Origin: Armatimonadota bacterium
Lineage (GTDB): Bacteria; Sysuimicrobiota; Sysuimicrobiia; Sysuimicrobiales; Humicultoraceae
Reading direction: 5' to 3'
Assembly (NCBI GenBank): GCA_031081585.1
Contig: JAVHLY010000005.1
Coordinates: 1-64,000, forward strand
Length of the DNA: 64,000 bases
Position numbers and translations under genes: made by a program. This document shows, in pieces, positions 1-64,000 of the stretch. Numbering within the stretch: the first letter of the stretch is position 1; every line of letters starts with the position of its first letter. Under the pieces are notes generated by a model that worked only from the letters and a program-made list of their open reading frames with translations, had not been told where the DNA came from and ran no database searches.

Positions 1-266
1 GGGGACGAAGGAAAAGTCAGTGCTGATGCGGGTTTCAAAGGATGCGAGGTCTCAGGCAAAGGTACCTCGAGGTCGGTTTCTGTCAAACATGGGCTAGCAG
101 AGCCATCACCACGGTAACCGCAATTTTGAGGCAGTACCCTTGCGCTCGGTAACACCTACTTTTGAGGCAACACGGCGCAGGTGCCCCCGGCTCCGGGCGA
201 CGCCGACGCGCACGGGAAGCCCCCGGGCCATGACGGCGCGGCGTCCGACAGGGAAGGCGTCCGGGT
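1..266. other. low-GC edge without a supported gene
   Basis: The first ~180 bases are visibly poorer in GC than the rest of the window. They carry two perfect copies of TTTTGAGGCA, at 124-133 and 160-169, 36 bp apart. The open frames here are short, arginine-rich and match no family I recognise. The segment may be the edge of a mobile element or a foreign insert cut by the window boundary; I see no transposase or clear inverted terminus. Confidence 0.4.
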
Positions 267-611
267 GTGACGAAGAGTGGCGACGTCGACCGCTCAGGAG
301 CGATGGCGTCCGTCCCCGTTGCCCGCACGTCCGACTTGCAGCCCGGTGAGGGCCGGGTGGTGGAGGCCGCGGGTCAGGCCGTAGCGCTCTTCCGGACCGC
401 GGAGGGGTGGTACGCCATCGACAACACCTGTCCCCACCGCGGCTGCCCGCTCGGCGACGGGGCGCTGGAGGGGTTCACCGTCACCTGCCCCTGCCACGGC
501 AGCCAGTTCGACATCCGCACCGGCGCCGTGCTGATGCCTCCCGCCCTCACCGGGGTGCGCGCCTACCCCGTCCAGGTGCAGGGCGACGAGGTCCGCGTGG
601 TGGTCGACTAG
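267..611 (+). CDS. Rieske [2Fe-2S] ferredoxin-like protein
   Basis: Small soluble Rieske-type electron carrier (114 aa), of the kind that serves oxygenases or resembles NirD-type nitrite reductase small subunits. Both cluster boxes are intact: CPHRGC and, 16 residues after its His, CPCHGSQFD, giving the C-x-H and C-x2-H ligand pairs. There is no signal peptide or membrane anchor, so it is cytosolic and not a bc1-type Rieske. The GTG start at 267 is preferred because GGGAAGG lies 9 nt upstream; an ATG at 303 has AGGAG only 2 nt away. The gene stands alone, convergent with argR 21 bp downstream. No oxygenase or reductase partner is adjacent, so its physiological partner is unknown. Confidence 0.88.
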   Translation: MTKSGDVDRSGAMASVPVARTSDLQPGEGRVVEAAGQAVALFRTAEGWYAIDNTCPHRGCPLGDGALEGFTVTCPCHGSQFDIRTGAVLMPPALTGVRAYPVQVQGDEVRVVVD

Positions 612-632
612 CTGGCGGGGTGGTCGACTCGC

Positions 633-1088
633 TCACTCCAGCAGGGCGCTCAGCCGTCGGCGGACGATGGCCCGGTGGGCGGGGCGCCGGGGCACCACGA
701 TGATGGTGTTGTCCCCCGCCACTGTCCCGGCCACCTCGGGCCACTGCACCTCGTCGATGGCCTCGGCCACCGCCCCGGCGCTGCCGGTCGTCGTCTTCAC
801 CAGCACCAACCCGGCGCCCTCGTCGATCCCCACGACGAACTCCTCGAAGGCCCGCCGCAGGCGCGCCTCCGCTCCGGGCGGCACCGGCGGGACGGCGTCC
901 GGCGGCAGGTAGCGCGCCCGACCGTTGGGGCCCGGGGCCTTCACCAGGCCGAGGCGCTTGATGTCCCGCGAGACGGTGGCCTGGCTCACGCGCAGCCCCG
1001 CGCGCCGCAGGGCGCGGACCAGGTCGGCCTGGGTACGGATCGGTTCGGCGGCGACCACCTCCAGGATCTTCCGGTCGCGCGCCCGCAT
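633..1088 (-). CDS. argR: arginine repressor ArgR
   Basis: Arginine-sensing repressor of arginine biosynthesis (151 aa, normal family length). The N-terminal winged helix (about residues 1-70) contains the SQATVSRDIKRLGL recognition helix. The C-terminal hexamerisation and arginine-binding domain carries the conserved GDNTIIV segment near residues 126-132. It is the last gene of the leftward arginine operon, 9 nt after argG, so it should control its own transcription through the palindrome in front of argC at 6920-6933. In the family, arginine acts as co-repressor by stabilising the hexamer; that is known of the family and not shown here. Confidence 0.95.
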   Translation of the reverse strand: MRARDRKILEVVAAEPIRTQADLVRALRRAGLRVSQATVSRDIKRLGLVKAPGPNGRARYLPPDAVPPVPPGAEARLRRAFEEFVVGIDEGAGLVLVKTTTGSAGAVAEAIDEVQWPEVAGTVAGDNTIIVVPRRPAHRAIVRRRLSALLE

Positions 1089-1097
1089 GGTGCGGTG

Positions 1098-3684
<2,587 letters not shown>

Positions 3685-3688
<4 letters not shown>

Positions 3689-4590
3689 ACCCGCTCCTCC
3701 CGCTGACGGACGATCATGGTCCCCACCCCCTCCTCGGTGAAGAGCTCGACGAGCAGCGCGTGCGGCACCTCGCCGCTGATGATGTGCGCCGACGGTACGC
3801 CCCCGGCCAGGGCGGCCAGGGCCGCCTCCACCTTGGGGATCATGCCGCGCGAGACCGTGCCGTCCTCCACCAGCATGCGGGCCTCCTCCACGGTGAGCAC
3901 GGAGAGCAGCGTGCGCTCGCCGTCCCGCTCCTGGTAGATCCCCTCCACGTCGGTGAGGAGGATGAGCTTGCTCGCCCCCAGCGCCTGGGCCAGCGCGGCA
4001 GCGGCGTGGTCGGCGTTGAGGTTGAGGGCCTCTCCGCGCGCGTCCGTCCCCACGGAGGCGATCACCGGGATGTGTCCCTCGCGCGCCAGCGTCTGCACCA
4101 CCGCGGGGTGCACGGCGGTGATCTGCCCCACGCGCCCCAGGTCCACCGTACCGCGCAGGGGCGCGGCCTCGAAGAGGCGGGCGTCGCGGCCGCTCAGGCC
4201 CACGGCGCTGCCGCCGGCGGCGGTGAGCCGCCCCACCAGCGCCTTGTTGGCCCGGCCGGCCAGCACCATCTCCACGACCTCCATCGTGGCCTCGTCCGTC
4301 ACCCGCAGCCCCTGGACGAAGCGGCTCTCTATCCCCAGGCGCTCCAGCCAGCGGGTGATCTCGGGTCCGCCGCCGTGGACGAGCACCGGGTGGATGCCGG
4401 CCCCCTGGAGGAGGACCAGGTCCTCGACGACGGTGTCGCTGCCGCCGCCCTCTTCGCCGGCCCGGGCGAACACGCTCCCGCCGTACTTCACCACCACCGT
4501 CCGGCCGCGCCACGCCTGGACGTAGCGCAGCCCGCGGGCGATGAGCGCCCCTTCGGCGGCCACGGTCTCGCGCGCGCGCGCCGGGCTCAC
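3685..4590 (-). CDS. argB: acetylglutamate kinase
   Basis: Phosphorylates N-acetylglutamate, the second committed step of arginine synthesis. Amino-acid-kinase-fold signatures are present: VVVKYGGSVF near the N-terminus, LVHGGGPEITRWLERLG, the FVQGLRVTDEATMEVVEMVL arginine-sensing region, and LTDVEGIY near the C-terminus. 301 aa is the normal length. The GTG at 4590 gives a GTGA overlap with the argJ stop. Cyclic-pathway kinases of this type are usually feedback-inhibited by arginine, which fits the co-transcribed ArgJ. Confidence 0.95.
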
Positions 4591-5837
4591 GTCAGGTACC
4601 CGCTGTTCAGGCGCACGTACCCCTCGGTGAGATCGCACGTCCACCCGTGCCAGGCGCCCTCGCCCAGGCCCAGGTCGATGGCCACGGTGAAGGTGGGCGC
4701 GCGCATGGCGGCGGCGGCCGCCGCCAGGCGGTCGGCCACGCCCACGCCGCCGCGCACCACCTCCACCCCGCCGATGGTCACGGTGACGCGGTCGGGGTCG
4801 ACCTCCGCGCCCGACCGGCCCAGCGCCGCCAGGACGCGCCCCCAGTTGGGTTCCGTCCCGTAGAAGGCGGTCTTCACGAGGGGCGAGGTCATCACCGCCT
4901 CGGCGGCGCGCTGCGCCTCCGCCGCCGAGCGCGCTCCCGTCACCGCCACCTCGACCACCTTCGTCGCCCCCTCGCCGTCGCGCACCACCAGCAGCGCCAG
5001 GTGGCGCGCCAGCGCGGTGAGGGCGTCGCGCAGGACGGCGAAGCCCGGCTCTTCGACGGTGCGGACCGGCGGGTGGCCAGCGGCGCCGGTGGCCAGGGCG
5101 ATCACAGTGTCGTTGGTGCTGGTGTCGCCGTCCACGCTGATGCGGTTGAAGGAGGCGTCCACCGCCTCGCGCAGCGCCTGGCGCAGCACCGCTGGGACCA
5201 CCGCGGCGTCGGTGGTGAGCACGGCCAGGGTGGTGGCCAGGCGCGGGTGGATCATCCCGGCGCCCTTGGCGATGCCGCCGACGGCCACGGGGCGCCCGCC
5301 GAGCTCCACCCGCACGGCGCCGGTCTTGGGGAAGGCGTCGGTGGTGCGGATGGCCTCCGCCGCGCGGTCGCCGTGGGGTCCCAGCGCCCCGGCTGCCGCG
5401 GGGATGCCCTCGCGCAGCCGCGCCATCGGCAGCGGCACGCCGATGACCCCGGTGCTGGCCACGAGCACCAGGTCCCGCGCAATCCCCAGCGCGGCCGCGG
5501 TGAGGTCCACCATCTCCCAGGCGTCGCGCAGCCCCTGCGCCCCCGTGCAGGCGTTGGCATTGCCGCTGTTGATCACCACCGCCTGGGCCTGCCCGCGCGC
5601 CACCTGAGCCCGGCACACCTGCACGGGGGCGGCCTGCACGCGGTTGGTGGTGAAGAGCGCGGCGGCCGCCGCCGGGCCGTCGGTGACGATGAGGGCCAGG
5701 TCGGGCCGGTCGGCCTTGATGCCGCAGTGGATGCCCGCCGCGCGCACCCCGGCCGGCGTGGTGACCGTCCCCTCGCCCACCGGCGGCAGCGGCCCGGGCC
5801 CGGACATCCCTCCGGGCGAGGCGCCCACGGCGCTCAC
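4587..5837 (-). CDS. argJ: bifunctional glutamate N-acetyltransferase / ornithine acetyltransferase
   Basis: Recycles the acetyl group from N-acetylornithine to glutamate, giving the cyclic arginine pathway (416 aa). The self-cleavage region KGAGMIHPRLATTLAVLTTD is present; by family precedent the precursor splits before the first Thr of the TT pair into alpha and beta chains, the Thr becoming the nucleophile. The beta-chain motif FNRISVDGDTSTNDTV is also intact. The GTG at 5837 overlaps the argC stop as GTGA. No separate argA or argE is in the window, consistent with ArgJ carrying both activities, although that cannot be proven from sequence. Confidence 0.95.
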   Translation of the reverse strand: MSAVGASPGGMSGPGPLPPVGEGTVTTPAGVRAAGIHCGIKADRPDLALIVTDGPAAAAALFTTNRVQAAPVQVCRAQVARGQAQAVVINSGNANACTGAQGLRDAWEMVDLTAAALGIARDLVLVASTGVIGVPLPMARLREGIPAAAGALGPHGDRAAEAIRTTDAFPKTGAVRVELGGRPVAVGGIAKGAGMIHPRLATTLAVLTTDAAVVPAVLRQALREAVDASFNRISVDGDTSTNDTVIALATGAAGHPPVRTVEEPGFAVLRDALTALARHLALLVVRDGEGATKVVEVAVTGARSAAEAQRAAEAVMTSPLVKTAFYGTEPNWGRVLAALGRSGAEVDPDRVTVTIGGVEVVRGGVGVADRLAAAAAAMRAPTFTVAIDLGLGEGAWHGWTCDLTEGYVRLNSGYLT

Positions 5838-6874
5838 GGGAAGAGCCCCGGAGCGCGCAGGCCCAGCGCCTCGGGGAAGCCGCAGAGCAGGTTCAGGTTC
5901 TGCACCGCCTGCCCGGCGGCGCCCTTCACCAGGTTGTCGATGGCGGCAAAGGCCACCACCCACCCGGTGCGCCCGTCCACGCGCACGGCCACGTCGCAGA
6001 AGTTGCTCCCCAGCGTGGCCTTGGTCTGGGGGAGCGCCGGCGCCGGCAGCACGCGCACGAAGGGCTCGCCGCGGTAGGCCTCGTGCAGGACCTCGTCCGC
6101 TTCCGCCTGCGTCAGCGCGCGGGTGGGCTGCAGGTAGACCGTGGCCAGGATGCCGCGGGTCATGGGGACGAGGTGCGGGGTGAAGGTCACCGCCGCCGCC
6201 GCCCCCGCCAGCGCGCGCACCTGCTCCTCCAGTTCACCCGTATGGCGGTGGCCGGGCGTGCTGTAGGGCTGCACGTTCTCGTTCACCTCGGAGAAGTGCG
6301 TGCGCGGTCCCGCCGACCGCCCCGCCCCCGAGACGCCGGACTTGGCGTCGACGACGATCCCCTCGGCCCGCACCAGGCCCTGCTGGAGGAACGGCGCGGC
6401 GGCCAGCAGAGCCGCCGTGGGATAGCACCCCGGGGTGCCGACGATGCGGGCGCGGCGGATGCGGGCCCGGTGCAGTTCCGGCAGACCGTAGGCGGCCTCG
6501 GCCAGCAGCGCCTCCGCCGTGTGCGGCCGCCCGTACCACTGCTCGTAGGTGCGGGCGTCCGCGAAGCGAAAGTCCGCGCCCAGGTCCACGACCTTCACGG
6601 TGGGCGGCAGCTGCGGCACGAGCGTCATGGCCGCGCCGTTGGGCAGGGCCAGGACGACGACGTCCGCGTCGGCCAGGCGGACGGGGTCGAGGGTCTCGGT
6701 GTGGTGCGGGACCAGGCCGCGGATGTTGGGGAAGACCTCGCCGTAGGGCTCGCCGGCGCGAGTCTCCGCGGTGAGGTGGACGAGCCGCACCTCCGGATGG
6801 CCCACCAGCAGGCGGACGACCTCCCCGCCGCCGTACCCCGACGCCCCTGCCACGCTGACCCGCACCTGTGCCAC
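5834..6874 (-). CDS. argC: N-acetyl-gamma-glutamyl-phosphate reductase
   Basis: NADPH-dependent reduction of N-acetylglutamyl phosphate to the semialdehyde (346 aa). The Rossmann motif VSVAGASGYGGGEVVRLL opens the protein, and the catalytic Cys sits in GTPGCYPTAALL. It is the first gene of the arginine operon. The start codon is GTG at 6874, with AGGAG at 6881-6885 as ribosome binding site. The leader is short, only about 20 nt between the probable transcription start and the site. The operator in front of it makes it the point of ArgR control. Confidence 0.95.
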   Translation of the reverse strand: MAQVRVSVAGASGYGGGEVVRLLVGHPEVRLVHLTAETRAGEPYGEVFPNIRGLVPHHTETLDPVRLADADVVVLALPNGAAMTLVPQLPPTVKVVDLGADFRFADARTYEQWYGRPHTAEALLAEAAYGLPELHRARIRRARIVGTPGCYPTAALLAAAPFLQQGLVRAEGIVVDAKSGVSGAGRSAGPRTHFSEVNENVQPYSTPGHRHTGELEEQVRALAGAAAAVTFTPHLVPMTRGILATVYLQPTRALTQAEADEVLHEAYRGEPFVRVLPAPALPQTKATLGSNFCDVAVRVDGRTGWVVAFAAIDNLVKGAAGQAVQNLNLLCGFPEALGLRAPGLFP

Positions 6875-6898
6875 GACCGTCTCCTCGTCCGGGCGAGA

Positions 6899-6934
6899 TG
6901 AATAATACTCTACTCAATGTGAAAAATTTTTCAA
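6899..6934 (-). promoter_or_regulatory. arginine operon promoter with ARG-box palindrome
   Basis: AT-rich island in an otherwise GC-rich region, directly upstream of argC. TGAAAAATTTTTCA at 6920-6933 is a perfect 14-bp palindrome, differing from the classical ARG-box core TGAATWWWWATTCA at one symmetric position. A second, weaker half-site pair (TGAAT and ACTCA) lies at 6899-6916. On the minus strand TTGAAA at 6934-6929 can serve as -35 and overlaps the palindrome; TATTAT at 6907-6902 resembles a -10 but the spacing (21 bp) is long. ArgR binding here is inference from the motif and from argR in the operon. Confidence 0.65.
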
Positions 6935-6960
6935 CCCTCGTCGCCCCCACGGGGTGCGGC

Positions 6961-7014
6961 GGGTGGCGGCCTCAGGACGGGTGGCCGCCTCAGGACGGGT
7001 GGCCGCCTCAGGAG
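6961..7014. repeat. three tandem 18-bp repeats
   Basis: Three head-to-tail copies of the unit gggtggccgcctcaggac at 6961-6978, 6979-6996 and 6997-7014, with one base changed in the first and one in the last copy. The array ends five bases from the stop codon of the HPr-kinase-like gene and lies upstream of the arginine promoter. It does not fold into an obvious terminator. Confidence 0.85.
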
Positions 7015-7018
7015 CGGA

Positions 7019-8044
7019 TCAGGGCAGGGTCTCGAGGAGGGCGGCGGCGCCGGCGGCCGGCGAGGGCGTCACCAGCCCCACGGCCGGCACGGTGCGTAGG
7101 AGGCCGGCGAGGCCGGCAAAGGCGCGGGCGCGGTGGCGCGCCAGCTGCAGGGAGGAGGGCTGGCGGCTCAGCGCCAGGAAGACCGCGCCGGGTGAGAGCG
7201 ACCGCAGCCGCACCCGCCAGCCCCGTCCTTCCAGGAGGACCAACAGCGCCACAGGCACGCGCGTCTGCGCCCGGCGCGGCGGCAGGACGTAGGTGACGTC
7301 GTCGTCCCGGGCGACCACCTCACCGGAGGGCAGGGTCCCGAGAGCGCGCAACGTCCACGGTTTGATGGCGAGCGGCAGGGCGAAGGGGAAGGCGCACGGC
7401 GCTCCCTTGAACGGGCCACCGTCGTGCCGGCTCTGTACACGGTCCGGCGCCCGCACGCCGTCCGGCACCTGCACACTGGTCGGCACACTGTCCGGCAGGG
7501 GGAGCCAGGCCACCTCGTCGGAGAGGTAGGTCGCCCCCTGCGCCAGCAGCGCGGCCACCAGGCTGGTCTTCCCCGCCCCGCTCGGGCCGGCCAGCACCAC
7601 CGCCCGTCCGCGCACCGCCACCACGCCGGCGTGCAGGAAGAGACGGTCGGCCAAGTGGAGGGCGGTGGCGGTGCACTGCCCGAGCAGCACCGAGAGCGCT
7701 CGCGTCTCCGGCAGGCGGATGCGCCACAGGGCCTCTCCCCCGACGCGGCCGACGGCCCACCCGTCAGCGCCCAGCTCCACCTCGAGGGCAGGCAGGCGGA
7801 GCCCGCAGAGGTCCAGCGCGGCGAGCAGTGTCTGCAGCCGGGCTCCCCTCAAGCCCTGCGGTGAGCCCGGCGCCGCGTGCACCCGTACGGTCCAGCCGGT
7901 TTTGCGCCACCCGCTGCGAGACCCGGCCTCCGCAGGCGCGCCCGCAAGACCGGGCGCGCCCGAAAGAGCGGCCACGCCCTCCCGCTCGCCCTCGGAGCCC
8001 CGGGCCTCGTGCTGCGCCACACGCAGGCCCGCATGCGCGCTCAC
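7019..8044 (-). CDS. HPr-kinase/phosphorylase-like P-loop ATPase
   Basis: 341-aa P-loop protein of the HprK-like group found beside PqqD-like proteins in peptide-modifying and surface-polymer clusters. The Walker A box GPSGAGKTS is at residues 153-161 and an acidic LSDEVAW segment at 174-180, as in HprK-type kinases. A Pro/Asp/Val-rich low-complexity insert (repeated VPD/APD units, about 185-205) follows the acidic motif and is unusual. GTG 8044 begins 2 nt after the PqqD stop. No HPr (ptsH) or PTS gene is nearby, so classical carbon-catabolite control is unlikely; kinases of this shape phosphorylate lasso peptides in known clusters. The substrate here is unknown. Confidence 0.72.
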   Translation of the reverse strand: MSAHAGLRVAQHEARGSEGEREGVAALSGAPGLAGAPAEAGSRSGWRKTGWTVRVHAAPGSPQGLRGARLQTLLAALDLCGLRLPALEVELGADGWAVGRVGGEALWRIRLPETRALSVLLGQCTATALHLADRLFLHAGVVAVRGRAVVLAGPSGAGKTSLVAALLAQGATYLSDEVAWLPLPDSVPTSVQVPDGVRAPDRVQSRHDGGPFKGAPCAFPFALPLAIKPWTLRALGTLPSGEVVARDDDVTYVLPPRRAQTRVPVALLVLLEGRGWRVRLRSLSPGAVFLALSRQPSSLQLARHRARAFAGLAGLLRTVPAVGLVTPSPAAGAAALLETLP

Positions 8045-8046
8045 GC

Positions 8047-8379
8047 TCAGACCTCCACGCACACCCGCCGGCGCCACCCTGCGCCCTCGCGGGCCACGGC
8101 ACCTGCGCGCTCGAGGTCGCGCAGGATCCGGCGCACGCGGCCCACCCCCAGGCCCGCCGCCCGGGCCACCTCGTCGGTGGCCCGGCCGTCGCACGCGGTC
8201 CAGACGCTGGCGGCAGCGCCCGAGAGGACGACCAGCCGGCCGTCTTCCGGGTCGAAGAGGACGACTTCCGCGGCAAAGCGGGCGGCCTCCGTGGCAAAGC
8301 GGGCGGCCAGCCTGGGGCCCGAGTCGCCCGGCGCACTGGACGGAGCGGTTACGGGACCGCCGGTCACGGGGCCAGTCAC
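8047..8379 (-). CDS. PqqD-family peptide-binding protein
   Basis: Small (110 aa) PqqD-like protein, the fold used as recognition element or leader-peptide chaperone in many ribosomal-peptide pathways. The core VVLFDPEDGRLVVLSG followed by AAASVWTACDGRATDEVARA matches the family pattern of a short beta hairpin and a W-x2-C/L-D-G helix cap. A winged-helix-like tail (RRILRDLERAGAVARE) follows. The N-terminus is built of VTGPVTGGPVT repeats and two ARFA repeats, encoded by short DNA duplications. GTG 8379 is the first possible start in frame. The gene lies 10 nt after the sortase stop and 2 nt before the kinase-like gene, so the three are surely co-transcribed. Confidence 0.72.
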   Translation of the reverse strand: MTGPVTGGPVTAPSSAPGDSGPRLAARFATEAARFAAEVVLFDPEDGRLVVLSGAAASVWTACDGRATDEVARAAGLGVGRVRRILRDLERAGAVAREGAGWRRRVCVEV

Positions 8380-8389
8380 GCGACCGCGG

Positions 8390-9019
8390 TCACGGGGCCG
8401 CCACCTGGACGCGCTGCAGGTCGGCCAGCACCACGAGGCGGTAGGCGGCGCTGTAGGCCGGGGTACAGGTGACCAGGGCGAGGCGACGGCGGCCGGCCTC
8501 ACCGCGCAGGACCTCCACCGCGGTCGGGCGGACGGTGCGCTGCTCCGCCACGCGGTAGAGATAGCGCTGCCGCCCGTCCTCGAGCAGCACCTCGTCGCCG
8601 GGCCGCAGGGCGGGCAGGCGGAAGAAGGGCGCCCCATGCGTGGTGCGGTGACCGGCGATGCCGACCACACCGGCCTGGCCGGGCCGGGCCGTCCAGGAGA
8701 TGCGTCCCAGGCCGAAGCGGCGCAGGTGTTCGGGCCGGGCCCCTTCTGGGACGAAGCGGCGCAACCCCAGACGCGGGATGGTGAGGACGAGCCCTTCGGC
8801 CGGGCGCAGGGTGCCGGCAGCCGCCCTGCGATCCACCTGGGTCGTCCGTTCCTCCGCTACCGTCTGGCCGTCGGTCAGGGCGCGCTCCCACTCGGCCAGG
8901 GCCGCGGTCTGCGCCGCTTCGGCCCCCCGCCCCGTGTAGACCGACCAGAAGGCGGGTGCCGCCAGTAGCAGCCCGCCCACCACCATCAGGACAAGACCCA
9001 GCGTCCGCAGGGCGCTCAC
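8390..9019 (-). CDS. sortase (class D/E-like transpeptidase)
   Basis: Membrane-anchored cysteine transpeptidase of 209 aa. One N-terminal membrane segment (about residues 6-25, TLGLVLMVVGGLLLAAPAFW) precedes an extracytoplasmic catalytic domain. The catalytic triad is visible: His124 in GIAGHRTTHG, Cys185 in ALVTCTPAYS and Arg194 in SAAYRLVV. The TCTP spacing fits class D/E/F enzymes better than class A. GTG 9019 overlaps the stop of the upstream LPFGG protein as GTGA, so enzyme and candidate substrate are translationally coupled. Cleavage of LPFGG is inferred from this pairing. Confidence 0.9.
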   Translation of the reverse strand: MSALRTLGLVLMVVGGLLLAAPAFWSVYTGRGAEAAQTAALAEWERALTDGQTVAEERTTQVDRRAAAGTLRPAEGLVLTIPRLGLRRFVPEGARPEHLRRFGLGRISWTARPGQAGVVGIAGHRTTHGAPFFRLPALRPGDEVLLEDGRQRYLYRVAEQRTVRPTAVEVLRGEAGRRRLALVTCTPAYSAAYRLVVLADLQRVQVAAP

Positions 9020-9660
9020 CCCGCCCTGGCGTTCCGGCGGAGGAGGAGGTACCCCGTGCCCACCAGGCCCAGGCCCAGCGCCACCGGGATCCACAGGCGG
9101 GCGCCTCCGAAGGGAAGCACCGCCCCGGGCGGCGGGGCGGCGGGGGGTGGCGTGGCCACCGCCCGGACCGGTGGCGGCGCTGCAGCCGCAGGAGCAGGCG
9201 GTGCAGGCGCGGCAGGTGCGGGCGCCGGTGCGGGGGGGCCGAGGACGATCGGCGTGGGCCGGGGGCGCGCGGGCGGGCCGGGCGTCACAGCGGCAGCGGG
9301 CGGCGCCGGCGGCGCTGTGGGCGCCACGGTGGGCGGGAGGACACCTGGAGTCGGCGCCGGGGAAGGCGGAGGAGGCGACGGGGGCGCTTCGGCCGCGGGT
9401 GACGGTGTCGGGGCGGCCTCAGGGGGAGGCGTCGGGGTGACCTGGACCACCGGCGGAGGTGGCTGCTCCACCACCGGTGGAGCGCCGATGATCAGCAGGA
9501 TCAGCGGGATGAGGGGGATCAGGATGGCGCCGGGAGGCCCGCCGCCGGGGGGCGGTGCTGGCGGTGGAGGTGGTGGCGGTGGAGGGACGCGAGGAGAGAT
9601 CGACTCGACCCCTCCCGCGAGTGGGATGCTTGCCGAGCGAATCCCCCCTCGCCACCACAT
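9016..9660 (-). CDS. proline-rich surface protein with LPFGG sorting signal
   Basis: 214-aa low-complexity protein, mostly Pro, Ala and Val. A hydrophobic stretch (about residues 45-59, ILIPLIPLILLIIGA) probably acts as export signal or anchor although it lies unusually far from the N-terminus. The C-terminus has the three parts of a cell-wall sorting signal: LPFGG at 182-186, a hydrophobic segment (189-206) and a basic tail RRNARAG. LPFGG differs from canonical LPXTG at the fourth position. The ATG at 9660 has AGGGGG 7 nt upstream. The adjacent sortase is the likely processing enzyme. The Pro-rich part resembles a wall-spanning stalk, but no functional head domain is seen. Confidence 0.68.
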   Translation of the reverse strand: MWWRGGIRSASIPLAGGVESISPRVPPPPPPPPPAPPPGGGPPGAILIPLIPLILLIIGAPPVVEQPPPPVVQVTPTPPPEAAPTPSPAAEAPPSPPPPSPAPTPGVLPPTVAPTAPPAPPAAAVTPGPPARPRPTPIVLGPPAPAPAPAAPAPPAPAAAAPPPVRAVATPPPAAPPPGAVLPFGGARLWIPVALGLGLVGTGYLLLRRNARAG

Positions 9661-9767
9661 TGATGACCCCCTGGGTGTTCCTGGCGCCTTTCCAGTGTAT
9701 GGACGGCAGCACGCACCGCCTATCCGTCGAATGCAGGAGTACCATCGTGCAAACGACACAGGAGCCG

Positions 9768-9868
9768 TGGCGGCCGAGGGTGGTGGCGGCCGAGGGCGCG
9801 CAAGACCGGCGCGGGAACGGTGGCGGCCCGAGGGCGCAAGACCGGCGGGGAACAGCGGCGGCCGACGG
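9768..9868. repeat. imperfect 35-40 bp tandem repeats
   Basis: About two and a half copies of a unit containing gtggcggccgagggcgc and aagaccggcg, at roughly 9781-9820 and 9821-9855 with partial copies on either side. It fills the space between the divergent surface-protein and ABC genes and would be untranslated if the ABC ATPase starts at 9919. Confidence 0.75.
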
Positions 9869-9918
9869 CACGCACCGTAGACAGGAAGTCTCCGGTCCTC
9901 CCCGGTACTGAATGGGTC

Positions 9919-10704
9919 GTGGCGGCGGTCGAGACCTCCTCCCTGACCAAGCGCTTCCGCGGGCGCTGGCCGCTCGGGGCCCATCGCCCGGTGGACGCCC
10001 TGTGGGACGTGACCCTGCAGGTCGAGGCGGGAGAGATCTTCGGCCTGCTGGGTCCGAACGGCGCCGGCAAGACCACTCTGCTCAAGATCCTGACCACCCT
10101 CCTCCTCCCGTCCGGCGGCACGGCCCGCATCCTGGGCGCGGACGTGGTGCGGGAGCCGACGCTGGTGCGGCGGCGCGTGGCGCTGGTCACGGGGGACGAG
10201 CGCGCCTGTTACTGGCGGCTCTCCGGGCGGGACAACCTGATCTTCTTCGCGGGCCTGCTCGGCTGCGCGCCGGGTGAAGCGCGCCGGCGGGCCGAAGCGG
10301 CGCTCGGGCAGGTGGGACTCACCGAGGCGGCCGACCAGGTCGTGGCCCGGTACTCGACGGGGATGCGCCAGCGGCTCCTGCTCGCCCGGGCGCTCGTGGG
10401 CGGCCAGCCCGTCCTCTGCCTCGACGAGCCGACGCGCAGCCTCGACCCCCAGGCGGCTGACGCCTTCCGGGCGCTGGTACGCCACCTGGCCAGCACAGAG
10501 GGCCGCACCGTTCTGCTGGCGACGCACGACTTCGAGGAGGCGGCCGGCGTGTGCGACCGTGTGGGCATCCTCGCAGGCGGGCGCCTGCGCGAGGTGGTGG
10601 CCGTCGGGGAGGGTGGAGCGGCGCGCGTGCGGGCGTGCTACGAGGCGGCCGTGGAGGAGACGCGTGGCCCTGCTCTTCCAGTTGTGGGCGTTTCTCCGGC
10701 GTGA
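9919..10704 (+). CDS. ABC transporter ATP-binding protein (exporter type)
   Basis: 261-aa ATPase of the CcmA/DrrA-like family that drives export with ABC-2 permeases. Walker A is GPNGAGKTTLL, the signature is a variant YSTGMRQR in place of LSGGQ, Walker B is VLCLDEPT and the switch His is in LLATHDFEEA. GTG 9919 gives a normal N-terminus; longer forms would begin in the repeat region. The permease gene overlaps its 3' end by 41 nt. It lies divergent to the sortase/PqqD/kinase genes, and the spacer is likely to carry both promoters. The cargo is unknown; a modified peptide or glycan precursor would fit the neighbours. Confidence 0.85.
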   Translation: MAAVETSSLTKRFRGRWPLGAHRPVDALWDVTLQVEAGEIFGLLGPNGAGKTTLLKILTTLLLPSGGTARILGADVVREPTLVRRRVALVTGDERACYWRLSGRDNLIFFAGLLGCAPGEARRRAEAALGQVGLTEAADQVVARYSTGMRQRLLLARALVGGQPVLCLDEPTRSLDPQAADAFRALVRHLASTEGRTVLLATHDFEEAAGVCDRVGILAGGRLREVVAVGEGGAARVRACYEAAVEETRGPALPVVGVSPA

Positions 10705-11470
10705 CAGCATCGCCGCGGGGACGGCGCGCCTGGCGCCGGCCTGGCAGGCCGCGGGCGTGGGGTTCACCGCCGCCACCCTCTACTACCTGGGACGCCTGGT
10801 CCCCGCACCGGATCCGGCATCGGGGCGCCCGGCGGGCTACTTCGCCTTCGCGCTCGTCGGCGTGGCCTTCTTCGGCTTCCTCACCGCGGTGATGCGCGCC
10901 TGCCCGGCCGCGCTGCGCCAGGAGCAGGTGGCCGGCACGCTGGAGAGCCTGGCCGCCACGCCCTGTGCAGTGGGGACGCTGGCGCTGGGCCTGTCGCTGT
11001 GGCCGGTCCTGCTGGGCCTCGGGCAGGCGGCCCTCTCCCTGTGGGTGGGGGAGGTCTTCTTCGGCCTGCCGATCGCTCGAGCCAACCTGGCCGCCGCCCT
11101 CGTGGTCCTGGGGCTCTCGGGGGCGACCTTCCTGGCCGTGGGCTGGCTCGCCGCAGCCTACGTCCTCCTCACCCGCCAGCCCGATCCGCTGACCGCGCCG
11201 ATCGCCGCCGCCTCGGCGTTGGTGGGCGGCCTCTTCTATCCCACCACCGTCCTCCCGGCACCCCTGCAGCGGCTGGGGGAGTGGCTGCCGATGACCCACG
11301 CGCTGCGCGCCATGCGGCTCGTCCTGCTGGAGGGGACAGGGGCGGCCGGCCTGCGCGGCGAGGTGCTCGTCCTGGCCGCCTTTGCCGCCGCGCTCGTCCC
11401 GCTGGGCTTGCTCGCCCTGCACTGGAGCTTTGCGGAGGCCCGGCGGTCCGGCACGCTCAGCGCCTATTGA
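10664..11470 (+). CDS. ABC-2 type transporter permease
   Basis: 268-aa integral membrane protein with about six hydrophobic segments and the arrangement of ABC-2 permeases, including the conserved late region FYPTTVLPAPLQRLGEWLPMTH that resembles the family's PxxxLP...PL motif. GTG 10664 follows GGAGGAG and lies inside the 3' end of the ATPase gene, implying translational coupling to it. Together they should form an exporter (2 ATPase + 2 permease). The next gene starts within the TTGA/ATG region at its stop. Confidence 0.8.
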   Translation: MALLFQLWAFLRRDSIAAGTARLAPAWQAAGVGFTAATLYYLGRLVPAPDPASGRPAGYFAFALVGVAFFGFLTAVMRACPAALRQEQVAGTLESLAATPCAVGTLALGLSLWPVLLGLGQAALSLWVGEVFFGLPIARANLAAALVVLGLSGATFLAVGWLAAAYVLLTRQPDPLTAPIAAASALVGGLFYPTTVLPAPLQRLGEWLPMTHALRAMRLVLLEGTGAAGLRGEVLVLAAFAAALVPLGLLALHWSFAEARRSGTLSAY

Positions 11471-11499
11471 GCACGGCGCCGTGGCCGCGTCCGGCCCTG

Positions 11500-12612
11500 A
11501 TGCCGCCGCGCCTCTACCCGTTCGAGCGGACCTTCCTCCGGCTGCTGCACCTCGAGCCCCTCCCGCCGGACCTCCCCACCGACTGGGACGCCGTGCATCG
11601 CCTGGCGAGGCGGGAACAGGTCATCCCGCTGCTCTGGGACGGCATCCGGCGGGCCGGGGTGACCGTGCCCGGGCCGGTGGCGCGCGAGCTGGCCTCCGCG
11701 TCCGAGCGGGCCGCGCAGCGGGCGGTCCGGGTGGAGATGGAGCTGGCCGCGGTGCTCTCGGCCCTGAACCGTGAAGGGGTCCGCCCGCTCCTGCTGAAGG
11801 GCGCGGCGCTGGCGCGGGCAACCTACCCCGATCCCGCGCTGCGCCCCATGCACGACCTGGACCTCCTCGTCGCCCCGGAGACGGTCAACGCCGCGCACCG
11901 GGCGCTCTGCGCGCTGGGCTACCGCATCGCCGGCGGAGCCCCCAGCGCGGCCGACCGCACTTGGCGTAGCGCCCGCGGGTACATGCCGCCGTCAGGCCTG
12001 ACCCTGCCGGTGGACCTGCACTGGCGCTATGCCGGCTACCCGCACCTCCTGCCGCTCGACCACGACGCCGTGGCCTGCCGGGCGAGACCGGTAGACGTGG
12101 CCGGCGCCCAGGCCCTCCTCCCCGCGCCCGCCGACCTGATCGTGGGGCTGGCCGTCTTCTGGATGCGCGAGCTGTGGTACGGCCGCCCCCGCGCCCGCTA
12201 CATCCGCGACATCGCCGAAGTGGCGGCGCGCGGCGGCGTGGACTGGACCTTCGCCGGTGCCGTCTGCGTGGAGGCGCGCCGCACCGTCCAGGTGGCGGTG
12301 GCGCTGGCGGCCGACCTGTTCGGCGCACCGGTGCCGGCAGAGGCCCTGGCGGTGCTGGAGGGGGGACGGTGGCCCTATCTGGCGCGCCGCCTGACCGCCC
12401 GCCTGCAGGCCCGCCTCCTGCGGGAGGAGGCTGCCCTCAGCGCTATCGTGCAGGTGGGGCTCCTGCGGTGGCTGGGAGGAGAGGCCCCTGCGGACTTCCT
12501 GCGGTGGGTGGACCGGCTGGTGTGGATCCCCCAGCCGCTCGCCGCAGGACGCCGCCGCTGGCTCCGTCGGCTGTGGGGGGCCGTTACTTCAGGTACTCCG
12601 CGGCCACCTTGA
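11500..12612 (+). CDS. PF14907-type nucleotidyltransferase family protein
   Basis: 370-aa protein of the uncharacterised nucleotidyltransferase family (NTP_transf_5-like). The hallmark is LLLKGAALARATYP followed by LRPMHDLDLLV, the metal-binding D-x-D on the second strand of the pol-beta-like fold. Further conserved points are LHWRY and the helical C-terminal half with WMRELWYGRPRARYIRDIAEVA. In other genomes this family recurs beside PqqD-like and HprK-like genes; the reaction is not known. The ATG at 11500 is used; a TTG at 11467 overlapping the permease stop would add 11 residues. The 3' end overlaps the convergent next gene by 29 bp. Confidence 0.75.
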   Translation: MPPRLYPFERTFLRLLHLEPLPPDLPTDWDAVHRLARREQVIPLLWDGIRRAGVTVPGPVARELASASERAAQRAVRVEMELAAVLSALNREGVRPLLLKGAALARATYPDPALRPMHDLDLLVAPETVNAAHRALCALGYRIAGGAPSAADRTWRSARGYMPPSGLTLPVDLHWRYAGYPHLLPLDHDAVACRARPVDVAGAQALLPAPADLIVGLAVFWMRELWYGRPRARYIRDIAEVAARGGVDWTFAGAVCVEARRTVQVAVALAADLFGAPVPAEALAVLEGGRWPYLARRLTARLQARLLREEAALSAIVQVGLLRWLGGEAPADFLRWVDRLVWIPQPLAAGRRRWLRRLWGAVTSGTPRPP

Positions 12613-13039
12613 GCAGAGCGCTGACGCCCGCCGCTGCGGCCCGCGCCGTGGCCAGGTCGCGGGTCTTGACCCCGGTGACAGCCAGGCCGTCGGCGTGCTC
12701 CACCAGCGGGCGCACGGCCGCACCGCCGGAGACCCCCCGGAGGTCGTTGAGGATGCCGTTCCCCTGCCCCTCGCAGACGTGCCCCCAGGCCGCGTTGAAG
12801 TTCCGCCCGCCCTTGCCCTCGATGCAGTTGAGGGCATGGCCCAGGTGCTGCTGCACGTAGGCCAGCGACTGCCCGCCGGCGGCGAACCCGGAGTGGGTGG
12901 CCGCCGTCTGGATCTGCTGCTTCACCCCCGCGGCAGGCGCGGCGGGGGTCTGCTGCTGGTAGTTGTATTCCGGATAGCCCACGCCGGCCAGCCCCAGGAG
13001 CAGCAGGCCGACCACACCGAGCACGGTGACGAAGCGCAT
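12584..13039 (-). CDS. exported protein of unknown function
   Basis: 151-aa protein with an N-terminal signal sequence (RFVTVLGVVGLLLLGLAGVG, cleavage probably before YPEYN) and no other membrane segment. The mature part has two Cys residues (in LNCIEGKGG and GHVCEGQG) that could form a disulfide, and several His near them (HLGHALNC, WGHVC), suggestive of a helical small-ligand or metal-binding protein, but I do not recognise the family. The ATG at 13039 has GGAGG plus GAGG upstream. It overlaps the convergent nucleotidyltransferase gene and lies 80 bp from rsmE, so it is probably a separate unit. Confidence 0.6.
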   Translation of the reverse strand: MRFVTVLGVVGLLLLGLAGVGYPEYNYQQQTPAAPAAGVKQQIQTAATHSGFAAGGQSLAYVQQHLGHALNCIEGKGGRNFNAAWGHVCEGQGNGILNDLRGVSGGAAVRPLVEHADGLAVTGVKTRDLATARAAAAGVSALLKVAAEYLK

Positions 13040-13118
13040 CGGGTCCTCACCTCCACCCCTCACCATACGACGGCCGCCGTCACACCGGTGTAACGGGAAC
13101 CCGGCCGCCCCGCACGCA

Positions 13119-13865
13119 TCAGCGCTCCTCGATCCGGCGCAGGCTCAACTCGTAGAGCACCATGGCCACCGTCACTACCCCCGCCGTCTCAGTCCGCAGG
13201 ATCGTCGGCCCCAACGAGACCGTCACCGCCCCGTGCGCGCGCGCCTCCGCCACCTCCTCGGGGGCGAAGCCCCCCTCCGGCCCCACCGCCACCGTCACCG
13301 CGCGCACCGGTCCCAGGCGCGGCAGCACCTCGCCGATCCCGGCCCGTTCCTCCTCCCAGGGCATGAGCAGGGGACCCGCCCGCTCCCCGGCCCACAGGGC
13401 CGGCAGCGGCAGCGGGTCGGTCACCTCCGGGACGGTGAGCCGACGCGACTGCTTGGCCGCCTCGGCCGCGATGCGCCGCCACCGGGCCAGGCGCGCCGCC
13501 GAGGGCCGGGCCAGCGCGCGGCGCGTGAGGAGCGGGACGAAGCGGGCCACGCCCACCTCGGTCCCCATGCGGATCACGTCGTCCATCTTGCCGCCCTTGG
13601 GGATCCCCTGCGCCAGCGTTACCTGCACCGTCGGTCCGCGCGCCGACGCCGCCGACCGGGCGACCACCCGCGCGCGCACCTCGCGGGGCTCGACCCGGGT
13701 GAGCTCCACCAGCGCCTCTACCCCGCGCCCGTCGAAGAGGACGACGCGCTCCCCCCGCCGCAGCCGCAGCACCACGGCGGCGTGGTGCGACTCCTCGGGC
13801 GGCAGCCGCACCTCGTCGGCCTCGAGGGCTTCGGACGGCACGAGGAAGCGCCGGGTCACGGTCAC
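13119..13865 (-). CDS. rsmE: 16S rRNA m3U1498 methyltransferase
   Basis: SPOUT-class methyltransferase acting on U1498 of 16S rRNA (248 aa). Characteristic segments are the HHAAVVLRLRRGE N-terminal PUA-like part, GIPKGGKMDDVIRMGTEVG, the AEAAKQSRR helix and the SAM-knot VAVGPEGGFAPEEV ... LGPTILRTETA. The GTG at 13865 forms a GTGA overlap with the prmA stop. It is the last gene in the hrcA-dnaJ-prmA-rsmE order seen in many Bacillota and relatives. Confidence 0.95.
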   Translation of the reverse strand: MTVTRRFLVPSEALEADEVRLPPEESHHAAVVLRLRRGERVVLFDGRGVEALVELTRVEPREVRARVVARSAASARGPTVQVTLAQGIPKGGKMDDVIRMGTEVGVARFVPLLTRRALARPSAARLARWRRIAAEAAKQSRRLTVPEVTDPLPLPALWAGERAGPLLMPWEEERAGIGEVLPRLGPVRAVTVAVGPEGGFAPEEVAEARAHGAVTVSLGPTILRTETAGVVTVAMVLYELSLRRIEER

Positions 13866-14869
13866 CGCGCGACGGACGACGACTCTGCCCACGCTGATCC
13901 GTCCGACTGCGGCTGCGCCATCGACGCCCGCCCCTCGGGCAACAGCTGCGCCACCAGCGCGTGCCACCCTTCTCGCACGCGCTCGCGCACCACTGCCAGC
14001 CCCGCCGCGGCGAGCGCCTCCCGGACCCGCGCGGCCTGCGCGGCGGCGATCCCCGAGGCGATGAACCGGCCCTCCGGGGAGAGCGCCGCGGGCACGTGCA
14101 GCGCCAGGCGCTCGAGCAGGTCCGCGGTGAGGTTGGCCACGATCAGGTCCATGGGGCGACGTACCGGAGCGAGCAGGTCGGCCACCACGACGGCGACGAC
14201 ACCGCGCAGGTCGTTCGCCCGGACCGCCTGCGCCGCGGCCTGGGCCGCCACCGGGTCGAGGTCGGTGGCCACCACCCGCGCCGCTCCCAGCCTCGCCGCC
14301 GCCACCGCCAGGATGCCGGAGCCGGTGCCCACATCCACTACGGTGACGCCGGGCCGGACCAGGTCCTCGAGGAGCTCCAGGCACAGACGCGTCGAGGCGT
14401 GCAGGCCGCTGCCGAAGGCCAATCCGGCGTCGATGCGGACGGCCAGCCGTCCGTCGGGCGGGTCCCCGGGCGCCCACGAGGGCGCGATCCAGAGGCGCCG
14501 GCCGACCGGGAAGGGGTGGAAGTGGCGGCGCCAGGCCGTGGCCCACTCCTCCTCGGCCAGCGGCTCCACCGCCACGGTGGGCGCCTCCCCGAGCCCGTAG
14601 CGCGGGAGGGCCTCGAGGCGCGCGCGCAGGCCGGACACCAGGCGGGGCGCGAGCTCTGCGGGCAGATAGGCGACCAGGACCACGTCGTCCCCCTGGCGCC
14701 GCTCCTCCACGCCCGGAGGGGCCGCCTCGTGCAGGAGAGCCGCCGCCGCCTCGGCCGCCGCCGGCGCCGCCCGCACCCGTACCACCACGAAGCGGGGGAG
14801 GACAGACGCCGGCTCTGCCGGCGCTGCGCCCGCGGTCAGGCCGTGAAGAGGTCCTTCATTTTCTTCCAT
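13862..14869 (-). CDS. prmA: ribosomal protein L11 methyltransferase
   Basis: Trimethylates ribosomal protein L11. 335 aa, slightly long because of an N-terminal leader and a C-terminal tail after VAQLLPEGR. SAM-binding motif VDVGTGSGILAVAAARLGA, acidic ATDLDPVAA and the catalytic-region DLIVANLTADLL are intact; AFGSGLHASTRLCLELLE is the family marker preceding motif I. The 5' end overlaps the 3' end of dnaJ by 34 nt, implying coupling in the hrcA operon. Confidence 0.94.
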   Translation of the reverse strand: MEENEGPLHGLTAGAAPAEPASVLPRFVVVRVRAAPAAAEAAAALLHEAAPPGVEERRQGDDVVLVAYLPAELAPRLVSGLRARLEALPRYGLGEAPTVAVEPLAEEEWATAWRRHFHPFPVGRRLWIAPSWAPGDPPDGRLAVRIDAGLAFGSGLHASTRLCLELLEDLVRPGVTVVDVGTGSGILAVAAARLGAARVVATDLDPVAAQAAAQAVRANDLRGVVAVVVADLLAPVRRPMDLIVANLTADLLERLALHVPAALSPEGRFIASGIAAAQAARVREALAAAGLAVVRERVREGWHALVAQLLPEGRASMAQPQSDGSAWAESSSVAR

Positions 14870-15960
14870 AGAGAGGGGCGCTGGGGCTGGACCCGCTCGC
14901 CGCGCAGGTCCGCCACCTGCTTCAGCAGCCGGCGCTGCTCCGGCGTGAGGTCCCGCGGGATCTCCACGCGCAGGCGCACGTACAGGTCCCCCCGGCCGCC
15001 CTGCAGGTCGGGCATCCCCTGCCCCCGCAGGCGCAGCGCGGCGCCGGGCTGCGTCCCCGGCGGGATGGCGATGCGTAGCGTCTCGCCCAGCGCCGGGATC
15101 TCGATCTCGTCCCCCAGGGCCGCCTGCAGCATGGAGACCGGGACCTCACAGATCAGGTCGCGCCCCTGCCGGGTGAAGCGCGGGTGCGGCAGCACGCGGA
15201 CCACCACGTAGAGGTCCCCGCGCGGGCCCCCGCGCACGCCCGCCTCCCCCTCCTCCGGGACGCGCAGGCGGGTGCCCGTCTCCACTCCCGGCGGGATGCG
15301 GACGGTCACCTGGCGCTCCGCCTCGCGCCGCCCGGCGCCGCCGCAGGCGCGGCAGGGGTGCCGCACCACCCGGCCCCGCCCGCCGCACTGCCGGCAGGTG
15401 ACGACCTGGGTCAGGTAGCCGAAGACCGTCTGGTGGTGGTAGCGCACCTGTCCCGTCCCCGCGCAGGTGGGACAGGTCTCCACGCTGGTGTTGGGCTCGC
15501 GGCCGGTGCCGAAGCAGACGGGGCAGGTCTCCAGGCGGGTGAGGGTGAGGGTTCTCTCCACCCCGCTGGCGGCCTCCTCGAGGGTGACCTCCACCTCCGC
15601 CCGCAGGTCCGCGCCGGCGACCGCCTCCTCCTCCTCGACCGGGCGCACGCGCGTCCGGGTCCGCCGCGGCCCGCCGCCGAAGAACATGTCGAAGAGGTCG
15701 TCGAAGGAGCCGAAGAGGTCGGTGGGGTCGACGGCCGGCACCTCGTCCACCCGGCCGAAGCGGTCGTACTGCGCCCGCCGCGCCGGGTCGCTGAGGACGG
15801 CGTAGGCTTCGTTGATCTCCTTGAAGCGCTCGTTGGCCTGGGGGTCGTCCCGGCGCACGTCGGGGTGGTACTCGCGCGCCAGGCGGCGGTAGGCCTGCTT
15901 GATCTCCTCCTGCGAGGCGTCGCGGCGGATGCCCAGGGTCGCGTAGTAGTCCTTCGCCAT
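14836..15960 (-). CDS. dnaJ: chaperone protein DnaJ
   Basis: Type I J-domain co-chaperone for DnaK (374 aa). The J domain (YYATLGIRRDASQEEIKQAY...) contains the HPD triad in REYHPDVRR. An acidic and Phe-rich linker follows (DLFGSFDDLFDMFFGGG), then four zinc-finger repeats CPVCFGTG, CPTCAGTG, CRQCGGRG and CRACGGAG, and the C-terminal substrate-binding domain. It lies 52 bp after hrcA. The grpE and dnaK genes that usually lie between the two are absent here. Confidence 0.96.
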   Translation of the reverse strand: MAKDYYATLGIRRDASQEEIKQAYRRLAREYHPDVRRDDPQANERFKEINEAYAVLSDPARRAQYDRFGRVDEVPAVDPTDLFGSFDDLFDMFFGGGPRRTRTRVRPVEEEEAVAGADLRAEVEVTLEEAASGVERTLTLTRLETCPVCFGTGREPNTSVETCPTCAGTGQVRYHHQTVFGYLTQVVTCRQCGGRGRVVRHPCRACGGAGRREAERQVTVRIPPGVETGTRLRVPEEGEAGVRGGPRGDLYVVVRVLPHPRFTRQGRDLICEVPVSMLQAALGDEIEIPALGETLRIAIPPGTQPGAALRLRGQGMPDLQGGRGDLYVRLRVEIPRDLTPEQRRLLKQVADLRGERVQPQRPSLWKKMKDLFTA

Positions 15961-16012
15961 GGCCGTGGGCGGGGCGCGGGACGGGGCCCCGCGCTTCGGC
16001 CCTCTGAGTACG

Positions 16013-17047
16013 TCAGCCCCCCAGGTCCGTCAAGGCCTCGCTGAGGGAGTCCGCGAGGAAGCGCACCAGCGGCAGGGTCCGGTCGTAGTGCATGCGGCGC
16101 GGGCCGAGCAGGGCCAGCGTCCCCGCCACCCGGTCTCCCACCGAGTAGGTGGCGGCCACGATGCTGCACTCCCGCATCGCCGGGAAGGGGAGCTCGCTGC
16201 CGATGGCCACCCACACCCGGTGACCGGCCGCGGGACGCAGCAGCTCCAGCAGCACCTCCTCCCGCTCGAGGGCCGCCAGCACCGCCGAAGCCGCGTCGAT
16301 CTGCCGGAACTCCGGCTGCTCCAGCAGGTGCGGGGCCCCCTCCACGATCACTCGTCCGACCCGGCGGCGCACCCCCCGGTCGAGCCACCGGCGCAGCTGC
16401 TCGAGCAGGCGCTGGAAGTGCGCCACCGCACCGATGGTCGCCCACAGCCGGTCGCGGGTGAGCTCTCCGAGCGTCAGCCCGGCCAGGCGGGCACTCAGCC
16501 AGCGGGAGAACTGCTCGACCTGGTCGGGGTCGACCGGCTCCCCCAGGTCCACCGGGTAGCCCTGGTAGGTGCCGGCGTCGGTGATCAGGACGGGCAGGAC
16601 CCGCGCGCGCTCCAGCGGCACCAGGTGCAGGTGACGGAAGACCTGCTCACCCCGCCGCGGAGTGGCGGCCAGGGAGGCGTAGTGGGCTTCCTCGGCCAGC
16701 GCCCGCGCGGCGCGCTGGATCAACCGGTCAGCCTCCTCGGCCAGCGCCCGCAGCTGCCGGCGCAGCCGCTGCCGCTCCTCCGGCCGCAGCTCCGCCTCCT
16801 CCAGGAGGGCCTCGATGTAGAGGCGGTAGGCCCGGTCGGTGGGGATGCGGCCGGCGGAGGTGTGGGGCTGCTGCAGGTACCCCAGCTCTTCCAGCGCAGC
16901 CATCTCGTTGCGGACCGTGGCCGGGCTCACCGGCAGGTTGGTACGGCGCAACACTACCTCGGACGAGACCGGCTCGGCGGAGTGGATGTACTCGCGGACC
17001 ACGGCCTGGAGGATGCGCCGCTTGCGGTCGTCGAGCGCCGGCATCAT
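16013..17047 (-). CDS. hrcA: heat-shock repressor HrcA
   Basis: Negative regulator of class I heat-shock genes (344 aa). The N-terminal winged helix contains PVSPATVRNEMAALEELGYLQQPHTSAGRIPTDRAYR, the highly conserved DNA-binding and dimer region; the GAF-like middle and the C-terminal ...ADSLSEALTDL close match the family. Start ATG 17047 (a second ATG follows at once). Its ribosome binding site AGGGAG lies in the 9-base spacer of the CIRCE operator, so operator DNA and initiation region overlap. Regulation is autogenous by family knowledge. Confidence 0.96.
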   Translation of the reverse strand: MMPALDDRKRRILQAVVREYIHSAEPVSSEVVLRRTNLPVSPATVRNEMAALEELGYLQQPHTSAGRIPTDRAYRLYIEALLEEAELRPEERQRLRRQLRALAEEADRLIQRAARALAEEAHYASLAATPRRGEQVFRHLHLVPLERARVLPVLITDAGTYQGYPVDLGEPVDPDQVEQFSRWLSARLAGLTLGELTRDRLWATIGAVAHFQRLLEQLRRWLDRGVRRRVGRVIVEGAPHLLEQPEFRQIDAASAVLAALEREEVLLELLRPAAGHRVWVAIGSELPFPAMRECSIVAATYSVGDRVAGTLALLGPRRMHYDRTLPLVRFLADSLSEALTDLGG

Positions 17048-17049
17048 CG

Positions 17050-17076
17050 TTAGCACTCTCCCTTGTTGAGTGCTAA
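17050..17076 (-). promoter_or_regulatory. CIRCE operator
   Basis: Perfect CIRCE inverted repeat: TTAGCACTC, nine bases, GAGTGCTAA. The near end is only 2 bp from the hrcA start codon, so the element is transcribed as part of the leader. The AGGGAG in the loop, on the coding strand, is the only visible ribosome binding site. HrcA binding represses hrcA-dnaJ until heat stress, by family knowledge. Confidence 0.95.
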
Positions 17077-17088
17077 CCCGCTCCCACC

Positions 17089-18735
17089 CTAGCAAACGTC
17101 CGAATTCCCTGTCAAACGCGCCTCCAGACGGCCCGGGCGCGCGCCCCGCAGCAGCGCGGGCACCTGGCGCAGCTCCTCTAGGCGCAGCAGCCAGGCCGCC
17201 CCGAGGTAGGCGACCACCCCCACCCCACCGGAGGCCGCCAGGACCAGCAGCGCTCCGGCCGGGCCCTCTCCCGCCGGGCCGTCCGCCGCGACCGCCACCG
17301 CCGCGGCCAGCAGGGCCGCCGCCGCCGCCGCCCCCGCGCCGCGCAGCAGGCTCGAGGCGGTGCGCCGCCCCTCCAGCGCCCCCAGGCGCGCGCGCAGCAG
17401 CCACAGCAGCAGCCCCACGTTGGTCAGGTTCACCAGGGACGCCGCTAGCGCGATCCCCGTGGCGCCCAGCACCCGCATGAGCCCCGCGTTCAGGACGGCG
17501 TTGAGGAGGACGGCCAGCGCGCCCACCCGCACCGGGGTGGCCATGTCGTGCAGGGCGTAGAAGGCGCGCGTGACGACGTAGTAGGCGCCGACGGCGCTCA
17601 TGCCGACGGCGTAGCCGCGCAGGGCCGCCGCCACCGCCGCGGTAGCCGCCGGGGTGAACTCGCCGCGCTCGAAGAGCACCCGCACCACCTGGGGCGCCAG
17701 CGCCAGGAGGAGCGCGGCCACCGGGAGCATGAGGAGGAGCGTCATCCGCAGCCCCAGCGCCGTGGTGGCGGCCAGGGCCCCGCGGTCCCGGGCCGCCGCC
17801 TGGCGGGCCAGCGTGGGGAAGAGGGCGGTGGCGATGGAGATGGCGATGATACCCACCGGCGCCTGCATCACCTCGTAGGCGTAGTCGAGGACGGCCACGG
17901 CGTTCACGCCGGGTTGCACCGGCAGGAAGGAGGCGAAGAAGCGGGCCACGTAGGCGTTGATCTCCACGATGGCCAGCCCCAGCATCGCCGGGGCGGCCAG
18001 CCGCCCCAGCTGGCGCACCGCCGGGTGGCGCAGGTCCAGGAGCGGCAGCCAGCGAAAGCCGCTCCGCGCCATGGCCGGCAGCTGGACGAGGAACTGCGCC
18101 GCCGTCCCGAGCACCCAGGCCACGGCCAGGCCGTGGATGCCCACGCGCGGCCCCAGCCACAGCGTCCCCAGGATGATCACCACGTTGAAGAGGAGCGGCG
18201 CCAGCGCCGGCACGGTGAAGCGCTGGTGCGCCTGCAGGAAGCCGGTGGCGAAGACCGCCAGCGCCAGGAAGAGCATGGCCACGAAGATGATGCGCATCAG
18301 CGCCACCGCCAGCGGCACGAGCCCCGGCTGGGCGTGGAAGCCCGGGGCCGCCACCGGCACCAGGAGCGGAGCGAGGACCTGGCCCGCCAGCACCATCCCC
18401 ACGCCCAGGAGGAGGACCAGGTTGAAGAGGATGGCGGTTACCCGCACCGTCTCCCGCCGGTCGCCGCGGGCCAGGTACTCGGTGATGGTCGGGATGAAGA
18501 CGATGCTCAGCGTGCCGCCCAGGAGCAGCCGCTGGATGAAGAACGGGAGGTAGTAGCCGATGACGTAGGCGGCCTTGGCGTTGGAGGCCCCGAACAGGGC
18601 GGCGGTGACGATCTCGCGGACGAGCCCGAGCAGGCGGCTCAACACCGTGGCCACGGCCAGGAGGACGGCGGCCCGGGCCAGGCGGTGCCCGGTGGCCGAC
18701 GGGGCCCTGGCCGGTGGGGCGGGGACGGGGGTCAC
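17089..18735 (-). CDS. murJ: lipid II flippase MurJ (MviN)
   Basis: Multi-spanning MOP-superfamily transporter that moves lipid II across the membrane for peptidoglycan synthesis (548 aa, about 14 hydrophobic segments). The N-terminal LARAAVLLAVATVLSRLLGLVREIV with the S-R-x-x-G-x-x-R motif and the QRLLLGGTLSIVFIPTITEYL segment are diagnostic. GTG 18735 is used as start; the frame stays open to a TTG at 18807 but that part is encoded by a 21-bp duplication and looks artefactual. It is divergent from rpsT and ends 13 bp upstream of the CIRCE element. Confidence 0.92.
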   Translation of the reverse strand: MTPVPAPPARAPSATGHRLARAAVLLAVATVLSRLLGLVREIVTAALFGASNAKAAYVIGYYLPFFIQRLLLGGTLSIVFIPTITEYLARGDRRETVRVTAILFNLVLLLGVGMVLAGQVLAPLLVPVAAPGFHAQPGLVPLAVALMRIIFVAMLFLALAVFATGFLQAHQRFTVPALAPLLFNVVIILGTLWLGPRVGIHGLAVAWVLGTAAQFLVQLPAMARSGFRWLPLLDLRHPAVRQLGRLAAPAMLGLAIVEINAYVARFFASFLPVQPGVNAVAVLDYAYEVMQAPVGIIAISIATALFPTLARQAAARDRGALAATTALGLRMTLLLMLPVAALLLALAPQVVRVLFERGEFTPAATAAVAAALRGYAVGMSAVGAYYVVTRAFYALHDMATPVRVGALAVLLNAVLNAGLMRVLGATGIALAASLVNLTNVGLLLWLLRARLGALEGRRTASSLLRGAGAAAAAALLAAAVAVAADGPAGEGPAGALLVLAASGGVGVVAYLGAAWLLRLEELRQVPALLRGARPGRLEARLTGNSDVC

Positions 18736-18759
18736 CGCGGCGTCCGCCGCCCCCAGGTG

Positions 18760-18801
18760 GCTGCACGGGCGGGGGCGGTGGCTACTCGGGCGGGGGCGAT
18801 G
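18760..18801. repeat. two 21-bp tandem repeats
   Basis: Two adjacent 21-bp copies (18760-18780 and 18781-18801) sharing the core cgggcgggggcg, with three mismatches. They lie between the divergent murJ and rpsT genes, immediately before the rpsT -10 element. Confidence 0.7.
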
Positions 18802-18808
18802 GTACAAT
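18799..18808 (+). promoter_or_regulatory. probable rpsT promoter (-10)
   Basis: TACAAT at 18803-18808 is a good -10 hexamer, preceded by TGG, so it has an extended -10 (TG-N). No convincing -35 is found 16-18 bp upstream. It lies 39 bp from the rpsT start. Confidence 0.5.
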
Positions 18809-18846
18809 GCGCTGAACGCAACCCCGACATGGCAGTGAGGTGTACG

Positions 18847-19116
18847 GTGGCCAAGCGCATCAAGTCAGGTCTCAAGCGGCTCCGGCAGTCGCTGCGGCGC
18901 GCCGAGCACAACCGCGCCGTCCGCTCGCGCATCAAGACGCTCTCCCGCAGGGCGCGCGCCGGGGATACGGAGGCGCTCTTGCTGGCGATCAAGGCCATCG
19001 ACAAGGCGGCGGCGCGCGGGATCATCCACAAGAACACCGCCGCCCGCCGCAAGGCCCGACTGGTGCGGCGCCACCGCGAGGCCCTGGCCGCCGCCACCGC
19101 CGCCTCTGCGTCCTGA
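18847..19116 (+). CDS. rpsT: 30S ribosomal protein S20
   Basis: Binds 16S rRNA in the body of the small subunit; 89 aa and strongly basic, as usual. The N-terminus VAKRIKSGLKRLRQSLRRAEHN and the later AIDKAAARGIIHKNTAARRKARL are the S20 signatures. GTG 18847 is chosen over ATG 18829 because TGAGGTG lies 5-6 nt upstream and the protein then begins at the normal position. The gene is monocistronic, divergent from murJ and convergent with holA. Confidence 0.94.
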   Translation: MAKRIKSGLKRLRQSLRRAEHNRAVRSRIKTLSRRARAGDTEALLLAIKAIDKAAARGIIHKNTAARRKARLVRRHREALAAATAASAS

Positions 19117-19164
19117 CCCCGCGCTGCCGACCCGCGGAGGCCGGCCGCTCCGGATCCCGGCCGC

Positions 19165-20178
19165 TCAACCTGCGCCCGTGTCGCCCCGGCGCCCGGGGCC
19201 GGCGCACAGCTGCACGACCAGCGTCTCCAGGGCCAGCTCCGGCTGGCCCGTCGACTTGATAGCCCGGTCGGCCTCTTCCAGCAGGGCGAAGATCGCGGGG
19301 AAGTCTTCGGCTCGATAGCGGGTCACCTGCCGCAGCAACTTGCCGGCGACATACGGCGTGACGCCCGCCGCCCTGGCTACGGCCGCCTGGCTGCGCCCCG
19401 CCTCCCGGGCGCGCACCAGCAGGCGGAACTGGCGGGCGATCATCCCCAGGACCGGCAGCGGGTGCTCGCGCGCCAGGATGCTCTGCAGCAGCTGGGTGGC
19501 CCGCCCGACGTGCCGTTCCCCGATGGCGTCGGCGAGGGCGAACAGCCGCGGGTCGCTCTCCAGCGCCCCCACCGCCCGCACGTCCTCCTCGGTGATCTGG
19601 GCCCGGGCATCGACGTACGCCGCCAGCTTTTCCAGCTCCAGCCGCAGGGCCCGCAGCCCGGCGCCGGCGCCCGCCGCCAGCGCTTCCACGGCCCCGGGCG
19701 TGAGCCGCTTCCCCAACCGTGCGGCCTCGCTCCTGAGCCAGGCGGGGAGCTCCCGCCAGGTGAGCGGATCGCAGGCATGGATCCGCCCGACCGCCTGCAG
19801 CGCCCTGAAGAGCCGGCCGCCCCGGTCCAGGGCGCGGGCCGTGAAGATGGCGAGCACCGGCGGGGTGCCGCGCTCCAGGTAGTCGGCCAGCGTCCGCTGC
19901 GCGTCGAGCGGCATGGCGTCGAGGTCGCGGACCACGACCACGCGCAGGGCGCCGAAGAACGGCAGGGTGTCGAGCCGGGCCAGGAGGTCGGGCAGGGGGG
20001 TCTCCGCGGCCTCGAGGACGTCGAGGTTGAGCGCGCGCTCGTCGGGGGGGAGCGCCGCGTCCACCAGCGCCCGCACCCCCTCCTCGACGAGCAGGTCCTC
20101 CTCGCCCACGAAGAGGTGCACCCCCGGGGCGGGCGACGGTGCCGCCCGGCCGGTCGGGGGCGTGCCCGAGCCGGTCAC
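19165..20178 (-). CDS. holA: DNA polymerase III delta subunit
   Basis: Clamp-loader delta subunit (337 aa) that opens the beta clamp. The N-terminal AAA+-like domain begins with VHLFVGEEDLLVEEGVRALVD; LPFFGALRVVVVRDLD carries the beta-clamp-interacting LPFFG loop region. The C-terminal collar domain (...GMIARQFRLLVRAREAG ... TPYVAGKLLRQ) is typical. Low identity is normal for this family, so the call also rests on the comEC neighbour. GTG 20178 overlaps the previous stop as GTGA. Confidence 0.92.
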   Translation of the reverse strand: MTGSGTPPTGRAAPSPAPGVHLFVGEEDLLVEEGVRALVDAALPPDERALNLDVLEAAETPLPDLLARLDTLPFFGALRVVVVRDLDAMPLDAQRTLADYLERGTPPVLAIFTARALDRGGRLFRALQAVGRIHACDPLTWRELPAWLRSEAARLGKRLTPGAVEALAAGAGAGLRALRLELEKLAAYVDARAQITEEDVRAVGALESDPRLFALADAIGERHVGRATQLLQSILAREHPLPVLGMIARQFRLLVRAREAGRSQAAVARAAGVTPYVAGKLLRQVTRYRAEDFPAIFALLEEADRAIKSTGQPELALETLVVQLCAGPGRRGDTGAG

Positions 20179-20381
20179 CAGTGCTCCTCCCGGCGCAGCG
20201 CCTCGATGCGTGCCGCCACCTCCGCGGCGTCCGCGACCCCCTCGACCTCCCAGTGCAGCCGCAGGACCGTCCCGACACCCGCGCCGGCGGGGAGGTGCGT
20301 GGCGGGGACGTAGGCCCGTCCCCCGCCCTCCAGGAGGATCACGGCGACCCCATCCTCGATCCGGTCGACGAGCCCGCGCAT
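20175..20381 (-). CDS. DUF3006 family small protein
   Basis: 68-aa beta-rich protein opening with MRGLVDRIEDGVAVILLEGG, the DUF3006 pattern (R-x-x-V-D-R-I-E-x-x-x-A-V-L). Members of this family often lie next to comEC-like metallohydrolase genes, as here; the function is not established. The ATG at 20381 lies inside the 3' end of comEC (43-bp overlap) and its stop overlaps the holA GTG, so comEC, this gene and holA form one translationally coupled unit. Confidence 0.78.
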   Translation of the reverse strand: MRGLVDRIEDGVAVILLEGGGRAYVPATHLPAGAGVGTVLRLHWEVEGVADAAEVAARIEALRREEHW

Positions 20382-22888
20382 ACGCCCCGCCCAGTGTAGC
20401 GCACGCACCCCGCCCGACGCCGCACCGTCCCCACCCACACCCGGGCGCCGTCGCTGCGCAGCAGCACCGCCCCGTCCAGGTCGGTGCGATAGGTGGCCAC
20501 GCCGGCGTCCTCCAGGCGGCGCACCACCGAGGGGTGCGGGTGGCCGAAGAGGTTGTCCGCGCCCACGGAGATCACGGCCACGCGGGGGCGCACGGCGGTG
20601 AGCAGCCCGGGGGTCGTGGAGGTGCGGCTGCCGTGGTGGGCCACCTTCAACACGAGGCTGGGGACCAGCCCCAGGCGCACCAGCGCCTCCTCGGTCTCCG
20701 CCTCGATATCCCCGGTGAGCAGGGCCGTGAAGGCGGCGAACCGCACCTGCAGCACCACCGACGCCGCATTGGTCAGGTCCTCGTCCGCGCCTGGCCCGGC
20801 GCCGGTGGCGCTGCGGTGCTGCTCCACGAACCCCGCGGGCGGCCACAGGACCTCGGCCTCCGCCCCCTCCCCGAGGAGGAGCCGGTGCCCGCGCCGCGCC
20901 GTCACATAGGCGACGCGCCGCTCGCGGACCAGGTCGAGGACGCGCACGTAGGAGGGGCTCGGGTGCGGCACTCCGGGGTCGAGGAAGACGCCGACGGGGA
21001 AGTGCGCCAGCACGGCCGGCAGACCGCCCACGTGGTCCTCGTGCGCATGGGTGAGGACGACGGCGTCGAGCCGGCGCACGCCCAGGTGCCGCAGCGCAGG
21101 GATGACGCGGCGCCGCCCGACGTCGAAGCGCGAGGCGGTCACCGGCACGGCGTTCGCTGCCACCCGGTCCATCAACCCCGGCGGGGCGTCGGCACCGCGC
21201 TGGGCGTCGCCGTACTCCACCTCTCCCCCGCCGTCCACCAGCACCGACCGCCCCCCGGGCCCGCGCAGCAGGATGGCGTCGCCCTGCCCCACGTCCAGCA
21301 CCGCCAGGAGCATGGTCGGGGGGCCGGCCGCCGGGACCGGCACCGCCCCGAGCAGGAGCGCGGCCGCACCGGCGACCGCGACGATCGGGCGAAGGGGCCT
21401 TGCCCGGTGGAGCGCGGGCACGGCGAGCAGCACCGCATAGGCCAGCGCGGCCTGCCACCAGGCCACCGGCGGCAACCACACCTCACTGCCCGGGGCCCGA
21501 GCGAAGAACCGGGCCAGGTGGACGACCAGCCAGACCGGCGGCAGGAAGGCCGGCACGAGCAGGGCGGCAAGCGGCGGCAGGAGGCCGGCCAGCACCGTGA
21601 GCGCAAACCCCGCCGGGACGAGCACGGTGACCATTGGTAGGACCAGCAGGTTGGCGGGGAACGCCGCCAACGACACCCACTGGAAGGCCGCCGCCAGCAG
21701 CGGGAGCACCGCCACCTGGGCCCCCAGCGTGGCGGCCGCCAGGTGGGCCAGCCAGCGGGGCCGCAGGGGAAGGGTCAGGAGCGGCGCCAGCGCCAGCAAC
21801 CCCCACGTGGCCGCGAACGAGAGCTGGAAGCTCAGGCTGAAGAGCGCCTGCGGCGAGGCCGCCAGCCAGATCAGGGCCGCAGCCGCCAGCGCGCTCGGCC
21901 AGTCGGTCTGCCGCCGCAGGGCCAGCGCGGCGAGGGCGAGCCACGCCATGACCGCCGCCCGCCCGACCGAAGCGCTCCAGCCGACCATGGTGGCGAAGAC
22001 CAGGACCGCCAGCGCCGCCACCGCAACACGCGCCGTCACACCCAGACGCATCGCGCCCGCCACGGCCAGCGCCGCCGCGCCGACGAGGCCCACCTGCGTC
22101 CCCGAGACGACCAGCACGTGCAGCAGGCCGGCACGCTGAAAGGCCTCCTCGACCTCCGGGGGAATGCCGACCGAAGCCCCCAGCAGCAGCCCGGCGAGCA
22201 CGCGCCCGTAGGGCTCGGGGAGCGCCAGGAGAGGGCGCACGATGCGGTCGCGCCAGGCCAGGATCCAGCGGACGGGCGCACGGCCCTCGCTTCGCCGGAC
22301 GATGCGGAGCGCCGTCCCGCCCGAAGCACGGAGCACCGCCACGACCCCGCGGCGCCGGAGAGCCAGCCGCCGGTTGGGTTCTCCCGGATTCCCGCCGTCC
22401 GGCGGCAGCTCCAGCCGCCCATGGAGGGCCACCACGTCCCCGTAGGCGACCGCAGGTGCGCCGGCGGGCAGGGTTGCCACCACCGTGGCCGCCATCGGCC
22501 GACCAGCCAGCCGTCGCAGCCGCAGGTGAACGGACTGGCGGCGGCCGTGCCACTCCGGGGCGGCGGCGACGAGGGCCTCGACCTGGACGCGGCGACCGAG
22601 CCAGGGTGCGACCGCCTTGGCCTCAGTGCGGACGGGGTCGGTGAGCGCTGTCAGGTGGCCGAGGAGGGCGAAGACGACCGCAGCCAGGCCGAAGGGCCCT
22701 GCGGGCGGCGATCGCGAGGTGGAGTCACCCCGCTGCTGCCAGAGGAGCACCCCCCACGCCGTACCGGCAGCGAGCGCACTGAGGACGAGGAGGGGGCCCG
22801 GCAACGGGCGGTGCTCGGCCCAGAGGACGCCGGCAGCAAAGGTGACGGCGGCCCAGACGAGCGGACGGTTCCACAGGATCTCCCACAC
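20339..22888 (-). CDS. comEC: DNA uptake channel protein ComEC/Rec2
   Basis: 849-aa polytopic protein for transport of single-stranded DNA during transformation. Order: N-terminal membrane and OB-fold region (1-230), the Competence membrane domain from about residue 240 (GLLHVLVVSGTQVGLVGA is the family hallmark), and a C-terminal metallo-beta-lactamase-like domain with LTHAHEDHVGGLPA and KVAHHGSRTS. The zinc ligand pattern H-x-H-x-D-H appears as HAHEDH, intact. GTG 22888 is the only good start near the first membrane segment. No comEA is beside it. Competence is possible but other machinery is not visible here. Confidence 0.93.
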   Translation of the reverse strand: MWEILWNRPLVWAAVTFAAGVLWAEHRPLPGPLLVLSALAAGTAWGVLLWQQRGDSTSRSPPAGPFGLAAVVFALLGHLTALTDPVRTEAKAVAPWLGRRVQVEALVAAAPEWHGRRQSVHLRLRRLAGRPMAATVVATLPAGAPAVAYGDVVALHGRLELPPDGGNPGEPNRRLALRRRGVVAVLRASGGTALRIVRRSEGRAPVRWILAWRDRIVRPLLALPEPYGRVLAGLLLGASVGIPPEVEEAFQRAGLLHVLVVSGTQVGLVGAAALAVAGAMRLGVTARVAVAALAVLVFATMVGWSASVGRAAVMAWLALAALALRRQTDWPSALAAAALIWLAASPQALFSLSFQLSFAATWGLLALAPLLTLPLRPRWLAHLAAATLGAQVAVLPLLAAAFQWVSLAAFPANLLVLPMVTVLVPAGFALTVLAGLLPPLAALLVPAFLPPVWLVVHLARFFARAPGSEVWLPPVAWWQAALAYAVLLAVPALHRARPLRPIVAVAGAAALLLGAVPVPAAGPPTMLLAVLDVGQGDAILLRGPGGRSVLVDGGGEVEYGDAQRGADAPPGLMDRVAANAVPVTASRFDVGRRRVIPALRHLGVRRLDAVVLTHAHEDHVGGLPAVLAHFPVGVFLDPGVPHPSPSYVRVLDLVRERRVAYVTARRGHRLLLGEGAEAEVLWPPAGFVEQHRSATGAGPGADEDLTNAASVVLQVRFAAFTALLTGDIEAETEEALVRLGLVPSLVLKVAHHGSRTSTTPGLLTAVRPRVAVISVGADNLFGHPHPSVVRRLEDAGVATYRTDLDGAVLLRSDGARVWVGTVRRRAGCVRYTGRGVCAGSSTGSRMGSP

Positions 22889-22951
22889 TCAAGGAATCGG
22901 CACGGTTCGTGGTTTTTCGGGGGGACGCCGGCGTGGTGGGAGAGAGGCAGC

Positions 22952-23062
22952 GTGGACGCCCGTCCGCTGGCCGCGGCCGTCATCCTCGGTCTGGCCGTCA
23001 TCCCCTGTCTGGAAGACCTGGGGATCCTCGCCAGCGCGACGGAGGCCCGCCGCTTCGTCTGA
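22952..23062 (+). CDS. possible 36-aa hydrophobic small protein
   Basis: Short frame between the divergent comEC and the thrS terminus: one hydrophobic segment (LAAAVILGLAVIPCL) and a charged tail. GTG 22952 follows a purine-rich GGGAGAGAGG. It matches no family I know and may be chance; its only merits are the ribosome-binding-like sequence and the position in an otherwise empty 208-bp gap. Confidence 0.25.
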   Translation: MDARPLAAAVILGLAVIPCLEDLGILASATEARRFV

Positions 23063-23096
23063 GGGCCAGGGAACGGTCGGCGGGACGCGCGACCAG

Positions 23097-25025
23097 TTAG
23101 GAGGAGGTGCCGCGGAGGGGAGCCGAGGCCTCCTCCAGGGCGCGCCGGGCGAAGGCGTCCACGTCCATCGGGCCCAGGTCGCCCGTCTCGCGGTGGCGCA
23201 CGGCCACCTGCCCCGTCTCCACCTCCCGGTCGCCCACCACGAGCATGTACGGGACCTTCATCACCTGCGCCTGGCGGATCTTGTAGGCGATGCGCTCGTT
23301 CGTGTCGTCCACCTGGACGCGCAGCCCCTGCGCCCGCAGGCGCTGGGCCACCTCGCGGGCGTAAGGGGCGTGGCGGTCGGCGATGGAGAGGACGCGCACC
23401 TGCTCCGGCGCCAGCCACAGCGGGAGCGCCCCGGCGAAGTGCTCGATGAGAATCCCCACGAACCGCTCCAGCGACCCGTAGATGACGCGGTGGATGACCA
23501 CTGGCGTGCGCTCGCTGCCGTCCGGCGCGCTGTAGCGCAGGCCGAAGCGGCGCGGGAGCTGGAAGTCGAGCTGCAGCGTCCCCATCTGCCACTCGCGGTT
23601 CAGCGAGTCCCGCATGAGGATGTCGATCTTGGGGCCGTAGAAGACGCCCTCGGGGGCGACGGTGAACGGGCGGCCGCTCGCCTCCAGGATCTGCCGCAGC
23701 TCCGCCTCGGCCCGGTCCCACACCGCCGGGTCGCCGATGAAGTCCGGCGGTCGCGTGCTCAGCCGGAAGTGGTATGCCAGGCCGAAGATGGCGTAGAACC
23801 GCTCCGTCAGCGCGAACAGCTCCCGGAACTCGTCGGCGATCTGCTCCTCGGTGAGGAAGATGTGGGCGTCGTCCTGCACGAATCCGCGCACGCGCAAAAG
23901 CCCGGTGAGGGTGCCGGAGCGCTCGTAGCGGTGCAGGATGTCGGTGTCGGCCAGCCGCAGCGGCAGGTCGCGGTAGCTGCGGGTGCGGCTCTGGAAGACC
24001 ACCATGGCGTTGGGGCAGTTCATCGGCTTGAGGGCGTAGACCTCGCCTTCGCCCATGTCGGCGATGAACATGTGCTCCCGGTAGTGCTCCCAGTGCCCCG
24101 AGATCTCGTAGAGCTCGCGGCGGTTGATCAGCGGGGCCCGGATCTCCTGGTAGCCGCGGGCCTCGTGCTCGGCGCGCCAGAAGTCGATCAGCGTGTGCAG
24201 CACCTTGAGGCCGCGGGGGAGCCAGTAGGGGATCCCGGGGGCCGTCTCGTGGAAGAGGAAGAGCTCGAGCTGCGGGCCCAGGCGCCGGTGGTCCCGCCGC
24301 TTGGCCTCTTCGAGCAGGCGCAGGTGCGCCTCGAGCTGCGCCTCATCCGGGAAGGTGACCCCGTAGATGCGGGCGAGCTGGGGCCGCCGTTCGTCGCCCC
24401 GCCAGTACGCCCCCGAGGTGGAGAGGAGCTTGATGGCCTTGATCCGCCCGGTGCTGGGCAGGTGGGGGCCGCGGCACATGTCCAGGAAGCCGTCCTGCCG
24501 GTAGAAGGAGACACGGGCGTCGGGGATGTCGTCCAGCAGCTCGAGCTTGTAGCGTTCCCCCGCCCGGGTGTAGAGGGCGATGGCCTCGTCGCGGGGCAGC
24601 TCGATCCGCTCGATGGGCTGGTCGCGCGCGGCCAGCTCGCGCATGCGCGCCTCGATGCGCTCCAGGTCCTCGGGCGTGAATGGCCGCCCGATGTCGATGT
24701 CGTAGTAGAACCCCTCGGCGATGGGGGGCCCGATGGCCAGCCTGGCGTGGGGGAAGAGCTCCTTCACCGCCTGGGCCAGCAGGTGCGCCGAGGAGTGCCA
24801 GTAGACCTCGCGCCCCTCCGCGTCGGCGAAGGTGAGGAACTCGACCGCGGCGTCCTCGGTGAGCGGCGCGCGCAGGTCGGTGAGCCGGCCGTTCACCCGG
24901 GCCACCAGGGCGTCGCTCCGCCCCAGCGCCTCCGCCAGGCTCAAGAGCGTCGTGCCCCGCGGGACCCGGCGCACCTCGCCCTCCGGGAGCCGCACCTCCA
25001 CCTCGCCCGTCCGTGCCTCCCTCAT
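23097..25025 (-). CDS. thrS: threonyl-tRNA synthetase
   Basis: Class II synthetase charging tRNA-Thr (642 aa). Domains in order: TGS domain (1-65), the editing domain with HSSAHLLAQAVKELFP and later YFVD-equivalent zinc His/Cys region DMCRGPHLPSTG, catalytic core with motif 2 FRAEHEARGYQ/..RSYRDLPLRLAD, LKPMNCPNAMVVFQ zinc Cys, and the anticodon-binding domain (VRVLSIADRHAPYAREV). ATG 25025 is chosen over upstream starts because the leader before it is a T-box RNA. Expression should rise when uncharged tRNA-Thr binds the leader. Confidence 0.96.
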   Translation of the reverse strand: MREARTGEVEVRLPEGEVRRVPRGTTLLSLAEALGRSDALVARVNGRLTDLRAPLTEDAAVEFLTFADAEGREVYWHSSAHLLAQAVKELFPHARLAIGPPIAEGFYYDIDIGRPFTPEDLERIEARMRELAARDQPIERIELPRDEAIALYTRAGERYKLELLDDIPDARVSFYRQDGFLDMCRGPHLPSTGRIKAIKLLSTSGAYWRGDERRPQLARIYGVTFPDEAQLEAHLRLLEEAKRRDHRRLGPQLELFLFHETAPGIPYWLPRGLKVLHTLIDFWRAEHEARGYQEIRAPLINRRELYEISGHWEHYREHMFIADMGEGEVYALKPMNCPNAMVVFQSRTRSYRDLPLRLADTDILHRYERSGTLTGLLRVRGFVQDDAHIFLTEEQIADEFRELFALTERFYAIFGLAYHFRLSTRPPDFIGDPAVWDRAEAELRQILEASGRPFTVAPEGVFYGPKIDILMRDSLNREWQMGTLQLDFQLPRRFGLRYSAPDGSERTPVVIHRVIYGSLERFVGILIEHFAGALPLWLAPEQVRVLSIADRHAPYAREVAQRLRAQGLRVQVDDTNERIAYKIRQAQVMKVPYMLVVGDREVETGQVAVRHRETGDLGPMDVDAFARRALEEASAPLRGTSS

Positions 25026-25059
25026 GGCGTCCCTCCCGACATCGGCCGATGAAATCGCA

Positions 25060-25322
25060 AACCCTCCGCCCCCTTGCGGGACGGAGGGTTGCCTCCGTGG
25101 TTCCACCCGGCTTCCGGGCCTCCTCGGCCCGGCGCTCGTCCCCGCCGGTCTCGGCGGCGGGACCGGCCGCCTTCTCCCTGGCGGGACGGCTGCCCGGCAG
25201 GGTCTCGGCGGCGGGCTCCGAGGGGGTCTTCAGCCGTCCACACTGCAGGAGCGCTCGCAGCCCGAATCGGGCGCTCCCTCTCTGCGCAGCCGGACCGGCC
25301 TACTCGTCCTCGTCTTCGCCCG
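25060..25322 (-). ncRNA. T-box riboswitch leader of thrS
   Basis: The thrS leader has the T-box hallmarks. GGGTGGAACCACGG (25108-25095 on the minus strand) matches the conserved antiterminator T-box. It is followed by a terminator stem, AACCCTCCG pairing with CGGAGGGTT (25090-25060), that shares bases with the antiterminator. Stem I lies at about 25180-25310 with a GCAGAGAGGGAGC segment like the GA-motif. A candidate threonine specifier ACC is at 25227-25225 in GAAGACCCC. Structure assignment of stem I is by eye and tentative; the T-box sequence and terminator are clear. Confidence 0.85.
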
Positions 25323-25329
25323 TGGGGCG

Positions 25330-25359
25330 ATTATAGGCGCGGGGTGTGACGGGTGTCAA
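25330..25359 (-). promoter_or_regulatory. thrS promoter
   Basis: Consensus vegetative promoter on the minus strand: TTGACA at 25359-25354, 18-bp spacer, TATAAT at 25335-25330. Transcription would begin near 25322 and give a ~300-nt leader before the thrS ATG. Confidence 0.88.
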
Positions 25360-25366
25360 AAGCGTG

Positions 25367-25411
25367 GAGGTCGGCGATCTCCCGCGCGTCCTCGACGACG
25401 AGGACGTTCAC
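25367..25411 (-). pseudogene. 5' stub of a response-regulator gene
   Basis: Reading leftward from GTG 25411 gives VNVLVVEDAREIADL, a near-perfect receiver-domain N-terminus (first strand plus the acidic ED pair) as in OmpR/PhoB-type regulators. After 15 codons the resemblance stops and the frame runs into the thrS promoter, ending at 25331. It begins 10 nt after the dienelactone-hydrolase stop codon, so a regulator gene probably once followed that gene and was lost by deletion. The match is short, so chance cannot be excluded. Confidence 0.5.
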
Positions 25412-25421
25412 CGCCGGGCGA

Positions 25422-26360
25422 TCATCCGCCGGCCTTGAGGTACCGCTCGAACCACACCAGCACCCGGCTCCACGCATCCCGCGCGGCCTCGGCGTTGTAG
25501 CGCTGGCCGGTGTCGTTGAAGAAGGCGTGGTCAGCGTTGGGGTAGATGACGATCTCGTGGACGACGTTGGCCCGCTGGAGCCGCTCGCGCAGCGCCGGGA
25601 TGCCGGCGTTGATGCGCTCGTCCCGCTCGCCGTAGATGGCCAGCACCGCCGCGCGGATGCGGGGCACGGCATCCAGGTCGGGTGATGGACCGTAGAAGGG
25701 CGCCGCGGCGCGCACGTCGGGGTTCTGGGTGATGAGCCGCCACACCATCCCGCCGCCGAAGCAGAAGCCGATCGCCCCGATGCGGTCGCGTCGCACCTCG
25801 GGCAGTCCCTGCAGGTGGCGCACCGCCGCGTTGAGCATGGCCACGAGCTGGTCCGGCGGGGTGCGCCCGAGGATCGCCGTCACCTGGGCCGGGTCGGTAT
25901 AGCGCTCCGTGCCGCCCTCCGCCGAGGCCAGGTCCGGCGCCAGGGCGACGTACCCGGCCTTGGCCAGGCGGCGGGCGACGTCCTTGATGTGCTCGACGAG
26001 GCCGCGGTTCTCGTGGACGACGACCACGCCGGGCGCCGGCGTCCCGGTGCGCGGCAGGGCCAGGTAGCCCAGGACGGTGACCGTCCCCGACGGGAAGGAG
26101 ACGTTGCGGACGGTGATGGCCGGGTCGGTGGGCGGCACCGTGCCCCCGGGCGCCGCCGGTTCGGCTGGCGAGGGCGCGGCGGCCGCCTCGGCCAGCTCGC
26201 CGGGGGTGAAGACGATGCCGAGCTGGGCCAGCACCGTGGCGGCGAGCGCCGTCCCGCCGCTGAAGACCGCCACGCGGCGCAGGAACTCCCGGCGCGGCAG
26301 GCGCCCCGCCTGGTAGTCTTCCCGCCACTCCTCGAGGATGTACCGTTCCAGGTCGGTCAT
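25422..26360 (-). CDS. Tat-exported dienelactone hydrolase family protein
   Basis: 312-aa alpha/beta hydrolase. The N-terminus has a twin-arginine signal (LPRREFLRRVAVFSGGTALAATVLA, about residues 20-45), so it is exported folded. The catalytic triad of the DLH family is visible: Cys in GAIGFCFGGGMVW, Asp in YGERDERI and His in NADHAFFND. The HENRG segment and EGG-ERY region also match. ATG 26360 has GGAGGGAGG upstream. The family hydrolyses enol-lactones and other small esters; the real substrate is unknown. It stands alone, with only a regulator remnant downstream. Confidence 0.88.
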   Translation of the reverse strand: MTDLERYILEEWREDYQAGRLPRREFLRRVAVFSGGTALAATVLAQLGIVFTPGELAEAAAAPSPAEPAAPGGTVPPTDPAITVRNVSFPSGTVTVLGYLALPRTGTPAPGVVVVHENRGLVEHIKDVARRLAKAGYVALAPDLASAEGGTERYTDPAQVTAILGRTPPDQLVAMLNAAVRHLQGLPEVRRDRIGAIGFCFGGGMVWRLITQNPDVRAAAPFYGPSPDLDAVPRIRAAVLAIYGERDERINAGIPALRERLQRANVVHEIVIYPNADHAFFNDTGQRYNAEAARDAWSRVLVWFERYLKAGG

Positions 26361-26445
26361 GGCCTCCCTCCTTTCGTCACGTCTTCGCCTGCGGCGCGAC
26401 GACAACGAGCAAGGTGATGACAAGGACATATCTTCGTGGTCCACG

Positions 26446-26950
26446 TCAGCAGGGACTGGTGGTCCCGGGGACACCGGGGCGGCCGCGCGGCGTGCCGATG
26501 ACGAGCACCGGCTCACCCGGCCGCAGCCCCGCCGTCGAGGCCAGGGGGAGCGCCGGGAGCGGCCGCTCGGGTGTAGATGCGCAGGAGCGCCACGTCGCGC
26601 CGGGCGTCGTAGCCCACCAGCTCCGCCGGCAGCGCACGGTCCTCCGGGAACTCCACGAGCAGCCGTTCTGCGCCCCGCACCACGTGTGCGGCGGTCAGGA
26701 CCAGCGCCTCCGTCCCGGCGGGAGCCCGGCCGGCGCGCTGCGCTCCGGGGTCGACGAGAAAACCGGTGCCGACCCCGCTGCGCCCGTCGGCGACGGCGCG
26801 CACTACGACCACGGCGGGCGCGGCCCGCTCGTAGACGGCGCGCTCGTCGAGGGTGGGGGCGGAGGCGGCCGGTGCCAGCGAGGGGGAGAGGCCGAGGGCG
26901 AGGGCGACGAGGAGCGTCGTCACCCACCGGAGGAAGCAGACCGCGCCCAT
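26446..26950 (-). pseudogene. frameshifted, truncated trypsin-like (HtrA-type) protease
   Basis: An exported serine-protease N-terminus starts at 26950 (MGAVCFLRWVTTLLVALALG signal peptide). The His of the triad is in LVLTAAHVVRGAE and the Asp in RRDVALLRIYT. Around 26575 the frame shifts: the original frame ends at 26513, while homology continues in another frame (LPLASTAGLRPGEPVLVIGTPRG) and stops at 26446, before the expected catalytic GNSGGP. The Ser and any PDZ domain are missing. One frameshift plus a 3' deletion make it non-functional as a protease. Confidence 0.75.
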
Positions 26951-26972
26951 GCCCCTCACCCCTCCCGGCACC

Positions 26973-27683
26973 TCAGTTACCATTTGCCGGTCGCGCCGTG
27001 AACCGGAACTCCAGCCGCACCTCGTTCTCGGCGCGGAGGATCCCCAGGATCACGGGGGGGTCGAAGCCGAAGTCGGTCATCCGCACCGTGGTGGTGGCGG
27101 TGCCGCGCAGGACACCCCGGGAGAGCGTCACGACCGTGGCGAAGGTGGTCCGCCGCGTGACGTCGCGCACGCGCAGGTCACCGGTGACTTGCACGGTCAG
27201 CTCCTGTCCCTCCTCGTAGGTCTGGGGGAGCCCCTCGATGGCGGTCGAGGTGAAAGTCGCGGTGGGGAAGCGTGCCGACTCCAGCCAGCGCTCGCGGATC
27301 GCCTGGTCGCGCCGCTCCCGGTCGGAGCGGAAGGTGCTGATGTCCACCGTAATGGGCCCGATGCGGCTGTTGCGCGGCCTCGCCCGGTCGATGAGCACCT
27401 CGCCGCGCACGGCGTTCGTCCGCCCCACAGCCACGTTGAAGCGGTTGCCCTCCCGGAAGAGCACTTCGCCGACCCGGTAGAGCACCTCGGACTCCTCCGG
27501 GACGATGACGTAGCGCTGGACGGTCGGCGCCGCAGCGGAGGCGGGGACCACGCTCCCCGGTCCGGTCGCCAGGAGGGCGCCGAGGAGGAGCAGGAGTGCC
27601 GCCCGTACGAGCCCGACCCTACTCCTCAGGTATGACACCCTGGTGAAGGCTCGCCTGGCTGGCTCCGTCCTGCTGCGGACCAT
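26973..27683 (-). CDS. YceI-like periplasmic lipocalin-fold protein
   Basis: 236-aa exported protein of the YceI family, whose members bind isoprenoid or amphiphilic molecules in the cell envelope. An N-terminal signal (VGLVRAALLLLLGALLA) has an unusually long basic lead of ~25 residues. The mature beta-barrel has the family signatures SEVLYRVGE, GPITVDISTFRSDRERRD, RFPTATFTSTA and GDLRVRDVTRRTTFA. ATG 27683 with GAGGGTGG upstream. The gene follows the convergent/empty 37 bp after an aldo-keto reductase and is close to the protease remnant. Confidence 0.88.
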   Translation of the reverse strand: MVRSRTEPARRAFTRVSYLRSRVGLVRAALLLLLGALLATGPGSVVPASAAAPTVQRYVIVPEESEVLYRVGEVLFREGNRFNVAVGRTNAVRGEVLIDRARPRNSRIGPITVDISTFRSDRERRDQAIRERWLESARFPTATFTSTAIEGLPQTYEEGQELTVQVTGDLRVRDVTRRTTFATVVTLSRGVLRGTATTTVRMTDFGFDPPVILGILRAENEVRLEFRFTARPANGN

Positions 27684-27720
27684 CGCTGTCCACCCTCGAG
27701 ACCGGTCACCGCGCTTCGCG

Positions 27721-28590
27721 TCACAGAACCGGCACGTCGCCGGGGCGGGGCGGACCCACCGGGAAGGTGGCGTCGATGCGCGCCACCTCCTCGTCGGTGA
27801 GGCGCAGCCCCAGCGCGCCGGCGTTCTCCTCCACGTGCGCCACCTGTGCCGCCTTCGGAATCGTGAAGGCGTGCGGGTGGCGCGTGAGGAAGGCCAGCGC
27901 CACCTGCCGGGGCGTGGCGCCCCGGGCGCGGGCCACCGCCTCCAGCACCGGGTGGGAGCGGAAGCGGCCCTGCCCGAAGGGGCTGTAGCCCACCAGCGCG
28001 ATCCCGTGGCGCGCGCAGGCCGGCAGGACGAAGTGCTCCACCGCCCGTTCCTCCAGGGCGTAGTACACCTGGTTGCAGGCGACGCGCCCCGGCCCGGCCA
28101 GGTGCACCACCTCCTCCAGCAGCTCCTCGTCGAAGTTGGAGACCCCCCAGGCCCGGATCTTCCCCGCCCGCACCAGGTGCTCGAACCCGGCGACGGTCTC
28201 CTCCAGCGGGTGGTCGCTGGGCCAGTGCAGCAGGTAGACGTCCAGGTAGTCGGTCCCCAGCCGGCGCAGACTGCGCTCGCAGGCGGCCACGGTCCCCGCG
28301 CGCGAGGCGTGGCGGGGGTGGACCTTCGAGACCAGGAAGACCTCGGCGCGCCGCCCGGCGATGGCCCGGCCCACCAGCTCCTCCACCGCGCCGCGCCCGT
28401 AGGACTCCGCCGTGTCGATGTGGGTGAGCCCCAGGTCGAGGCCGCGCCGCAGCGCGGTGACGGAGGCGCGCGGCGTGCGCTCCATCATCCATGTCCCCTG
28501 GCCGATGACCGGAACGTCGCGGCCGGTCGGCCCGAAGGGCCGCAGCGCGGCTGGCGCGGGAGCTGGAGCAGGGGCCCGGCGCCCGCTCAC
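27721..28590 (-). CDS. aldo/keto reductase
   Basis: 289-aa NADPH-type oxidoreductase with a TIM barrel. The catalytic tetrad is complete: Asp and Tyr in HIDTAESYGRG, Lys in FLVSKVHP, His in YLLHWPSDHP. The cofactor region IPKAAQVAHVEENA is typical. GTG 28590 forms a GTGA overlap with the stop of the hydrolase remnant upstream, so it is the third gene of an mhqO-mhqD'-AKR unit. A role in detoxifying quinone or carbonyl compounds is suggested by that context but not shown. Confidence 0.92.
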   Translation of the reverse strand: MSGRRAPAPAPAPAALRPFGPTGRDVPVIGQGTWMMERTPRASVTALRRGLDLGLTHIDTAESYGRGAVEELVGRAIAGRRAEVFLVSKVHPRHASRAGTVAACERSLRRLGTDYLDVYLLHWPSDHPLEETVAGFEHLVRAGKIRAWGVSNFDEELLEEVVHLAGPGRVACNQVYYALEERAVEHFVLPACARHGIALVGYSPFGQGRFRSHPVLEAVARARGATPRQVALAFLTRHPHAFTIPKAAQVAHVEENAGALGLRLTDEEVARIDATFPVGPPRPGDVPVL

Positions 28591-28892
28591 GAAGGCACCG
28601 CCTCCGCCGGCCACGCACGCGCGGCGGCGATCTCTGCCGCGGTCAGCCCGTGGCCCACCTCGTTCCAGAGGAGCGTGAGGTGGGCGCCGGCGTGGCGCAG
28701 GAGGTCGGCCAGGCGCTCGGCCAGCTCGATAGGGACCAGGGGATCGTGCCGGCCGGCGCAGATGTTGGCGCCGTTCGGGTAGCTGGCCGCCACCACGCGG
28801 CGCGGGTCAAAGCCCAGGGGCAGGACGAATCCCAACGCCTCCGACGGGGCCGTCGTGGGACCGACGTCTTTGCCCTTTGTCGATTCCCTCAT
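28587..28892 (-). pseudogene. MhqD-like alpha/beta hydrolase with internal deletion
   Basis: 101-aa reading frame with only two parts of a ~200-aa carboxylesterase. One part, LGFDPRRVVAASYPNGANI, equals the nucleophile elbow of MhqD-type enzymes, usually GYSNGAN, but Ser is Pro. The other, AGRHDPLVPIELAERLADLL...WNEVGHGLTAAEI, has the Asp and His. The ~80 residues normally between them are missing and the first ~90 are reduced to a short leader. Without the nucleophile it cannot be a normal esterase. It starts at ATG 28892, overlapping the dioxygenase stop as ATGA, so translation is probably maintained. Confidence 0.72.
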
Positions 28893-29866
28893 GCGCGCCC
28901 CGGCGCCGGCACCGGCAGCCGGATCGGGAGGAGAGCCTGCTCGATCTGCGCCCGCTCGGGTTCGAGCCAGGGGGGCAGGACCAGGTGCTCGCCGAGGCGC
29001 TCCACCGCCTCGTCCACCGCAAACCCCGGACCGTCGGTGGCGATTTCGAAGAGCACCCCACCGGGCTCGCGGAAGTAGATCGAGCGGAACCAGAAGCGGT
29101 CGATGATGGGGGTCACGCCCACCCCCAGTCCGTGCAGCTCCCGCTGCCAGGCCTGGTGCGCAGCGTCGTCGGGCGTGCGCCAGGCCACGTGGTGCACGGT
29201 GCCGACGGCGATGCGTCCCCATCCCGTGGCGCGCACCACCTCCACCTGCGCTCCTGAACCGCCGGGCCCGGTGGCGAAGCGCAGGCGGCCGTCCCCTTCT
29301 TCCAGGAGACGGAAGCGCAGCGGCGACTCCAGGAAGGCGCGCGTCGGCTCCAACCGCGCCACCGCCAGGGTGACGCGGTGGATGCCGCGGATGGCGTACT
29401 CCACCGGGACGGGACCGGCGGTCCAGGGCACCCAGGGATCGCGCTCGCCCGTGTCGGGCCCGGCCACTAGCTCGAGCGCCAGGCCGTGCGGGTCGGCAAA
29501 GGCGAGGGCTTCTTCTGCCCCGCGCGGCGTCGGCCCTTCCACGGTGATCCCGGCCTCGGTCAACCGGCGCAGCCAGAAGGCCACCGCCCCCTGTGGGATC
29601 GCCAGCGCCACGCTGATGGCCTGCCCCGCGCCGCGGCGCCCCACCGGCCCGCCGGGCCAGGCGAAGAAGGTCAGGTCGGTGCCCGGGCTGCCCACCCCAT
29701 CGGCGTAGAAGAGGTGGTAGGTCTGCGGGTCGTCCTGGTTCACCGAGCGCTTCACGAGGCGCATCCCCAGGAGCCCCATGTAGAAGTCCACGTTCTCCTG
29801 CGGGTGCCCCGCGATGGCGGTGACGTGGTGGATCCCGCCGAGGTGCCGTGCCGGGCCCGTCTCCAT
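28889..29866 (-). CDS. ring-cleaving dioxygenase (MhqO-like)
   Basis: 325-aa extradiol dioxygenase of the vicinal-oxygen-chelate superfamily, like MhqO/MhqA/MhqE that act on hydroquinone-type compounds. Four beta-alpha-beta-beta-beta modules are visible, with metal ligand candidates His in GGIHHVTAI and VGTVHHVAWR and Glu in GGVLFEIATDGP. RSVNQDDPQTYHLFYADG is a strong family marker. ATG 29866 is favoured over GTG 29887 since GGAGGGGAG lies between them. In B. subtilis the homologue pairs with MhqD, a pairing kept here, although the partner is decayed. Confidence 0.9.
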   Translation of the reverse strand: METGPARHLGGIHHVTAIAGHPQENVDFYMGLLGMRLVKRSVNQDDPQTYHLFYADGVGSPGTDLTFFAWPGGPVGRRGAGQAISVALAIPQGAVAFWLRRLTEAGITVEGPTPRGAEEALAFADPHGLALELVAGPDTGERDPWVPWTAGPVPVEYAIRGIHRVTLAVARLEPTRAFLESPLRFRLLEEGDGRLRFATGPGGSGAQVEVVRATGWGRIAVGTVHHVAWRTPDDAAHQAWQRELHGLGVGVTPIIDRFWFRSIYFREPGGVLFEIATDGPGFAVDEAVERLGEHLVLPPWLEPERAQIEQALLPIRLPVPAPGRA

Positions 29867-29940
29867 GTCTCTCCCCTCCTCCCTCACTTCCCCTGTCTCA
29901 ACGCCGGATGGCCTGCCCCTCTTCCATGGTCCTTCTCCCC

Positions 29941-30080
29941 GGGGAGAGGGAACCGATCGTCAACCCTTCCCCCCTCCAGGTCCGCGCTCCGCCAGCACCT
30001 GACCATTCTGGAGCGCCGGAGCCGTCCGGGAGCGCCTACTGCGGGGTCGGGTGGGACGCCCGCCCATTGTCTCCGTGTCC
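29941..30080 (+). pseudogene. remnant of a winged-helix transcriptional regulator
   Basis: Pieces of an ArsR/DeoR-like HTH protein appear in three frames: EREPIVN (29944-29964), SALRQHLTILER (29981-30016) and GAVRERLLRGRVGRPPIVSV (30018-30077). In order they match the family pattern in which LRQHL..LE is the recognition helix and GRP...YS the wing. No continuous frame joins them. It fills most of the 387-bp gap upstream of the dioxygenase and may be its former regulator. Nothing else is seen in the gap, except a few short palindromic GC-rich stretches. Confidence 0.5.
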
Positions 30081-30253
30081 TCCCGGGCCGGCCCCCAGCG
30101 CGCCGTGGAGAGCCATGCCGCCCTCCGGTGGCCGGAGGAGCGTCCGGGGATGACGAGGGAGGGGATTCCCCGGCCCGTCCGCTGCGCCCCCCGGATCAGG
30201 CCGACGTCCAGCTGGGCTCAACCTGCGGTGCACAGCTCGATGAAGGTGAATCG

Positions 30254-31381
30254 TCAGTCGACCCGCTTCTGGAAGCGTACGATGGCCAGGGTGAAGACGA
30301 GGCTCCCGAGCCCCACCAGGGCCAGGATCTGCGGCCAGAGGTCGGCGAGCCCCGCTCCCTTCACGATGATCCCCCGCAGCACGGTGATGAAGTAGGTGAG
30401 CGGGACGCCGTAGCCGATCCACTGCAGCAGCAGAGGGAGCGACTCGCGCGGGAAGAGGAAGCCCGAGAGGAGGATGCTGGGCAGCAGGACGAGCTGGGCC
30501 AGCTGGGTCGCCTGGTTGAACGTCCGGGAGACGGTGGAGATGAGGACGCCCACCCCCAGCGACGAGAAGAAGAACGCCAGGGTGACCGCGTAGAGCAGGA
30601 CGAGGCTGCCCCGCACGGCCACGCCGAACCAGAGCCAGGCCAGCACCAGGATGAAGGTCAGGTTCAGGTAGCCGAGAGCGACCAGCGGGAGGATCTTGCC
30701 CAGCATCAGCTCGGCGGGGCGCAGCGGCGTGACGACGATCTGCTCCAGCGTCCCCAGCTCGCGCTCCCGCACGATGGTCCCCATCGTCATGAAGGTGGTC
30801 GTGAACATCATGATCAACCCCAGCACCCCGGGGACGATGAAGACCCGGCTCTCCAGGTTCGGGTTGTACCAGGCGCGCGTGCGCACCTCCACGGGCGGTG
30901 CCGGCGGGCGCTGGCCGCGGCGGGCCAGGGCCCGCGCGGTGAGATCCTGGGCAAGACGCGCCCCGACGCCCGCGGCCACGGACATCAGGACCTGGGCGCT
31001 GGTGGCGTCGGAGGCGTCCACCACCACCATCACCTGCGCCGGCTCCCCCGCCCGCACGCGCCGGGCGTAGTCGGGCGGGATCACCACCCCCACCCGGGCC
31101 TGGCCGGCGTCCAGGCGCCGCTCGACCTCGGGGAGGGTGCGGGCAGCGTAGCGCACCGTGAAGTAGCGCGTGTTCTCGAAGGCCTGGATGAGCGCGCGGC
31201 TCTCCGCCGAGGTCGACTGGTCCCACACCACCGTCGGCTGGTGCAGCACCTGGCTGCTCAGGTAGCCGAAGAGCACCAGCTGGATGACGGGGAGGCTGAT
31301 CATGCTCCCCAGGGTGCGGCGGTCGCGGAGGAGCTGGGCCACCTCCTTGCGGACGATGCTCACCAGCCGCTGCCAGCTCAC
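30254..31381 (-). CDS. ABC-2 type efflux permease (YbhR/YbhS-like)
   Basis: 375-aa permease with one N-terminal membrane helix (MISLPVIQLVLFGYLSS), a long extracytoplasmic loop (about 45-175) and five C-terminal helices with the MGTIVRERELGTLEQIVVTP signature, the standard layout of the YbhS/YbhR group. GTG 31381 overlaps the preceding ATPase stop as GTGA. It is the last gene of the TetR-controlled efflux operon. Only one permease gene is present (E. coli has two), so it presumably acts as a homodimer with the two different ATPases upstream. Confidence 0.9.
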   Translation of the reverse strand: MSWQRLVSIVRKEVAQLLRDRRTLGSMISLPVIQLVLFGYLSSQVLHQPTVVWDQSTSAESRALIQAFENTRYFTVRYAARTLPEVERRLDAGQARVGVVIPPDYARRVRAGEPAQVMVVVDASDATSAQVLMSVAAGVGARLAQDLTARALARRGQRPPAPPVEVRTRAWYNPNLESRVFIVPGVLGLIMMFTTTFMTMGTIVRERELGTLEQIVVTPLRPAELMLGKILPLVALGYLNLTFILVLAWLWFGVAVRGSLVLLYAVTLAFFFSSLGVGVLISTVSRTFNQATQLAQLVLLPSILLSGFLFPRESLPLLLQWIGYGVPLTYFITVLRGIIVKGAGLADLWPQILALVGLGSLVFTLAIVRFQKRVD

Positions 31382-32316
31382 GCGGCCGCCTCCCGCTCCC
31401 GCGCCTCCACCAGCGCGACGAAGACGTCCTCCAGCGACGGCAGGATCGGCTCCACGCCCTCCACCGCGAAGCCGCGGGCCGCCAGCGCCGCGGCCAGCGC
31501 CGGCCCGGCCTCGCGCTGGTCCACCGTGGCGTGGATCGCCGCCCCGTAGAGCGCGGCCTCCCGCACGGCAGGGTGCCCCTCCACCACCCCCAGGGCCTCG
31601 ATGAGGGGCTCCACCCGCACCTCCAGCACCTGCCCCACCATCTGGCGCGCCTTGATCTCCACCGGGGGGCCCTGAGCGATGATCCGCCCTTGGTGGATGA
31701 AGGCCAGGCGGTCGCAGTGCTCGGCCTCGTCCATGTAGTGCGTGGTGACCATGACGGTCGTCCCGTCCTCGGCGAACCCGCCGATCAGCTCCCAGAACTG
31801 CCGGCGCGAGAGCGGGTCCATGCCCGCGGTGGGCTCGTCCAGGAAGACCACCGGCGGCCGGTGGAGCGCGGCGGCCGCCAGCGCCAGGCGCTGGCGGGAC
31901 CCGCCGGACAACGTCCCCGCCAGCGCATGCTGCCGGTCGAGCAGCCCGACCCGCGCCAGCCAGAGGGCGATGCGCTCGTGCGCCTCCCGCCCGCGCAGCC
32001 CGTAGACCCCGGCGTAGAACGCCAGGTTCTCACGCACGGTCAGGTCGGACCAGAGGGCGAAGCGCTGCGACATGTAGCCGATGCGCGCCTTGACCGCCTC
32101 GGGGTGGCGTCGGACGTCGTAGCCGAGGACCTCCGCCCGGCCCCCTGAGGGCGCCAGGACGCCGCACAGCATGCGGATGGTCGTCGACTTCCCCGCGCCG
32201 TTGGGCCCGAGGAATCCCCAGATCTCCCCCGGCGCGATCTCGAACGAGACGTGGTCGACGGCGACGAACGCGCCGAAGCGTCTCGTCAGGCCCTCGGCGC
32301 GGACCGAAACCGCCAC
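31378..32316 (-). CDS. ABC transporter ATPase, efflux operon (second)
   Basis: 312-aa ATPase with Walker A GPNGAGKST, signature LSGGSRQRLALAAA, Walker B VVFLDEPTAGMDP and switch His in VTTHYMDEAEHCDR. The C-terminal ~80 residues (ILPSLEDVFVALVEA) are typical of drug-export ATPases of the YbhF type. GTG 32316 begins 1 nt after the stop of the other ATPase gene. With it this forms the split equivalent of the two halves of YbhF. Confidence 0.92.
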   Translation of the reverse strand: MAVSVRAEGLTRRFGAFVAVDHVSFEIAPGEIWGFLGPNGAGKSTTIRMLCGVLAPSGGRAEVLGYDVRRHPEAVKARIGYMSQRFALWSDLTVRENLAFYAGVYGLRGREAHERIALWLARVGLLDRQHALAGTLSGGSRQRLALAAAALHRPPVVFLDEPTAGMDPLSRRQFWELIGGFAEDGTTVMVTTHYMDEAEHCDRLAFIHQGRIIAQGPPVEIKARQMVGQVLEVRVEPLIEALGVVEGHPAVREAALYGAAIHATVDQREAGPALAAALAARGFAVEGVEPILPSLEDVFVALVEAREREAAA

Positions 32317-32317
32317 G

Positions 32318-33289
32318 TTACGCCTCCCAGCGGCATGGGGCGCCCCGGGCGCCGCCTGCGCCCGGGGCCGTGAGGCGGGCCACGAAGACGTCCTCCAGCG
32401 TCGGCCGCACGGGGTGGAGGCCCCGCACCGCGACACCCTCCGCCTCCAGCGCGGCCCGCAAGACGGGGGCCGCCGCCCGGGCCGAGTCGACGAGCACGTG
32501 CAGGCGATCCCCGAACACCTCCAGGCTGCGCACGAGCGGGTGGTGGCGGAGGTGGCGCCTGGCCTGCGCGCGGGGCTCGGCCACCACCTCGAGGATCTCG
32601 CCGCCCATGGCCGCCCGCAGCGCCCCCGGCGCGTCGCAGGCGATGAGCCGCCCCCGGTCCATCAGGCCCACGCGGGAGCACCGCTCCGCCTCGTCCATGT
32701 AGGGCGTGCTCACGCACACAGTGAGGCCGGCGCGGTTGAGGTCGTAGAGGATGCGCCAGAACAGCCGCCGGGAGACCGGGTCCACGCCCGTCGTCGGCTC
32801 GTCGAGGAGCAGGACCTCGGGGGCGTGGACCAGCGTGCAGGCCAGGGCCAGCTTCTGCCGCATGCCGCCGGAGAGGTGCTGGGCGAGCCGGTCGGCAACG
32901 GGGAGGAGGCGGAACTCCCCGAGCAGGCGCTCGGCGCGCTCCCGGAAGACCGCCGCAGGGACCTGGTAGAGGCCGGCGTAGAGGCGCAGGTTCTCCACCG
33001 CGGTGAGGTCGCCGTAGAGGCTGAAGCGCTGCGGCATGTACCCGAGGCGCCGTCTTGCGGCTTCGGGGTCGGCGAGGACGTCGATCCCGGCCACCGCGGC
33101 CGTGCCGCCGTCGGGGCGGAGGAGGCCGCACAGCAGTCGCATGAGCGTCGTCTTCCCTGCCCCGTCGGGGCCCACCAGCGCGAAGATCTCGCCCCGGGGG
33201 ACCTGCAGGTCTACGCCGTCCACGGCCACGACCGGCCCGAAGCGTCGGGTGAGGGCCGCGCAGGTGACGGCGAGCTCGGGGGACTGCAC
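32318..33289 (-). CDS. ABC transporter ATPase, efflux operon (first)
   Basis: 323-aa ATPase paralogous to the next gene; Walker A is GPDGAGKTT (Asp where Asn is usual), signature LSGGMRQKLALACTL, Walker B LLLDEPTTGVDP, then CVSTPYMDEAERCSR in which the switch His is replaced by Pro-Tyr context (STPYMDE in place of TTHYMDE). The missing His suggests one degenerate ATP site in a heterodimer, as often seen in the N-terminal half of YbhF. GTG 33289 lies 4 nt after hlyD. Confidence 0.9.
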   Translation of the reverse strand: MQSPELAVTCAALTRRFGPVVAVDGVDLQVPRGEIFALVGPDGAGKTTLMRLLCGLLRPDGGTAAVAGIDVLADPEAARRRLGYMPQRFSLYGDLTAVENLRLYAGLYQVPAAVFRERAERLLGEFRLLPVADRLAQHLSGGMRQKLALACTLVHAPEVLLLDEPTTGVDPVSRRLFWRILYDLNRAGLTVCVSTPYMDEAERCSRVGLMDRGRLIACDAPGALRAAMGGEILEVVAEPRAQARRHLRHHPLVRSLEVFGDRLHVLVDSARAAAPVLRAALEAEGVAVRGLHPVRPTLEDVFVARLTAPGAGGARGAPCRWEA

Positions 33290-33292
33290 GGC

Positions 33293-34633
33293 TCAGGGCT
33301 CGACGGCGGTCAGGATCACGGCGTCGGCCGGCAGGCCCGGCTTGAGCAGGCCGTGGGAGTTGGGGACCTCGACGCGGACGGCGAAGACCAGCTTCGTGCG
33401 TTCCTCCCGGGTCTGCACGTTGCCGGGGGTGAACTCGGCCCGGCTGGCCACCTCCTGGACCCGTCCCCGGAAGACGCGGTCGGGGAAGGCGTCGACCCGC
33501 ACCTCCACGGGCTGCCCCAGCCGCACCCGCGCGATGGCCGTCTCGGGGACGAAGACGCGCAGGTAGGCCCGGGTCAGATCCGCGATTGTCAGGACGGGGG
33601 TGCCGGGTGCGGCGAAGTCGCCGACCTCGAGCTGGCGCGAGATGATCGTGCCGGGGAGCGGCGCGCGCAGCACGGTCTGGTCACGGACAGCCAGGGCCAG
33701 GGCCAGGGCGGCCTCGGTTTGCGCCACGGCGGCCCGAGCCGCCGCCACCTCCTGCTCCCGCTGCCGGAGGGCCACCAGGCCGGCGCGGGCGCCCATGGTG
33801 GCGGCCTCAGCCTGCCGGACCTGCGCCTGCGCCGCCGCCACGTCGAGGCGGCGCACGCTCACCGTGCGCTGGTTGGCCTCCGCGGCCGCCAACGCTGCCC
33901 GGGCCTGGCGCAGGGCCGCATCCGCCGCCACGCGCTGCTGGCGGAGGGCGTCCCGCTCGGCCCGTGCGGCGTCGAGCTGCGCCGCGGCGGCGAGGGCCGC
34001 CGTCTGCGCCGCCTCCGCCTGCTGGGCCGCCATGGCCCCCTCCCGGAACAGGAGCTCTGCCCGGCGGGCCTCGTCCCTGGCCCCATCGAGCGCGGCCTGC
34101 GCGGCCCGCACGCGGGCCTCGGCCCCGCGCAGGGCGGCCTCGGCCGCCCGCAACACCGCCCCGGCAGCGGTCACCTGCGCCCGGGCCTGGCCCACCTGCG
34201 CCGCCACGGCCTCGCCTTGCAACGCCGCCGCCTCCGCGGCCTGGGGCACGCGGGTGCGCGCGCCCTGCTCGGCGGCCCGGGCCTGTGCCACCGACGCTTC
34301 GGTCTGCGCTCGGGCGAGCGCCACCCCGGCCTCGGCCAGGCGCAACCGCGCGCGGGCCGCCGCCAGGCTGGCCTCGGCCTGACGGACCTGCGCCTCCAGC
34401 TCCTCGCGCTCCAACTCGGCCACCACCTGACCTGCCGCCACCTGGTCCCCTTCGCGGACGTGGAGCGCTGCCACACGGCCGGCCACCTTGGGGGCCACGT
34501 CCACGTGCGCGACCTCGATCGTCCCCGAGGCCTCCAGCCGGGTGGGGTCGGGGCGCGCCCGCGGCCAGACCACGTAGGCGACGGCCGCGCCGACCAGCCC
34601 GACCAGCACGACGGCGATCCGCACGCGCCTCAT
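33293..34633 (-). CDS. HlyD/YbhG-type membrane fusion protein
   Basis: 446-aa periplasmic adaptor. One N-terminal helix (RIAVVLVGLVGAAVAYVVWP) is followed by the first lipoyl half (GTIEVAHVDVAPKVAGRV), a very long Ala/Arg/Glu-rich coiled coil (about 75-300) and the second lipoyl half and beta-barrel (TVLRAPLPGTIISRQLEVGDF). The coiled coil is ~220 residues and thus able to span a wide periplasm, in keeping with TolC in the same operon. ATG 34633 overlaps the tetR stop (ATGA). Confidence 0.92.
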   Translation of the reverse strand: MRRVRIAVVLVGLVGAAVAYVVWPRARPDPTRLEASGTIEVAHVDVAPKVAGRVAALHVREGDQVAAGQVVAELEREELEAQVRQAEASLAAARARLRLAEAGVALARAQTEASVAQARAAEQGARTRVPQAAEAAALQGEAVAAQVGQARAQVTAAGAVLRAAEAALRGAEARVRAAQAALDGARDEARRAELLFREGAMAAQQAEAAQTAALAAAAQLDAARAERDALRQQRVAADAALRQARAALAAAEANQRTVSVRRLDVAAAQAQVRQAEAATMGARAGLVALRQREQEVAAARAAVAQTEAALALALAVRDQTVLRAPLPGTIISRQLEVGDFAAPGTPVLTIADLTRAYLRVFVPETAIARVRLGQPVEVRVDAFPDRVFRGRVQEVASRAEFTPGNVQTREERTKLVFAVRVEVPNSHGLLKPGLPADAVILTAVEP

Positions 34634-35319
34634 GAGCTCCCCCGCCCTCCTCCCGCTCCAGGCCTTTCCGGCATCCGCAGCACGCCGCGCAGGTAGGTCT
34701 CCACCAGCTCGTCCACCAGCACCCGCGTCGGCCCGGGTGGGGGGAACTCGAGCAGGCGGCCCAGCAGCACCTGGGACATCACCATCCCCAGGAAGAGCCG
34801 TCCGGCCATCTGGGGATCCACGGGACGCAGCGTCCCGCGTTCGACCTGGTGGGCGATGTACCGGGCCAGGGCCTCCAGCCCACGCCGGAGGGCGTGCTCC
34901 CGGAACAGCCGTCGCACGGCCGGCGTGCGGAGGGCCTCGGCCAGGAGGAACCGCAGCGTCGCGATCATCCGCGGCTGCTCGTAGATGTGCTCGAAGATCA
35001 TCGACGCCACCCGGGAGAAGAACGCCCGCGGCGGGGCCTCCAGCAGCTCGTCCGTCAGGCGCACGACGGCCAGGACCGGGGACTTCGCGTACACGGTCTC
35101 CAGGAAGAGGGCCTCCTTGGTGGGGAAGTACCAGTAGATCAGGCCCGGTGTGATCCCGGCGGCTTCGGCGATCTCCCGGTTGGTGGCGCCGGTGAAGCCC
35201 TTGCGGCTGAAGACGCGGAAGGCGGCTTCCAGGATCTGCTCGCGCCGGTCTCCCGACGCCTTCCTTCCCCGTCCCGTCCCTCCGGCCCGTCGCTCCTGCG
35301 TCCGCCCTCCCCGGCTCAC
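34630..35319 (-). CDS. TetR-family transcriptional regulator
   Basis: 229-aa repressor. The HTH is AAFRVFSRKGFTGATNREIAEAAGITPGLIYWYFPTKEALF (about residues 31-72), and a C-terminal ligand-binding helical domain follows (TetR_C of the AcrR/CecR type). It sits between tolC and hlyD, the same position as YbiH/CecR in the E. coli ybh operon, and most likely binds the 22-bp palindrome in front of tolC. GTG 35319 starts 44 nt after tolC. The inducer is unknown. Confidence 0.92.
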   Translation of the reverse strand: MSRGGRTQERRAGGTGRGRKASGDRREQILEAAFRVFSRKGFTGATNREIAEAAGITPGLIYWYFPTKEALFLETVYAKSPVLAVVRLTDELLEAPPRAFFSRVASMIFEHIYEQPRMIATLRFLLAEALRTPAVRRLFREHALRRGLEALARYIAHQVERGTLRPVDPQMAGRLFLGMVMSQVLLGRLLEFPPPGPTRVLVDELVETYLRGVLRMPERPGAGGGRGSS

Positions 35320-35363
35320 CGCTCACCCCCGTGGCGCACCGCCGCCACCTCCGCATCCCGCCC

Positions 35364-36779
35364 TCAGAACGCGCCGCCCATGGCCAGGAGGAGCGCCAGC
35401 CGCGCCTGGTTCTGCTCGAAGAGCGCCGCCGCGTGCTGTGCCTCCGCCTGCGCCAGCGCCGTCTGAGCCGCCAGGACCTCCAGCACCGTCCCCACGCCGG
35501 CCTCGTAGCGCACCCGGGCCAGCCGGAGCGCTTCGCGCGCCTGCTCCACCCCCTGCTGTGCGGCCTCGATCTGCACCGCCGCCTGCCGCAGCGCCAGGAA
35601 GGCCTGCCGCACCTCCAGCTCGATCCGCTGGCGCACCTGCGCCTCCTGGACGCCGAGTTGCTCCAGCCGCAGTTCGGCTTCCCGGACGCGCTCGCGAGTA
35701 ACGCCCCCGTCGGAGAGGAGCAGCGTCACCGCGAACGTCACCGACCAGGCGCCGCTCAGGTTCGTCAGCCCGCCCCCGCCCACGTCGTAGTTCACGGCGG
35801 CGGTGACGTTGGGTCGCGCCCCGCTCCGCGCCAGCTCGATGGCCGCCCGGGCGGCGTCCTGGCGGGCGCGCAGTTCGCGCAGCTCGGGCCGGGCCTCCAG
35901 GGCCCGCGGCACGGCGGCCTCCAATGTGATAGAGACCGGGCGGGGGACGAGGGCCTCCGTCAGGCGAAGCGGGGTGCTCAGGGGGAGGTTGAGGGCAGCG
36001 TTCAGTTCGGCCTCCACGCTGCGCACCGTGGCGTCTGCGCGCGCCACGCCCTGGCGCGCGCCCGCCACCGCCACCTCCGCCTGCACGACGTCGACGCGCG
36101 CCGCGACCCCCGCCCGCTCGCGCGCACGCGCCACGCGCAGGCCCTCCTCCGCCTGCGCCAGCGCGTTCGCCGCCGCCCGCAGGTTGGCCTGGGCGGCCAG
36201 GCCGCGCAGGTAGAGCTGCTGGGCCGCGGAGACGACCTGCTGCTGGACGCGGGCGAAGACGGCTTCCGCCCCGCGCAGGTTGGCCTCCGCCAGGGCCACC
36301 TGCGCCTCCAGCCGTCCTCCCGTGTAGAGCGGGTACTGCAGGGCCACCCGCACCGCCAGGACGTTGGGGTCGGGCGGCGGCAGGGTGATGGTCACGGTGG
36401 GCGGATCGCCAAACGGGTTGGGGATGGTCATCTGCTGGCCGGGGCGCTCCTGGATGCGGGTGTAGCTGCCCGTCACGGTGAGCTGAGGCCCGCGCCCGGC
36501 GCGGGCCTGGGCGAGCTGCGCCTGCGCCACGGCCACCTCGAAGGCAGCCGCGCGCAGCTGCAGGCTGTCCCGCAGCGCCACCGTCGCCACCTCGGCGAAG
36601 GTCAGCGACCGCTCCGCCGGTGCCGGCTGGGCCGCCGCCGGCATGGGCTGGCTCACGAGCACGAGGCCCAGGACCAGGGAGACCGCCAGGGAGCCCGGTC
36701 GCCCTTGCGGACGACGTCCGTGCCGCCGGCCGCCGTCCCACCCCCTGCCCGACGTCGACCCCCTGCCCCCCACGCGCAT
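35364..36779 (-). CDS. TolC-like outer membrane efflux protein
   Basis: Outer-membrane factor (471 aa from ATG 36779; the frame allows an ATG at 36815). Signal peptide LAVSLVLGLVLVSQPMPAAAQ with a long basic n-region, then two OEP repeats, each with a coiled-coil helix pair. Family points: LTFAEVATVALRDS at the start, YPLYTGGRLEAQVALAEANL, RPELRELRARQDAARAAI and the second-half VTLLLSDGG. The alternation of helices is typical of TolC/NodT. It is the first gene of the efflux operon and implies an outer membrane. The start is uncertain since neither ATG has a strong ribosome binding site. Confidence 0.88.
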   Translation of the reverse strand: MRVGGRGSTSGRGWDGGRRHGRRPQGRPGSLAVSLVLGLVLVSQPMPAAAQPAPAERSLTFAEVATVALRDSLQLRAAAFEVAVAQAQLAQARAGRGPQLTVTGSYTRIQERPGQQMTIPNPFGDPPTVTITLPPPDPNVLAVRVALQYPLYTGGRLEAQVALAEANLRGAEAVFARVQQQVVSAAQQLYLRGLAAQANLRAAANALAQAEEGLRVARARERAGVAARVDVVQAEVAVAGARQGVARADATVRSVEAELNAALNLPLSTPLRLTEALVPRPVSITLEAAVPRALEARPELRELRARQDAARAAIELARSGARPNVTAAVNYDVGGGGLTNLSGAWSVTFAVTLLLSDGGVTRERVREAELRLEQLGVQEAQVRQRIELEVRQAFLALRQAAVQIEAAQQGVEQAREALRLARVRYEAGVGTVLEVLAAQTALAQAEAQHAAALFEQNQARLALLLAMGGAF

Positions 36780-36828
36780 CCTGCCACCCCGCAGTCCCAC
36801 ACGCCGAACGACCATCGACGGGGAAGAA

Positions 36829-36875
36829 ATTGATTGATCGATCAATCAATAGTCGGGGTCGGGGTCCACTGTCAA
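36829..36875 (-). promoter_or_regulatory. efflux-operon promoter with TetR-type operator
   Basis: Minus-strand promoter TTGACA (36875-36870), 18-bp spacer, TATTGA (36851-36846). A perfect 22-bp palindrome built from ATTGATTGATC and its complement (36829-36850) covers the -10 and the start point, the classic position of a TetR operator. The predicted transcript would begin near 36839. Confidence 0.85.
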
Positions 36876-37036
36876 GTAGCGACGGTATGCGCGTGCGAGT
36901 CGAGGGCGCGTGCGGGTCGAGGGCGCCCGCGGTCTGGTGCTGCGCCTCCCGGCCCGCTGGCCGTAACCGTGCTCCTGGTCGTCCTGGGTGGCCGCCTGTC
37001 CCCGAGTGTAGCCACCCGAGCGAAGGTGGGTCGGTG

Positions 37037-37690
37037 CTACGAGGCCGCCCTGCGGTGCCGGTCGATCCAGTAGGCCCAGGCCACGAGCGCCCAGCCGCCC
37101 ACCAGCGCGGTCACCGCCACCCCCTGGACGGAAGCCGGGGGCGGGCCCAGGACGCCCGCGAGGTACGCCGCCGCGAGCACCAGGACGACCCCCCACAGCG
37201 CCAGAGCCCCCACGCGGTCACGGGGGACGGTGGCGCGCAGGTAGAGCACCAGCCCCACGAGCAGGGTGCCGGCCTCGAGCAGGTACGTGGCGAGTGGGGA
37301 GTTCCATAGGCCCAGGCCTGCTGGCGGACTGCCGGGCCAGACCGGCAGGTCGGGCCGGTGGACGAACAGGTCGAGAACCCAGTGGCTGACTACCAGGGCG
37401 GCAATCACGACCCCGTCCGCCAGGGCCCGCCGGCGCCACCAGGTGAGCCCGCCCAGCGCGACTCCCCAACCGACCAGGGCCAGGAGGCTGTGACTCACGG
37501 GGTAGTGGATGAACTCGAGGGGGTTCAGGACGGTCGTGCCCGGGGTGATGCGCACCCGCTCGACCCCCGCCAGCAGCAGCGCGGGCCACAGCAGGTCGGC
37601 CCACTGCGCCGCCAGCACGCAGGTCCCCAACGGGAGACGCGGCGCGGCAGGCCTGACGGCGAAGGCCGCCCCGTAGTGACCCAGGAACAC
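37037..37690 (-). CDS. multi-pass membrane protein, possible metal-dependent hydrolase
   Basis: 217-aa membrane protein with five or six helices. His and Asp residues cluster at helix ends: GHYGAAF at the start, PLEFIHYPVSHSLL, SHWVLDLFVHRPDLP. This pattern resembles the YdjM/DUF457-like membrane-bound hydrolases, whose activity is poorly defined. GTG 37690. It is separated by 12 bp from a small reading frame and a DoxX gene on the same strand, so the three may be one transcript. Confidence 0.7.
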   Translation of the reverse strand: MFLGHYGAAFAVRPAAPRLPLGTCVLAAQWADLLWPALLLAGVERVRITPGTTVLNPLEFIHYPVSHSLLALVGWGVALGGLTWWRRRALADGVVIAALVVSHWVLDLFVHRPDLPVWPGSPPAGLGLWNSPLATYLLEAGTLLVGLVLYLRATVPRDRVGALALWGVVLVLAAAYLAGVLGPPPASVQGVAVTALVGGWALVAWAYWIDRHRRAAS

Positions 37691-37701
37691 GAGGGGGTGT
37701 T

Positions 37702-37914
37702 CTACTCCCGAACCTGAAAGGCCTGCCGCGCCGACGGAGCATCGGCGTGACGCCTGGTCAGGTACGCTCCCCGGTCCCGGATCTCGATGCCGCGCACGGA
37801 CACTCCCCCCTCAGTGACGATGGCGGGTGGATCCATGGAGCTGGCAATCTGGCGGTCGGGGGATTCCCCTTCACTGGAAGAAAGGACTGGAAGAGGGAGT
37901 GCCGTACCCTTCAT
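37702..37914 (-). CDS. possible small hypothetical protein
   Basis: 70-aa frame starting at ATG 37914, just 1 nt after the DoxX stop and ending 12 bp before the membrane-protein gene. It contains IVTEGGVSVRGIEIRDRGAY, a beta-like segment with spaced charges. No family is recognised, and the ribosome binding site is weak; position between two genes of the same operon is the main support. Confidence 0.35.
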   Translation of the reverse strand: MKGTALPLPVLSSSEGESPDRQIASSMDPPAIVTEGGVSVRGIEIRDRGAYLTRRHADAPSARQAFQVRE

Positions 37915-37915
37915 G

Positions 37916-38335
37916 CTACAGCCCGACCATCGGGTCGAGGGCGATCCGCCCAGCCCCCGCCAGCACCAGCGCCAGCGCCGCCACCAGCAGGGCGAACTCC
38001 AACTCCCATCCGGTCCCGTCCGCCTCTATGAAGCGCTTCTTGGCCATCCCCCGCTTGACCAGCGTGATGGCCACGAGCATGTTGATGGCCAGGCCCAGCG
38101 CGATCAGGCGCGTGAGCAGCCCCAGGATGAGCAGCACCGCCCCCACCGACTCCATCAGCGCCACGACCCAGGCGAAGAAGAGCGGCGCCGGCACCCCCAG
38201 CTGCCGCAGCCAGCCAGCAAACCCCGCCGGCCCCCTCATCGGGCCCCGGGGGGTGATCTTGTTCCAGCCGTGAGGCAGGAACGTCACCCCCAGCCCGACG
38301 CGCAGGACCAGCAACCCCCAATCCACTGGAGTCAT
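37916..38335 (-). CDS. DoxX family membrane protein
   Basis: 139-aa four-helix membrane protein of the DoxX/MauE family, associated with respiratory and redox homeostasis. The N-terminal WGLLVLRVGLGVTFLPHGWNKI and the later LGVPAPLFFAWVVALMESVGAVLLILGLLTRL are typical. ATG 38335 starts 49 bp after the stop of the PQQ-type dehydrogenase gene. Membership is secure; the specific role is not known. Confidence 0.88.
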   Translation of the reverse strand: MTPVDWGLLVLRVGLGVTFLPHGWNKITPRGPMRGPAGFAGWLRQLGVPAPLFFAWVVALMESVGAVLLILGLLTRLIALGLAINMLVAITLVKRGMAKKRFIEADGTGWELEFALLVAALALVLAGAGRIALDPMVGL

Positions 38336-38384
38336 GAGACCACCCCCTTCCCCGTCGTCTGGTGTGCGATGGCGGCGCCCGGCG

Positions 38385-39557
38385 CTAGCGCGCCGGGGCC
38401 ACCCGCAGGATGCGCCCCTCGGGGCTGTCCGTGAGCAGGTAGAGCAGGCCGTCCGGCCCTTGCCGGACGTCGCGGATGCGCTCCCGTAGGTGCGCCAGGT
38501 AGCGCTCCTCCCGGGTCACGCGGCCGTCGGCCAGCGTCAACCGCACCAGCAGCCCCGGACGCAGCGAGCCGATGAAGAGGCTCCCCCGCCAGTCGGGGAA
38601 GACCTGGCCGGTGTAGAAGGTCATCCCTGACGGCGCGATGACCGGATCCCAGTAGTAGACCGGCTGCTCCATGCCCGGCTTCGCCGTCCCCTCGCCGATG
38701 CGGGCGCCGGAGTAGTCGACCCCGTAGGTGATCACCGGCCAGCCGTAGTTCTTGCCGGCCTCCGGGTGGTTCAGCTCGTCGCCCCCGCGCGGGCCGTGCT
38801 CTGCGGTCCACAGCTGTCCCGTCTGCGGGTGGAGGGCGGCGGCCTGGACGTTCCGGTGCCCGTAGGACCAGATCTCGGGACGCGCGCCCGGGCGGCCCAC
38901 GAAGGGGTTGTCGCGCGGCACCGATCCGTCGGCGTTGAGGCGCACGATCTTGCCGATGGTGGTGGAGAGGTCCTGGGCCCGCTCCCGGTAGGCGAAGCGG
39001 TCGCCCAGCGTGACGAAGAGCGTCCCGTCGCGCCGGAAGACCAGGCGGGACCCCCAGTGGTTGGGGCCTTCGACCTTGGGCTGCTGCCGCCAGATCACCT
39101 GGGTCCCGTCCAGGCCCCGTTCCCCGAGCCGGCCGCGGGCGACGGCGGTTCCGGCACCCCCGGCCCCCGGCTCCGCGAACGAGAGGTAGACGAGGCGGTC
39201 CTGCGCGAAGGTCGGGCTGAGGGCCACGTCCAGCAGCCCGCCCTGGCCCCGGGCGTACACCGGGGGGACGCCGGACAGCGGCTCCGAGAGCCGTCCGTCC
39301 CGCTCCACCAGGCGTAGCCGGCCCGGCCGCTCCGTGACCAGCATTCGCCCGTCCGGCAGGAAGGCCAGCCCCCACGGGTGCTCCAGGCCGCGCGCGACGG
39401 TCTCGACGCGGACGGGAGCGTCGGTGGGCTCGGGCGTGGGTGAGCGCGGCGCCTGCCCGGCCACCGGCACCGTGGCGACGAGGACGCCCAGCGCCCAGGT
39501 CACCACGGTCAGGACGATGATGTGCGCCAGGTGGGCGGTAGGACGGTTGTGAAGCAT
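38385..39557 (-). CDS. PQQ-dependent sugar dehydrogenase family protein (YliI/Asd-like)
   Basis: 390-aa exported six-bladed propeller of the glucose/sorbosone dehydrogenase family. A signal peptide ([23 protein letters not shown]) follows [12 protein letters not shown]. Conserved points include [70 protein letters not shown] and [11 protein letters not shown]. The catalytic His region is present. ATG 39557 has AGGAGG upstream. PQQ synthesis genes are not in the window (the PqqD-like protein at 8 kb has a different context). Confidence 0.92.
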
Positions 39558-39681
39558 CTCGGCCTCCTCTCGCCGCTGCGGCCGGACGGCCTCCGTGCAC
39601 CCTCGGTCCGGCCAGACCGGTTCCCGGGGCTCATAAGGAACAACGTCGGCGGCGACCGCCGGGATTCCTCCGGGATCCCTC

Positions 39682-40707
39682 ATGGCCCGCGGGCGGCTCA
39701 GGGTGGTCGACAATAGAAGCGTGGGTGGGATCCAGCTCCTCTTCGTCGGCGACGTCATGCTGGGCCGCCTGGTGAACGACCTGTTGCGGCGGGTCCCCCC
39801 GGACTACCCGTGGGGCGACACCCTCGACCTCGTGCGCACCGCCGACGTCCGCTGCTGCAACCTGGAGTGCGTCATCGCCGACCGCGGCCGGCCGTGGAGC
39901 GCCACGCCCAAGGTCTTCCACTTCCGGTCCGACGGGAAGAACGTACAGGTGCTCCAGGTCGCCGGGATCGACGTCGTCGCCCTGGCCAACAACCACACCT
40001 TCGACTTCGAGGCGGACGCCCTCCTGGAGATGCTCGACCGGCTCGACCGCGCGGGGATCGCCCACGCCGGGGCGGGGCGCACCCTCGCCGAGGCGACGCG
40101 CCCGGCGGTGGTCGTCCGCGGCGGGCTGCGCGTCGGGGTGCTCGCCTTCACGGACAACGAGCCCGACTGGGAGGCCGGGGACGACCGTCCGGGGGTGTGG
40201 TACGTCCCCGTCACCCTCGAGGACCCGCGGGCGGTGCACCTCCTGGAGGTGGTCGCCCGGACGAAGGCCGAGGTGGACGTGCTCGTCGTCTCCGCCCACT
40301 GGGGACCGAACTGGGGCTACCGCCCGCCGCCCGAGCACCCGCCCTTCGCCCGGGCGCTGGTCGACGCGGGCGCGGACATCATCTTCGGCCACTCCGGCCA
40401 CGTGGTCCGCGGCGTCGAGTTCTACCGCGGTCGCCCGATCCTCTACTGCCTGGGGGACTTCGTCGACGACTACGCGGTCGACGAGGTCGAGCGGAACGAC
40501 CAGTCGGTGATCTGCATCGTCGAGTGGGCGGCGGGGGCGGTGCGGCGGGTGCGGCTCTACCCGACGGTGATCCGGGCCATGCAGGCCTCCCGGGCCGACC
40601 CGGCGGAGGCGGAGGCGATCGCCGGGCTGCTGGCCAGGCTGTGCCACCCCTTCGGCACGCGCACCCGCTGGGACCCGGAGCAGCAGGTCATGGAACTGAC
40701 GCCGTGA
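39682..40707 (+). CDS. CapA family metallophosphatase-like protein
   Basis: 341-aa protein of the CapA/PgsA family, linked to poly-gamma-glutamate synthesis or release. The metal-site motifs are complete: [41 protein letters not shown] and [13 protein letters not shown]. There is no signal peptide or anchor, unlike many CapA proteins. The ATG at 39682 is used; GTG 39721, closer to the first strand, is a good alternative. Its 3' end overlaps the convergent nitroreductase gene by 20 bp. No capB/capC lies nearby. Confidence 0.88.
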
Positions 40708-41314
40708 CCGCACCGCCCTCGCCCGTGCGTCGCTGAACCCGGTCAGGCCGAGGAGCGCCAGCCCGGCCTCCCACCGCGGCCCCCCGGCGGCCGTAGCGAT
40801 CGTAGTGGAGGATCTCGTCCGGCCGGCGCCGAGGGAGCCGCCGCCGCCCGCCCTCCCGGCAGTAACCGAGCGCGATGAGGCCGATCGGCCGCACGGGGGC
40901 CGGCACCCCGAGGACCCGCTGGACCTCCCGGTCGTCGAACGCCCCGACGAAGGCGGCCCCCAGCCCCTGGTCGACCGCGGCGAGCAAGACGAGCATGGCG
41001 GCAAACGCCCCGTCGATGAGGCTGTAGAAGTGGACGCCCCGTTGACCGTAGCGGGCGGCCGAGCGGCGGGTGTCGGCGACGACGGCGATCACCACGGGCG
41101 CCTCGGCGAGGAAGGTCTGTGCCAGCGCCGCCTGGGCCAGGGCGTCCTTCACCGCCTGGTCCCGCACGACGATGAACTCCTGGGGCTGGGTGTGTCCGGC
41201 CGAGGGGAAGCGGCGGGCCAGGTCGAGGATGCGCGCCAGCTTCTCCGGTTCCACGTCACGGTCGTGGTAGCGCCGGCACATCGAGCGGTTCTTGATGACG
41301 GTGGCCAGCTCCAT
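40688..41314 (-). CDS. nitroreductase family protein
   Basis: 208-aa FMN-dependent oxidoreductase. Family markers: VIKNRSMCRRYHDRDVEPEKL (FMN phosphate binding), PSAGHTQPQEFIVVRD, DGAFAAMLVLLAAVDQGLGAAFVGAFDDREV and the C-terminal IGLIALGYCREGGRRR. Start at ATG 41314. Substrate cannot be told from sequence. A second member of the family lies at 59 kb. Confidence 0.9.
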   Translation of the reverse strand: MELATVIKNRSMCRRYHDRDVEPEKLARILDLARRFPSAGHTQPQEFIVVRDQAVKDALAQAALAQTFLAEAPVVIAVVADTRRSAARYGQRGVHFYSLIDGAFAAMLVLLAAVDQGLGAAFVGAFDDREVQRVLGVPAPVRPIGLIALGYCREGGRRRLPRRRPDEILHYDRYGRRGAAVGGRAGAPRPDRVQRRTGEGGAVTASVP

Positions 41315-41596
41315 GCCCGTTCCCGAACAGCGCAGGGGGCGCCCCGCTCCGGGACAGGGACGAGGCATCCCTCCCCGGGGGGCTGCTGCCGGTAGCCGAG
41401 CAGCGACCCACCCGGCGACGTCTACCACAGAATGTACGGTCTCGAGGGGAAATGTCCCGCCTGGCGGATGCGCATGCGCGCCCTGCCGGTGACGGCGGCC
41501 TGCAGGGCAGGGGACAGGGCAGCCACGGTGAAGCCTTCCCACCACTGGCCGAGGGCACCTGGTGGTCGGAGTGTCGGCCTGGCAAGGGGGAGGGCC

Positions 41597-41959
41597 ATGC
41601 CGGACACGTTGGAGGTCATCGTGGAAGGGAATGCAGTCACGATCGTCCGCGTGCGGGGTGAGGTGGACATCCTGACCGCGCCGGCGCTCCGCACCAGGCT
41701 GGCCGAGGCCGCGCGGCGGGGGCGGGATCTCGTGGTGTATCTGTCGGAGGCGGAGTTCTTCGATGCCAGCGGTTTGCGCGTGCTGGACCAGATCGCCGTG
41801 CTGGCCAGCGAGCACGGCACCCGCCTGGCGCTGGTGGCGCCGGAGCGGTCGTCCATTCGGCGACTGCTGAACATCGTCCGGCTCGACGAGCGCATTCAGG
41901 TCTGTGACAGCGTGGCCGCGGCGACGGCCTTCCTGATGGAGGACCCGCGCGGGAACTGA
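41597..41959 (+). CDS. STAS-domain anti-anti-sigma factor
   Basis: 120-aa STAS protein like RsbV/SpoIIAA. The key segment VVYLSEAEFFDASGLRVLDQIAVLA contains the conserved D-A-S-G with the Ser that is phosphorylated by the partner kinase. ATG 41597 has AAGGGGGAGGG upstream. It lies 24 bp before an RsbW-like gene, forming a partner-switching pair; no sigma factor gene follows. The controlled sigma factor must be elsewhere. Confidence 0.9.
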   Translation: MPDTLEVIVEGNAVTIVRVRGEVDILTAPALRTRLAEAARRGRDLVVYLSEAEFFDASGLRVLDQIAVLASEHGTRLALVAPERSSIRRLLNIVRLDERIQVCDSVAAATAFLMEDPRGN

Positions 41960-41983
41960 CCCCCGGGCCAGGAGGAGGCGCTG

Positions 41984-42442
41984 GTGGAAGGTCCCGCCAA
42001 CGGCACGCCGACGCACTCCCACCCCTCCGTTGGCTCCGACAACGAATGGACGACCATCTTCGAGGACGTGGCCGGGCAGGTCCCCTTTCAGGCCATCCGG
42101 GCCGAGATCTACCGACGGGCGCGGGAGGCCGGCTTCGCCGAGCAGGCCGCCTGGGACCTGGCGATGGCCGTCCACGAGGCGGTCGCGAATGCCGCCACCC
42201 ACGGCTCCCCCAGCCGCCAGGAGGACCTGGTGCGGGTGCAGCACCGCGTGCGCCGCGGCGTCTTCGAGTGCCGCACCACGAGCCGCCACCTGGCCTGGGA
42301 GCTGCCCCCGCCGGGCCGGCCGAGCAGCCTCAGCCGCCCGGGACTGGGCTTCTTCCTCATCCGCACCTTCGTCGACGAGGTCGTCCTCGACAAGGACAGT
42401 GGGCGCAGCGAGCTGACGCTGCGCCGGAAGATCCCGCGCTAG
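41984..42442 (+). CDS. RsbW/SpoIIAB-like anti-sigma serine kinase
   Basis: 152-aa GHKL ATPase. The N-box is AVHEAVANAATHG and the G-box lies in SRPGLGFFLIRTFVDEV, both intact, so ATP binding and kinase action on the STAS protein are likely. GTG 41984 with AGGAGG 8 nt upstream. It should phosphorylate the STAS Ser and bind a sigma factor under normal growth. It is followed by a short gene and a terminator. Confidence 0.88.
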   Translation: MEGPANGTPTHSHPSVGSDNEWTTIFEDVAGQVPFQAIRAEIYRRAREAGFAEQAAWDLAMAVHEAVANAATHGSPSRQEDLVRVQHRVRRGVFECRTTSRHLAWELPPPGRPSSLSRPGLGFFLIRTFVDEVVLDKDSGRSELTLRRKIPR

Positions 42443-42572
42443 GCGTTTTCGCTGTATGGCTGCTGGTCGCGATCTTCACAGGACTGGGGATCGCTGTCCT
42501 TCTCGGAGCGGGTACCTCAGCTCCCTGGGGCCCGCTCTCAGAACCTGCGACGTACCCCGGGGAGGGGGATTT

Positions 42573-42725
42573 ATGCACAAGCGTACGTGGCGGAGCCGTG
42601 TCGTGTTCTTCATCGACAACATCGCGGCGAGCGGCCAGCGGATCCGACAGACCATCGGGGAAGGGGACGAGGGCCGGCGCCTGGCCCGGAAGGTGCTCGC
42701 GCAGCGCGAGGCCAAACGCGCCTAG
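42573..42725 (+). CDS. 50-aa basic protein of unknown function
   Basis: MHKRTWRSRVVFFIDNIAAS begins a 50-residue, strongly charged protein with a helical C-terminal half (GEGDEGRRLARKVLAQREAK). A strong ribosome binding site (GGGGAGGGGG, 4-5 nt) precedes the ATG, which is the best evidence that it is real. It is the last frame in the STAS/anti-sigma unit before a terminator. No known family is recognised; a regulatory or stress-protein role is a guess. Confidence 0.58.
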   Translation: MHKRTWRSRVVFFIDNIAASGQRIRQTIGEGDEGRRLARKVLAQREAKRA

Positions 42726-42864
42726 GGATCTCGAACCTGCCGCCTCGCGGACGGCGCGGTTCGGGGAGTTCGCAGAAGACTGGCTGCGCCGCGTGCACTC
42801 GGTGATTCCCTTAGAATGGCTGTAATTAAGCTGTAGTCAGGGCCTCCGGCGGGAAGGAAGCGTA

Positions 42865-42904
42865 ACGGGACGCGGTGCGAAACCCCGCGTCCCGTCTACA
42901 TTTT
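42865..42904 (+). terminator. intrinsic terminator
   Basis: Perfect 11-bp stem, ACGGGACGCGG (42865-42875) and CCGCGTCCCGT (42885-42895), with a 9-nt loop, followed by ctacatttt. It ends the rightward STAS/anti-sigma unit and abuts the leftward tRNA gene. Confidence 0.75.
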
Positions 42905-42908
42905 CGAG

Positions 42909-42983
42909 TGGTGGGCGCTGGAGGACTTGAACCTCCGACCTCCTCTGCGTCAGAGAGGCGCTCTACCTCTGAGCTAAGCGCCC
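42909..42983 (-). tRNA. tRNA-Val(GAC)
   Basis: Complete cloverleaf on the minus strand: acceptor GGGCGCT/AGCGCCC, D arm GCTC/GAGC, anticodon stem CCTCT/AGAGG with loop CTGACGC, T arm GGAGG-TTCAAGT-CCTCC, discriminator A and encoded CCA (42911-42909). The anticodon GAC (42951-42949) reads GUC and GUU valine codons, fitting this GC-rich genome. Confidence 0.95.
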
Positions 42984-42998
42984 GCGGCAGACACCCTC

Positions 42999-43004
42999 AG
43001 TATA
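42999..43004 (-). promoter_or_regulatory. probable tRNA-Val promoter (-10)
   Basis: TATACT on the minus strand, 16 bp upstream of the mature tRNA 5' end. No clear -35 is seen. Confidence 0.45.
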
Positions 43005-43061
43005 CCGGAGCTACACCGGGGAGGGAACCGAGCGCGGCCGGCGGGTCGGCCGCCCGGCGTC

Positions 43062-43577
43062 CTAGGACGCCTGCCCCGCCAGCGCCCGCAGGCGCAGCGT
43101 CACCGGCAGGGCCACGACGATCCCCACCACCGCCTGCACCACGTTGAAGGGCAGCTCGGTGAGGGCCGCCGTCAGGGCCGCGCTGCGCGTGTCCGCGAAG
43201 CCCAGGAACCGGAAGAAGACAGTCTGGGCCAGGAAGTAGCCCAGCACCATCCACGCCCCGCCCACGACGAGCCCCCGCAGGCGGCTCCCCAGCGTGGCGC
43301 CAGCCAGGCGGCCCACCAGGTACCCTTCCACCCCCTTGATGATCAGCGTGAAGAGGGCGTAGTGCTGGTACCCGGCGTGCAGGTCCGCCAGCGCCGACCC
43401 CAGGCCTCCGGCGAGCAGCCCCACCAGCGGGCCGAAGGCGATGGCCGCGATGTAGATGGCCACCTCGCCCAGGTTGAAGTAGCCCTTCGTCGCCGGGATG
43501 GGCATCACCGTGTACCGGGTGATGACGAAGACCAGGGCGATGAAGATCCCGGCGGCAGCCAGGTCACGCGTCCTCAC
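43062..43577 (-). CDS. ECF transporter S component
   Basis: 171-aa membrane protein with five or six helices, of the substrate-binding type of energy-coupling-factor importers. Features: TRDLAAAGIFIALVFVITRY at the N-terminus, KGYFNLGEVAIYIAAIAFGPLVGLLAGGLGSALADL and LIIKGVEGYLVGRLAG, the usual S-component pattern. A vitamin or cofactor substrate is likely, but which one cannot be read. GTG 43577 has GGAGGGAGGG upstream. The EcfA/EcfT module is not here. Confidence 0.85.
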   Translation of the reverse strand: MRTRDLAAAGIFIALVFVITRYTVMPIPATKGYFNLGEVAIYIAAIAFGPLVGLLAGGLGSALADLHAGYQHYALFTLIIKGVEGYLVGRLAGATLGSRLRGLVVGGAWMVLGYFLAQTVFFRFLGFADTRSAALTAALTELPFNVVQAVVGIVVALPVTLRLRALAGQAS

Positions 43578-43682
43578 AGGTCCCTCCCTCCTGCCAGGAG
43601 CGGGTGTCACGGCGGCCGGCCTCGCCGGCGGACGACCGCGCCGCCCCCACGCCAGGAAAACCGGCGGTGACGTGCAAACTAG

Positions 43683-43688
43683 ATTATA
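43683..43688 (-). promoter_or_regulatory. promoter (-10) of the ECF S gene
   Basis: TATAAT on the minus strand, in an AT-rich patch between divergent genes, 105 bp upstream of the GTG. The -35 is not convincing. The long leader may hold a regulatory RNA, although I could not match a known class. Confidence 0.55.
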
Positions 43689-43738
43689 GTCCCTGGTAGA
43701 CGGCGCAGGATGAACGCCCCGGAGGGGGGAGGGTGCCC

Positions 43739-44569
43739 ATGAGGAGAACTCCGCGAGGCATCGTGCTGGTGGCCCTGCTGGTGGCCGTGCTGGTCGCGGC
43801 CGGCTGCCAGCGGCAAGCGCAGCAGGCTCCGCCCGGCCAGGCCTCGCCGGCGGCAGGGCAGGTCCCCGACCTGGGCGGCCGGACGCTTCGCGTCGCCACC
43901 GACGCTACCTACCCGCCCTTCGAGATGCTCGACCCGAACAAGAACATCATCGGCTTCGACGTCGACCTGATCACCGAGATCTGCAAGCTGGCCAACTGCA
44001 AGCCCCAGATCCAGAGCGTGGCCTGGGAGGGCGTGCTGGCCGGCGTCCAGAAGGGCGACTTCGACGTGGCCATCTCCGGCATCACCATCACCGCGGAGCG
44101 GGACAAGACCGTCGACTTCACCCAGCCCTACATCGAGGTGGGGCAGCAGGTCCTGGTGCGCCAGGACGAGACGCGCATCCGCGGGGCCGAGGACCTGGCC
44201 GACAAGACGGTGGCCGTCCAGATCGGCACCACCAACGACGAGCTGGCCACCCAGATGCAGAAGGAGGGGAAGGTCAAGGAGGTCAAGCGCTACCGCACCT
44301 TCGACCTGGCGGTGCAGGCCCTGCTCAACCGGGACGTGGACGCGGTGATCATCGACAGCGTGGCCGCGCTCGGGTACATGGGGACCAACCCCGGGAAGCT
44401 GAAGACCGTCGGGGAGAAGCTGACGCGGGACCAGCTGGGGATCGTGGTGCGCGAGGGCAACACGGAGCTGCGCAACGCCTTCAACGCCGCGCTGGACCAG
44501 CTCAAGGCCAACGGCACCCTGGCCCAGCTCCAGAAGAAGTGGTTCGAGGAGTGGAAGCCCACGCAGTAG
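43739..44569 (+). CDS. polar amino acid ABC transporter substrate-binding lipoprotein
   Basis: 276-aa periplasmic binding protein of family 3. The signal peptide ends in a lipobox LVAAGCQ, so it is lipid-anchored at Cys21 or so. The family signature RVATDATYPPFEMLD and GFDVDLITEI, DVAISGITITAERDKTVDFTQPY and QIGTTND follow. ATG 43739 is used, with GGAGG 6 nt before. It lies 61 bp upstream of the cognate permease gene. No ATPase of this system is in the window. Confidence 0.94.
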   Translation: MRRTPRGIVLVALLVAVLVAAGCQRQAQQAPPGQASPAAGQVPDLGGRTLRVATDATYPPFEMLDPNKNIIGFDVDLITEICKLANCKPQIQSVAWEGVLAGVQKGDFDVAISGITITAERDKTVDFTQPYIEVGQQVLVRQDETRIRGAEDLADKTVAVQIGTTNDELATQMQKEGKVKEVKRYRTFDLAVQALLNRDVDAVIIDSVAALGYMGTNPGKLKTVGEKLTRDQLGIVVREGNTELRNAFNAALDQLKANGTLAQLQKKWFEEWKPTQ

Positions 44570-44630
44570 GGGAGGACGGCGGCGCCAGGGGACCGGGGGC
44601 AGCGCCCTCCCGGTCCCCTCGCCGCTCCTG

Positions 44631-45449
44631 GTGAGCCTGGGCCCGGTCGGGACCAGCGAGGCCCGCCGGGCGGGGACCGGGCGGCTCCTCCCCCTCCCGC
44701 TCGAGCGCCTCCCCTGGTGGGCCCTGGTGCTGGCCATCGGGGGGATCCTGGTGGCACTGCGCGTCGCCGGCTCCCCGGTCTACCGCGAGACCCTCGCCTT
44801 CCTGGCCGAGGGCGTCCTCCTGACGCTCTACCTCTCCCTGGCTTCCTACGCGCTGGCGCTGGTGGTCGGGCTCGTAGCCGGGCTGGCGCGGGTCTCGCGC
44901 AACCCCTGGCTGCACACGCCGGCGATCCTCTACATCGAGGTGGTGCGCGGGGTCCCGCTGCTGGTCTTCCTCCTCTACGTCGCCTTCGTGGCCACCCCGG
45001 CCATCGCCGACGCCACGGGGATGCGCTGGTGGCGCGACCCGGTGGTGCGGGCGGTGCTGGCGCTGGGGATCGGCTACGGGGCCTACCTGGCGGAGATCTA
45101 CCGGGCGGGCATCGAGGCCATCCCGCGGGGCCAGGTGGAGGCGGCCCGCTCGCTGGGGCTCAGCTACGGGCAGACGATGCGCTACGTCGTCCTGCCGCAG
45201 GCGCTGCGCATCATCCTGCCGCCACTGGGCAACGACTTCGTGGCCATGCTGAAGGACTCGTCGCTGGCCTCGGTGATCTCCGTGCAGGAGCTCACCTACT
45301 CGGGCAACCTGCTCAACGCGCGGACCTTCCGGGCCTTCGAGACCTACAACATGGTGGCGCTGCTCTACCTGCTCATGACGCTCGTGGGCTCGGCCGGCGT
45401 GCGGGCGCTGGAGCGCTGGGCCGGCCGGGGCGTGCGCCCCCACCCCTGA
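44631..45449 (+). CDS. polar amino acid ABC transporter permease
   Basis: 272-aa HisM/GlnP-type permease with five or six helices. The amino-acid-permease signature EVVRGVPLLVFLLYVAF and the EAA loop EAARSLGLSYGQTMRYVVLPQALRIILPPLGN are strong. GTG 44631. It pairs with the lipoprotein upstream. The next gene starts 3 bp after its stop but belongs to a different, peptide-type system. Confidence 0.93.
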   Translation: MSLGPVGTSEARRAGTGRLLPLPLERLPWWALVLAIGGILVALRVAGSPVYRETLAFLAEGVLLTLYLSLASYALALVVGLVAGLARVSRNPWLHTPAILYIEVVRGVPLLVFLLYVAFVATPAIADATGMRWWRDPVVRAVLALGIGYGAYLAEIYRAGIEAIPRGQVEAARSLGLSYGQTMRYVVLPQALRIILPPLGNDFVAMLKDSSLASVISVQELTYSGNLLNARTFRAFETYNMVALLYLLMTLVGSAGVRALERWAGRGVRPHP

Positions 45450-45452
45450 GCG

Positions 45453-46463
45453 GTGCTGCGCTACATCCTCACCCGCCTGGCCCTCACCCTGCCTATGCTG
45501 CTGGTGCTGCTCACGGTCGTCTTCGTCATCCTGCGGGTGTTGCCGGGCGACCCGTGCCTGGCGCTGCTGGGCGGGCGCAACGTCACCCTGGAGACCCTGG
45601 CACGGTGCCGCGCCCAGCTCGGGCTCGACCGCCCCCTGCCGGTGCAGTACCTGGACTACCTCGGCGACGTGGCCCGACTGGACTTCGGCACCTCCGTCCG
45701 CACCGGGCTCCCGGTGACCCAGGAGCTGCTGCTGCGCCTTCCGGCCACGCTGGAGCTGGCGGTCTTCGGCATGCTCGCCGCCACCGCCATCGGGGTGGGG
45801 ACGGGCCTCGTGGCCGCGGTCCGCCGCGACCGCCCCGCCGACCACCTGGTCCGCCTGTTCAACATCGCCTCCTTCGCCATGCCCGTCTTCTGGATCGGGC
45901 TCATGCTGCTGATGCTCTTCGCGGTGCGCTGGCGGGTGCTGCCGGCGGGGGGCCGCCTGGACCCGGTGGCCGCCGCCTTCTTCGAGCCGATCACCCACCT
46001 CTACACGGTGGACACGCTGCTGCGCGGGGACCTGCGCCTGTTTCTCGGCGCCCTGCGCCACCTGGTGCTCCCGACGCTCACGCTCGGGCTGGTCGTGTCG
46101 GGGTTCATCGGGCGGATGACCCGCACGAGCATGCTGGAGGTGCTGGAGCGCGAGTACGTCACCGTGGCCCGGGCCAAGGGGTTGCCCGAGCCGGTGGTGG
46201 TCCGCCGCCACGCCCTGCGCAACGCCCTCATCCCCATCGTCACGGTGGTGGGGCTCCAGTTCGCCCTGCTGATGGCCGGGGCCATCCTCACCGAGACGGT
46301 CTACTCCTGGCCCGGGGTGGCCCGCTACCTGCTGGAGGCGATCTCCTCGCGAGACTTCGCCGCCATCCAGGGCGCCGTGGTCTTCATCGCGCTGTTCATC
46401 TCGGCGGTCAACCTGGCGGTGGACGTCCTCTACGCCCGGGTGGACCCGCGCATCCGCTTCTGA
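45453..46463 (+). CDS. peptide ABC transporter permease (DppB-like)
   Basis: 336-aa permease of the DppB/OppB family: N-terminal RYILTRLALTLPMLLVLLTVVFVI and the EAA loop EREYVTVARAKGLPEPVVVRRHALRNALIPIV. Six helices are visible. Usually one of two permeases importing di- or oligopeptides, or nickel or sugars. GTG 45453 lies 3 bp after the previous stop. The stop overlaps the next ATG as TGATG. Confidence 0.94.
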   Translation: MLRYILTRLALTLPMLLVLLTVVFVILRVLPGDPCLALLGGRNVTLETLARCRAQLGLDRPLPVQYLDYLGDVARLDFGTSVRTGLPVTQELLLRLPATLELAVFGMLAATAIGVGTGLVAAVRRDRPADHLVRLFNIASFAMPVFWIGLMLLMLFAVRWRVLPAGGRLDPVAAAFFEPITHLYTVDTLLRGDLRLFLGALRHLVLPTLTLGLVVSGFIGRMTRTSMLEVLEREYVTVARAKGLPEPVVVRRHALRNALIPIVTVVGLQFALLMAGAILTETVYSWPGVARYLLEAISSRDFAAIQGAVVFIALFISAVNLAVDVLYARVDPRIRF

Positions 46464-47338
46464 TGCGCCGGGTCCGCCGCGCGCCGGTGCCCCCGGGCCG
46501 CCGCGTGCGCCACCCGGTCCGCCGCGGGTACCTGCTCGTGGGCGGCGCGGCCATCGTCGCCCTGGTGGTGCTGGTGACGCTGGCCGCCCCCGTCCTGGCC
46601 CCCTACGACCCCACGGCCCCGACGGGCGCGGACCGCCTCCAGCCCCCGTCGCCGGCCCACCCCATGGGGACGGACCAGCTGCAGCGCGACGTGCTGAGCC
46701 GGGTGCTGTACGGGGGGCGCGTCCCGCTCCTGGTGGCGGCGCTCTCGGTGGCCATCTCGCTGAGCGCGGGGACGGCGCTCGGGTGGGTGGCCGGGGCCGC
46801 CGGCGGCGGGCTGGATCGGGTCCTCTCCCTGGTGATGGACGCGATCTACTCCTTCCCCGCCCTCATCCTGGCCATCGCCATCGTGGCCATGCTGGGCCCG
46901 GGGCTGACCAACATGACGGCGGCCATCGCCTTCGTCTACGTCCCGGCCTACTTCCGGGTGGCGCGGGCGCAGGTGCTGGTGGTGCGGGAGCAGGAGTTCG
47001 TCGAGGCGGCGCGGGCGGTGGGGGCCTCCGGCAGCCGCGTGCTCCTGCGGCACATCGCCCCCAACACCCTGAGCGCGGTGATGACCGTCCCTTCCTTCAA
47101 CATCGCCGACGCCATCCTCACCGAAGCGGCGCTGGCCTTCCTGGGCTTCGGGCTGCCGCCTCCCACGCCGGACTGGGGCTTCGACATCCAGAACGGCCAG
47201 AAGTTCCTGCAGGCGGGCTACTGGTGGCTCATTACCTTCCCCGGCCTGATGATCATCCTCCTCTCCCTGGGGTTCGGGATGCTGGGGGAAGGGCTGGCCG
47301 ACCGGCTCAGCCCCCGCCGGCGCCGCGCCGTCGAGTAG
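46463..47338 (+). CDS. peptide ABC transporter permease (DppC-like)
   Basis: 291-aa permease of the DppC/OppC family with the N-terminal basic stretch, one helix (LVGGAAIVALVVLVTLAAPVLAPYDP), HPMGTDQLQRDVLSRVLYGGR and the EAA loop VEAARAVGASGSRVLLRHIAPNTLSAV. The ATG overlaps the stop of the previous gene. It should form a heterodimer with the DppB-like protein. ATPases (DppD/F) are not in the window. Confidence 0.94.
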   Translation: MRRVRRAPVPPGRRVRHPVRRGYLLVGGAAIVALVVLVTLAAPVLAPYDPTAPTGADRLQPPSPAHPMGTDQLQRDVLSRVLYGGRVPLLVAALSVAISLSAGTALGWVAGAAGGGLDRVLSLVMDAIYSFPALILAIAIVAMLGPGLTNMTAAIAFVYVPAYFRVARAQVLVVREQEFVEAARAVGASGSRVLLRHIAPNTLSAVMTVPSFNIADAILTEAALAFLGFGLPPPTPDWGFDIQNGQKFLQAGYWWLITFPGLMIILLSLGFGMLGEGLADRLSPRRRRAVE

Positions 47339-47418
47339 GTCGCTGCGCGGCAGGATGCCCCCTGCGCTACACTGAAATCGCTACCGGGAGAAGCGATCCC
47401 AACCACGGGGGGTGAGGC

Positions 47419-49002
47419 ATGACCGCATCACGCCTGTGTGCCGTCCTGCTGGTGGCGGGGCTCGTGGTCGTCCTGGGGGCGCCGGCGTCCCGGGCGCCCG
47501 CAGCCACGCCGCGCGACACGCTGGTCCTGGGAACCACCGACAAGATCACCGAGCTCTCTCCGGAGAACTCCTACGACTACTGGACCTGGCACGTCTTCGC
47601 GCAGGTCTCGGAGGCGCTCGTGCAGTTCAAACCCGGGACCACGGACATCGTGGGGCAGCTGGCGGAGTCCTGGCAGGTCTCCGATGACGGGCTCACCTAC
47701 ACCTTCAAGCTGCGCCGCGGGGTGACGTTCACCGACGGGACACCCTTCGACGCCGCGGCCGTGAAGTTCTCGCTGGAGCGCGCCCTCAAGCTGGACGGCC
47801 CCGAGGGCGGCGTCGGGCTGATCAAGAACATCCGCTTGCCCGTCGAGGTCGTCGACGCCACGACGGTGCGCATCCGGCTGCGCGAGCGGGACGCCACCTT
47901 CCTGGCGCGCATGACCCACGGGGTGGCGCCCGCCCACGTCTTCAGCCCCCGCTCCACCCCGGCCAACGAGTTCGCCAAGGGGCGCTTCGCCGGCACCGGA
48001 CCGTACCGGCTGGCCCAGTACGTGCCGGACCAGCGGACGGTCTACGAGGCCTACCGCGGCTACTGGGGCCCCGCCCCCAAGAGCCGTCGGGTCATCACCG
48101 TCTTCCTGGCCGACGCCTCGGCCCTGGCCGCCGCCGTCGAGTCGGGGCAGGTGGACGTCGGGTTCCGCACCTTCAACCCGGAGGACCTGCGGCGGCTGCA
48201 GCAGAGCCCCCGGGTGACCGTCATCCGCGGCCCCAGCCTCTCGGTGCGCTACATCGTCTTCAACGTCACGGTGAAACCCTTCGACGACGTCCGCGTCCGC
48301 CGCGCCGTGGCGCTGGCGCTGGACCGCGACCGCATCGTGCGCAACGTCTTCGGCGGCCTCAACACTGCGCTCTACAGCATGGTGCCGCCAGGGCTGTGGA
48401 GCCACGTGGAGGCCTTCCCGCGCCGCAACCTGGAGCAGGCCCGGGCGCTGCTGCGCGAGGCCGGCTACAGCTCCGGCCGCAAGCTCGCCCTCACCCTGTG
48501 GCTCACCCCGGTCCGCTACGGTAACACCGAGCCGGACGCGGGCGCGGTGGTGAAGCGGGCCATCGAGGAGACGGGCCTGGCCACGGTGGAGATCAAGACG
48601 CAGGAGTGGGCCACCTACACGAAGTCGATGGCCGCCGGGCAGTTCGGCATGTTCTTCCTGGGGTGGTTCCCGGACTTCGTCGACCCCGACAACTTCCTGG
48701 CCCCCTGGCTCATCGAGTCGCCGGAGAGCCTGGGCACCTTCCTCAACAAGGCCACCAGCGCGCGGGACAAGCAGTACGCGCAGCAGTTCCGCCAGCTCCT
48801 CACCGAGGCCAAGCAGACCACCGACCGGGCTCGGCGCACCCAGCTCTACCAGCAGACCCAGCGGCTGCTGGCCGAGTCGGCCATCCTGGTGCCGATGTGG
48901 ACGAACAACCTGCAGGCCTTCGCGGTCGCGCAGAAGAACGTCACCGGCATCCAGCTGAGCCCGGACATGCAGTTCCGCACCTGGACGATCGGCAAGCAGT
49001 AG
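47419..49002 (+). CDS. peptide ABC transporter substrate-binding protein
   Basis: 527-aa family 5 binding protein (DppA/OppA-like). The signal sequence ends near APAATPRD. Typical elements: TDKITELSPENSYDYWTWHV, LAESWQVSDDGLTYTFKLRRGVTFTDGTPFDAAAVKFSLERA, GTGPYRL and DVRVRRAVALALDRDRIV. ATG 47419 with GGGGGGTGAGG upstream. It is the last gene of the transporter operon, 80 bp after the DppC-like gene; a TACACT -10-like hexamer (47368-47373) suggests extra transcription. Confidence 0.95.
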   Translation: MTASRLCAVLLVAGLVVVLGAPASRAPAATPRDTLVLGTTDKITELSPENSYDYWTWHVFAQVSEALVQFKPGTTDIVGQLAESWQVSDDGLTYTFKLRRGVTFTDGTPFDAAAVKFSLERALKLDGPEGGVGLIKNIRLPVEVVDATTVRIRLRERDATFLARMTHGVAPAHVFSPRSTPANEFAKGRFAGTGPYRLAQYVPDQRTVYEAYRGYWGPAPKSRRVITVFLADASALAAAVESGQVDVGFRTFNPEDLRRLQQSPRVTVIRGPSLSVRYIVFNVTVKPFDDVRVRRAVALALDRDRIVRNVFGGLNTALYSMVPPGLWSHVEAFPRRNLEQARALLREAGYSSGRKLALTLWLTPVRYGNTEPDAGAVVKRAIEETGLATVEIKTQEWATYTKSMAAGQFGMFFLGWFPDFVDPDNFLAPWLIESPESLGTFLNKATSARDKQYAQQFRQLLTEAKQTTDRARRTQLYQQTQRLLAESAILVPMWTNNLQAFAVAQKNVTGIQLSPDMQFRTWTIGKQ

Positions 49003-49022
49003 GGGACGTCGCCCGTCGACTC

Positions 49023-49056
49023 GCGCAGGGCGCCGGGAGCTTCCGGCGCCCTGCGC
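49023..49056. terminator. strong GC-rich hairpin
   Basis: Perfect 14-bp inverted repeat, GCGCAGGGCGCCGG and its complement, with a 6-nt loop. It lies 20 bp after the binding-protein stop and is followed by ctctctctgg, not by a T run, so it may terminate weakly or protect the 3' end. The 149-bp gap to the next gene holds nothing else. Confidence 0.6.
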
Positions 49057-49151
49057 TCTCTCTGGCCGTCGCGAGCCGCGCCCGGCGGGCCCGCGGCCCC
49101 GGCCCCCGGCGGGAGGTCCGCGACGCGCCGCGGCGAGACGGAGCACCCGCA

Positions 49152-50159
49152 CTAGGGCTCGATCACCACCACCCCCTGGACGGCGTGGTCCTGGAAGCGC
49201 GCCGGCCAGGGGAGCTCGAGCGCCGTCCACCGCGCTCCCCCGTCGCGCGAGCGGAAGATCCCCCGGTTGTTGGCGGCGTAGACCACCCCGGGTGCCTGCG
49301 GGTGGGTGGCCAGCACCGTGATCGTGGTGCGGCGCGCCTCCGGCAGCCCCTCCCGGAGGAGCGCCCACGGGCCCTGGCCCTGCCACCGGTAGAGGTAGGT
49401 GGTCGCCCGCCCGGCCACGTACGCACTCCCCGGTCCCGCCGCCGCCGAGACCACCACGGTCTCGGGATCGCCCGGATCCGCGGCGACGCCGAAGAGGTAG
49501 CCGTGGCGCAGGCCCTCCTCGGGTGAACGCCACGACGCGCCGCCGTCCAGGCTCTCGAAGTAGCCGTCCCCCGCCGCGGAGTAGAGGCGGTCGGGCGCGT
49601 GGGGGTGGACGGCCAGCGTGTGGGTGTCGTAGGGCCCGCCGGGGACGCGGTCGTGCCAGGTCTCCCCGCCGTCGGCGGAGTGCACCAGGGCCCCGGCCTC
49701 GATGGCCACGTAGAGGCGCCCCGGCCGCGCCGGGTCGGGGGCGATCCAGCGGACGTGGTGGGTCTTCGGACGAGGCGGGAAGCTCCAGGTCCGGGCCGAG
49801 GGCAGGGCCACAAGCCCGCGCAGCTCCCGCCAGGTGACCCCGCCGTCGTCGGAGCGGAAGAGGCGGCTCGGCTCGGTGCCGGCGTACACGGGGCCGGGAC
49901 CGCCGTCGTGGGCCGGAGCCACCGCCACCGCGGTGACGTCGTCCAGTCCCGGGGCCGCCGCGCGTTCCCAGGTGCGGCCGCCGTCGGCGCTGCGCCACAG
50001 CCCCTCGGCGGTGGCTGCGTAGACCCGCACAGGATCCTGCGGGTCCGCCGCCACGCCCTGGACCGGCTGGCCGGTGAGGCGCTCCTCGACGGCCCACCCA
50101 GACCTCCCCTCCCGGACGACCACCACGGCGTCCTCCATCCCCAGGTAGAGGAGGGCCAT
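49152..50159 (-). CDS. Asp-box (BNR-repeat) beta-propeller protein
   Basis: 335-aa propeller with at least five Asp-box motifs of the S-x-D-G-G-x-x-W kind: RSADGGRTWE, RSDDGGVTWR, HSADGGETWH, ESLDGGASWR, RSRDGGARWT. The boxes fit sialidase/VPS10/plant photosystem-assembly-type propellers, but there are no sialidase catalytic residues. There is no signal peptide, which is unusual. It begins 4 nt after the stop of a hydroxyacid dehydrogenase and is probably co-transcribed with it. Function unknown. Confidence 0.85.
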   Translation of the reverse strand: MALLYLGMEDAVVVVREGRSGWAVEERLTGQPVQGVAADPQDPVRVYAATAEGLWRSADGGRTWERAAAPGLDDVTAVAVAPAHDGGPGPVYAGTEPSRLFRSDDGGVTWRELRGLVALPSARTWSFPPRPKTHHVRWIAPDPARPGRLYVAIEAGALVHSADGGETWHDRVPGGPYDTHTLAVHPHAPDRLYSAAGDGYFESLDGGASWRSPEEGLRHGYLFGVAADPGDPETVVVSAAAGPGSAYVAGRATTYLYRWQGQGPWALLREGLPEARRTTITVLATHPQAPGVVYAANNRGIFRSRDGGARWTALELPWPARFQDHAVQGVVVIEP

Positions 50160-50163
50160 CCCC

Positions 50164-51150
50164 CTACCGTCCTTCCAGGACCTCAGGGTTGACGGGATTG
50201 GGGGGCCGCCGCCCCTCCAGCACCGCCAGCAGGTTCTCCGCGGCCATGAGCGCCATCTGCGTGCGCGTCCGCACCGAGGCGCTGGCGATGTGCGGGGCGA
50301 CGGTGACGTTGTCGAGCGTGAGCAGCGGGTGGTCCGGGGGGACCGGCTCCACCTCGAAGACGTCCAGGGCCGCCGCCCAGATGACGCCGTCGCGCAGGGC
50401 CTCGTACAGCGCCATGGTGTCGACGATGGGCCCGCGGGCCGTGTTCACCAGCACCGCCGTCGGCTTCATCATCCGCAGCTGCTGGCGGCCGATGAGGTGG
50501 CGGGTCTCGGGAGTCAGCGGCGTGTGGATGCTGATGAAGTCGCTCTCGCGCAGCACCTCCTCCAGGGGGCGGAAGACGATGCCCATCTCCCGCTCCAGGT
50601 CCTCCCGGCGCACCACGTCGTAGTAGAGGACGCGCATGTCGAAGCCGCGGGCACGCCGGGCCACGGCGCTGCCGATCCGCCCCAGCCCGACGAGCCCCAG
50701 GGTGGCGCCGTGCACGTCCTGCCCCAGGAAGAGCATCGGCTGCCAGGAGCGCCACAGGTTGCTGCGGGTGTAGCGGTCGGCCTCGACCAGGCGCCGCGCC
50801 GCCGCCAGGATCATGGCCATGGCGAAGTCCGCCACGGTCTCGGTGAGGACCCCCGGGGTGTTCGTGACGACGACGCCGCGCCGCGTGGCCGCCGCCACGT
50901 CCACGTTGTCGAAGCCGACGGCATAGTTGGCCACCACACGCAGGCGGGGGGCGCGCGCGAGCAGCTCCTCGTCGATGCGGTCGGTGAGCAGGGCGAGCAG
51001 CCCGTCGACGTCGGCGACCTCGCGCAGCAGGACGTCGCGGGGCGGGGGGATCTCGTCCTGCTCCCACAGGCGCATCTCCGTCCGCTCCCGGATGAGGGCC
51101 AGGGCGGGCTCGGGGAGCGGCCGCGTGACGTAGACCTTGGGTCGGGCCAT
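50164..51150 (-). CDS. D-isomer 2-hydroxyacid dehydrogenase (glyoxylate/hydroxypyruvate reductase-like)
   Basis: 328-aa NAD(P)H-dependent dehydrogenase. Rossmann motif [22 protein letters not shown], catalytic Arg in [11 protein letters not shown], Glu in [11 protein letters not shown], His in [12 protein letters not shown]; the [24 protein letters not shown] segment points to glyoxylate reductase (GyaR-type). ATG 51150 has GGAGGAGG upstream. It lies divergent to an HTH gene. The propeller gene follows. Confidence 0.93.
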
Positions 51151-51347
51151 GGGACCTCCTCCGTGATGCCGGACGCGGTCTGGGGGCAGACCGCCCTCGA
51201 AGGGGGTTTTCACCCTCCACGCCGCCACCTCCCCCTCGCCGCCAAACACGCTCCCGGCGGCGGCCGCGGAAGGCTGTGACCGCAGTCACCGGCCGGGGAT
51301 GCGCCGCATCACTCCATCCTCGCCGCGGGCTCTGCCACCATGGCGGC

Positions 51348-51545
51348 ATGCGTCGCGAGCTGCCCGAGCTCCTCACGGTCCGGCAGGCGGCCGCCTACCT
51401 GCAGCTCCACCGCCTCACGGTGTACGCCTACGTCCGGCAGGGACGGCTTCCGGCCATCCGGCTGGGCCGGCCGGTGCGGATCCACCGGGACGATCTGGAC
51501 CGGCTGCTGGTCCCGGTGTGGGTCGGCTCACCGCCCGCGGGCGCC
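51348..51545 (+). CDS. excisionase-like helix-turn-helix DNA-binding domain (no early stop)
   Basis: MRRELPELLTVRQAAAYLQL starts a MerR/excisionase-type winged HTH: LTVYAYVRQGRLPAIRLGRPVRIHRDDLDRLL is its second half. The domain is complete in 60 residues. The frame does not stop but runs to 52676, opposite two other genes, with low-complexity His/Arg/Gly sequence that looks like a reverse-strand shadow. The original 3' end was probably lost when the adjacent permease remnant was joined. The end given here is that of the recognisable domain. Confidence 0.5.
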
Positions 51546-52283
51546 CAGCAGGCGGGAGAGGTCGCGGGGGTCGGTGGCGGCCACCGCCGCCGCGCCGGCC
51601 ACGGCCGCCGCGGCGATCAGCACGGTGGAGAGGGCGGCGATCACCGGGTCCTGGTGGCGCTGGATGTAGTAGAACATGGCCACCGGCAGCGTGACGTTGT
51701 CGGTCTTCACGAGGAAGAGCGAGGTCTCCACCTGGTCCCAGGAGATGATGAAGGCGAAGAAGGCGCTGACGGCCAGCCCCGTGCGGATCTGCGGCAGCGT
51801 CACCCGCAGGAAGGTCTGCAGCGGCGTCACTCCCAGGTCCATGGCCGCTTCCTCCAGGACCCGCTCCGCGCTCACCAGGCTGGCCGAGAGGATCGAGATG
51901 GCGAACGGCAGCGTCACCATCAGGTGGGCCAGGACGAGGCTGTCCAGCCCGCCGAAGCGGCGCAGGAGGATCATGTAGACCATGATGGCTACGCCGAAGG
52001 CGATCCGCGGCACGATGAGCGGCGCCAGGAAGACCGCGCGCAGCACCTCCCGGCCGGCGAAGCGGTAGCGCACCAGTCCCAGGGCGGCCAGGGTCCCCAG
52101 CCCCAGACTCCCGGCCGTGGCCGCCGCCGCCACGAGCAGGGAGTTCAGCGCCGCCCGCAGCAGGTCGTGCTGGGTCAGGAGGCGCTCGAACCAGCGCAGG
52201 GAGAACCCCGGCGGCGGGAAGACGGCGTAGGAGACGCTGCTGAAGGCATAGGCAAAGACGAAGAGGATGGGGGCCAGCGGGTT
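51528..52283 (-). pseudogene. 5'-truncated spermidine/putrescine-type permease (PotC-like)
   Basis: The frame encodes most of a PotC-like permease: PLAPILFVFAYAFSSVSYAV, the loop region, the EAA loop EEAAMDLGVTPLQTFLRVTLPQIRTGL and the C-terminal helix. It matches the intact paralogue at 52544-53392 (SFSSVAYGVFPPPGLSLRW there, AFSSVSYAVFPPPGFSLRW here). The ~35 N-terminal residues, with start codon, are missing; the only in-frame start is GTG 52133, within the first helical region. At 52281-52290 it runs out of frame into a deacylase fragment. Confidence 0.82.
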
Positions 52284-52528
52284 GCCACCGGCACCGCCCG
52301 GACCATCCCCCGGAAGGGCGTCCGCTCCAGGCGGTCGAGCAGGCGGCGGACCACCTCGATGCCGACGATCTCATCGCCATGGATGGCCGCCGTTACGCCC
52401 AGGGCGGGCCCGGCGCCCGTGCCCCGGACCGTCCAGACCGGGACGCGCAGGAGCATCCCACTGGCGAGCCGGCTCACCTCCAACCACTCCACCGTGCGCC
52501 CGGGCATCGTCCCCTCGTTCGCGCCCAC
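52284..52528 (-). pseudogene. 3'-truncated AstE/AspA-like deacylase fragment
   Basis: N-terminal ~80 residues of a succinylglutamate desuccinylase/aspartoacylase family protein: GPALGVTAAIHGDEIVGIEVV with the zinc HGDE, and FRGMVRAVPVA. Family members continue with NPLAF; here an ANPLA-like sequence is found in the next frame, as the beginning of the permease remnant. So the deletion joined the two genes within a stretch encoding similar residues. Start is GTG 52528 or ATG 52507, 16-37 bp after the intact permease. Confidence 0.8.
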
Positions 52529-52543
52529 CGCCCGCGTGCCCCG

Positions 52544-53392
52544 TCAGCGCCCCAGCAGCCGGCGCAGGTCGGCGCCTCGCGCCAGGACCAGGCCCGCCGC
52601 CACCAGGGCCGCAGCGAACCCGATCAGCACCGTGGAGAGCGCAGCGATGGTCGGGTCCTGCCACTTCTCCATGTAGAGGAACATCTCGACCGGCAGCGTG
52701 TTGTTGGCGCCGCGGGTCAAGAAGATCGAGCTCTCCACCTGATCGAAGGAGACGATGAAGGCGAGCACGGCGCTCACCGCCACCCCCGGGCGGATCTGCG
52801 GGAGGACGATGCGCCACAGCACCGTCGCCACCCCCGCCCCCAGGTCCTGGGCCGCCTCCTCCACCGAGGGGTCCAACCCCACCAGGTTCGCCGCTAGGAT
52901 CGTCACCACGAAGGGCAGCACGACGACGGTGTGGGCGAGGACGAGGGGGCCCACGCCCCCCTCCAGCCCCAGACGGGCGAAGAAGATGAACCACCCCACC
53001 CCGAGCACGATCTTCGGCATGACGATGGGCGAGAGGAGGAAGGCACGCAGCAGGTCGCGGCCGGGGAAGCGCGCCCGCACCAGCACGACGGCGGCGGGCA
53101 GCCCCACGGCCAGGGCGAGCGCGGTGGCGCACACCCCGATCCCCACGCTGCGCAGGAAAGCGCCCCGGAACGCCTCCTGGGCGAGGAGGTGGCCGTACCA
53201 GCGGAGCGACAGCCCCGGCGGCGGGAAGACCCCGTAGGCGACGCTGCTGAAGGAGTAGACGACCACGATCGCCAGCGGCAGGAGGACGAACCCGACGCCC
53301 AGGGCCAGGCCCGCCCGGAGCACCAGCGTGCGCACCGCCTCGGCGCGCTCCTCCCGGGACGCCGCCCGCAGGTCCTGCGCCAGCACGCTCAT
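52544..53392 (-). CDS. ABC transporter permease (PotC/YdcV-like)
   Basis: 282-aa permease with six helices: GLALGVGFVLLPLAIVVVYSFSSVAYG at the start and the EAA loop EEAAQDLGAGVATVLWRIVLPQIRPGV. It imports a spermidine/putrescine-like or other small organic substrate with the PotB-like partner. ATG 53392 lies 19 bp after the PotB-like stop. An extra, truncated copy follows it. Confidence 0.93.
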   Translation of the reverse strand: MSVLAQDLRAASREERAEAVRTLVLRAGLALGVGFVLLPLAIVVVYSFSSVAYGVFPPPGLSLRWYGHLLAQEAFRGAFLRSVGIGVCATALALAVGLPAAVVLVRARFPGRDLLRAFLLSPIVMPKIVLGVGWFIFFARLGLEGGVGPLVLAHTVVVLPFVVTILAANLVGLDPSVEEAAQDLGAGVATVLWRIVLPQIRPGVAVSAVLAFIVSFDQVESSIFLTRGANNTLPVEMFLYMEKWQDPTIAALSTVLIGFAAALVAAGLVLARGADLRRLLGR

Positions 53393-53411
53393 CCCCGGTA
53401 CCTCCCGGCCC

Positions 53412-54260
53412 TCACACGCTCGGCAGCCGTCGCAGCAGGCCGTTGAGGGTCCAGACGGCGGCGAGGGACAGGACGAGCAGGGTGAGGCCGGCCACGGCTC
53501 CCAGCGGCCAGTTGATCTCCACCGTGCTCTGGTAGACCACGAGCGGCAGGACCTGGACGCGCCCCCCGCCCAGCAGCTGCGGCGTCACGAAGCTGCTGAG
53601 GGCCAGCGTGAAGCAGATCAACGCCGCGGCGACGACCCCCGGCATGGTCAGGGGCAGCGTGATGTGCGTGAAGGTCGCCCAGGGGCCGGCGCCCAGGTCG
53701 CGGGCGGCGTCCTTCAGCGTGGTGTCCAGCCGGACCAGCACGCTGTAGATGGGGAAGACGGCAAACGGCAGCAGGATGTGGGTCAGGCTGACCACCACGC
53801 CGCGCAGGTTGAACAGCAGCGGCAGGGGCGTGTCGACCAGGCCCGACGCCCGCAGCGCCGTGTTCACCAGCCCCCGGGTGGCCAGGAGGATGAACCACCC
53901 GTAGGTCCGGACCACGACGCTGACCACCAGCGGCGAGAAGAGGAGGAGCGCCACCGCCGCGCGGCTGCCCGGGCGGCGCACCCGGGTGTGCAGCGCGTAG
54001 GCGAGCGGGTAGCCCAGCAGCAGAGCCAGCCCCGTGACCAGGACGGCCAGGCGGAGGGACTGGCCGATGACCCGATAGGCGAACGGGTCGGTGAAGAACG
54101 CCGCGTAGGTCTCCCACGTCCAGCCCGGGAGGATCCGCCCGGCCTCGAAGCGATGGAAGCTGTTCACCAGGTAGACGCCCAGCGGCACGGCGTAGAGCCC
54201 GGCCATGACGAGCAGCGCCGGGGCGAGGAACGCCATCGCCAGGGGCCCCCGGAGCCTCAT
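53412..54260 (-). CDS. ABC transporter permease (PotB/YdcU-like)
   Basis: 282-aa permease with six helices: AMAFLAPALLVMAGLYAVPLGVYLVNSFHRF near the start and the EAA loop KDAARDLGAGPWATFTHITLPLTMPGVV. ATG 54260. It is preceded by a 27-bp repeat that overlaps the end of the deacylase gene. The first gene of the permease pair, between deacylase and PotC-like. Confidence 0.93.
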   Translation of the reverse strand: MRLRGPLAMAFLAPALLVMAGLYAVPLGVYLVNSFHRFEAGRILPGWTWETYAAFFTDPFAYRVIGQSLRLAVLVTGLALLLGYPLAYALHTRVRRPGSRAAVALLLFSPLVVSVVVRTYGWFILLATRGLVNTALRASGLVDTPLPLLFNLRGVVVSLTHILLPFAVFPIYSVLVRLDTTLKDAARDLGAGPWATFTHITLPLTMPGVVAAALICFTLALSSFVTPQLLGGGRVQVLPLVVYQSTVEINWPLGAVAGLTLLVLSLAAVWTLNGLLRRLPSV

Positions 54261-54281
54261 CGCGCGCCTGCCACCCCGGAC

Positions 54282-54332
54282 ACCGCCTCAGCCCCTCACG
54301 GCCGGGAGACCGCCTCAGCCCCTCACGGCCGG
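54282..54332. repeat. 24-bp perfect direct repeat across a stop codon
   Basis: Two identical 24-bp copies (54282-54305 and 54309-54332), period 27 bp, each starting accgcctcagcccctcacgg. The second copy contains the stop codon of the deacylase gene, so the last codons and stop have been duplicated downstream. Confidence 0.9.
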
Positions 54333-55309
54333 AAGGCGATGAAGGTGAGGATGTCGCCGGTGGCCACCGCCTGGGTCCCCAGCAGTGGCCAGGCGAGAAT
54401 CCAGCCGTCCCGCGGGCTGCAAACCTCCTCCACCACGTCCCCCCAGGGATTCCGGATCAGCCCGATGACCTCGCCCTCGCGCACCGCCGTCCCCGGGTCC
54501 CGCAGGGGGTGGACCAGCCCGCCCCGGTTGGCGGTGAGCTCGATCCGGGAGAGGGGGCCGGGGATCACCGGAACGTCCACCTGCGGCTCCGGCGCGCCGT
54601 CGAGCATCCCCAGGTGGCGCATGACGTTGAGCGTGCCGCGCACGCCGGTCTGGAGCGAGCGCGGGTCCACGCGCCGCCAGGCCAGCAGCTCCAGCACCAG
54701 GCAGGGCTTCCCCCACCCCTGCACCATGTCGGTGAAGGTCCCGGTGCGGTGGCGCTCGTGCACGGGGGCCATCTCGATGGTGGTGATCCCGAACGCCTCC
54801 GCCAGGGCGCGGCTGCGCCGCCAGAGCGCCTCGTCGCCGGGATGGCGGATGATGCTGAACTCCATCGCCGGGGTGGGGTTGGCGTGGAAGTCCAGGTAGG
54901 CGTCGCACCCCGCCGCCAGCCGGGCGATGAGGGCGGCGAGCCGGTGGCTGAGGAGCATCTCGGGGTCGCCGGGGAAGACGCGGTTGAGGTTGTAGCCGTC
55001 CTGGGGGGTGAGCATCTGGTGCTGGTGGAAGCTGAAGGGGTTGAGCAGCGGGGCGGCCACGACCGCGCCCCGCAGCCGGGCGGGGTCGACCGCCTCCCGC
55101 ACGACCCGCCGGATCACCTCCATGCCCGGGACCTCCGTGCCGTGGAGGCCCGCGCCCAGCCAGAGGATCGGCCCGTCGTCGGCGCCGTTGAGCACCAGGA
55201 GCGGCAACCGCACCGGGGTGCCGTCCGGCAGCTCGCCGGCCACGACATCCCCCAGGGCGCGCGTGCCCGGCAGGGCGGCGACGCCGCCCACGTCCAGCGT
55301 GCGCCTCAT
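54323..55309 (-). CDS. AstE/AspA-family deacylase in an ABC operon
   Basis: 328-aa M14-type zinc amidohydrolase, related to succinylglutamate desuccinylase, aspartoacylase and N-alpha-acetyl-diaminobutyrate deacetylase (DoeB). Zinc ligands: GAGLHGTEVPGME (His and Glu) and DAYLDFHANP (His). Substrate-binding NLNRVFPGDPE and the late C-terminal beta domain (HPLRDPGTAVREGEVIGLIRNPWGD) are visible. It overlaps the PotA-like gene by 4 nt (ATGA). Placement in the importer suggests that an N-acylated compound is imported and cleaved, an inference. Confidence 0.88.
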   Translation of the reverse strand: MRRTLDVGGVAALPGTRALGDVVAGELPDGTPVRLPLLVLNGADDGPILWLGAGLHGTEVPGMEVIRRVVREAVDPARLRGAVVAAPLLNPFSFHQHQMLTPQDGYNLNRVFPGDPEMLLSHRLAALIARLAAGCDAYLDFHANPTPAMEFSIIRHPGDEALWRRSRALAEAFGITTIEMAPVHERHRTGTFTDMVQGWGKPCLVLELLAWRRVDPRSLQTGVRGTLNVMRHLGMLDGAPEPQVDVPVIPGPLSRIELTANRGGLVHPLRDPGTAVREGEVIGLIRNPWGDVVEEVCSPRDGWILAWPLLGTQAVATGDILTFIAFRP

Positions 55310-56505
55310 CCCCTTCCCTCCCTCAGGGCGGCGGGCACCGCGACCTCGGACCGGGTCAGGGCGGCCGCGCGCCCGGGCACCCGGCCTGCTGCCTCCACCG
55401 TCGCCCCCGCCTCATCGTCGGGCGGCACCGTCACCGCCTGCGCCGGGTCCCACGTGGCCCACACCTCGTCGCCGGGGGCGTGGAGCGGCATCCCGGCCAC
55501 GTAGGGCAGGGTCGCCTGCAGCCGCAGCGGCCCGACGTGCAGCCGGTACCGCACGACGTGCCCGCTGAACGCCCGGTCCTCCACGCGGCCGCGCAGCGCG
55601 CCACCGCCGACCGGCGGCCGCGACTCCACCCGCACGCGCTCGGGGCGCAGGCACAGCGTCGCCCGTCGCCCCACCGCCTCCCACCCGCCGCGGCGTCCCT
55701 GGACGCGCACCCCGTCGACGCGCAGCGTCACCCACGTCGGCCCCAGCGCCTCCACGACACCGTCCAGGAGGTTGGCATCCCCGATGAAGCCGGCGACGAA
55801 GCGCGTGCGGGGGCGCTCGTAGATCTCCAGGGGGTCGCCCACCTGGTAGAGGCGACCGCCGGCCATGACCCCGACGCGGTCGCTCATCGCCAGCGCCTCG
55901 CCCTGGTCGTGGGTGACGTAGATGAACGTCGTGCCCACCTCGCGCTGCAGGCGCTTGAGCTCCTCCTGCATCTGCAGGCGCAGCTTGAGGTCGAGCGAGC
56001 TGAGGGGTTCGTCCAGCAGGAGGACGCGCGGGCGGGTCACGAGGGCGCGGGCCAGCGCCACGCGCTGCTGCTGGCCGCCGGAGAGCTCCGTCACCCGGCG
56101 GGGCCCCAGCCCCTCCAGGCGCACGAGCTCCAGCGCCTCGCCCACCCGCCGCCGCACCTCCCGCTCGGGGACCCGCCGCATCCGCAGGCCAAAGGCGACG
56201 TTCTCGTAGACCGTGTAGTGGGGGAAGAGGGCCAGGCGCTGGAAGACCATGTTCGTCTCCCGGCGGTTGGGCGGGGTCCGGCCCATGGGCCGGCCGCCGA
56301 TGCAGACCTCGCCGGCGTCGGGCAGCTCGAACCCGCCGATGAGGCGCAGGGTGGTCGTCTTGCCGCACCCGGAGGGCCCCAGCAGGGAGAAGAACTCCCC
56401 CTCGGCCACGGCGAACGAGACCTCGCACACGGCCACCAGGGCGCCGAAGCGCTTGGTGACCCCCCGCACCTCGACGGCCGGGACTCCCGCTCCCTGTGCG
56501 TCCAC
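55306..56505 (-). CDS. ABC transporter ATPase (PotA-like)
   Basis: 399-aa ATPase: Walker A GPSGCGKTTTL, Q-loop NMVFQRLALFPH, signature LSGGQQQRVALARAL, Walker B VLLLDEPLSSLD, switch His in YVTHDQGEALAMSD, and a C-terminal TOBE domain from about residue 290. GTG 56505 with a 4-nt overlap to the deacylase at its 3' end. It energises the PotB/PotC-like permeases. Confidence 0.94.
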   Translation of the reverse strand: MDAQGAGVPAVEVRGVTKRFGALVAVCEVSFAVAEGEFFSLLGPSGCGKTTTLRLIGGFELPDAGEVCIGGRPMGRTPPNRRETNMVFQRLALFPHYTVYENVAFGLRMRRVPEREVRRRVGEALELVRLEGLGPRRVTELSGGQQQRVALARALVTRPRVLLLDEPLSSLDLKLRLQMQEELKRLQREVGTTFIYVTHDQGEALAMSDRVGVMAGGRLYQVGDPLEIYERPRTRFVAGFIGDANLLDGVVEALGPTWVTLRVDGVRVQGRRGGWEAVGRRATLCLRPERVRVESRPPVGGGALRGRVEDRAFSGHVVRYRLHVGPLRLQATLPYVAGMPLHAPGDEVWATWDPAQAVTVPPDDEAGATVEAAGRVPGRAAALTRSEVAVPAALREGRG

Positions 56506-56507
56506 GC

Positions 56508-56585
56508 CTGCCTCCCCGCCGCGCCCCCGGGGGCGCGGCGCTCTGCTTCCCCACCGCGCCCCCGGGCGCGGCGCCCTGCCTCCGC
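56508..56585. repeat. two-and-a-third copies of a ~33-bp GC-rich repeat with palindromes
   Basis: Copies start at 56508, 56543 and 56575 (partial). Copy 1 has a perfect palindrome of two 12-base arms (CGCCGCGCCCCC and its complement, 56517-56540), and copy 2 a shortened one. Transcription from the binding-protein gene passes through it before the ATPase gene, so it could act as a stem that lowers downstream expression or stabilises the upstream mRNA. Confidence 0.85.
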
Positions 56586-56589
56586 CGGC

Positions 56590-57663
56590 CTACAGCCGGG
56601 ACTTCACCTCGCGCTCCCAGCGCTGCCGCCACACGCTGGCCTGCTGCGCCATGGTCGCCCAGTCGAGCCAGATGGCCGTGTCGAGCAGGCGGGGGTTGAG
56701 GATCTTCTCCACGGTCGGCGACAGCGGCGCCCCGGGGATCGCCGGGATGCTGTAGGTCAGCCGGGCGTAGCGGGCGTTGTTCTCGGTGGCGAGCAGCTCG
56801 TTGATGATCTCCTCGGCCACCCGCACCTGCTCGGGGGTGCTGCCCTTGACGATCTGGAGGTAGATGGGGAAGGCGATCACACCCTCCTTGGGGTTGACGA
56901 AGCCGAGGGGGGCCCCCTCCGCCGCCCAGAAGGCCCAGATGCTGGTGAACCAGGGGGCCAGGAGGGCCTCGCCGCTCACCAGCATGTTCTTCAGCTGGTC
57001 GTTGCTGGTCACCAGGGCACGGATGTTCTTGGCGTTCTCGGCCCAGATCCGGAACCCGGGGTCGATGTTCCGCTCGGAGCCGCCGTTGAGCCGCGCCGCC
57101 AGCACCAGGGGGAAGAAGTTGTTGTCGAAGAAGGTGACCTTGCCCCGCCACTTCGGGTCCCACAGGGCGGTCCACGAGTCGGGCGGGTCCTTGACCAGGT
57201 CCTTGTTGTACATCAGCCCGAGGGCGCTGATCCCGTAGCCGATGCCCCGGTTCCCGGGGCGCCGCAGGCTGGCGTGCACCGCCCGCATGTTGGGGATGCG
57301 CGCCGGGTCGAGCGGCAGCCACATGTCGTCCACGTCCCCGCGGCTGCTGGCGTCGACGTTGAAGTAGCCGAAGTGGATCAGCGGGTTGTTGGGGTTGGCC
57401 TGCTTGGCCGCCACCATGCGCGGGTAGGTCACCGTGTTGTTGGACTCCCAGAACTCCACCTCGACGTGCGGGTGGGTCCGCACGTAGCGGGCGACCACCT
57501 CGCGGGGGACCACGCCCTGGTTGGCGCCGGCCCAGATGAACATCGTGAGCCGCACGCGGGGCGCCGCGACCGCCGCCGGCAGGACCAGCAGGCCGAGGAG
57601 GAGGACGCCGACCAGGCACAGGGCGGCTCCCCGCCAGAGGGTGGTGGATGTGACTCGAGCCAT
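56590..57663 (-). CDS. ABC transporter substrate-binding protein (PotD/YdcS-like)
   Basis: 357-aa family 1-type periplasmic binding protein. Signal peptide LCLVGVLLLGLLVLPAAVAAP. Conserved elements: LTMFIWAGANQGVVPREVVARYVRTHP, the YNKDLVKDPPDSWTALWDPKWRGKVTFFDN hinge and ALLAPWFTSIWAFW. It lies next to the regulator (the IclR stop and this ATG are adjacent). High expression relative to the ATPase may be set by the hairpin after its stop. Confidence 0.93.
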   Translation of the reverse strand: MARVTSTTLWRGAALCLVGVLLLGLLVLPAAVAAPRVRLTMFIWAGANQGVVPREVVARYVRTHPHVEVEFWESNNTVTYPRMVAAKQANPNNPLIHFGYFNVDASSRGDVDDMWLPLDPARIPNMRAVHASLRRPGNRGIGYGISALGLMYNKDLVKDPPDSWTALWDPKWRGKVTFFDNNFFPLVLAARLNGGSERNIDPGFRIWAENAKNIRALVTSNDQLKNMLVSGEALLAPWFTSIWAFWAAEGAPLGFVNPKEGVIAFPIYLQIVKGSTPEQVRVAEEIINELLATENNARYARLTYSIPAIPGAPLSPTVEKILNPRLLDTAIWLDWATMAQQASVWRQRWEREVKSRL

Positions 57664-58515
57664 CTATCGTCCCTCCCTTCCCGGGCCCGGCGGTCCGGCC
57701 GGCACGCGCGCGCCCGCGGCGGCGACGCCGTCAGGGCGATAGCCGAGCCGCGCGGACAGGCGGCTGCCGGCGCGTACCAGGGCCTCGCGCACGGCGGCCA
57801 TGTGCCCGGCGCTCCAGGCGCCGGTCGACCCGGAACTGCTGAGTGCGGCCACGACGCGCCCGCGGTGGTCGCGGACGGGGACGGCCAGGCAGCGGGCGCC
57901 CTGCACCGTCTCCTCGTCGTCGAGGGCGTAGCCGAGGTGGCGCACCTCTGCCAGGTGCTCCAGGAAGCGCCGCGGCGAGGTGATCGTGCGCGGGGTCAGC
58001 CGGGCCATCCCGCGCTGACCGAGGAGCCGCCGCACCTCCTCGTCGGGCAGGCCGGCGGCCAGCACCTTGCCGAGCGCCGTGCTGTGGAGCGGGGCCCGGC
58101 GGCCGATGTGCAGGAAGAGGCGCGGGGCGTCCACGCCGCGGACCTGCTCCAGGAGCACCACCTCGCCCTCCTGCAGGGTGGCCAGGGAGATCGCCTCGCC
58201 GGTCTCCCGCACGTACGCGTGCAGGACCGGCGCCGCCTCCCGCGTCAGGTCGGTCTGCTGCAGGACGTCGGCGGCGAAGGCCACCGTGCGCGGACCGATC
58301 CGGTAGCGCCGCGTCTCCGGCTCCTGCTCCACGACGCCCAGGCGGACCAGGGTGGCCAGCAGGCGGTGGGCCGTACTGGGCGGGAGCCCGCCGCGGAGGG
58401 CCAGCGCGGAGAGGGGCTGCGGGCCGTCGCGGGACGCCAGGAGCAGGAGGAGGCGCACGCCCTTCTCCAGGGCGCGAGCGCCGTTCAGTCGCGGGGCCGG
58501 GTGTCCATTTCGCAT
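57664..58515 (-). CDS. IclR-family transcriptional regulator
   Basis: 283-aa regulator: winged HTH (LSALALRGGLPPSTAHRLLATLVRLGVVEQ, residues ~35-65) and an effector domain with LHIGRRAPLHSTALGKVLAA and the C-terminal DEETVQGARCLAVPVRDH. ATG 58515. It is the first gene of the importer operon and so is likely its local regulator. IclR members often sense aromatic or small acid compounds; the ligand is unknown. An AT-richer upstream patch (58530-58550) with an ATTCAGAAT palindrome may be its operator. Confidence 0.92.
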   Translation of the reverse strand: MRNGHPAPRLNGARALEKGVRLLLLLASRDGPQPLSALALRGGLPPSTAHRLLATLVRLGVVEQEPETRRYRIGPRTVAFAADVLQQTDLTREAAPVLHAYVRETGEAISLATLQEGEVVLLEQVRGVDAPRLFLHIGRRAPLHSTALGKVLAAGLPDEEVRRLLGQRGMARLTPRTITSPRRFLEHLAEVRHLGYALDDEETVQGARCLAVPVRDHRGRVVAALSSSGSTGAWSAGHMAAVREALVRAGSRLSARLGYRPDGVAAAGARVPAGPPGPGREGR

Positions 58516-58524
58516 GGCGGAAGA

Positions 58525-58556
58525 GGATTCTGAATTTGGAGTATGGTAGCGAACCG
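58525..58556 (-). promoter_or_regulatory. possible IclR operator/promoter
   Basis: AT-rich patch (attctgaatttggagtatgg on the plus strand) immediately upstream of the IclR gene, with a short ATTCAGAAT palindrome and CATACT as a weak -10. IclR autoregulation here is a guess from position. Confidence 0.35.
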
Positions 58557-58620
58557 CGCGGAGCTCGTCAAATGGTGCGTGAGCCGACCCGACGTGGCGT
58601 GAGGGCGCGGGTCGGCGGGG

Positions 58621-59049
58621 CTACTCCTGCTCGCGCGAGAGGGGGTGCTCCCGGAGGCGCCGGACCACCACTTCCAGCAGGCGCACCGCCAGGTCGGGGT
58701 GCTCCTTCAGCAGAGCGCGGAAGTCCCAGCGGACCAGCTGCAGGCAGCGGGTGCGCTCCCGCGCCGTGACCGTGGCCGTGCGGGCGCGCTCCTCCATGAG
58801 GGCCATCTCCCCGAAGAACTCCCCCGGGCCCAGCTCCCGGATGCGGTGGCCGTCGTGGGTGACCTCGACCCGCCCGTCGACGATGAGGTAGAACCCCACC
58901 CCCGGGTCCCCCTGGCGGACGATGACGGCCCCGGGCTCGTAGACCCGCTCCTTCACCGAGCGGGCGATGAGGCTCAGCTCCTCCGCGGTGAGCCCGGCGA
59001 AGAGCGGGACCTTCCGCAGCGACGCCACGTAGGCGGCCGTGTCGCTCAC
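58621..59049 (-). CDS. cyclic nucleotide-binding domain protein
   Basis: 142-aa CRP-like sensor domain without HTH. The phosphate-binding cassette GPGEFFGEMALMEERARTATVTA is nearly canonical, with Glu of GEMALM and Arg of ARTATV present, so cAMP or cGMP binding is possible. GTG 59049 has GGAGG 6 nt upstream. It stands alone. Single-domain CNBD proteins may regulate partners by protein contact; none is adjacent. Confidence 0.9.
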   Translation of the reverse strand: MSDTAAYVASLRKVPLFAGLTAEELSLIARSVKERVYEPGAVIVRQGDPGVGFYLIVDGRVEVTHDGHRIRELGPGEFFGEMALMEERARTATVTARERTRCLQLVRWDFRALLKEHPDLAVRLLEVVVRRLREHPLSREQE

Positions 59050-59168
59050 GCGCACCCTCCCTGGCCCCACTGCCGGGCGGCTGCGACGTCCGGCCCCGAC
59101 GGGACCGTTCGCGACATTCGGCGGGTCCGCCAGGCGCCCCTGCCGGCCGCCTGGTGGCGGGTGGTCTC

Positions 59169-59750
59169 CTACCCCTGGCCGTCGAGCCAGACCGTCTTCT
59201 CCGTCGCCGGCGTGCGCCGCTTCTGCGGGACGTCGGCGGGGTAGCCGACGTAGAGCACGCCGGTGATGCGCCGGTCCGCCGGCAGGCCCAGCAGCTCCCG
59301 CAGCGGCGGGTAGTCGCGCAGCGGCCCCGTCCGGAAGTAGCTGCCCACGCCCTCGCTCCACAGCCCCAGCATCAGCGCGTACGTCGCCGCGAAGGTGGCC
59401 CAGAAGTCCTCCTCGCGCACCTCGGGGTCTTCGGCCACGTGCGCGGTGACGACGATCACGAGCGGGGTGGCCAGCGTGTCCGCGTAGAGCTTCTCCAGCG
59501 CCGGCTGGGCCTCCGGGGCGTCGGGGTTGGGCAGGGAGGCGCGCCGGAAGTCGCGGCGGATCTCCGCGAAGCGGCGCTTGGCCGCGCCCTGCAGGACGAA
59601 GAATTGCCAGGGCTCGGTGAGGCGGTGGTTCGGCACCCACACCGCGGCGTCCAGCGCCCGCTCTACCACCTCGCGGGGGACGGGGTCGGGGCGCAGCCGG
59701 GCGATGCTGCGGCGGGTGCGGATCGCCTCCAGGACGGACATCGAGGCCAC
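59169..59750 (-). CDS. nitroreductase family protein
   Basis: 193-aa FMN oxidoreductase: LEAIRTRRSIARLRPDPVPREVVERALDAAVWVPNHR, EPWQFFVLQGAAKRRFAEIR, and GLWSEGVGSYFRTGPL are family segments. Start GTG 59750 is preferred: AAGGAGGG is 7 nt before it, while the ATG at 59756 is too near and an ATG at 59741 slightly far. The substrate is not predictable. It is separated from the lytic transglycosylase by repeats. Confidence 0.88.
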   Translation of the reverse strand: MASMSVLEAIRTRRSIARLRPDPVPREVVERALDAAVWVPNHRLTEPWQFFVLQGAAKRRFAEIRRDFRRASLPNPDAPEAQPALEKLYADTLATPLVIVVTAHVAEDPEVREEDFWATFAATYALMLGLWSEGVGSYFRTGPLRDYPPLRELLGLPADRRITGVLYVGYPADVPQKRRTPATEKTVWLDGQG

Positions 59751-59922
59751 GGGCATCCCTCCTTCCGGTGCCGGGATCGGGTGTGTCCGGCGGATGTGGG
59801 CGTCCCGACCCGCGGTGGCGGCGCGCACGGCAACCGCCACCACCCTGGACGAGGCCGGAACGGGCCGCCTCGGGCATTCTAGCGCCTGGAGGTCACACCG
59901 CGTCCAGGTCCGGGCGGCGTCC

Positions 59923-60046
59923 GCGCTTTCCGGGGCCCGTCGGCGCTCCGGGGCCCGTCGGGCGCTCCTGGGCGCGTCACCGCGCCAGGGCGTTAGCGCT
60001 CCAGGGGCGTCAGGGTTCCAGGAGCGTCAGCGCCCCAGGGCGGCGT
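59923..60046. repeat. degenerate 16-20 bp tandem repeat array
   Basis: Seven degenerate units, the last three with exact 17-bp period (gcgctccaggggcgtca at 59996-60012, then 60013-60029 and 60030-60046). Units vary around gcgctccggggc-cgtc. The array includes the stop codon (60027-60029) of the lytic transglycosylase gene and its last codons. The remaining ~165 bp to the nitroreductase gene hold nothing recognisable. Confidence 0.8.
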
Positions 60047-62057
60047 AGATCCGCCGGCCCTGCAAGACCCGGTAGACGTACCCGCGGGTCTCCCGGATGG
60101 GGATGGTCTCGAGCGCGGCGGGGAGGTCGTCCAGCGGGAGGGTGCGGGCCAGGCGTGCCGCCACCCCCGGCCCCGCGTTGTAGGCGATGAGCGCCAGCAC
60201 CTCGTTCCCGCGGAAGCGGCGGAGCTGGCGGGCCAGGTAGGTGGCGCCCAGGCGCAGGTTCACCGCCGGGCGCAGCAGCTCGTCCACCGGGAGCGGACGG
60301 CCGGCCAGACCTGCCGCCGTGCCCGGCGTGACCTGGGTGAGGCCTACCGCGCCCGCCGGCGAGACCGCCTGCGCGTCGAAGCGGCTCTCCTCCCGGACGA
60401 GCGCGAAGAGGAGCGCCGCCGGCAGGCCCGCGCGCCGGGCCTCCTCCGCCACCGCCTGCGCGAAGAGGCGGGGATAGGCCAGGTGGAGTGCGGCAAGGTC
60501 GTCGAAGAGGAGCTCCTCGGCGATGCGGATGGCCTCGGGGTGACGGCCGGCGGCGTGCAGGGCGGTGGCCTGCGTCACCCGGTCCCCCGCCCAGGCGGCG
60601 GCTTCCGCAGCCTCACCGGAGGCCCGCGCCTCCAGAAGAGCACGGGCCAGCGCCGTGCGCTCGGCGGCGCTGCCCGCAGGGGGGCTGGAGGAGCTGTCGG
60701 ACAGCGCGCCCGGCGGCACCAGCGTCGTCCCCAGTCCCAGACGCTCCCTGGCCAGCGCCGCGTAGAGGCTCCAGGGAGGGGATTGCGCGGCGGATTGGAG
60801 GAGCCGGAGGCGTTCGCTGCGGTCGGGTGTGGCCCGCGCCGCCCAGTAGAGCGCGGCCGCCGCGCGGGCCACGCGCGGCTCGGTCTGCGCGGCCTGGACC
60901 CAGCGCGCCCGCGCCTCCTCCGACCGCCCGGCGCGCCACGCCACCCACCCCAGGCGCCAGCGCGCCTCCTCGGCGTTCAGGCCCTCCCGCGCCTGCGCAG
61001 CGACCCGCAGCCACCGCTCGGCAGTGGTGAGGTCGCCGCGCCGCTCCGCCGCCAGCGCGAGGTCGAGGGCGATGCGCGCGGCCTGGCGTGCGTCGCGACG
61101 CTGCAGCCCTTCGGCGACCCGCGCGGCCCCGGCCTCGTCGCCGCCGCGCAGCAGCGCCCGCGCCTGCCAGTAGGGTGCCGTGCCCGGGTCCATGCCCAGG
61201 CGACCGGCCAGCGCCACGGCACGGGCGATCGCCCCGGCGGCCGCGCGCGGGTCCGCGCCGAGGTGCTGCACGCCCCAGACGAACCACGCCTGGGCCGCTG
61301 CGGCCGGCGCGCGGGGCGGGCGGCGCACGGCACGGACGATGGCCGTGCGCGCCTCGGCGAAGCTCCCCCGTCCCCACAGCCACACCGCCCGCGCCAGGTG
61401 CGCCTCCGCGGGCAGGTCGGCGGGGCGTGGATGACGCCCGAGCCAGGCAGTGGCGGCCCGGCGGGCCTGAGGGGCGCGGGCCTGCTCGGGGAACCCCCAT
61501 CCGGCCACCATCGCCGCCCGCGCCGCCGCACGCTGGTCCGGCCCCCGGAGGGCCCGGGCCAGCAGCCACCACGCCTCCGCCAGGTCAGCCCGCTCCGGCA
61601 TGCGAGCCAGCGCGGTGTCGACGACGAGCGGGTAGTACTCGGGACGCGCCACCTCCGCCCGCAGCCCTGCGGCGGCCTCCGCGGTCCGCCCCAGCCGCAG
61701 CCGAGCCTCCGCCAGGCGCAGGCGGGCGCGACGTTGGAGCGCAGGAGGAGCCTGGTCCCGCGCCACCGCCGCCAGGTCCTCCGCTCCACCGCGGACGTCG
61801 CCCACGGCCAGCCGGGCCCTCCCGCGGTGGAACCGCGCATAGGGCAGCATCGAGCCCGCGCGCACGAGCCCGTCAAAGGCGGCGACGGCCACCTGCCACT
61901 CGCCGCGCGCCGCCGACTCCAGGCCCCGGGCGTAAGTGGCGGCGGGCTCTCCATCCGTCTGCGAGCCGGCGGCCGCGCCGGAGCGGGCAGGCGGAGGGGC
62001 AGAAACAAGCTGGAGCAGGAGCAGGCAGGCGAGCGGAAGCCGCAGGCGCGACGCCAC
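60027..62057 (-). CDS. soluble lytic murein transglycosylase-like protein with TPR domain
   Basis: 676-aa exported protein. Signal peptide (LRLPLACLLLLQLVSAPPPARSG), ~400-residue helical superhelix of TPR-like repeats (Ala/Arg-rich), then a C-terminal SLT domain: catalytic Glu in LFALVREESRFDAQAVSPAGAVGLTQ, VNLRLGATYLARQL, and LIAYNAGPG. It cleaves peptidoglycan glycan strands, producing anhydromuropeptides, by family knowledge; architecture equals Slt70. GTG 62057 lies 10 bp after the methyltransferase stop, so the two are co-transcribed. Confidence 0.93.
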   Translation of the reverse strand: MASRLRLPLACLLLLQLVSAPPPARSGAAAGSQTDGEPAATYARGLESAARGEWQVAVAAFDGLVRAGSMLPYARFHRGRARLAVGDVRGGAEDLAAVARDQAPPALQRRARLRLAEARLRLGRTAEAAAGLRAEVARPEYYPLVVDTALARMPERADLAEAWWLLARALRGPDQRAAARAAMVAGWGFPEQARAPQARRAATAWLGRHPRPADLPAEAHLARAVWLWGRGSFAEARTAIVRAVRRPPRAPAAAAQAWFVWGVQHLGADPRAAAGAIARAVALAGRLGMDPGTAPYWQARALLRGGDEAGAARVAEGLQRRDARQAARIALDLALAAERRGDLTTAERWLRVAAQAREGLNAEEARWRLGWVAWRAGRSEEARARWVQAAQTEPRVARAAAALYWAARATPDRSERLRLLQSAAQSPPWSLYAALARERLGLGTTLVPPGALSDSSSSPPAGSAAERTALARALLEARASGEAAEAAAWAGDRVTQATALHAAGRHPEAIRIAEELLFDDLAALHLAYPRLFAQAVAEEARRAGLPAALLFALVREESRFDAQAVSPAGAVGLTQVTPGTAAGLAGRPLPVDELLRPAVNLRLGATYLARQLRRFRGNEVLALIAYNAGPGVAARLARTLPLDDLPAALETIPIRETRGYVYRVLQGRRIYAALGR

Positions 62058-62067
62058 GGTGGGCCGG

Positions 62068-63444
62068 TCAGGTGCGGTCGAGGGCGACGACCGTCTCCAC
62101 GTGGTAGGTCTGCGGGAAGAGGTCGACCGGCTGGACGGCGGCGATGCGGTAGCCGAAGGCGGCCAGTTCCCGCAGGTCGGGGGCGAGCGTGGTGGGGTTG
62201 CAGGAGACGTAGACAACGCGCGACGCTCCTGCCCGGCCGATCTTGCGCATCACCCTGGCGCCGGCCCCCGCCCGCGGGGGGTCGAGCACGATGACCTGGG
62301 GCGTGCCGAACTGCTCCAGCAGGGCCGGCAGGACCAGGCGCACGTCCCCGGCGTGGAAGGTGGCGTTGCCGATGCCGTTGTGGGCCGCGTTCTGGCGGGC
62401 CGCCGCCACCGCCGCGGCGGCCACCTCCACCCCCGCCGCGTGCCGGGCCAGGCGCGCCAGCGCCAGCGTGAAGGTGCCCACCCCGCAGTACAGGTCGAAG
62501 ACCAGGCCGCCCCGCGCCGGCTCGGCGAAGCGCAGGACCAGCTCGGTGAGCCGCTCCGCCCCCCACGTGCTGGTCTGAAAGAAGGTCTCCGGACCGATGC
62601 GGAAGGTGAGCTCCCCCACCCGTTCGGCGATGGCCTCGCGGCCGTGCAGGACTTCTACCGCCTCGAGGGGGGCGCCGTCGGAGGGGGCGTCGCTCGTCCC
62701 CCGCACGACGCTGACGACGCTGGGGTCCGTGACCGCCATCCGCTCGGCGAAGGCCTGCGCCTGCGGGAAGGGGCCGCTGCGCGTGACCAGCACCACCATG
62801 GTCTCCCCGGTCTGCCGCCCCTCCCGGACCACCAGCCGGCGCAGGAACCCCTGACGCGTGCGCGGGTCGTACAGGCTCAGCCCGTGCTCCAGCGCGAAGG
62901 CCCGGGCGGCGTGCACCAGGGCGACGGCGCGCGGGGACTGGAGGAAGCAGGTCTGCAGGGCGACGATGCGGTCCCAGGCCCCGTGCCGGTGGAGGCCGAG
63001 GACGCCGTCCGGATGGAAGCTGAACTCCATCTTGTTGCGGTAGTACCAGGGCTCGGGCGGGGTGAGGATCGGCGCCAGGGGGACGTCGCCGAAGCCGCCC
63101 AGGTGGGCCAGCGACTCGCGCACGATGGCCGCCTTGGCCTGCGCCTGGGCGGGATAGGCCACGTGCTGCCAGCGACACCCGCCGCAGTCGTCCCGGACGT
63201 GGGGGCAGCGCGGCTCGACCCGCACCGGGGAGGCCGCTTCCACCGCCGCCACCACGGCCTCGGCGTGGCGGCGGCGCACGCGGCGGATGCGGGCACGCAC
63301 GGTCTCCTCGGGGGCGGCCCCCTCGACGAAGACAACGAAGCCGTCCAGCCGCCCCACCCCGGCGCCGCCGTAGGCGAGGCGGTCGACCCGCACCACCACC
63401 TCCTCGCCCGGGGCCGGGGGGCGGGCGGGTCGGGCCGACGCCAC
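62068..63444 (-). CDS. 23S rRNA (uracil-C5)-methyltransferase, RlmD/RlmCD type
   Basis: 458-aa TrmA-family enzyme. N-terminal TRAM domain (about 14-70: VVVRVDRLAYGGAGVGRLDGFVVFVEG), iron-sulfur Cys cluster in RCPHVRDDCGGCRWQH, SAM-binding FDLYCGVGTFTLALAR, and the nucleophile Cys in VVYVSCNPTTLAPDL. It makes m5U in 23S rRNA (U1939 or U747). The exact site cannot be told from sequence. GTG 63444. It lies 23 bp after the last gene of the window. Confidence 0.92.
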   Translation of the reverse strand: MASARPARPPAPGEEVVVRVDRLAYGGAGVGRLDGFVVFVEGAAPEETVRARIRRVRRRHAEAVVAAVEAASPVRVEPRCPHVRDDCGGCRWQHVAYPAQAQAKAAIVRESLAHLGGFGDVPLAPILTPPEPWYYRNKMEFSFHPDGVLGLHRHGAWDRIVALQTCFLQSPRAVALVHAARAFALEHGLSLYDPRTRQGFLRRLVVREGRQTGETMVVLVTRSGPFPQAQAFAERMAVTDPSVVSVVRGTSDAPSDGAPLEAVEVLHGREAIAERVGELTFRIGPETFFQTSTWGAERLTELVLRFAEPARGGLVFDLYCGVGTFTLALARLARHAAGVEVAAAAVAAARQNAAHNGIGNATFHAGDVRLVLPALLEQFGTPQVIVLDPPRAGAGARVMRKIGRAGASRVVYVSCNPTTLAPDLRELAAFGYRIAAVQPVDLFPQTYHVETVVALDRT

Positions 63445-63467
63445 GCCGCGACCGGGGCGGGCCAGCG

Positions 63468-63992
63468 CTACTGCGCGGCGGCCGGGCCCTCGAAGAGGCG
63501 CAACCGCGTCCAGGTCATGTACCGGTCCGCCATCACCGCCAGCGGCTTGCGGACGAGCGGGAACTCCTCGGCCAGGCGGTCGAGGACGCGGTCCAGCCGC
63601 AGCGCGCGCGCCACGCTGTGGGCGGCGGCCAACCGGTAGAAGCGCCGCCCCTCCTCCTCGTACTCGTCCAGGCCCCGCAGCCGCCGCTCGTCCATCCACA
63701 GCCCCAGCGCCTGCGCCCCGGTGCGCACCGCCCCGCGGGTGACGTGGTCGGCGAAGATCCCGGAGGTGAAGAGGGCGATGTCGGCGATGCGCTTGTACAG
63801 GGGGAAGCGCGCCTCCTCGTCCAGCAGCGCGGCCAGCTCGATCATGTCGTCGATGCTGAGCGTGCTGAGCCGCCGCCGCTCCATCCGCCCGGCCCGCCGG
63901 CGCAGGACCGTGATCGTCTCGGTGCGGACGAAGGAGGCGAGCATGTCCACCAGGTAGTCCAGCAGCCGCCGGTCGGCCAGGACGTTGCGCAC
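63468..63992 (-). CDS. hypothetical helical protein, probably truncated by window edge
   Basis: At least 174 aa, strongly charged and helical (Arg/Leu/Glu-rich: DLLDYLVDMLASFVRT-like start, LIDDMIELAALLDEEARFPLYKRIADIALFTSGIFADHV). It has no motif I recognise and no signal peptide or membrane span. GTG 63992 is possible as start, but the frame stays open to the window end, so the gene may begin outside. It lies upstream of the RNA methyltransferase and is likely co-transcribed. Confidence 0.65.
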   Translation of the reverse strand: MRNVLADRRLLDYLVDMLASFVRTETITVLRRRAGRMERRRLSTLSIDDMIELAALLDEEARFPLYKRIADIALFTSGIFADHVTRGAVRTGAQALGLWMDERRLRGLDEYEEEGRRFYRLAAAHSVARALRLDRVLDRLAEEFPLVRKPLAVMADRYMTWTRLRLFEGPAAAQ

Positions 63993-64000
63993 GGCCCCCG

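Follow-up and report, generated by a model that had tools for sequence, protein, structure and literature searches.

The machinery that tailors RiPPs is known from small peptides, to which its enzymes normally attach phosphate and sugar. In the biosynthesis of the lasso peptide pseudomycoidin, the kinase PsmK phosphorylates and PsmN hexosylates a Ser residue, and lasso kinases require a His-Lys-Asp-Asp set (PMC9266682). The linear polyphosphorylated peptides (LPPs; Popov et al. 2026) are made by clusters comprising an RRE, an HprK, an NTP transferase, an exporter, and a signal-peptidase-like protein (PMC13381572). These clusters encode one to three precursors with variable C termini and a conserved N terminus, the motif of which ends in Ser, and the LPP kinase phosphorylates Ser3 of the core (PMC13381572). 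The biological roles of both the paeninodin-type lasso family and the LPP family are stated to be unknown, and members of both are often found in capsule loci (PMC13381572).

The window analyzed here, a stretch of DNA of 64,000 nt, contains a seven-gene island in which a related enzyme set lies beside a sortase and its putative substrate (Table 1). The genes for the substrate, the sortase, the PqqD/RRE-like protein, and the HprK-like kinase form one tight operon, and the ABC pair and the PF14907 nucleotidyltransferase (NTase) are arranged divergently. An earlier note on this DNA had described these seven genes, including the GTGA overlap, the 10-nt and 2-nt gaps, and the divergent ATPase, permease, and NTase genes, and all were confirmed at the same positions. 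Rfam and tRNA scans gave no match inside the island.

Table 1. Features of the sortase island, in positions of the 64,000-nt window
Feature	Position	Strand	Remarks
Pro-rich LPFGG protein, putative sortase substrate	9016-9660	-	ATG at 9660; 214 aa, 34% Pro
N-terminal leader-like motif, residues 6-23, GIRSASIPLAGGVESISP	9592-9645	-	conserved
First hydrophobic segment (TM1), residues 44-60	9481-9531	-	candidate signal anchor or signal peptide
C-terminal sorting signal: LPFGG (residues 182-186) and TM2	9040-9117	-	
Class-E-like sortase	8390-9019	-	GTG start overlaps TGA of the substrate gene as GTGA
PqqD/RRE-like protein	8047-8379	-	10-nt gap after sortase gene; N-terminal β-hairpin and winged helix
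HprK-like kinase	7019-8044	-	2-nt gap after PqqD-like gene
Spacer separating the divergent gene sets	9661-9918	.	
ABC exporter ATPase, DrrA-like	9919-10704	+	ABC_tran
ABC-2 permease, DrrB-like	10664-11470	+	ABC2_membrane
PF14907 nucleotidyltransferase	11500-12612	+	motifs LLKGAAL...DLDLL

Similar to the LPP clusters, the island comprises a discrete RRE, an HprK-like kinase, an NTP transferase, and an exporter, and is devoid of a macrolactam cyclase; the discrete RRE, the kinase, and the NTP transferase occur together in one cluster, with the NTase missing from 2 of 11 islands. The putative substrate also resembles LPP precursors in having a conserved N terminus that ends in Ser, followed by a C terminus that varies as it does among the precursors. 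The main differences are in the remaining components. LPP clusters encode a SipW-like signal peptidase, whereas the island encodes a sortase instead, and no SipW/archaeal-type signal peptidase was recognized among the island genes of the window. An MsbA-like transporter in the LPP clusters contrasts with a separate DrrA-like ATPase and ABC-2 permease in the island. The LPP leader YxxPxVLxHQxIxFETxxS and the island motif G[VIL]xxxx[IL]x[LF]...S share the terminal Ser, but the Tyr and the His-Gln of the former are absent in the latter. In addition, LPPs are reported from Bacillota, whereas the island is found in another lineage. Because the signal peptidase, the MsbA-like exporter, and the Tyr-containing leader were each looked for and are absent, the island, which by its gene content would work like an LPP system, is not a member of the LPP family. 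The earlier note had named no described pathway in which these genes are joined to a dedicated sortase. Since such tailoring enzymes have already been described in the LPPs, where a lasso cyclase is likewise missing (PMC13381572), the new part is the sortase and the LPxTG substrate. Among the papers searched, none linked a sortase with PqqD or an RRE in a single pathway.

The phosphorylated and glycosylated lasso peptides (paeninodin, with PadeK, and pseudomycoidin, with PsmK and PsmN; PMC9266682) have in common with the island an RRE (B1) and an HprK-like kinase with the His-Lys-Asp residues. The lasso NTase leads to a hexosylated phospho-Ser (PMC9266682), and the island likewise carries a nucleotidyltransferase. 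The kinase target in the lasso peptides is a C-terminal Ser, whereas the candidate in the island is N-terminal. Lasso clusters carry both an Asn-synthase-like cyclase and a B2 protease, and the island has neither. A lasso cluster identity was rejected for the island, as it contains in the window neither a cyclase gene nor a gene for the B2 transglutaminase-like protease. A lasso-type cluster is found within the same order (L018, genome G013) and encodes PF14907, an ABC pair, PqqD, an Asn synthase, an HprK-like protein, and Transglut_core3 (B2). This cluster and the island thus share PF14907, the ABC pair, PqqD, and the HprK-like kinase, but L018 adds the Asn synthase and Transglut_core3 and is without a sortase. 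A search of the lasso-like loci of the order with the classical lasso-leader pattern gave one plausible precursor (L035) and none convincing elsewhere.

The sortase matches Pfam PF04203 (E 3e-28), and its best NCBIfam family is class E (NF033747), for which its score of 114 bits misses the curated cut-off of 160. The nearest solved structure is SrtE1 (5cuw, E 1e-21), and His124, Cys185, and Arg194 are invariant in the island sortases. The pairs of class E sortases and LAxTG/LPxTG proteins (SrtE1, 5cuw) resemble the island in sortase sequence, in the catalytic His/Cys/Arg, and in the C-terminal sorting signal, but in the island, unlike in these pairs, the substrate is single and dedicated, and the operon also contains RRE and kinase genes.

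The putative substrate of the window comprises, in order, an N-terminal motif, a Pro/Gly linker, TM1, a Pro-rich stalk, LPFGG, TM2, and an Arg-containing end. In 10 other loci, a homologue precedes the sortase gene, and three parts are common to all 11 proteins: the N-terminal motif; the linker, hydrophobic segment, and Pro/Ala-rich stalk; and LP[FY][TG]G followed by a second hydrophobic segment and Arg. An LPxTG-like motif, a hydrophobic segment, and a basic tail are all present, the motif being LPFGG in the window and LPFTG in most relatives. When the 43 genomes of the order were scanned with a profile of the sorting signal, the islands matched at E<1e-14 and the next best match was at 3e-5. 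The signal occurs once per genome, inside the island substrate, and one substrate is paired with one island sortase. Because the sorting signal matches only islands, each island sortase appears to serve this single substrate.

The N-terminal motif follows the consensus G-[VIL]-x-x-x-x-[IL]-x-[LF] ... S-P in every substrate, with an invariant Ser at its end, as in RGGVTVQPIPFDLGVVSSFSP and RGVRIASIPLAQGVTTFSP. Besides Met1, Gly6 and Ser22 (window numbering; codon 9597-9595) are invariant in all 13 proteins aligned. Over the 43 genomes, the motif profile matched the islands at E<1e-10, with the next best match at 0.017. For both this profile and that of the sorting signal, the matches at the training loci arise by construction, and the informative part is that nothing else matches. 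Genomes G001 and G007 encode a second short protein, ORF-A, which carries this motif at its N terminus and contains a hydrophobic segment, without LPxTG. As the motif is common to two proteins of a cluster that differ in other respects, it behaves like a recognition leader, and this occurrence in a second protein of two islands, comparable to that in LPP precursors, supports a shared recognition element. The motif looks like a RiPP leader. The Tyr/Trp expected from the classical RRE-binding motif, [Y/W]xxP, is missing, and for this reason binding of the motif by the RRE is a prediction.

The PqqD-like protein of the window matches PF05402 (E 2e-6; 28.7 bits, above the cut-off of 23.4). Some relatives fall below this cut-off, some members match HTH families as well as PqqD, and the RRE is degenerate in several loci, including that of G022 (L004). 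A profile search against solved structures placed the lasso RRE TbiB1 first (E 1e-4). The structure model (pLDDT 83) has an N-terminal β-hairpin and a winged helix, and a Foldseek search with it returned generic winged-helix proteins only, with no separation from DNA-binding winged helices.

The kinase matches TIGR04352 (HprK_rel_A) with an E value of 4e-12 and 45.9 bits against a curated cut-off of 200; by this profile comparison, it shares the TIGR04352 superfamily and is of a different subfamily. Its model (pLDDT 88) matches the PEPCK/HprK fold. His138, the P-loop Lys159, and Asp176 are invariant in the island kinases, and at the position after the conserved Asp, the fourth of the His-Lys-Asp-Asp set, three loci have Asp and the others Glu. 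The NTase matches PF14907 (NTP_transf_5) with an E value of 5e-44, and a PDB search with its profile gave no match. The ABC ATPase is 46-47% identical to that of lasso cluster L018.

The lineage, a single order of about 43 species with high G+C and small genomes, may be Sysuimicrobiota (CSP1-3; PMC11604079). Across the 43 genomes, a sortase is present in 13, 11 of which have the island. Substrate, sortase, RRE, and kinase are co-located in G000, G001, G007, G016, G020, G022, G025, G031, G034, G036, and G038. Besides the island of the window, the order thus has ten further genomes in which the core genes lie together. The profile of the island kinase clade (E<1e-90) matches these 11 genomes and the fragmented G005, and the next best match among 386 sampled genomes, on which this profile was also run, is at 2e-17. 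In G005, the kinase lies on a contig that ends just upstream of it, and an ABC-ABC-NTase-CAP stretch lies on another. Against named genomes, among the matches listed, the kinase profile gave only two short P-loop matches.

The earlier note had named, as an outcome that would speak for chance, that PqqD, HprK, and NTase should occur mostly without a sortase in relatives; instead, the kinase clade adjoins the sortase in 11/11 genomes whose contig continues. The kinase clade, the N-terminal motif, and the C-terminal sorting signal mark the same 11 genomes, with the kinase also in G005. Chance neighborhood of the substrate-sortase-RRE-kinase core is thus excluded. This core is constant, but the further content that the note had ascribed to the island is not universal. 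The ABC pair is found in 10/11 islands (present, or starting at the contig end) and the NTase in 8/11 (one cut by the contig end), with G016 undecidable; the island of G001 is without the NTase, and that of G020 is without both the NTase and the ABC pair. The PF14907 gene lies ~3 kb from the sortase and is divergent in G000, G007, G022, G025, G034, and G036 and collinear in G031. The window island is flanked by argC and rsmE. Flanks are common within G001/G005/G007 and within G025/G034/G036, and differ in the others; as the flanking genes vary between groups, the island is a unit kept, with its gene order conserved, in changing chromosomal surroundings. The gene distances correlate (Mantel r 0.82-0.96), which is consistent with co-inheritance and also expected from plain vertical descent.

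We hold, with a little more confidence than doubt, that the island serves to produce a modified surface protein and to anchor it. The earlier proposal that the Pro-rich protein is itself recognized gains indirect support from the conserved leader-like motif with its invariant Ser; its modification and anchoring are what we infer. In the proposed pathway, the RRE would bind the N-terminal segment of the substrate in the cytoplasm, where this segment would remain accessible in front of TM1, and the HprK-like kinase would then phosphorylate or polyphosphorylate the invariant Ser (Ser22 in the window). Where present, the PF14907 enzyme may extend the phospho-Ser by a further group, either a hexose or a nucleotidyl unit, in analogy to PsmN in pseudomycoidin biosynthesis. 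The ABC pair, the Sec machinery, or both would move or flip the protein across the membrane, and the dedicated sortase would cut LP[FY][TG]G and join the protein to the envelope. The early steps would take place in the cytoplasm and the final one outside the cell, in keeping with a motif that precedes TM1 and a sorting signal at the opposite end of the protein. Because the island of G001 has no NTase, and that of G020 neither NTase nor ABC pair, the final modification may differ there. Points against the proposal are also the degenerate RRE of several loci, the generic winged-helix matches by Foldseek, the Asp/Glu variation at the fourth kinase position, and the lack of a leader peptidase gene in the island. 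A more specific version, which we put forward tentatively and with doubt slightly the stronger, is a RiPP-like pathway with a full-length, covalently anchored product, in which the RRE recruits the kinase and a nucleotidyl- or glycosyltransferase to one N-terminal Ser to give a phosphorylated or phosphoglycosylated wall protein.

The tailoring enzymes could instead act on another small peptide, with the LPxTG protein, anchored close by, serving only as a scaffold or for display. ORF-A is such a separate short protein with the motif in two islands, and several precursors are possible in LPP clusters; however, the LPxTG protein is the sole carrier of the motif in 9/11 islands, and ORF-A has the same motif, so that both proteins would be substrates. 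We therefore regard this arrangement as unlikely. It is somewhat more doubtful still that one gene gives two products, with a signal peptidase cutting off the motif and TM1 as a separate modified membrane or exported peptide and the sortase anchoring the Pro-rich remainder. Small residues follow TM1 in some members (ASA or AHA before P) and ORF-A ends soon after TM1, but in most members Pro stands directly after the likely cut, a position at which signal peptidase I disfavors it, and the island is without a dedicated peptidase.

A regulatory role for the winged-helix protein and the HprK-like protein, as a DNA-binding repressor and a sensor kinase over a sortase-substrate operon, would make the motif an extended YSIRK-like signal peptide. 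Foldseek does match the winged-helix model to transcription regulators, and the HTH matches of some members point the same way, but a lasso RRE is the top match of the sequence profile and the RRE-type N-terminal β-hairpin is kept. Moreover, the NTase and ABC pair resemble those of lasso cluster L018, and the motif occurs in one (or two) proteins per genome, unlike a general signal peptide motif; we give this role the same low probability as the two-product reading. A lasso-type remnant that lies beside a sortase operon by chance is very improbable: some islands are without the NTase and ABC pair, but the same core recurs in eleven genomes, in which motif, sorting signal, sortase, and kinase strictly co-occur.

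Under the preferred reading, in which the Pro-rich protein is itself modified and anchored, the island suggests a novel route for the production and anchoring of a surface protein that carries a chemical modification. It provides the tailoring machinery with a full-length substrate that can be identified, and with predictions of both the acceptor residue (Ser22) and the place where the product ends up, and the role of HprK/PF14907 tailoring thereby becomes directly testable. In this uncultured lineage, a new kind of modified protein of the cell surface could come to light.

A gene for a secreted protein with a CAP domain (PF00188) adjoins the island in nine of 12 genomes and is mostly convergent to the NTase gene. 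No CAP gene is found beside the island in the window; the genome to which the window belongs (G000) contains a single CAP gene, on a different contig (G000:C27). The position that the CAP gene holds in relatives is occupied in the window by the gene of a small protein, which overlaps the 3′ end of the NTase gene.

Three genomes of the order, G006, G028, and G031, carry sortases of a second, divergent lineage, and at these loci no RRE or island-kinase neighbors were found. In G006, a CAP gene lies ~1 kb from the divergent sortase, a proximity like that seen at the islands.

Coordinates of the features described; the CAP-domain genes are part of a list that includes further loci
Feature	Locus	Coordinates	Strand	Remark
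Divergent second-lineage sortase	L009	9409-10107		
Divergent second-lineage sortase	L011	460-1158		
Divergent second-lineage sortase	L017	3888-4607		
CAP-domain gene beside island	L001	13330-13863		
CAP-domain gene beside island	L002	13082-13666		
CAP-domain gene beside island	L003	7432-8007		
CAP-domain gene beside island	L016	7811-8338		
Small protein, N-terminal hydrophobic segment	window	12584-13039	(-)	no Pfam match
PqqD, radical SAM, HprK-like, S24-like peptidase, C25 peptidase, sortase, Thr/Pro-rich protein	L023	2446-11873	all one strand	

G013 contains a lasso-type cluster that includes NTase and HprK genes (L018), and G004 encodes a plausible lasso-like precursor, YKPPELMELGSIARHTFA (L035:4640, minus strand). 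At L013, L024, and L025, PqqD, HprK-like, and PF14907 genes lie among glycosyltransferase-like genes without a sortase, in genomes that carry the sortase island as well.

G373, a genome from outside the order, offers an independent example in which a sortase has RRE and HprK-like genes in its vicinity (L023); the Thr/Pro-rich protein at this locus ends in IPATG and a hydrophobic tail. The gene make-up of this neighborhood differs from that of the islands, and the N-terminal motif of the island substrates is absent.

The sorting signal itself varies among the islands, with LPxGG in the substrates of the window's family (the window island, L001, and L007) and LPxTG in the others. This difference suggests that the specificity of the sortase shifted jointly with its single substrate.
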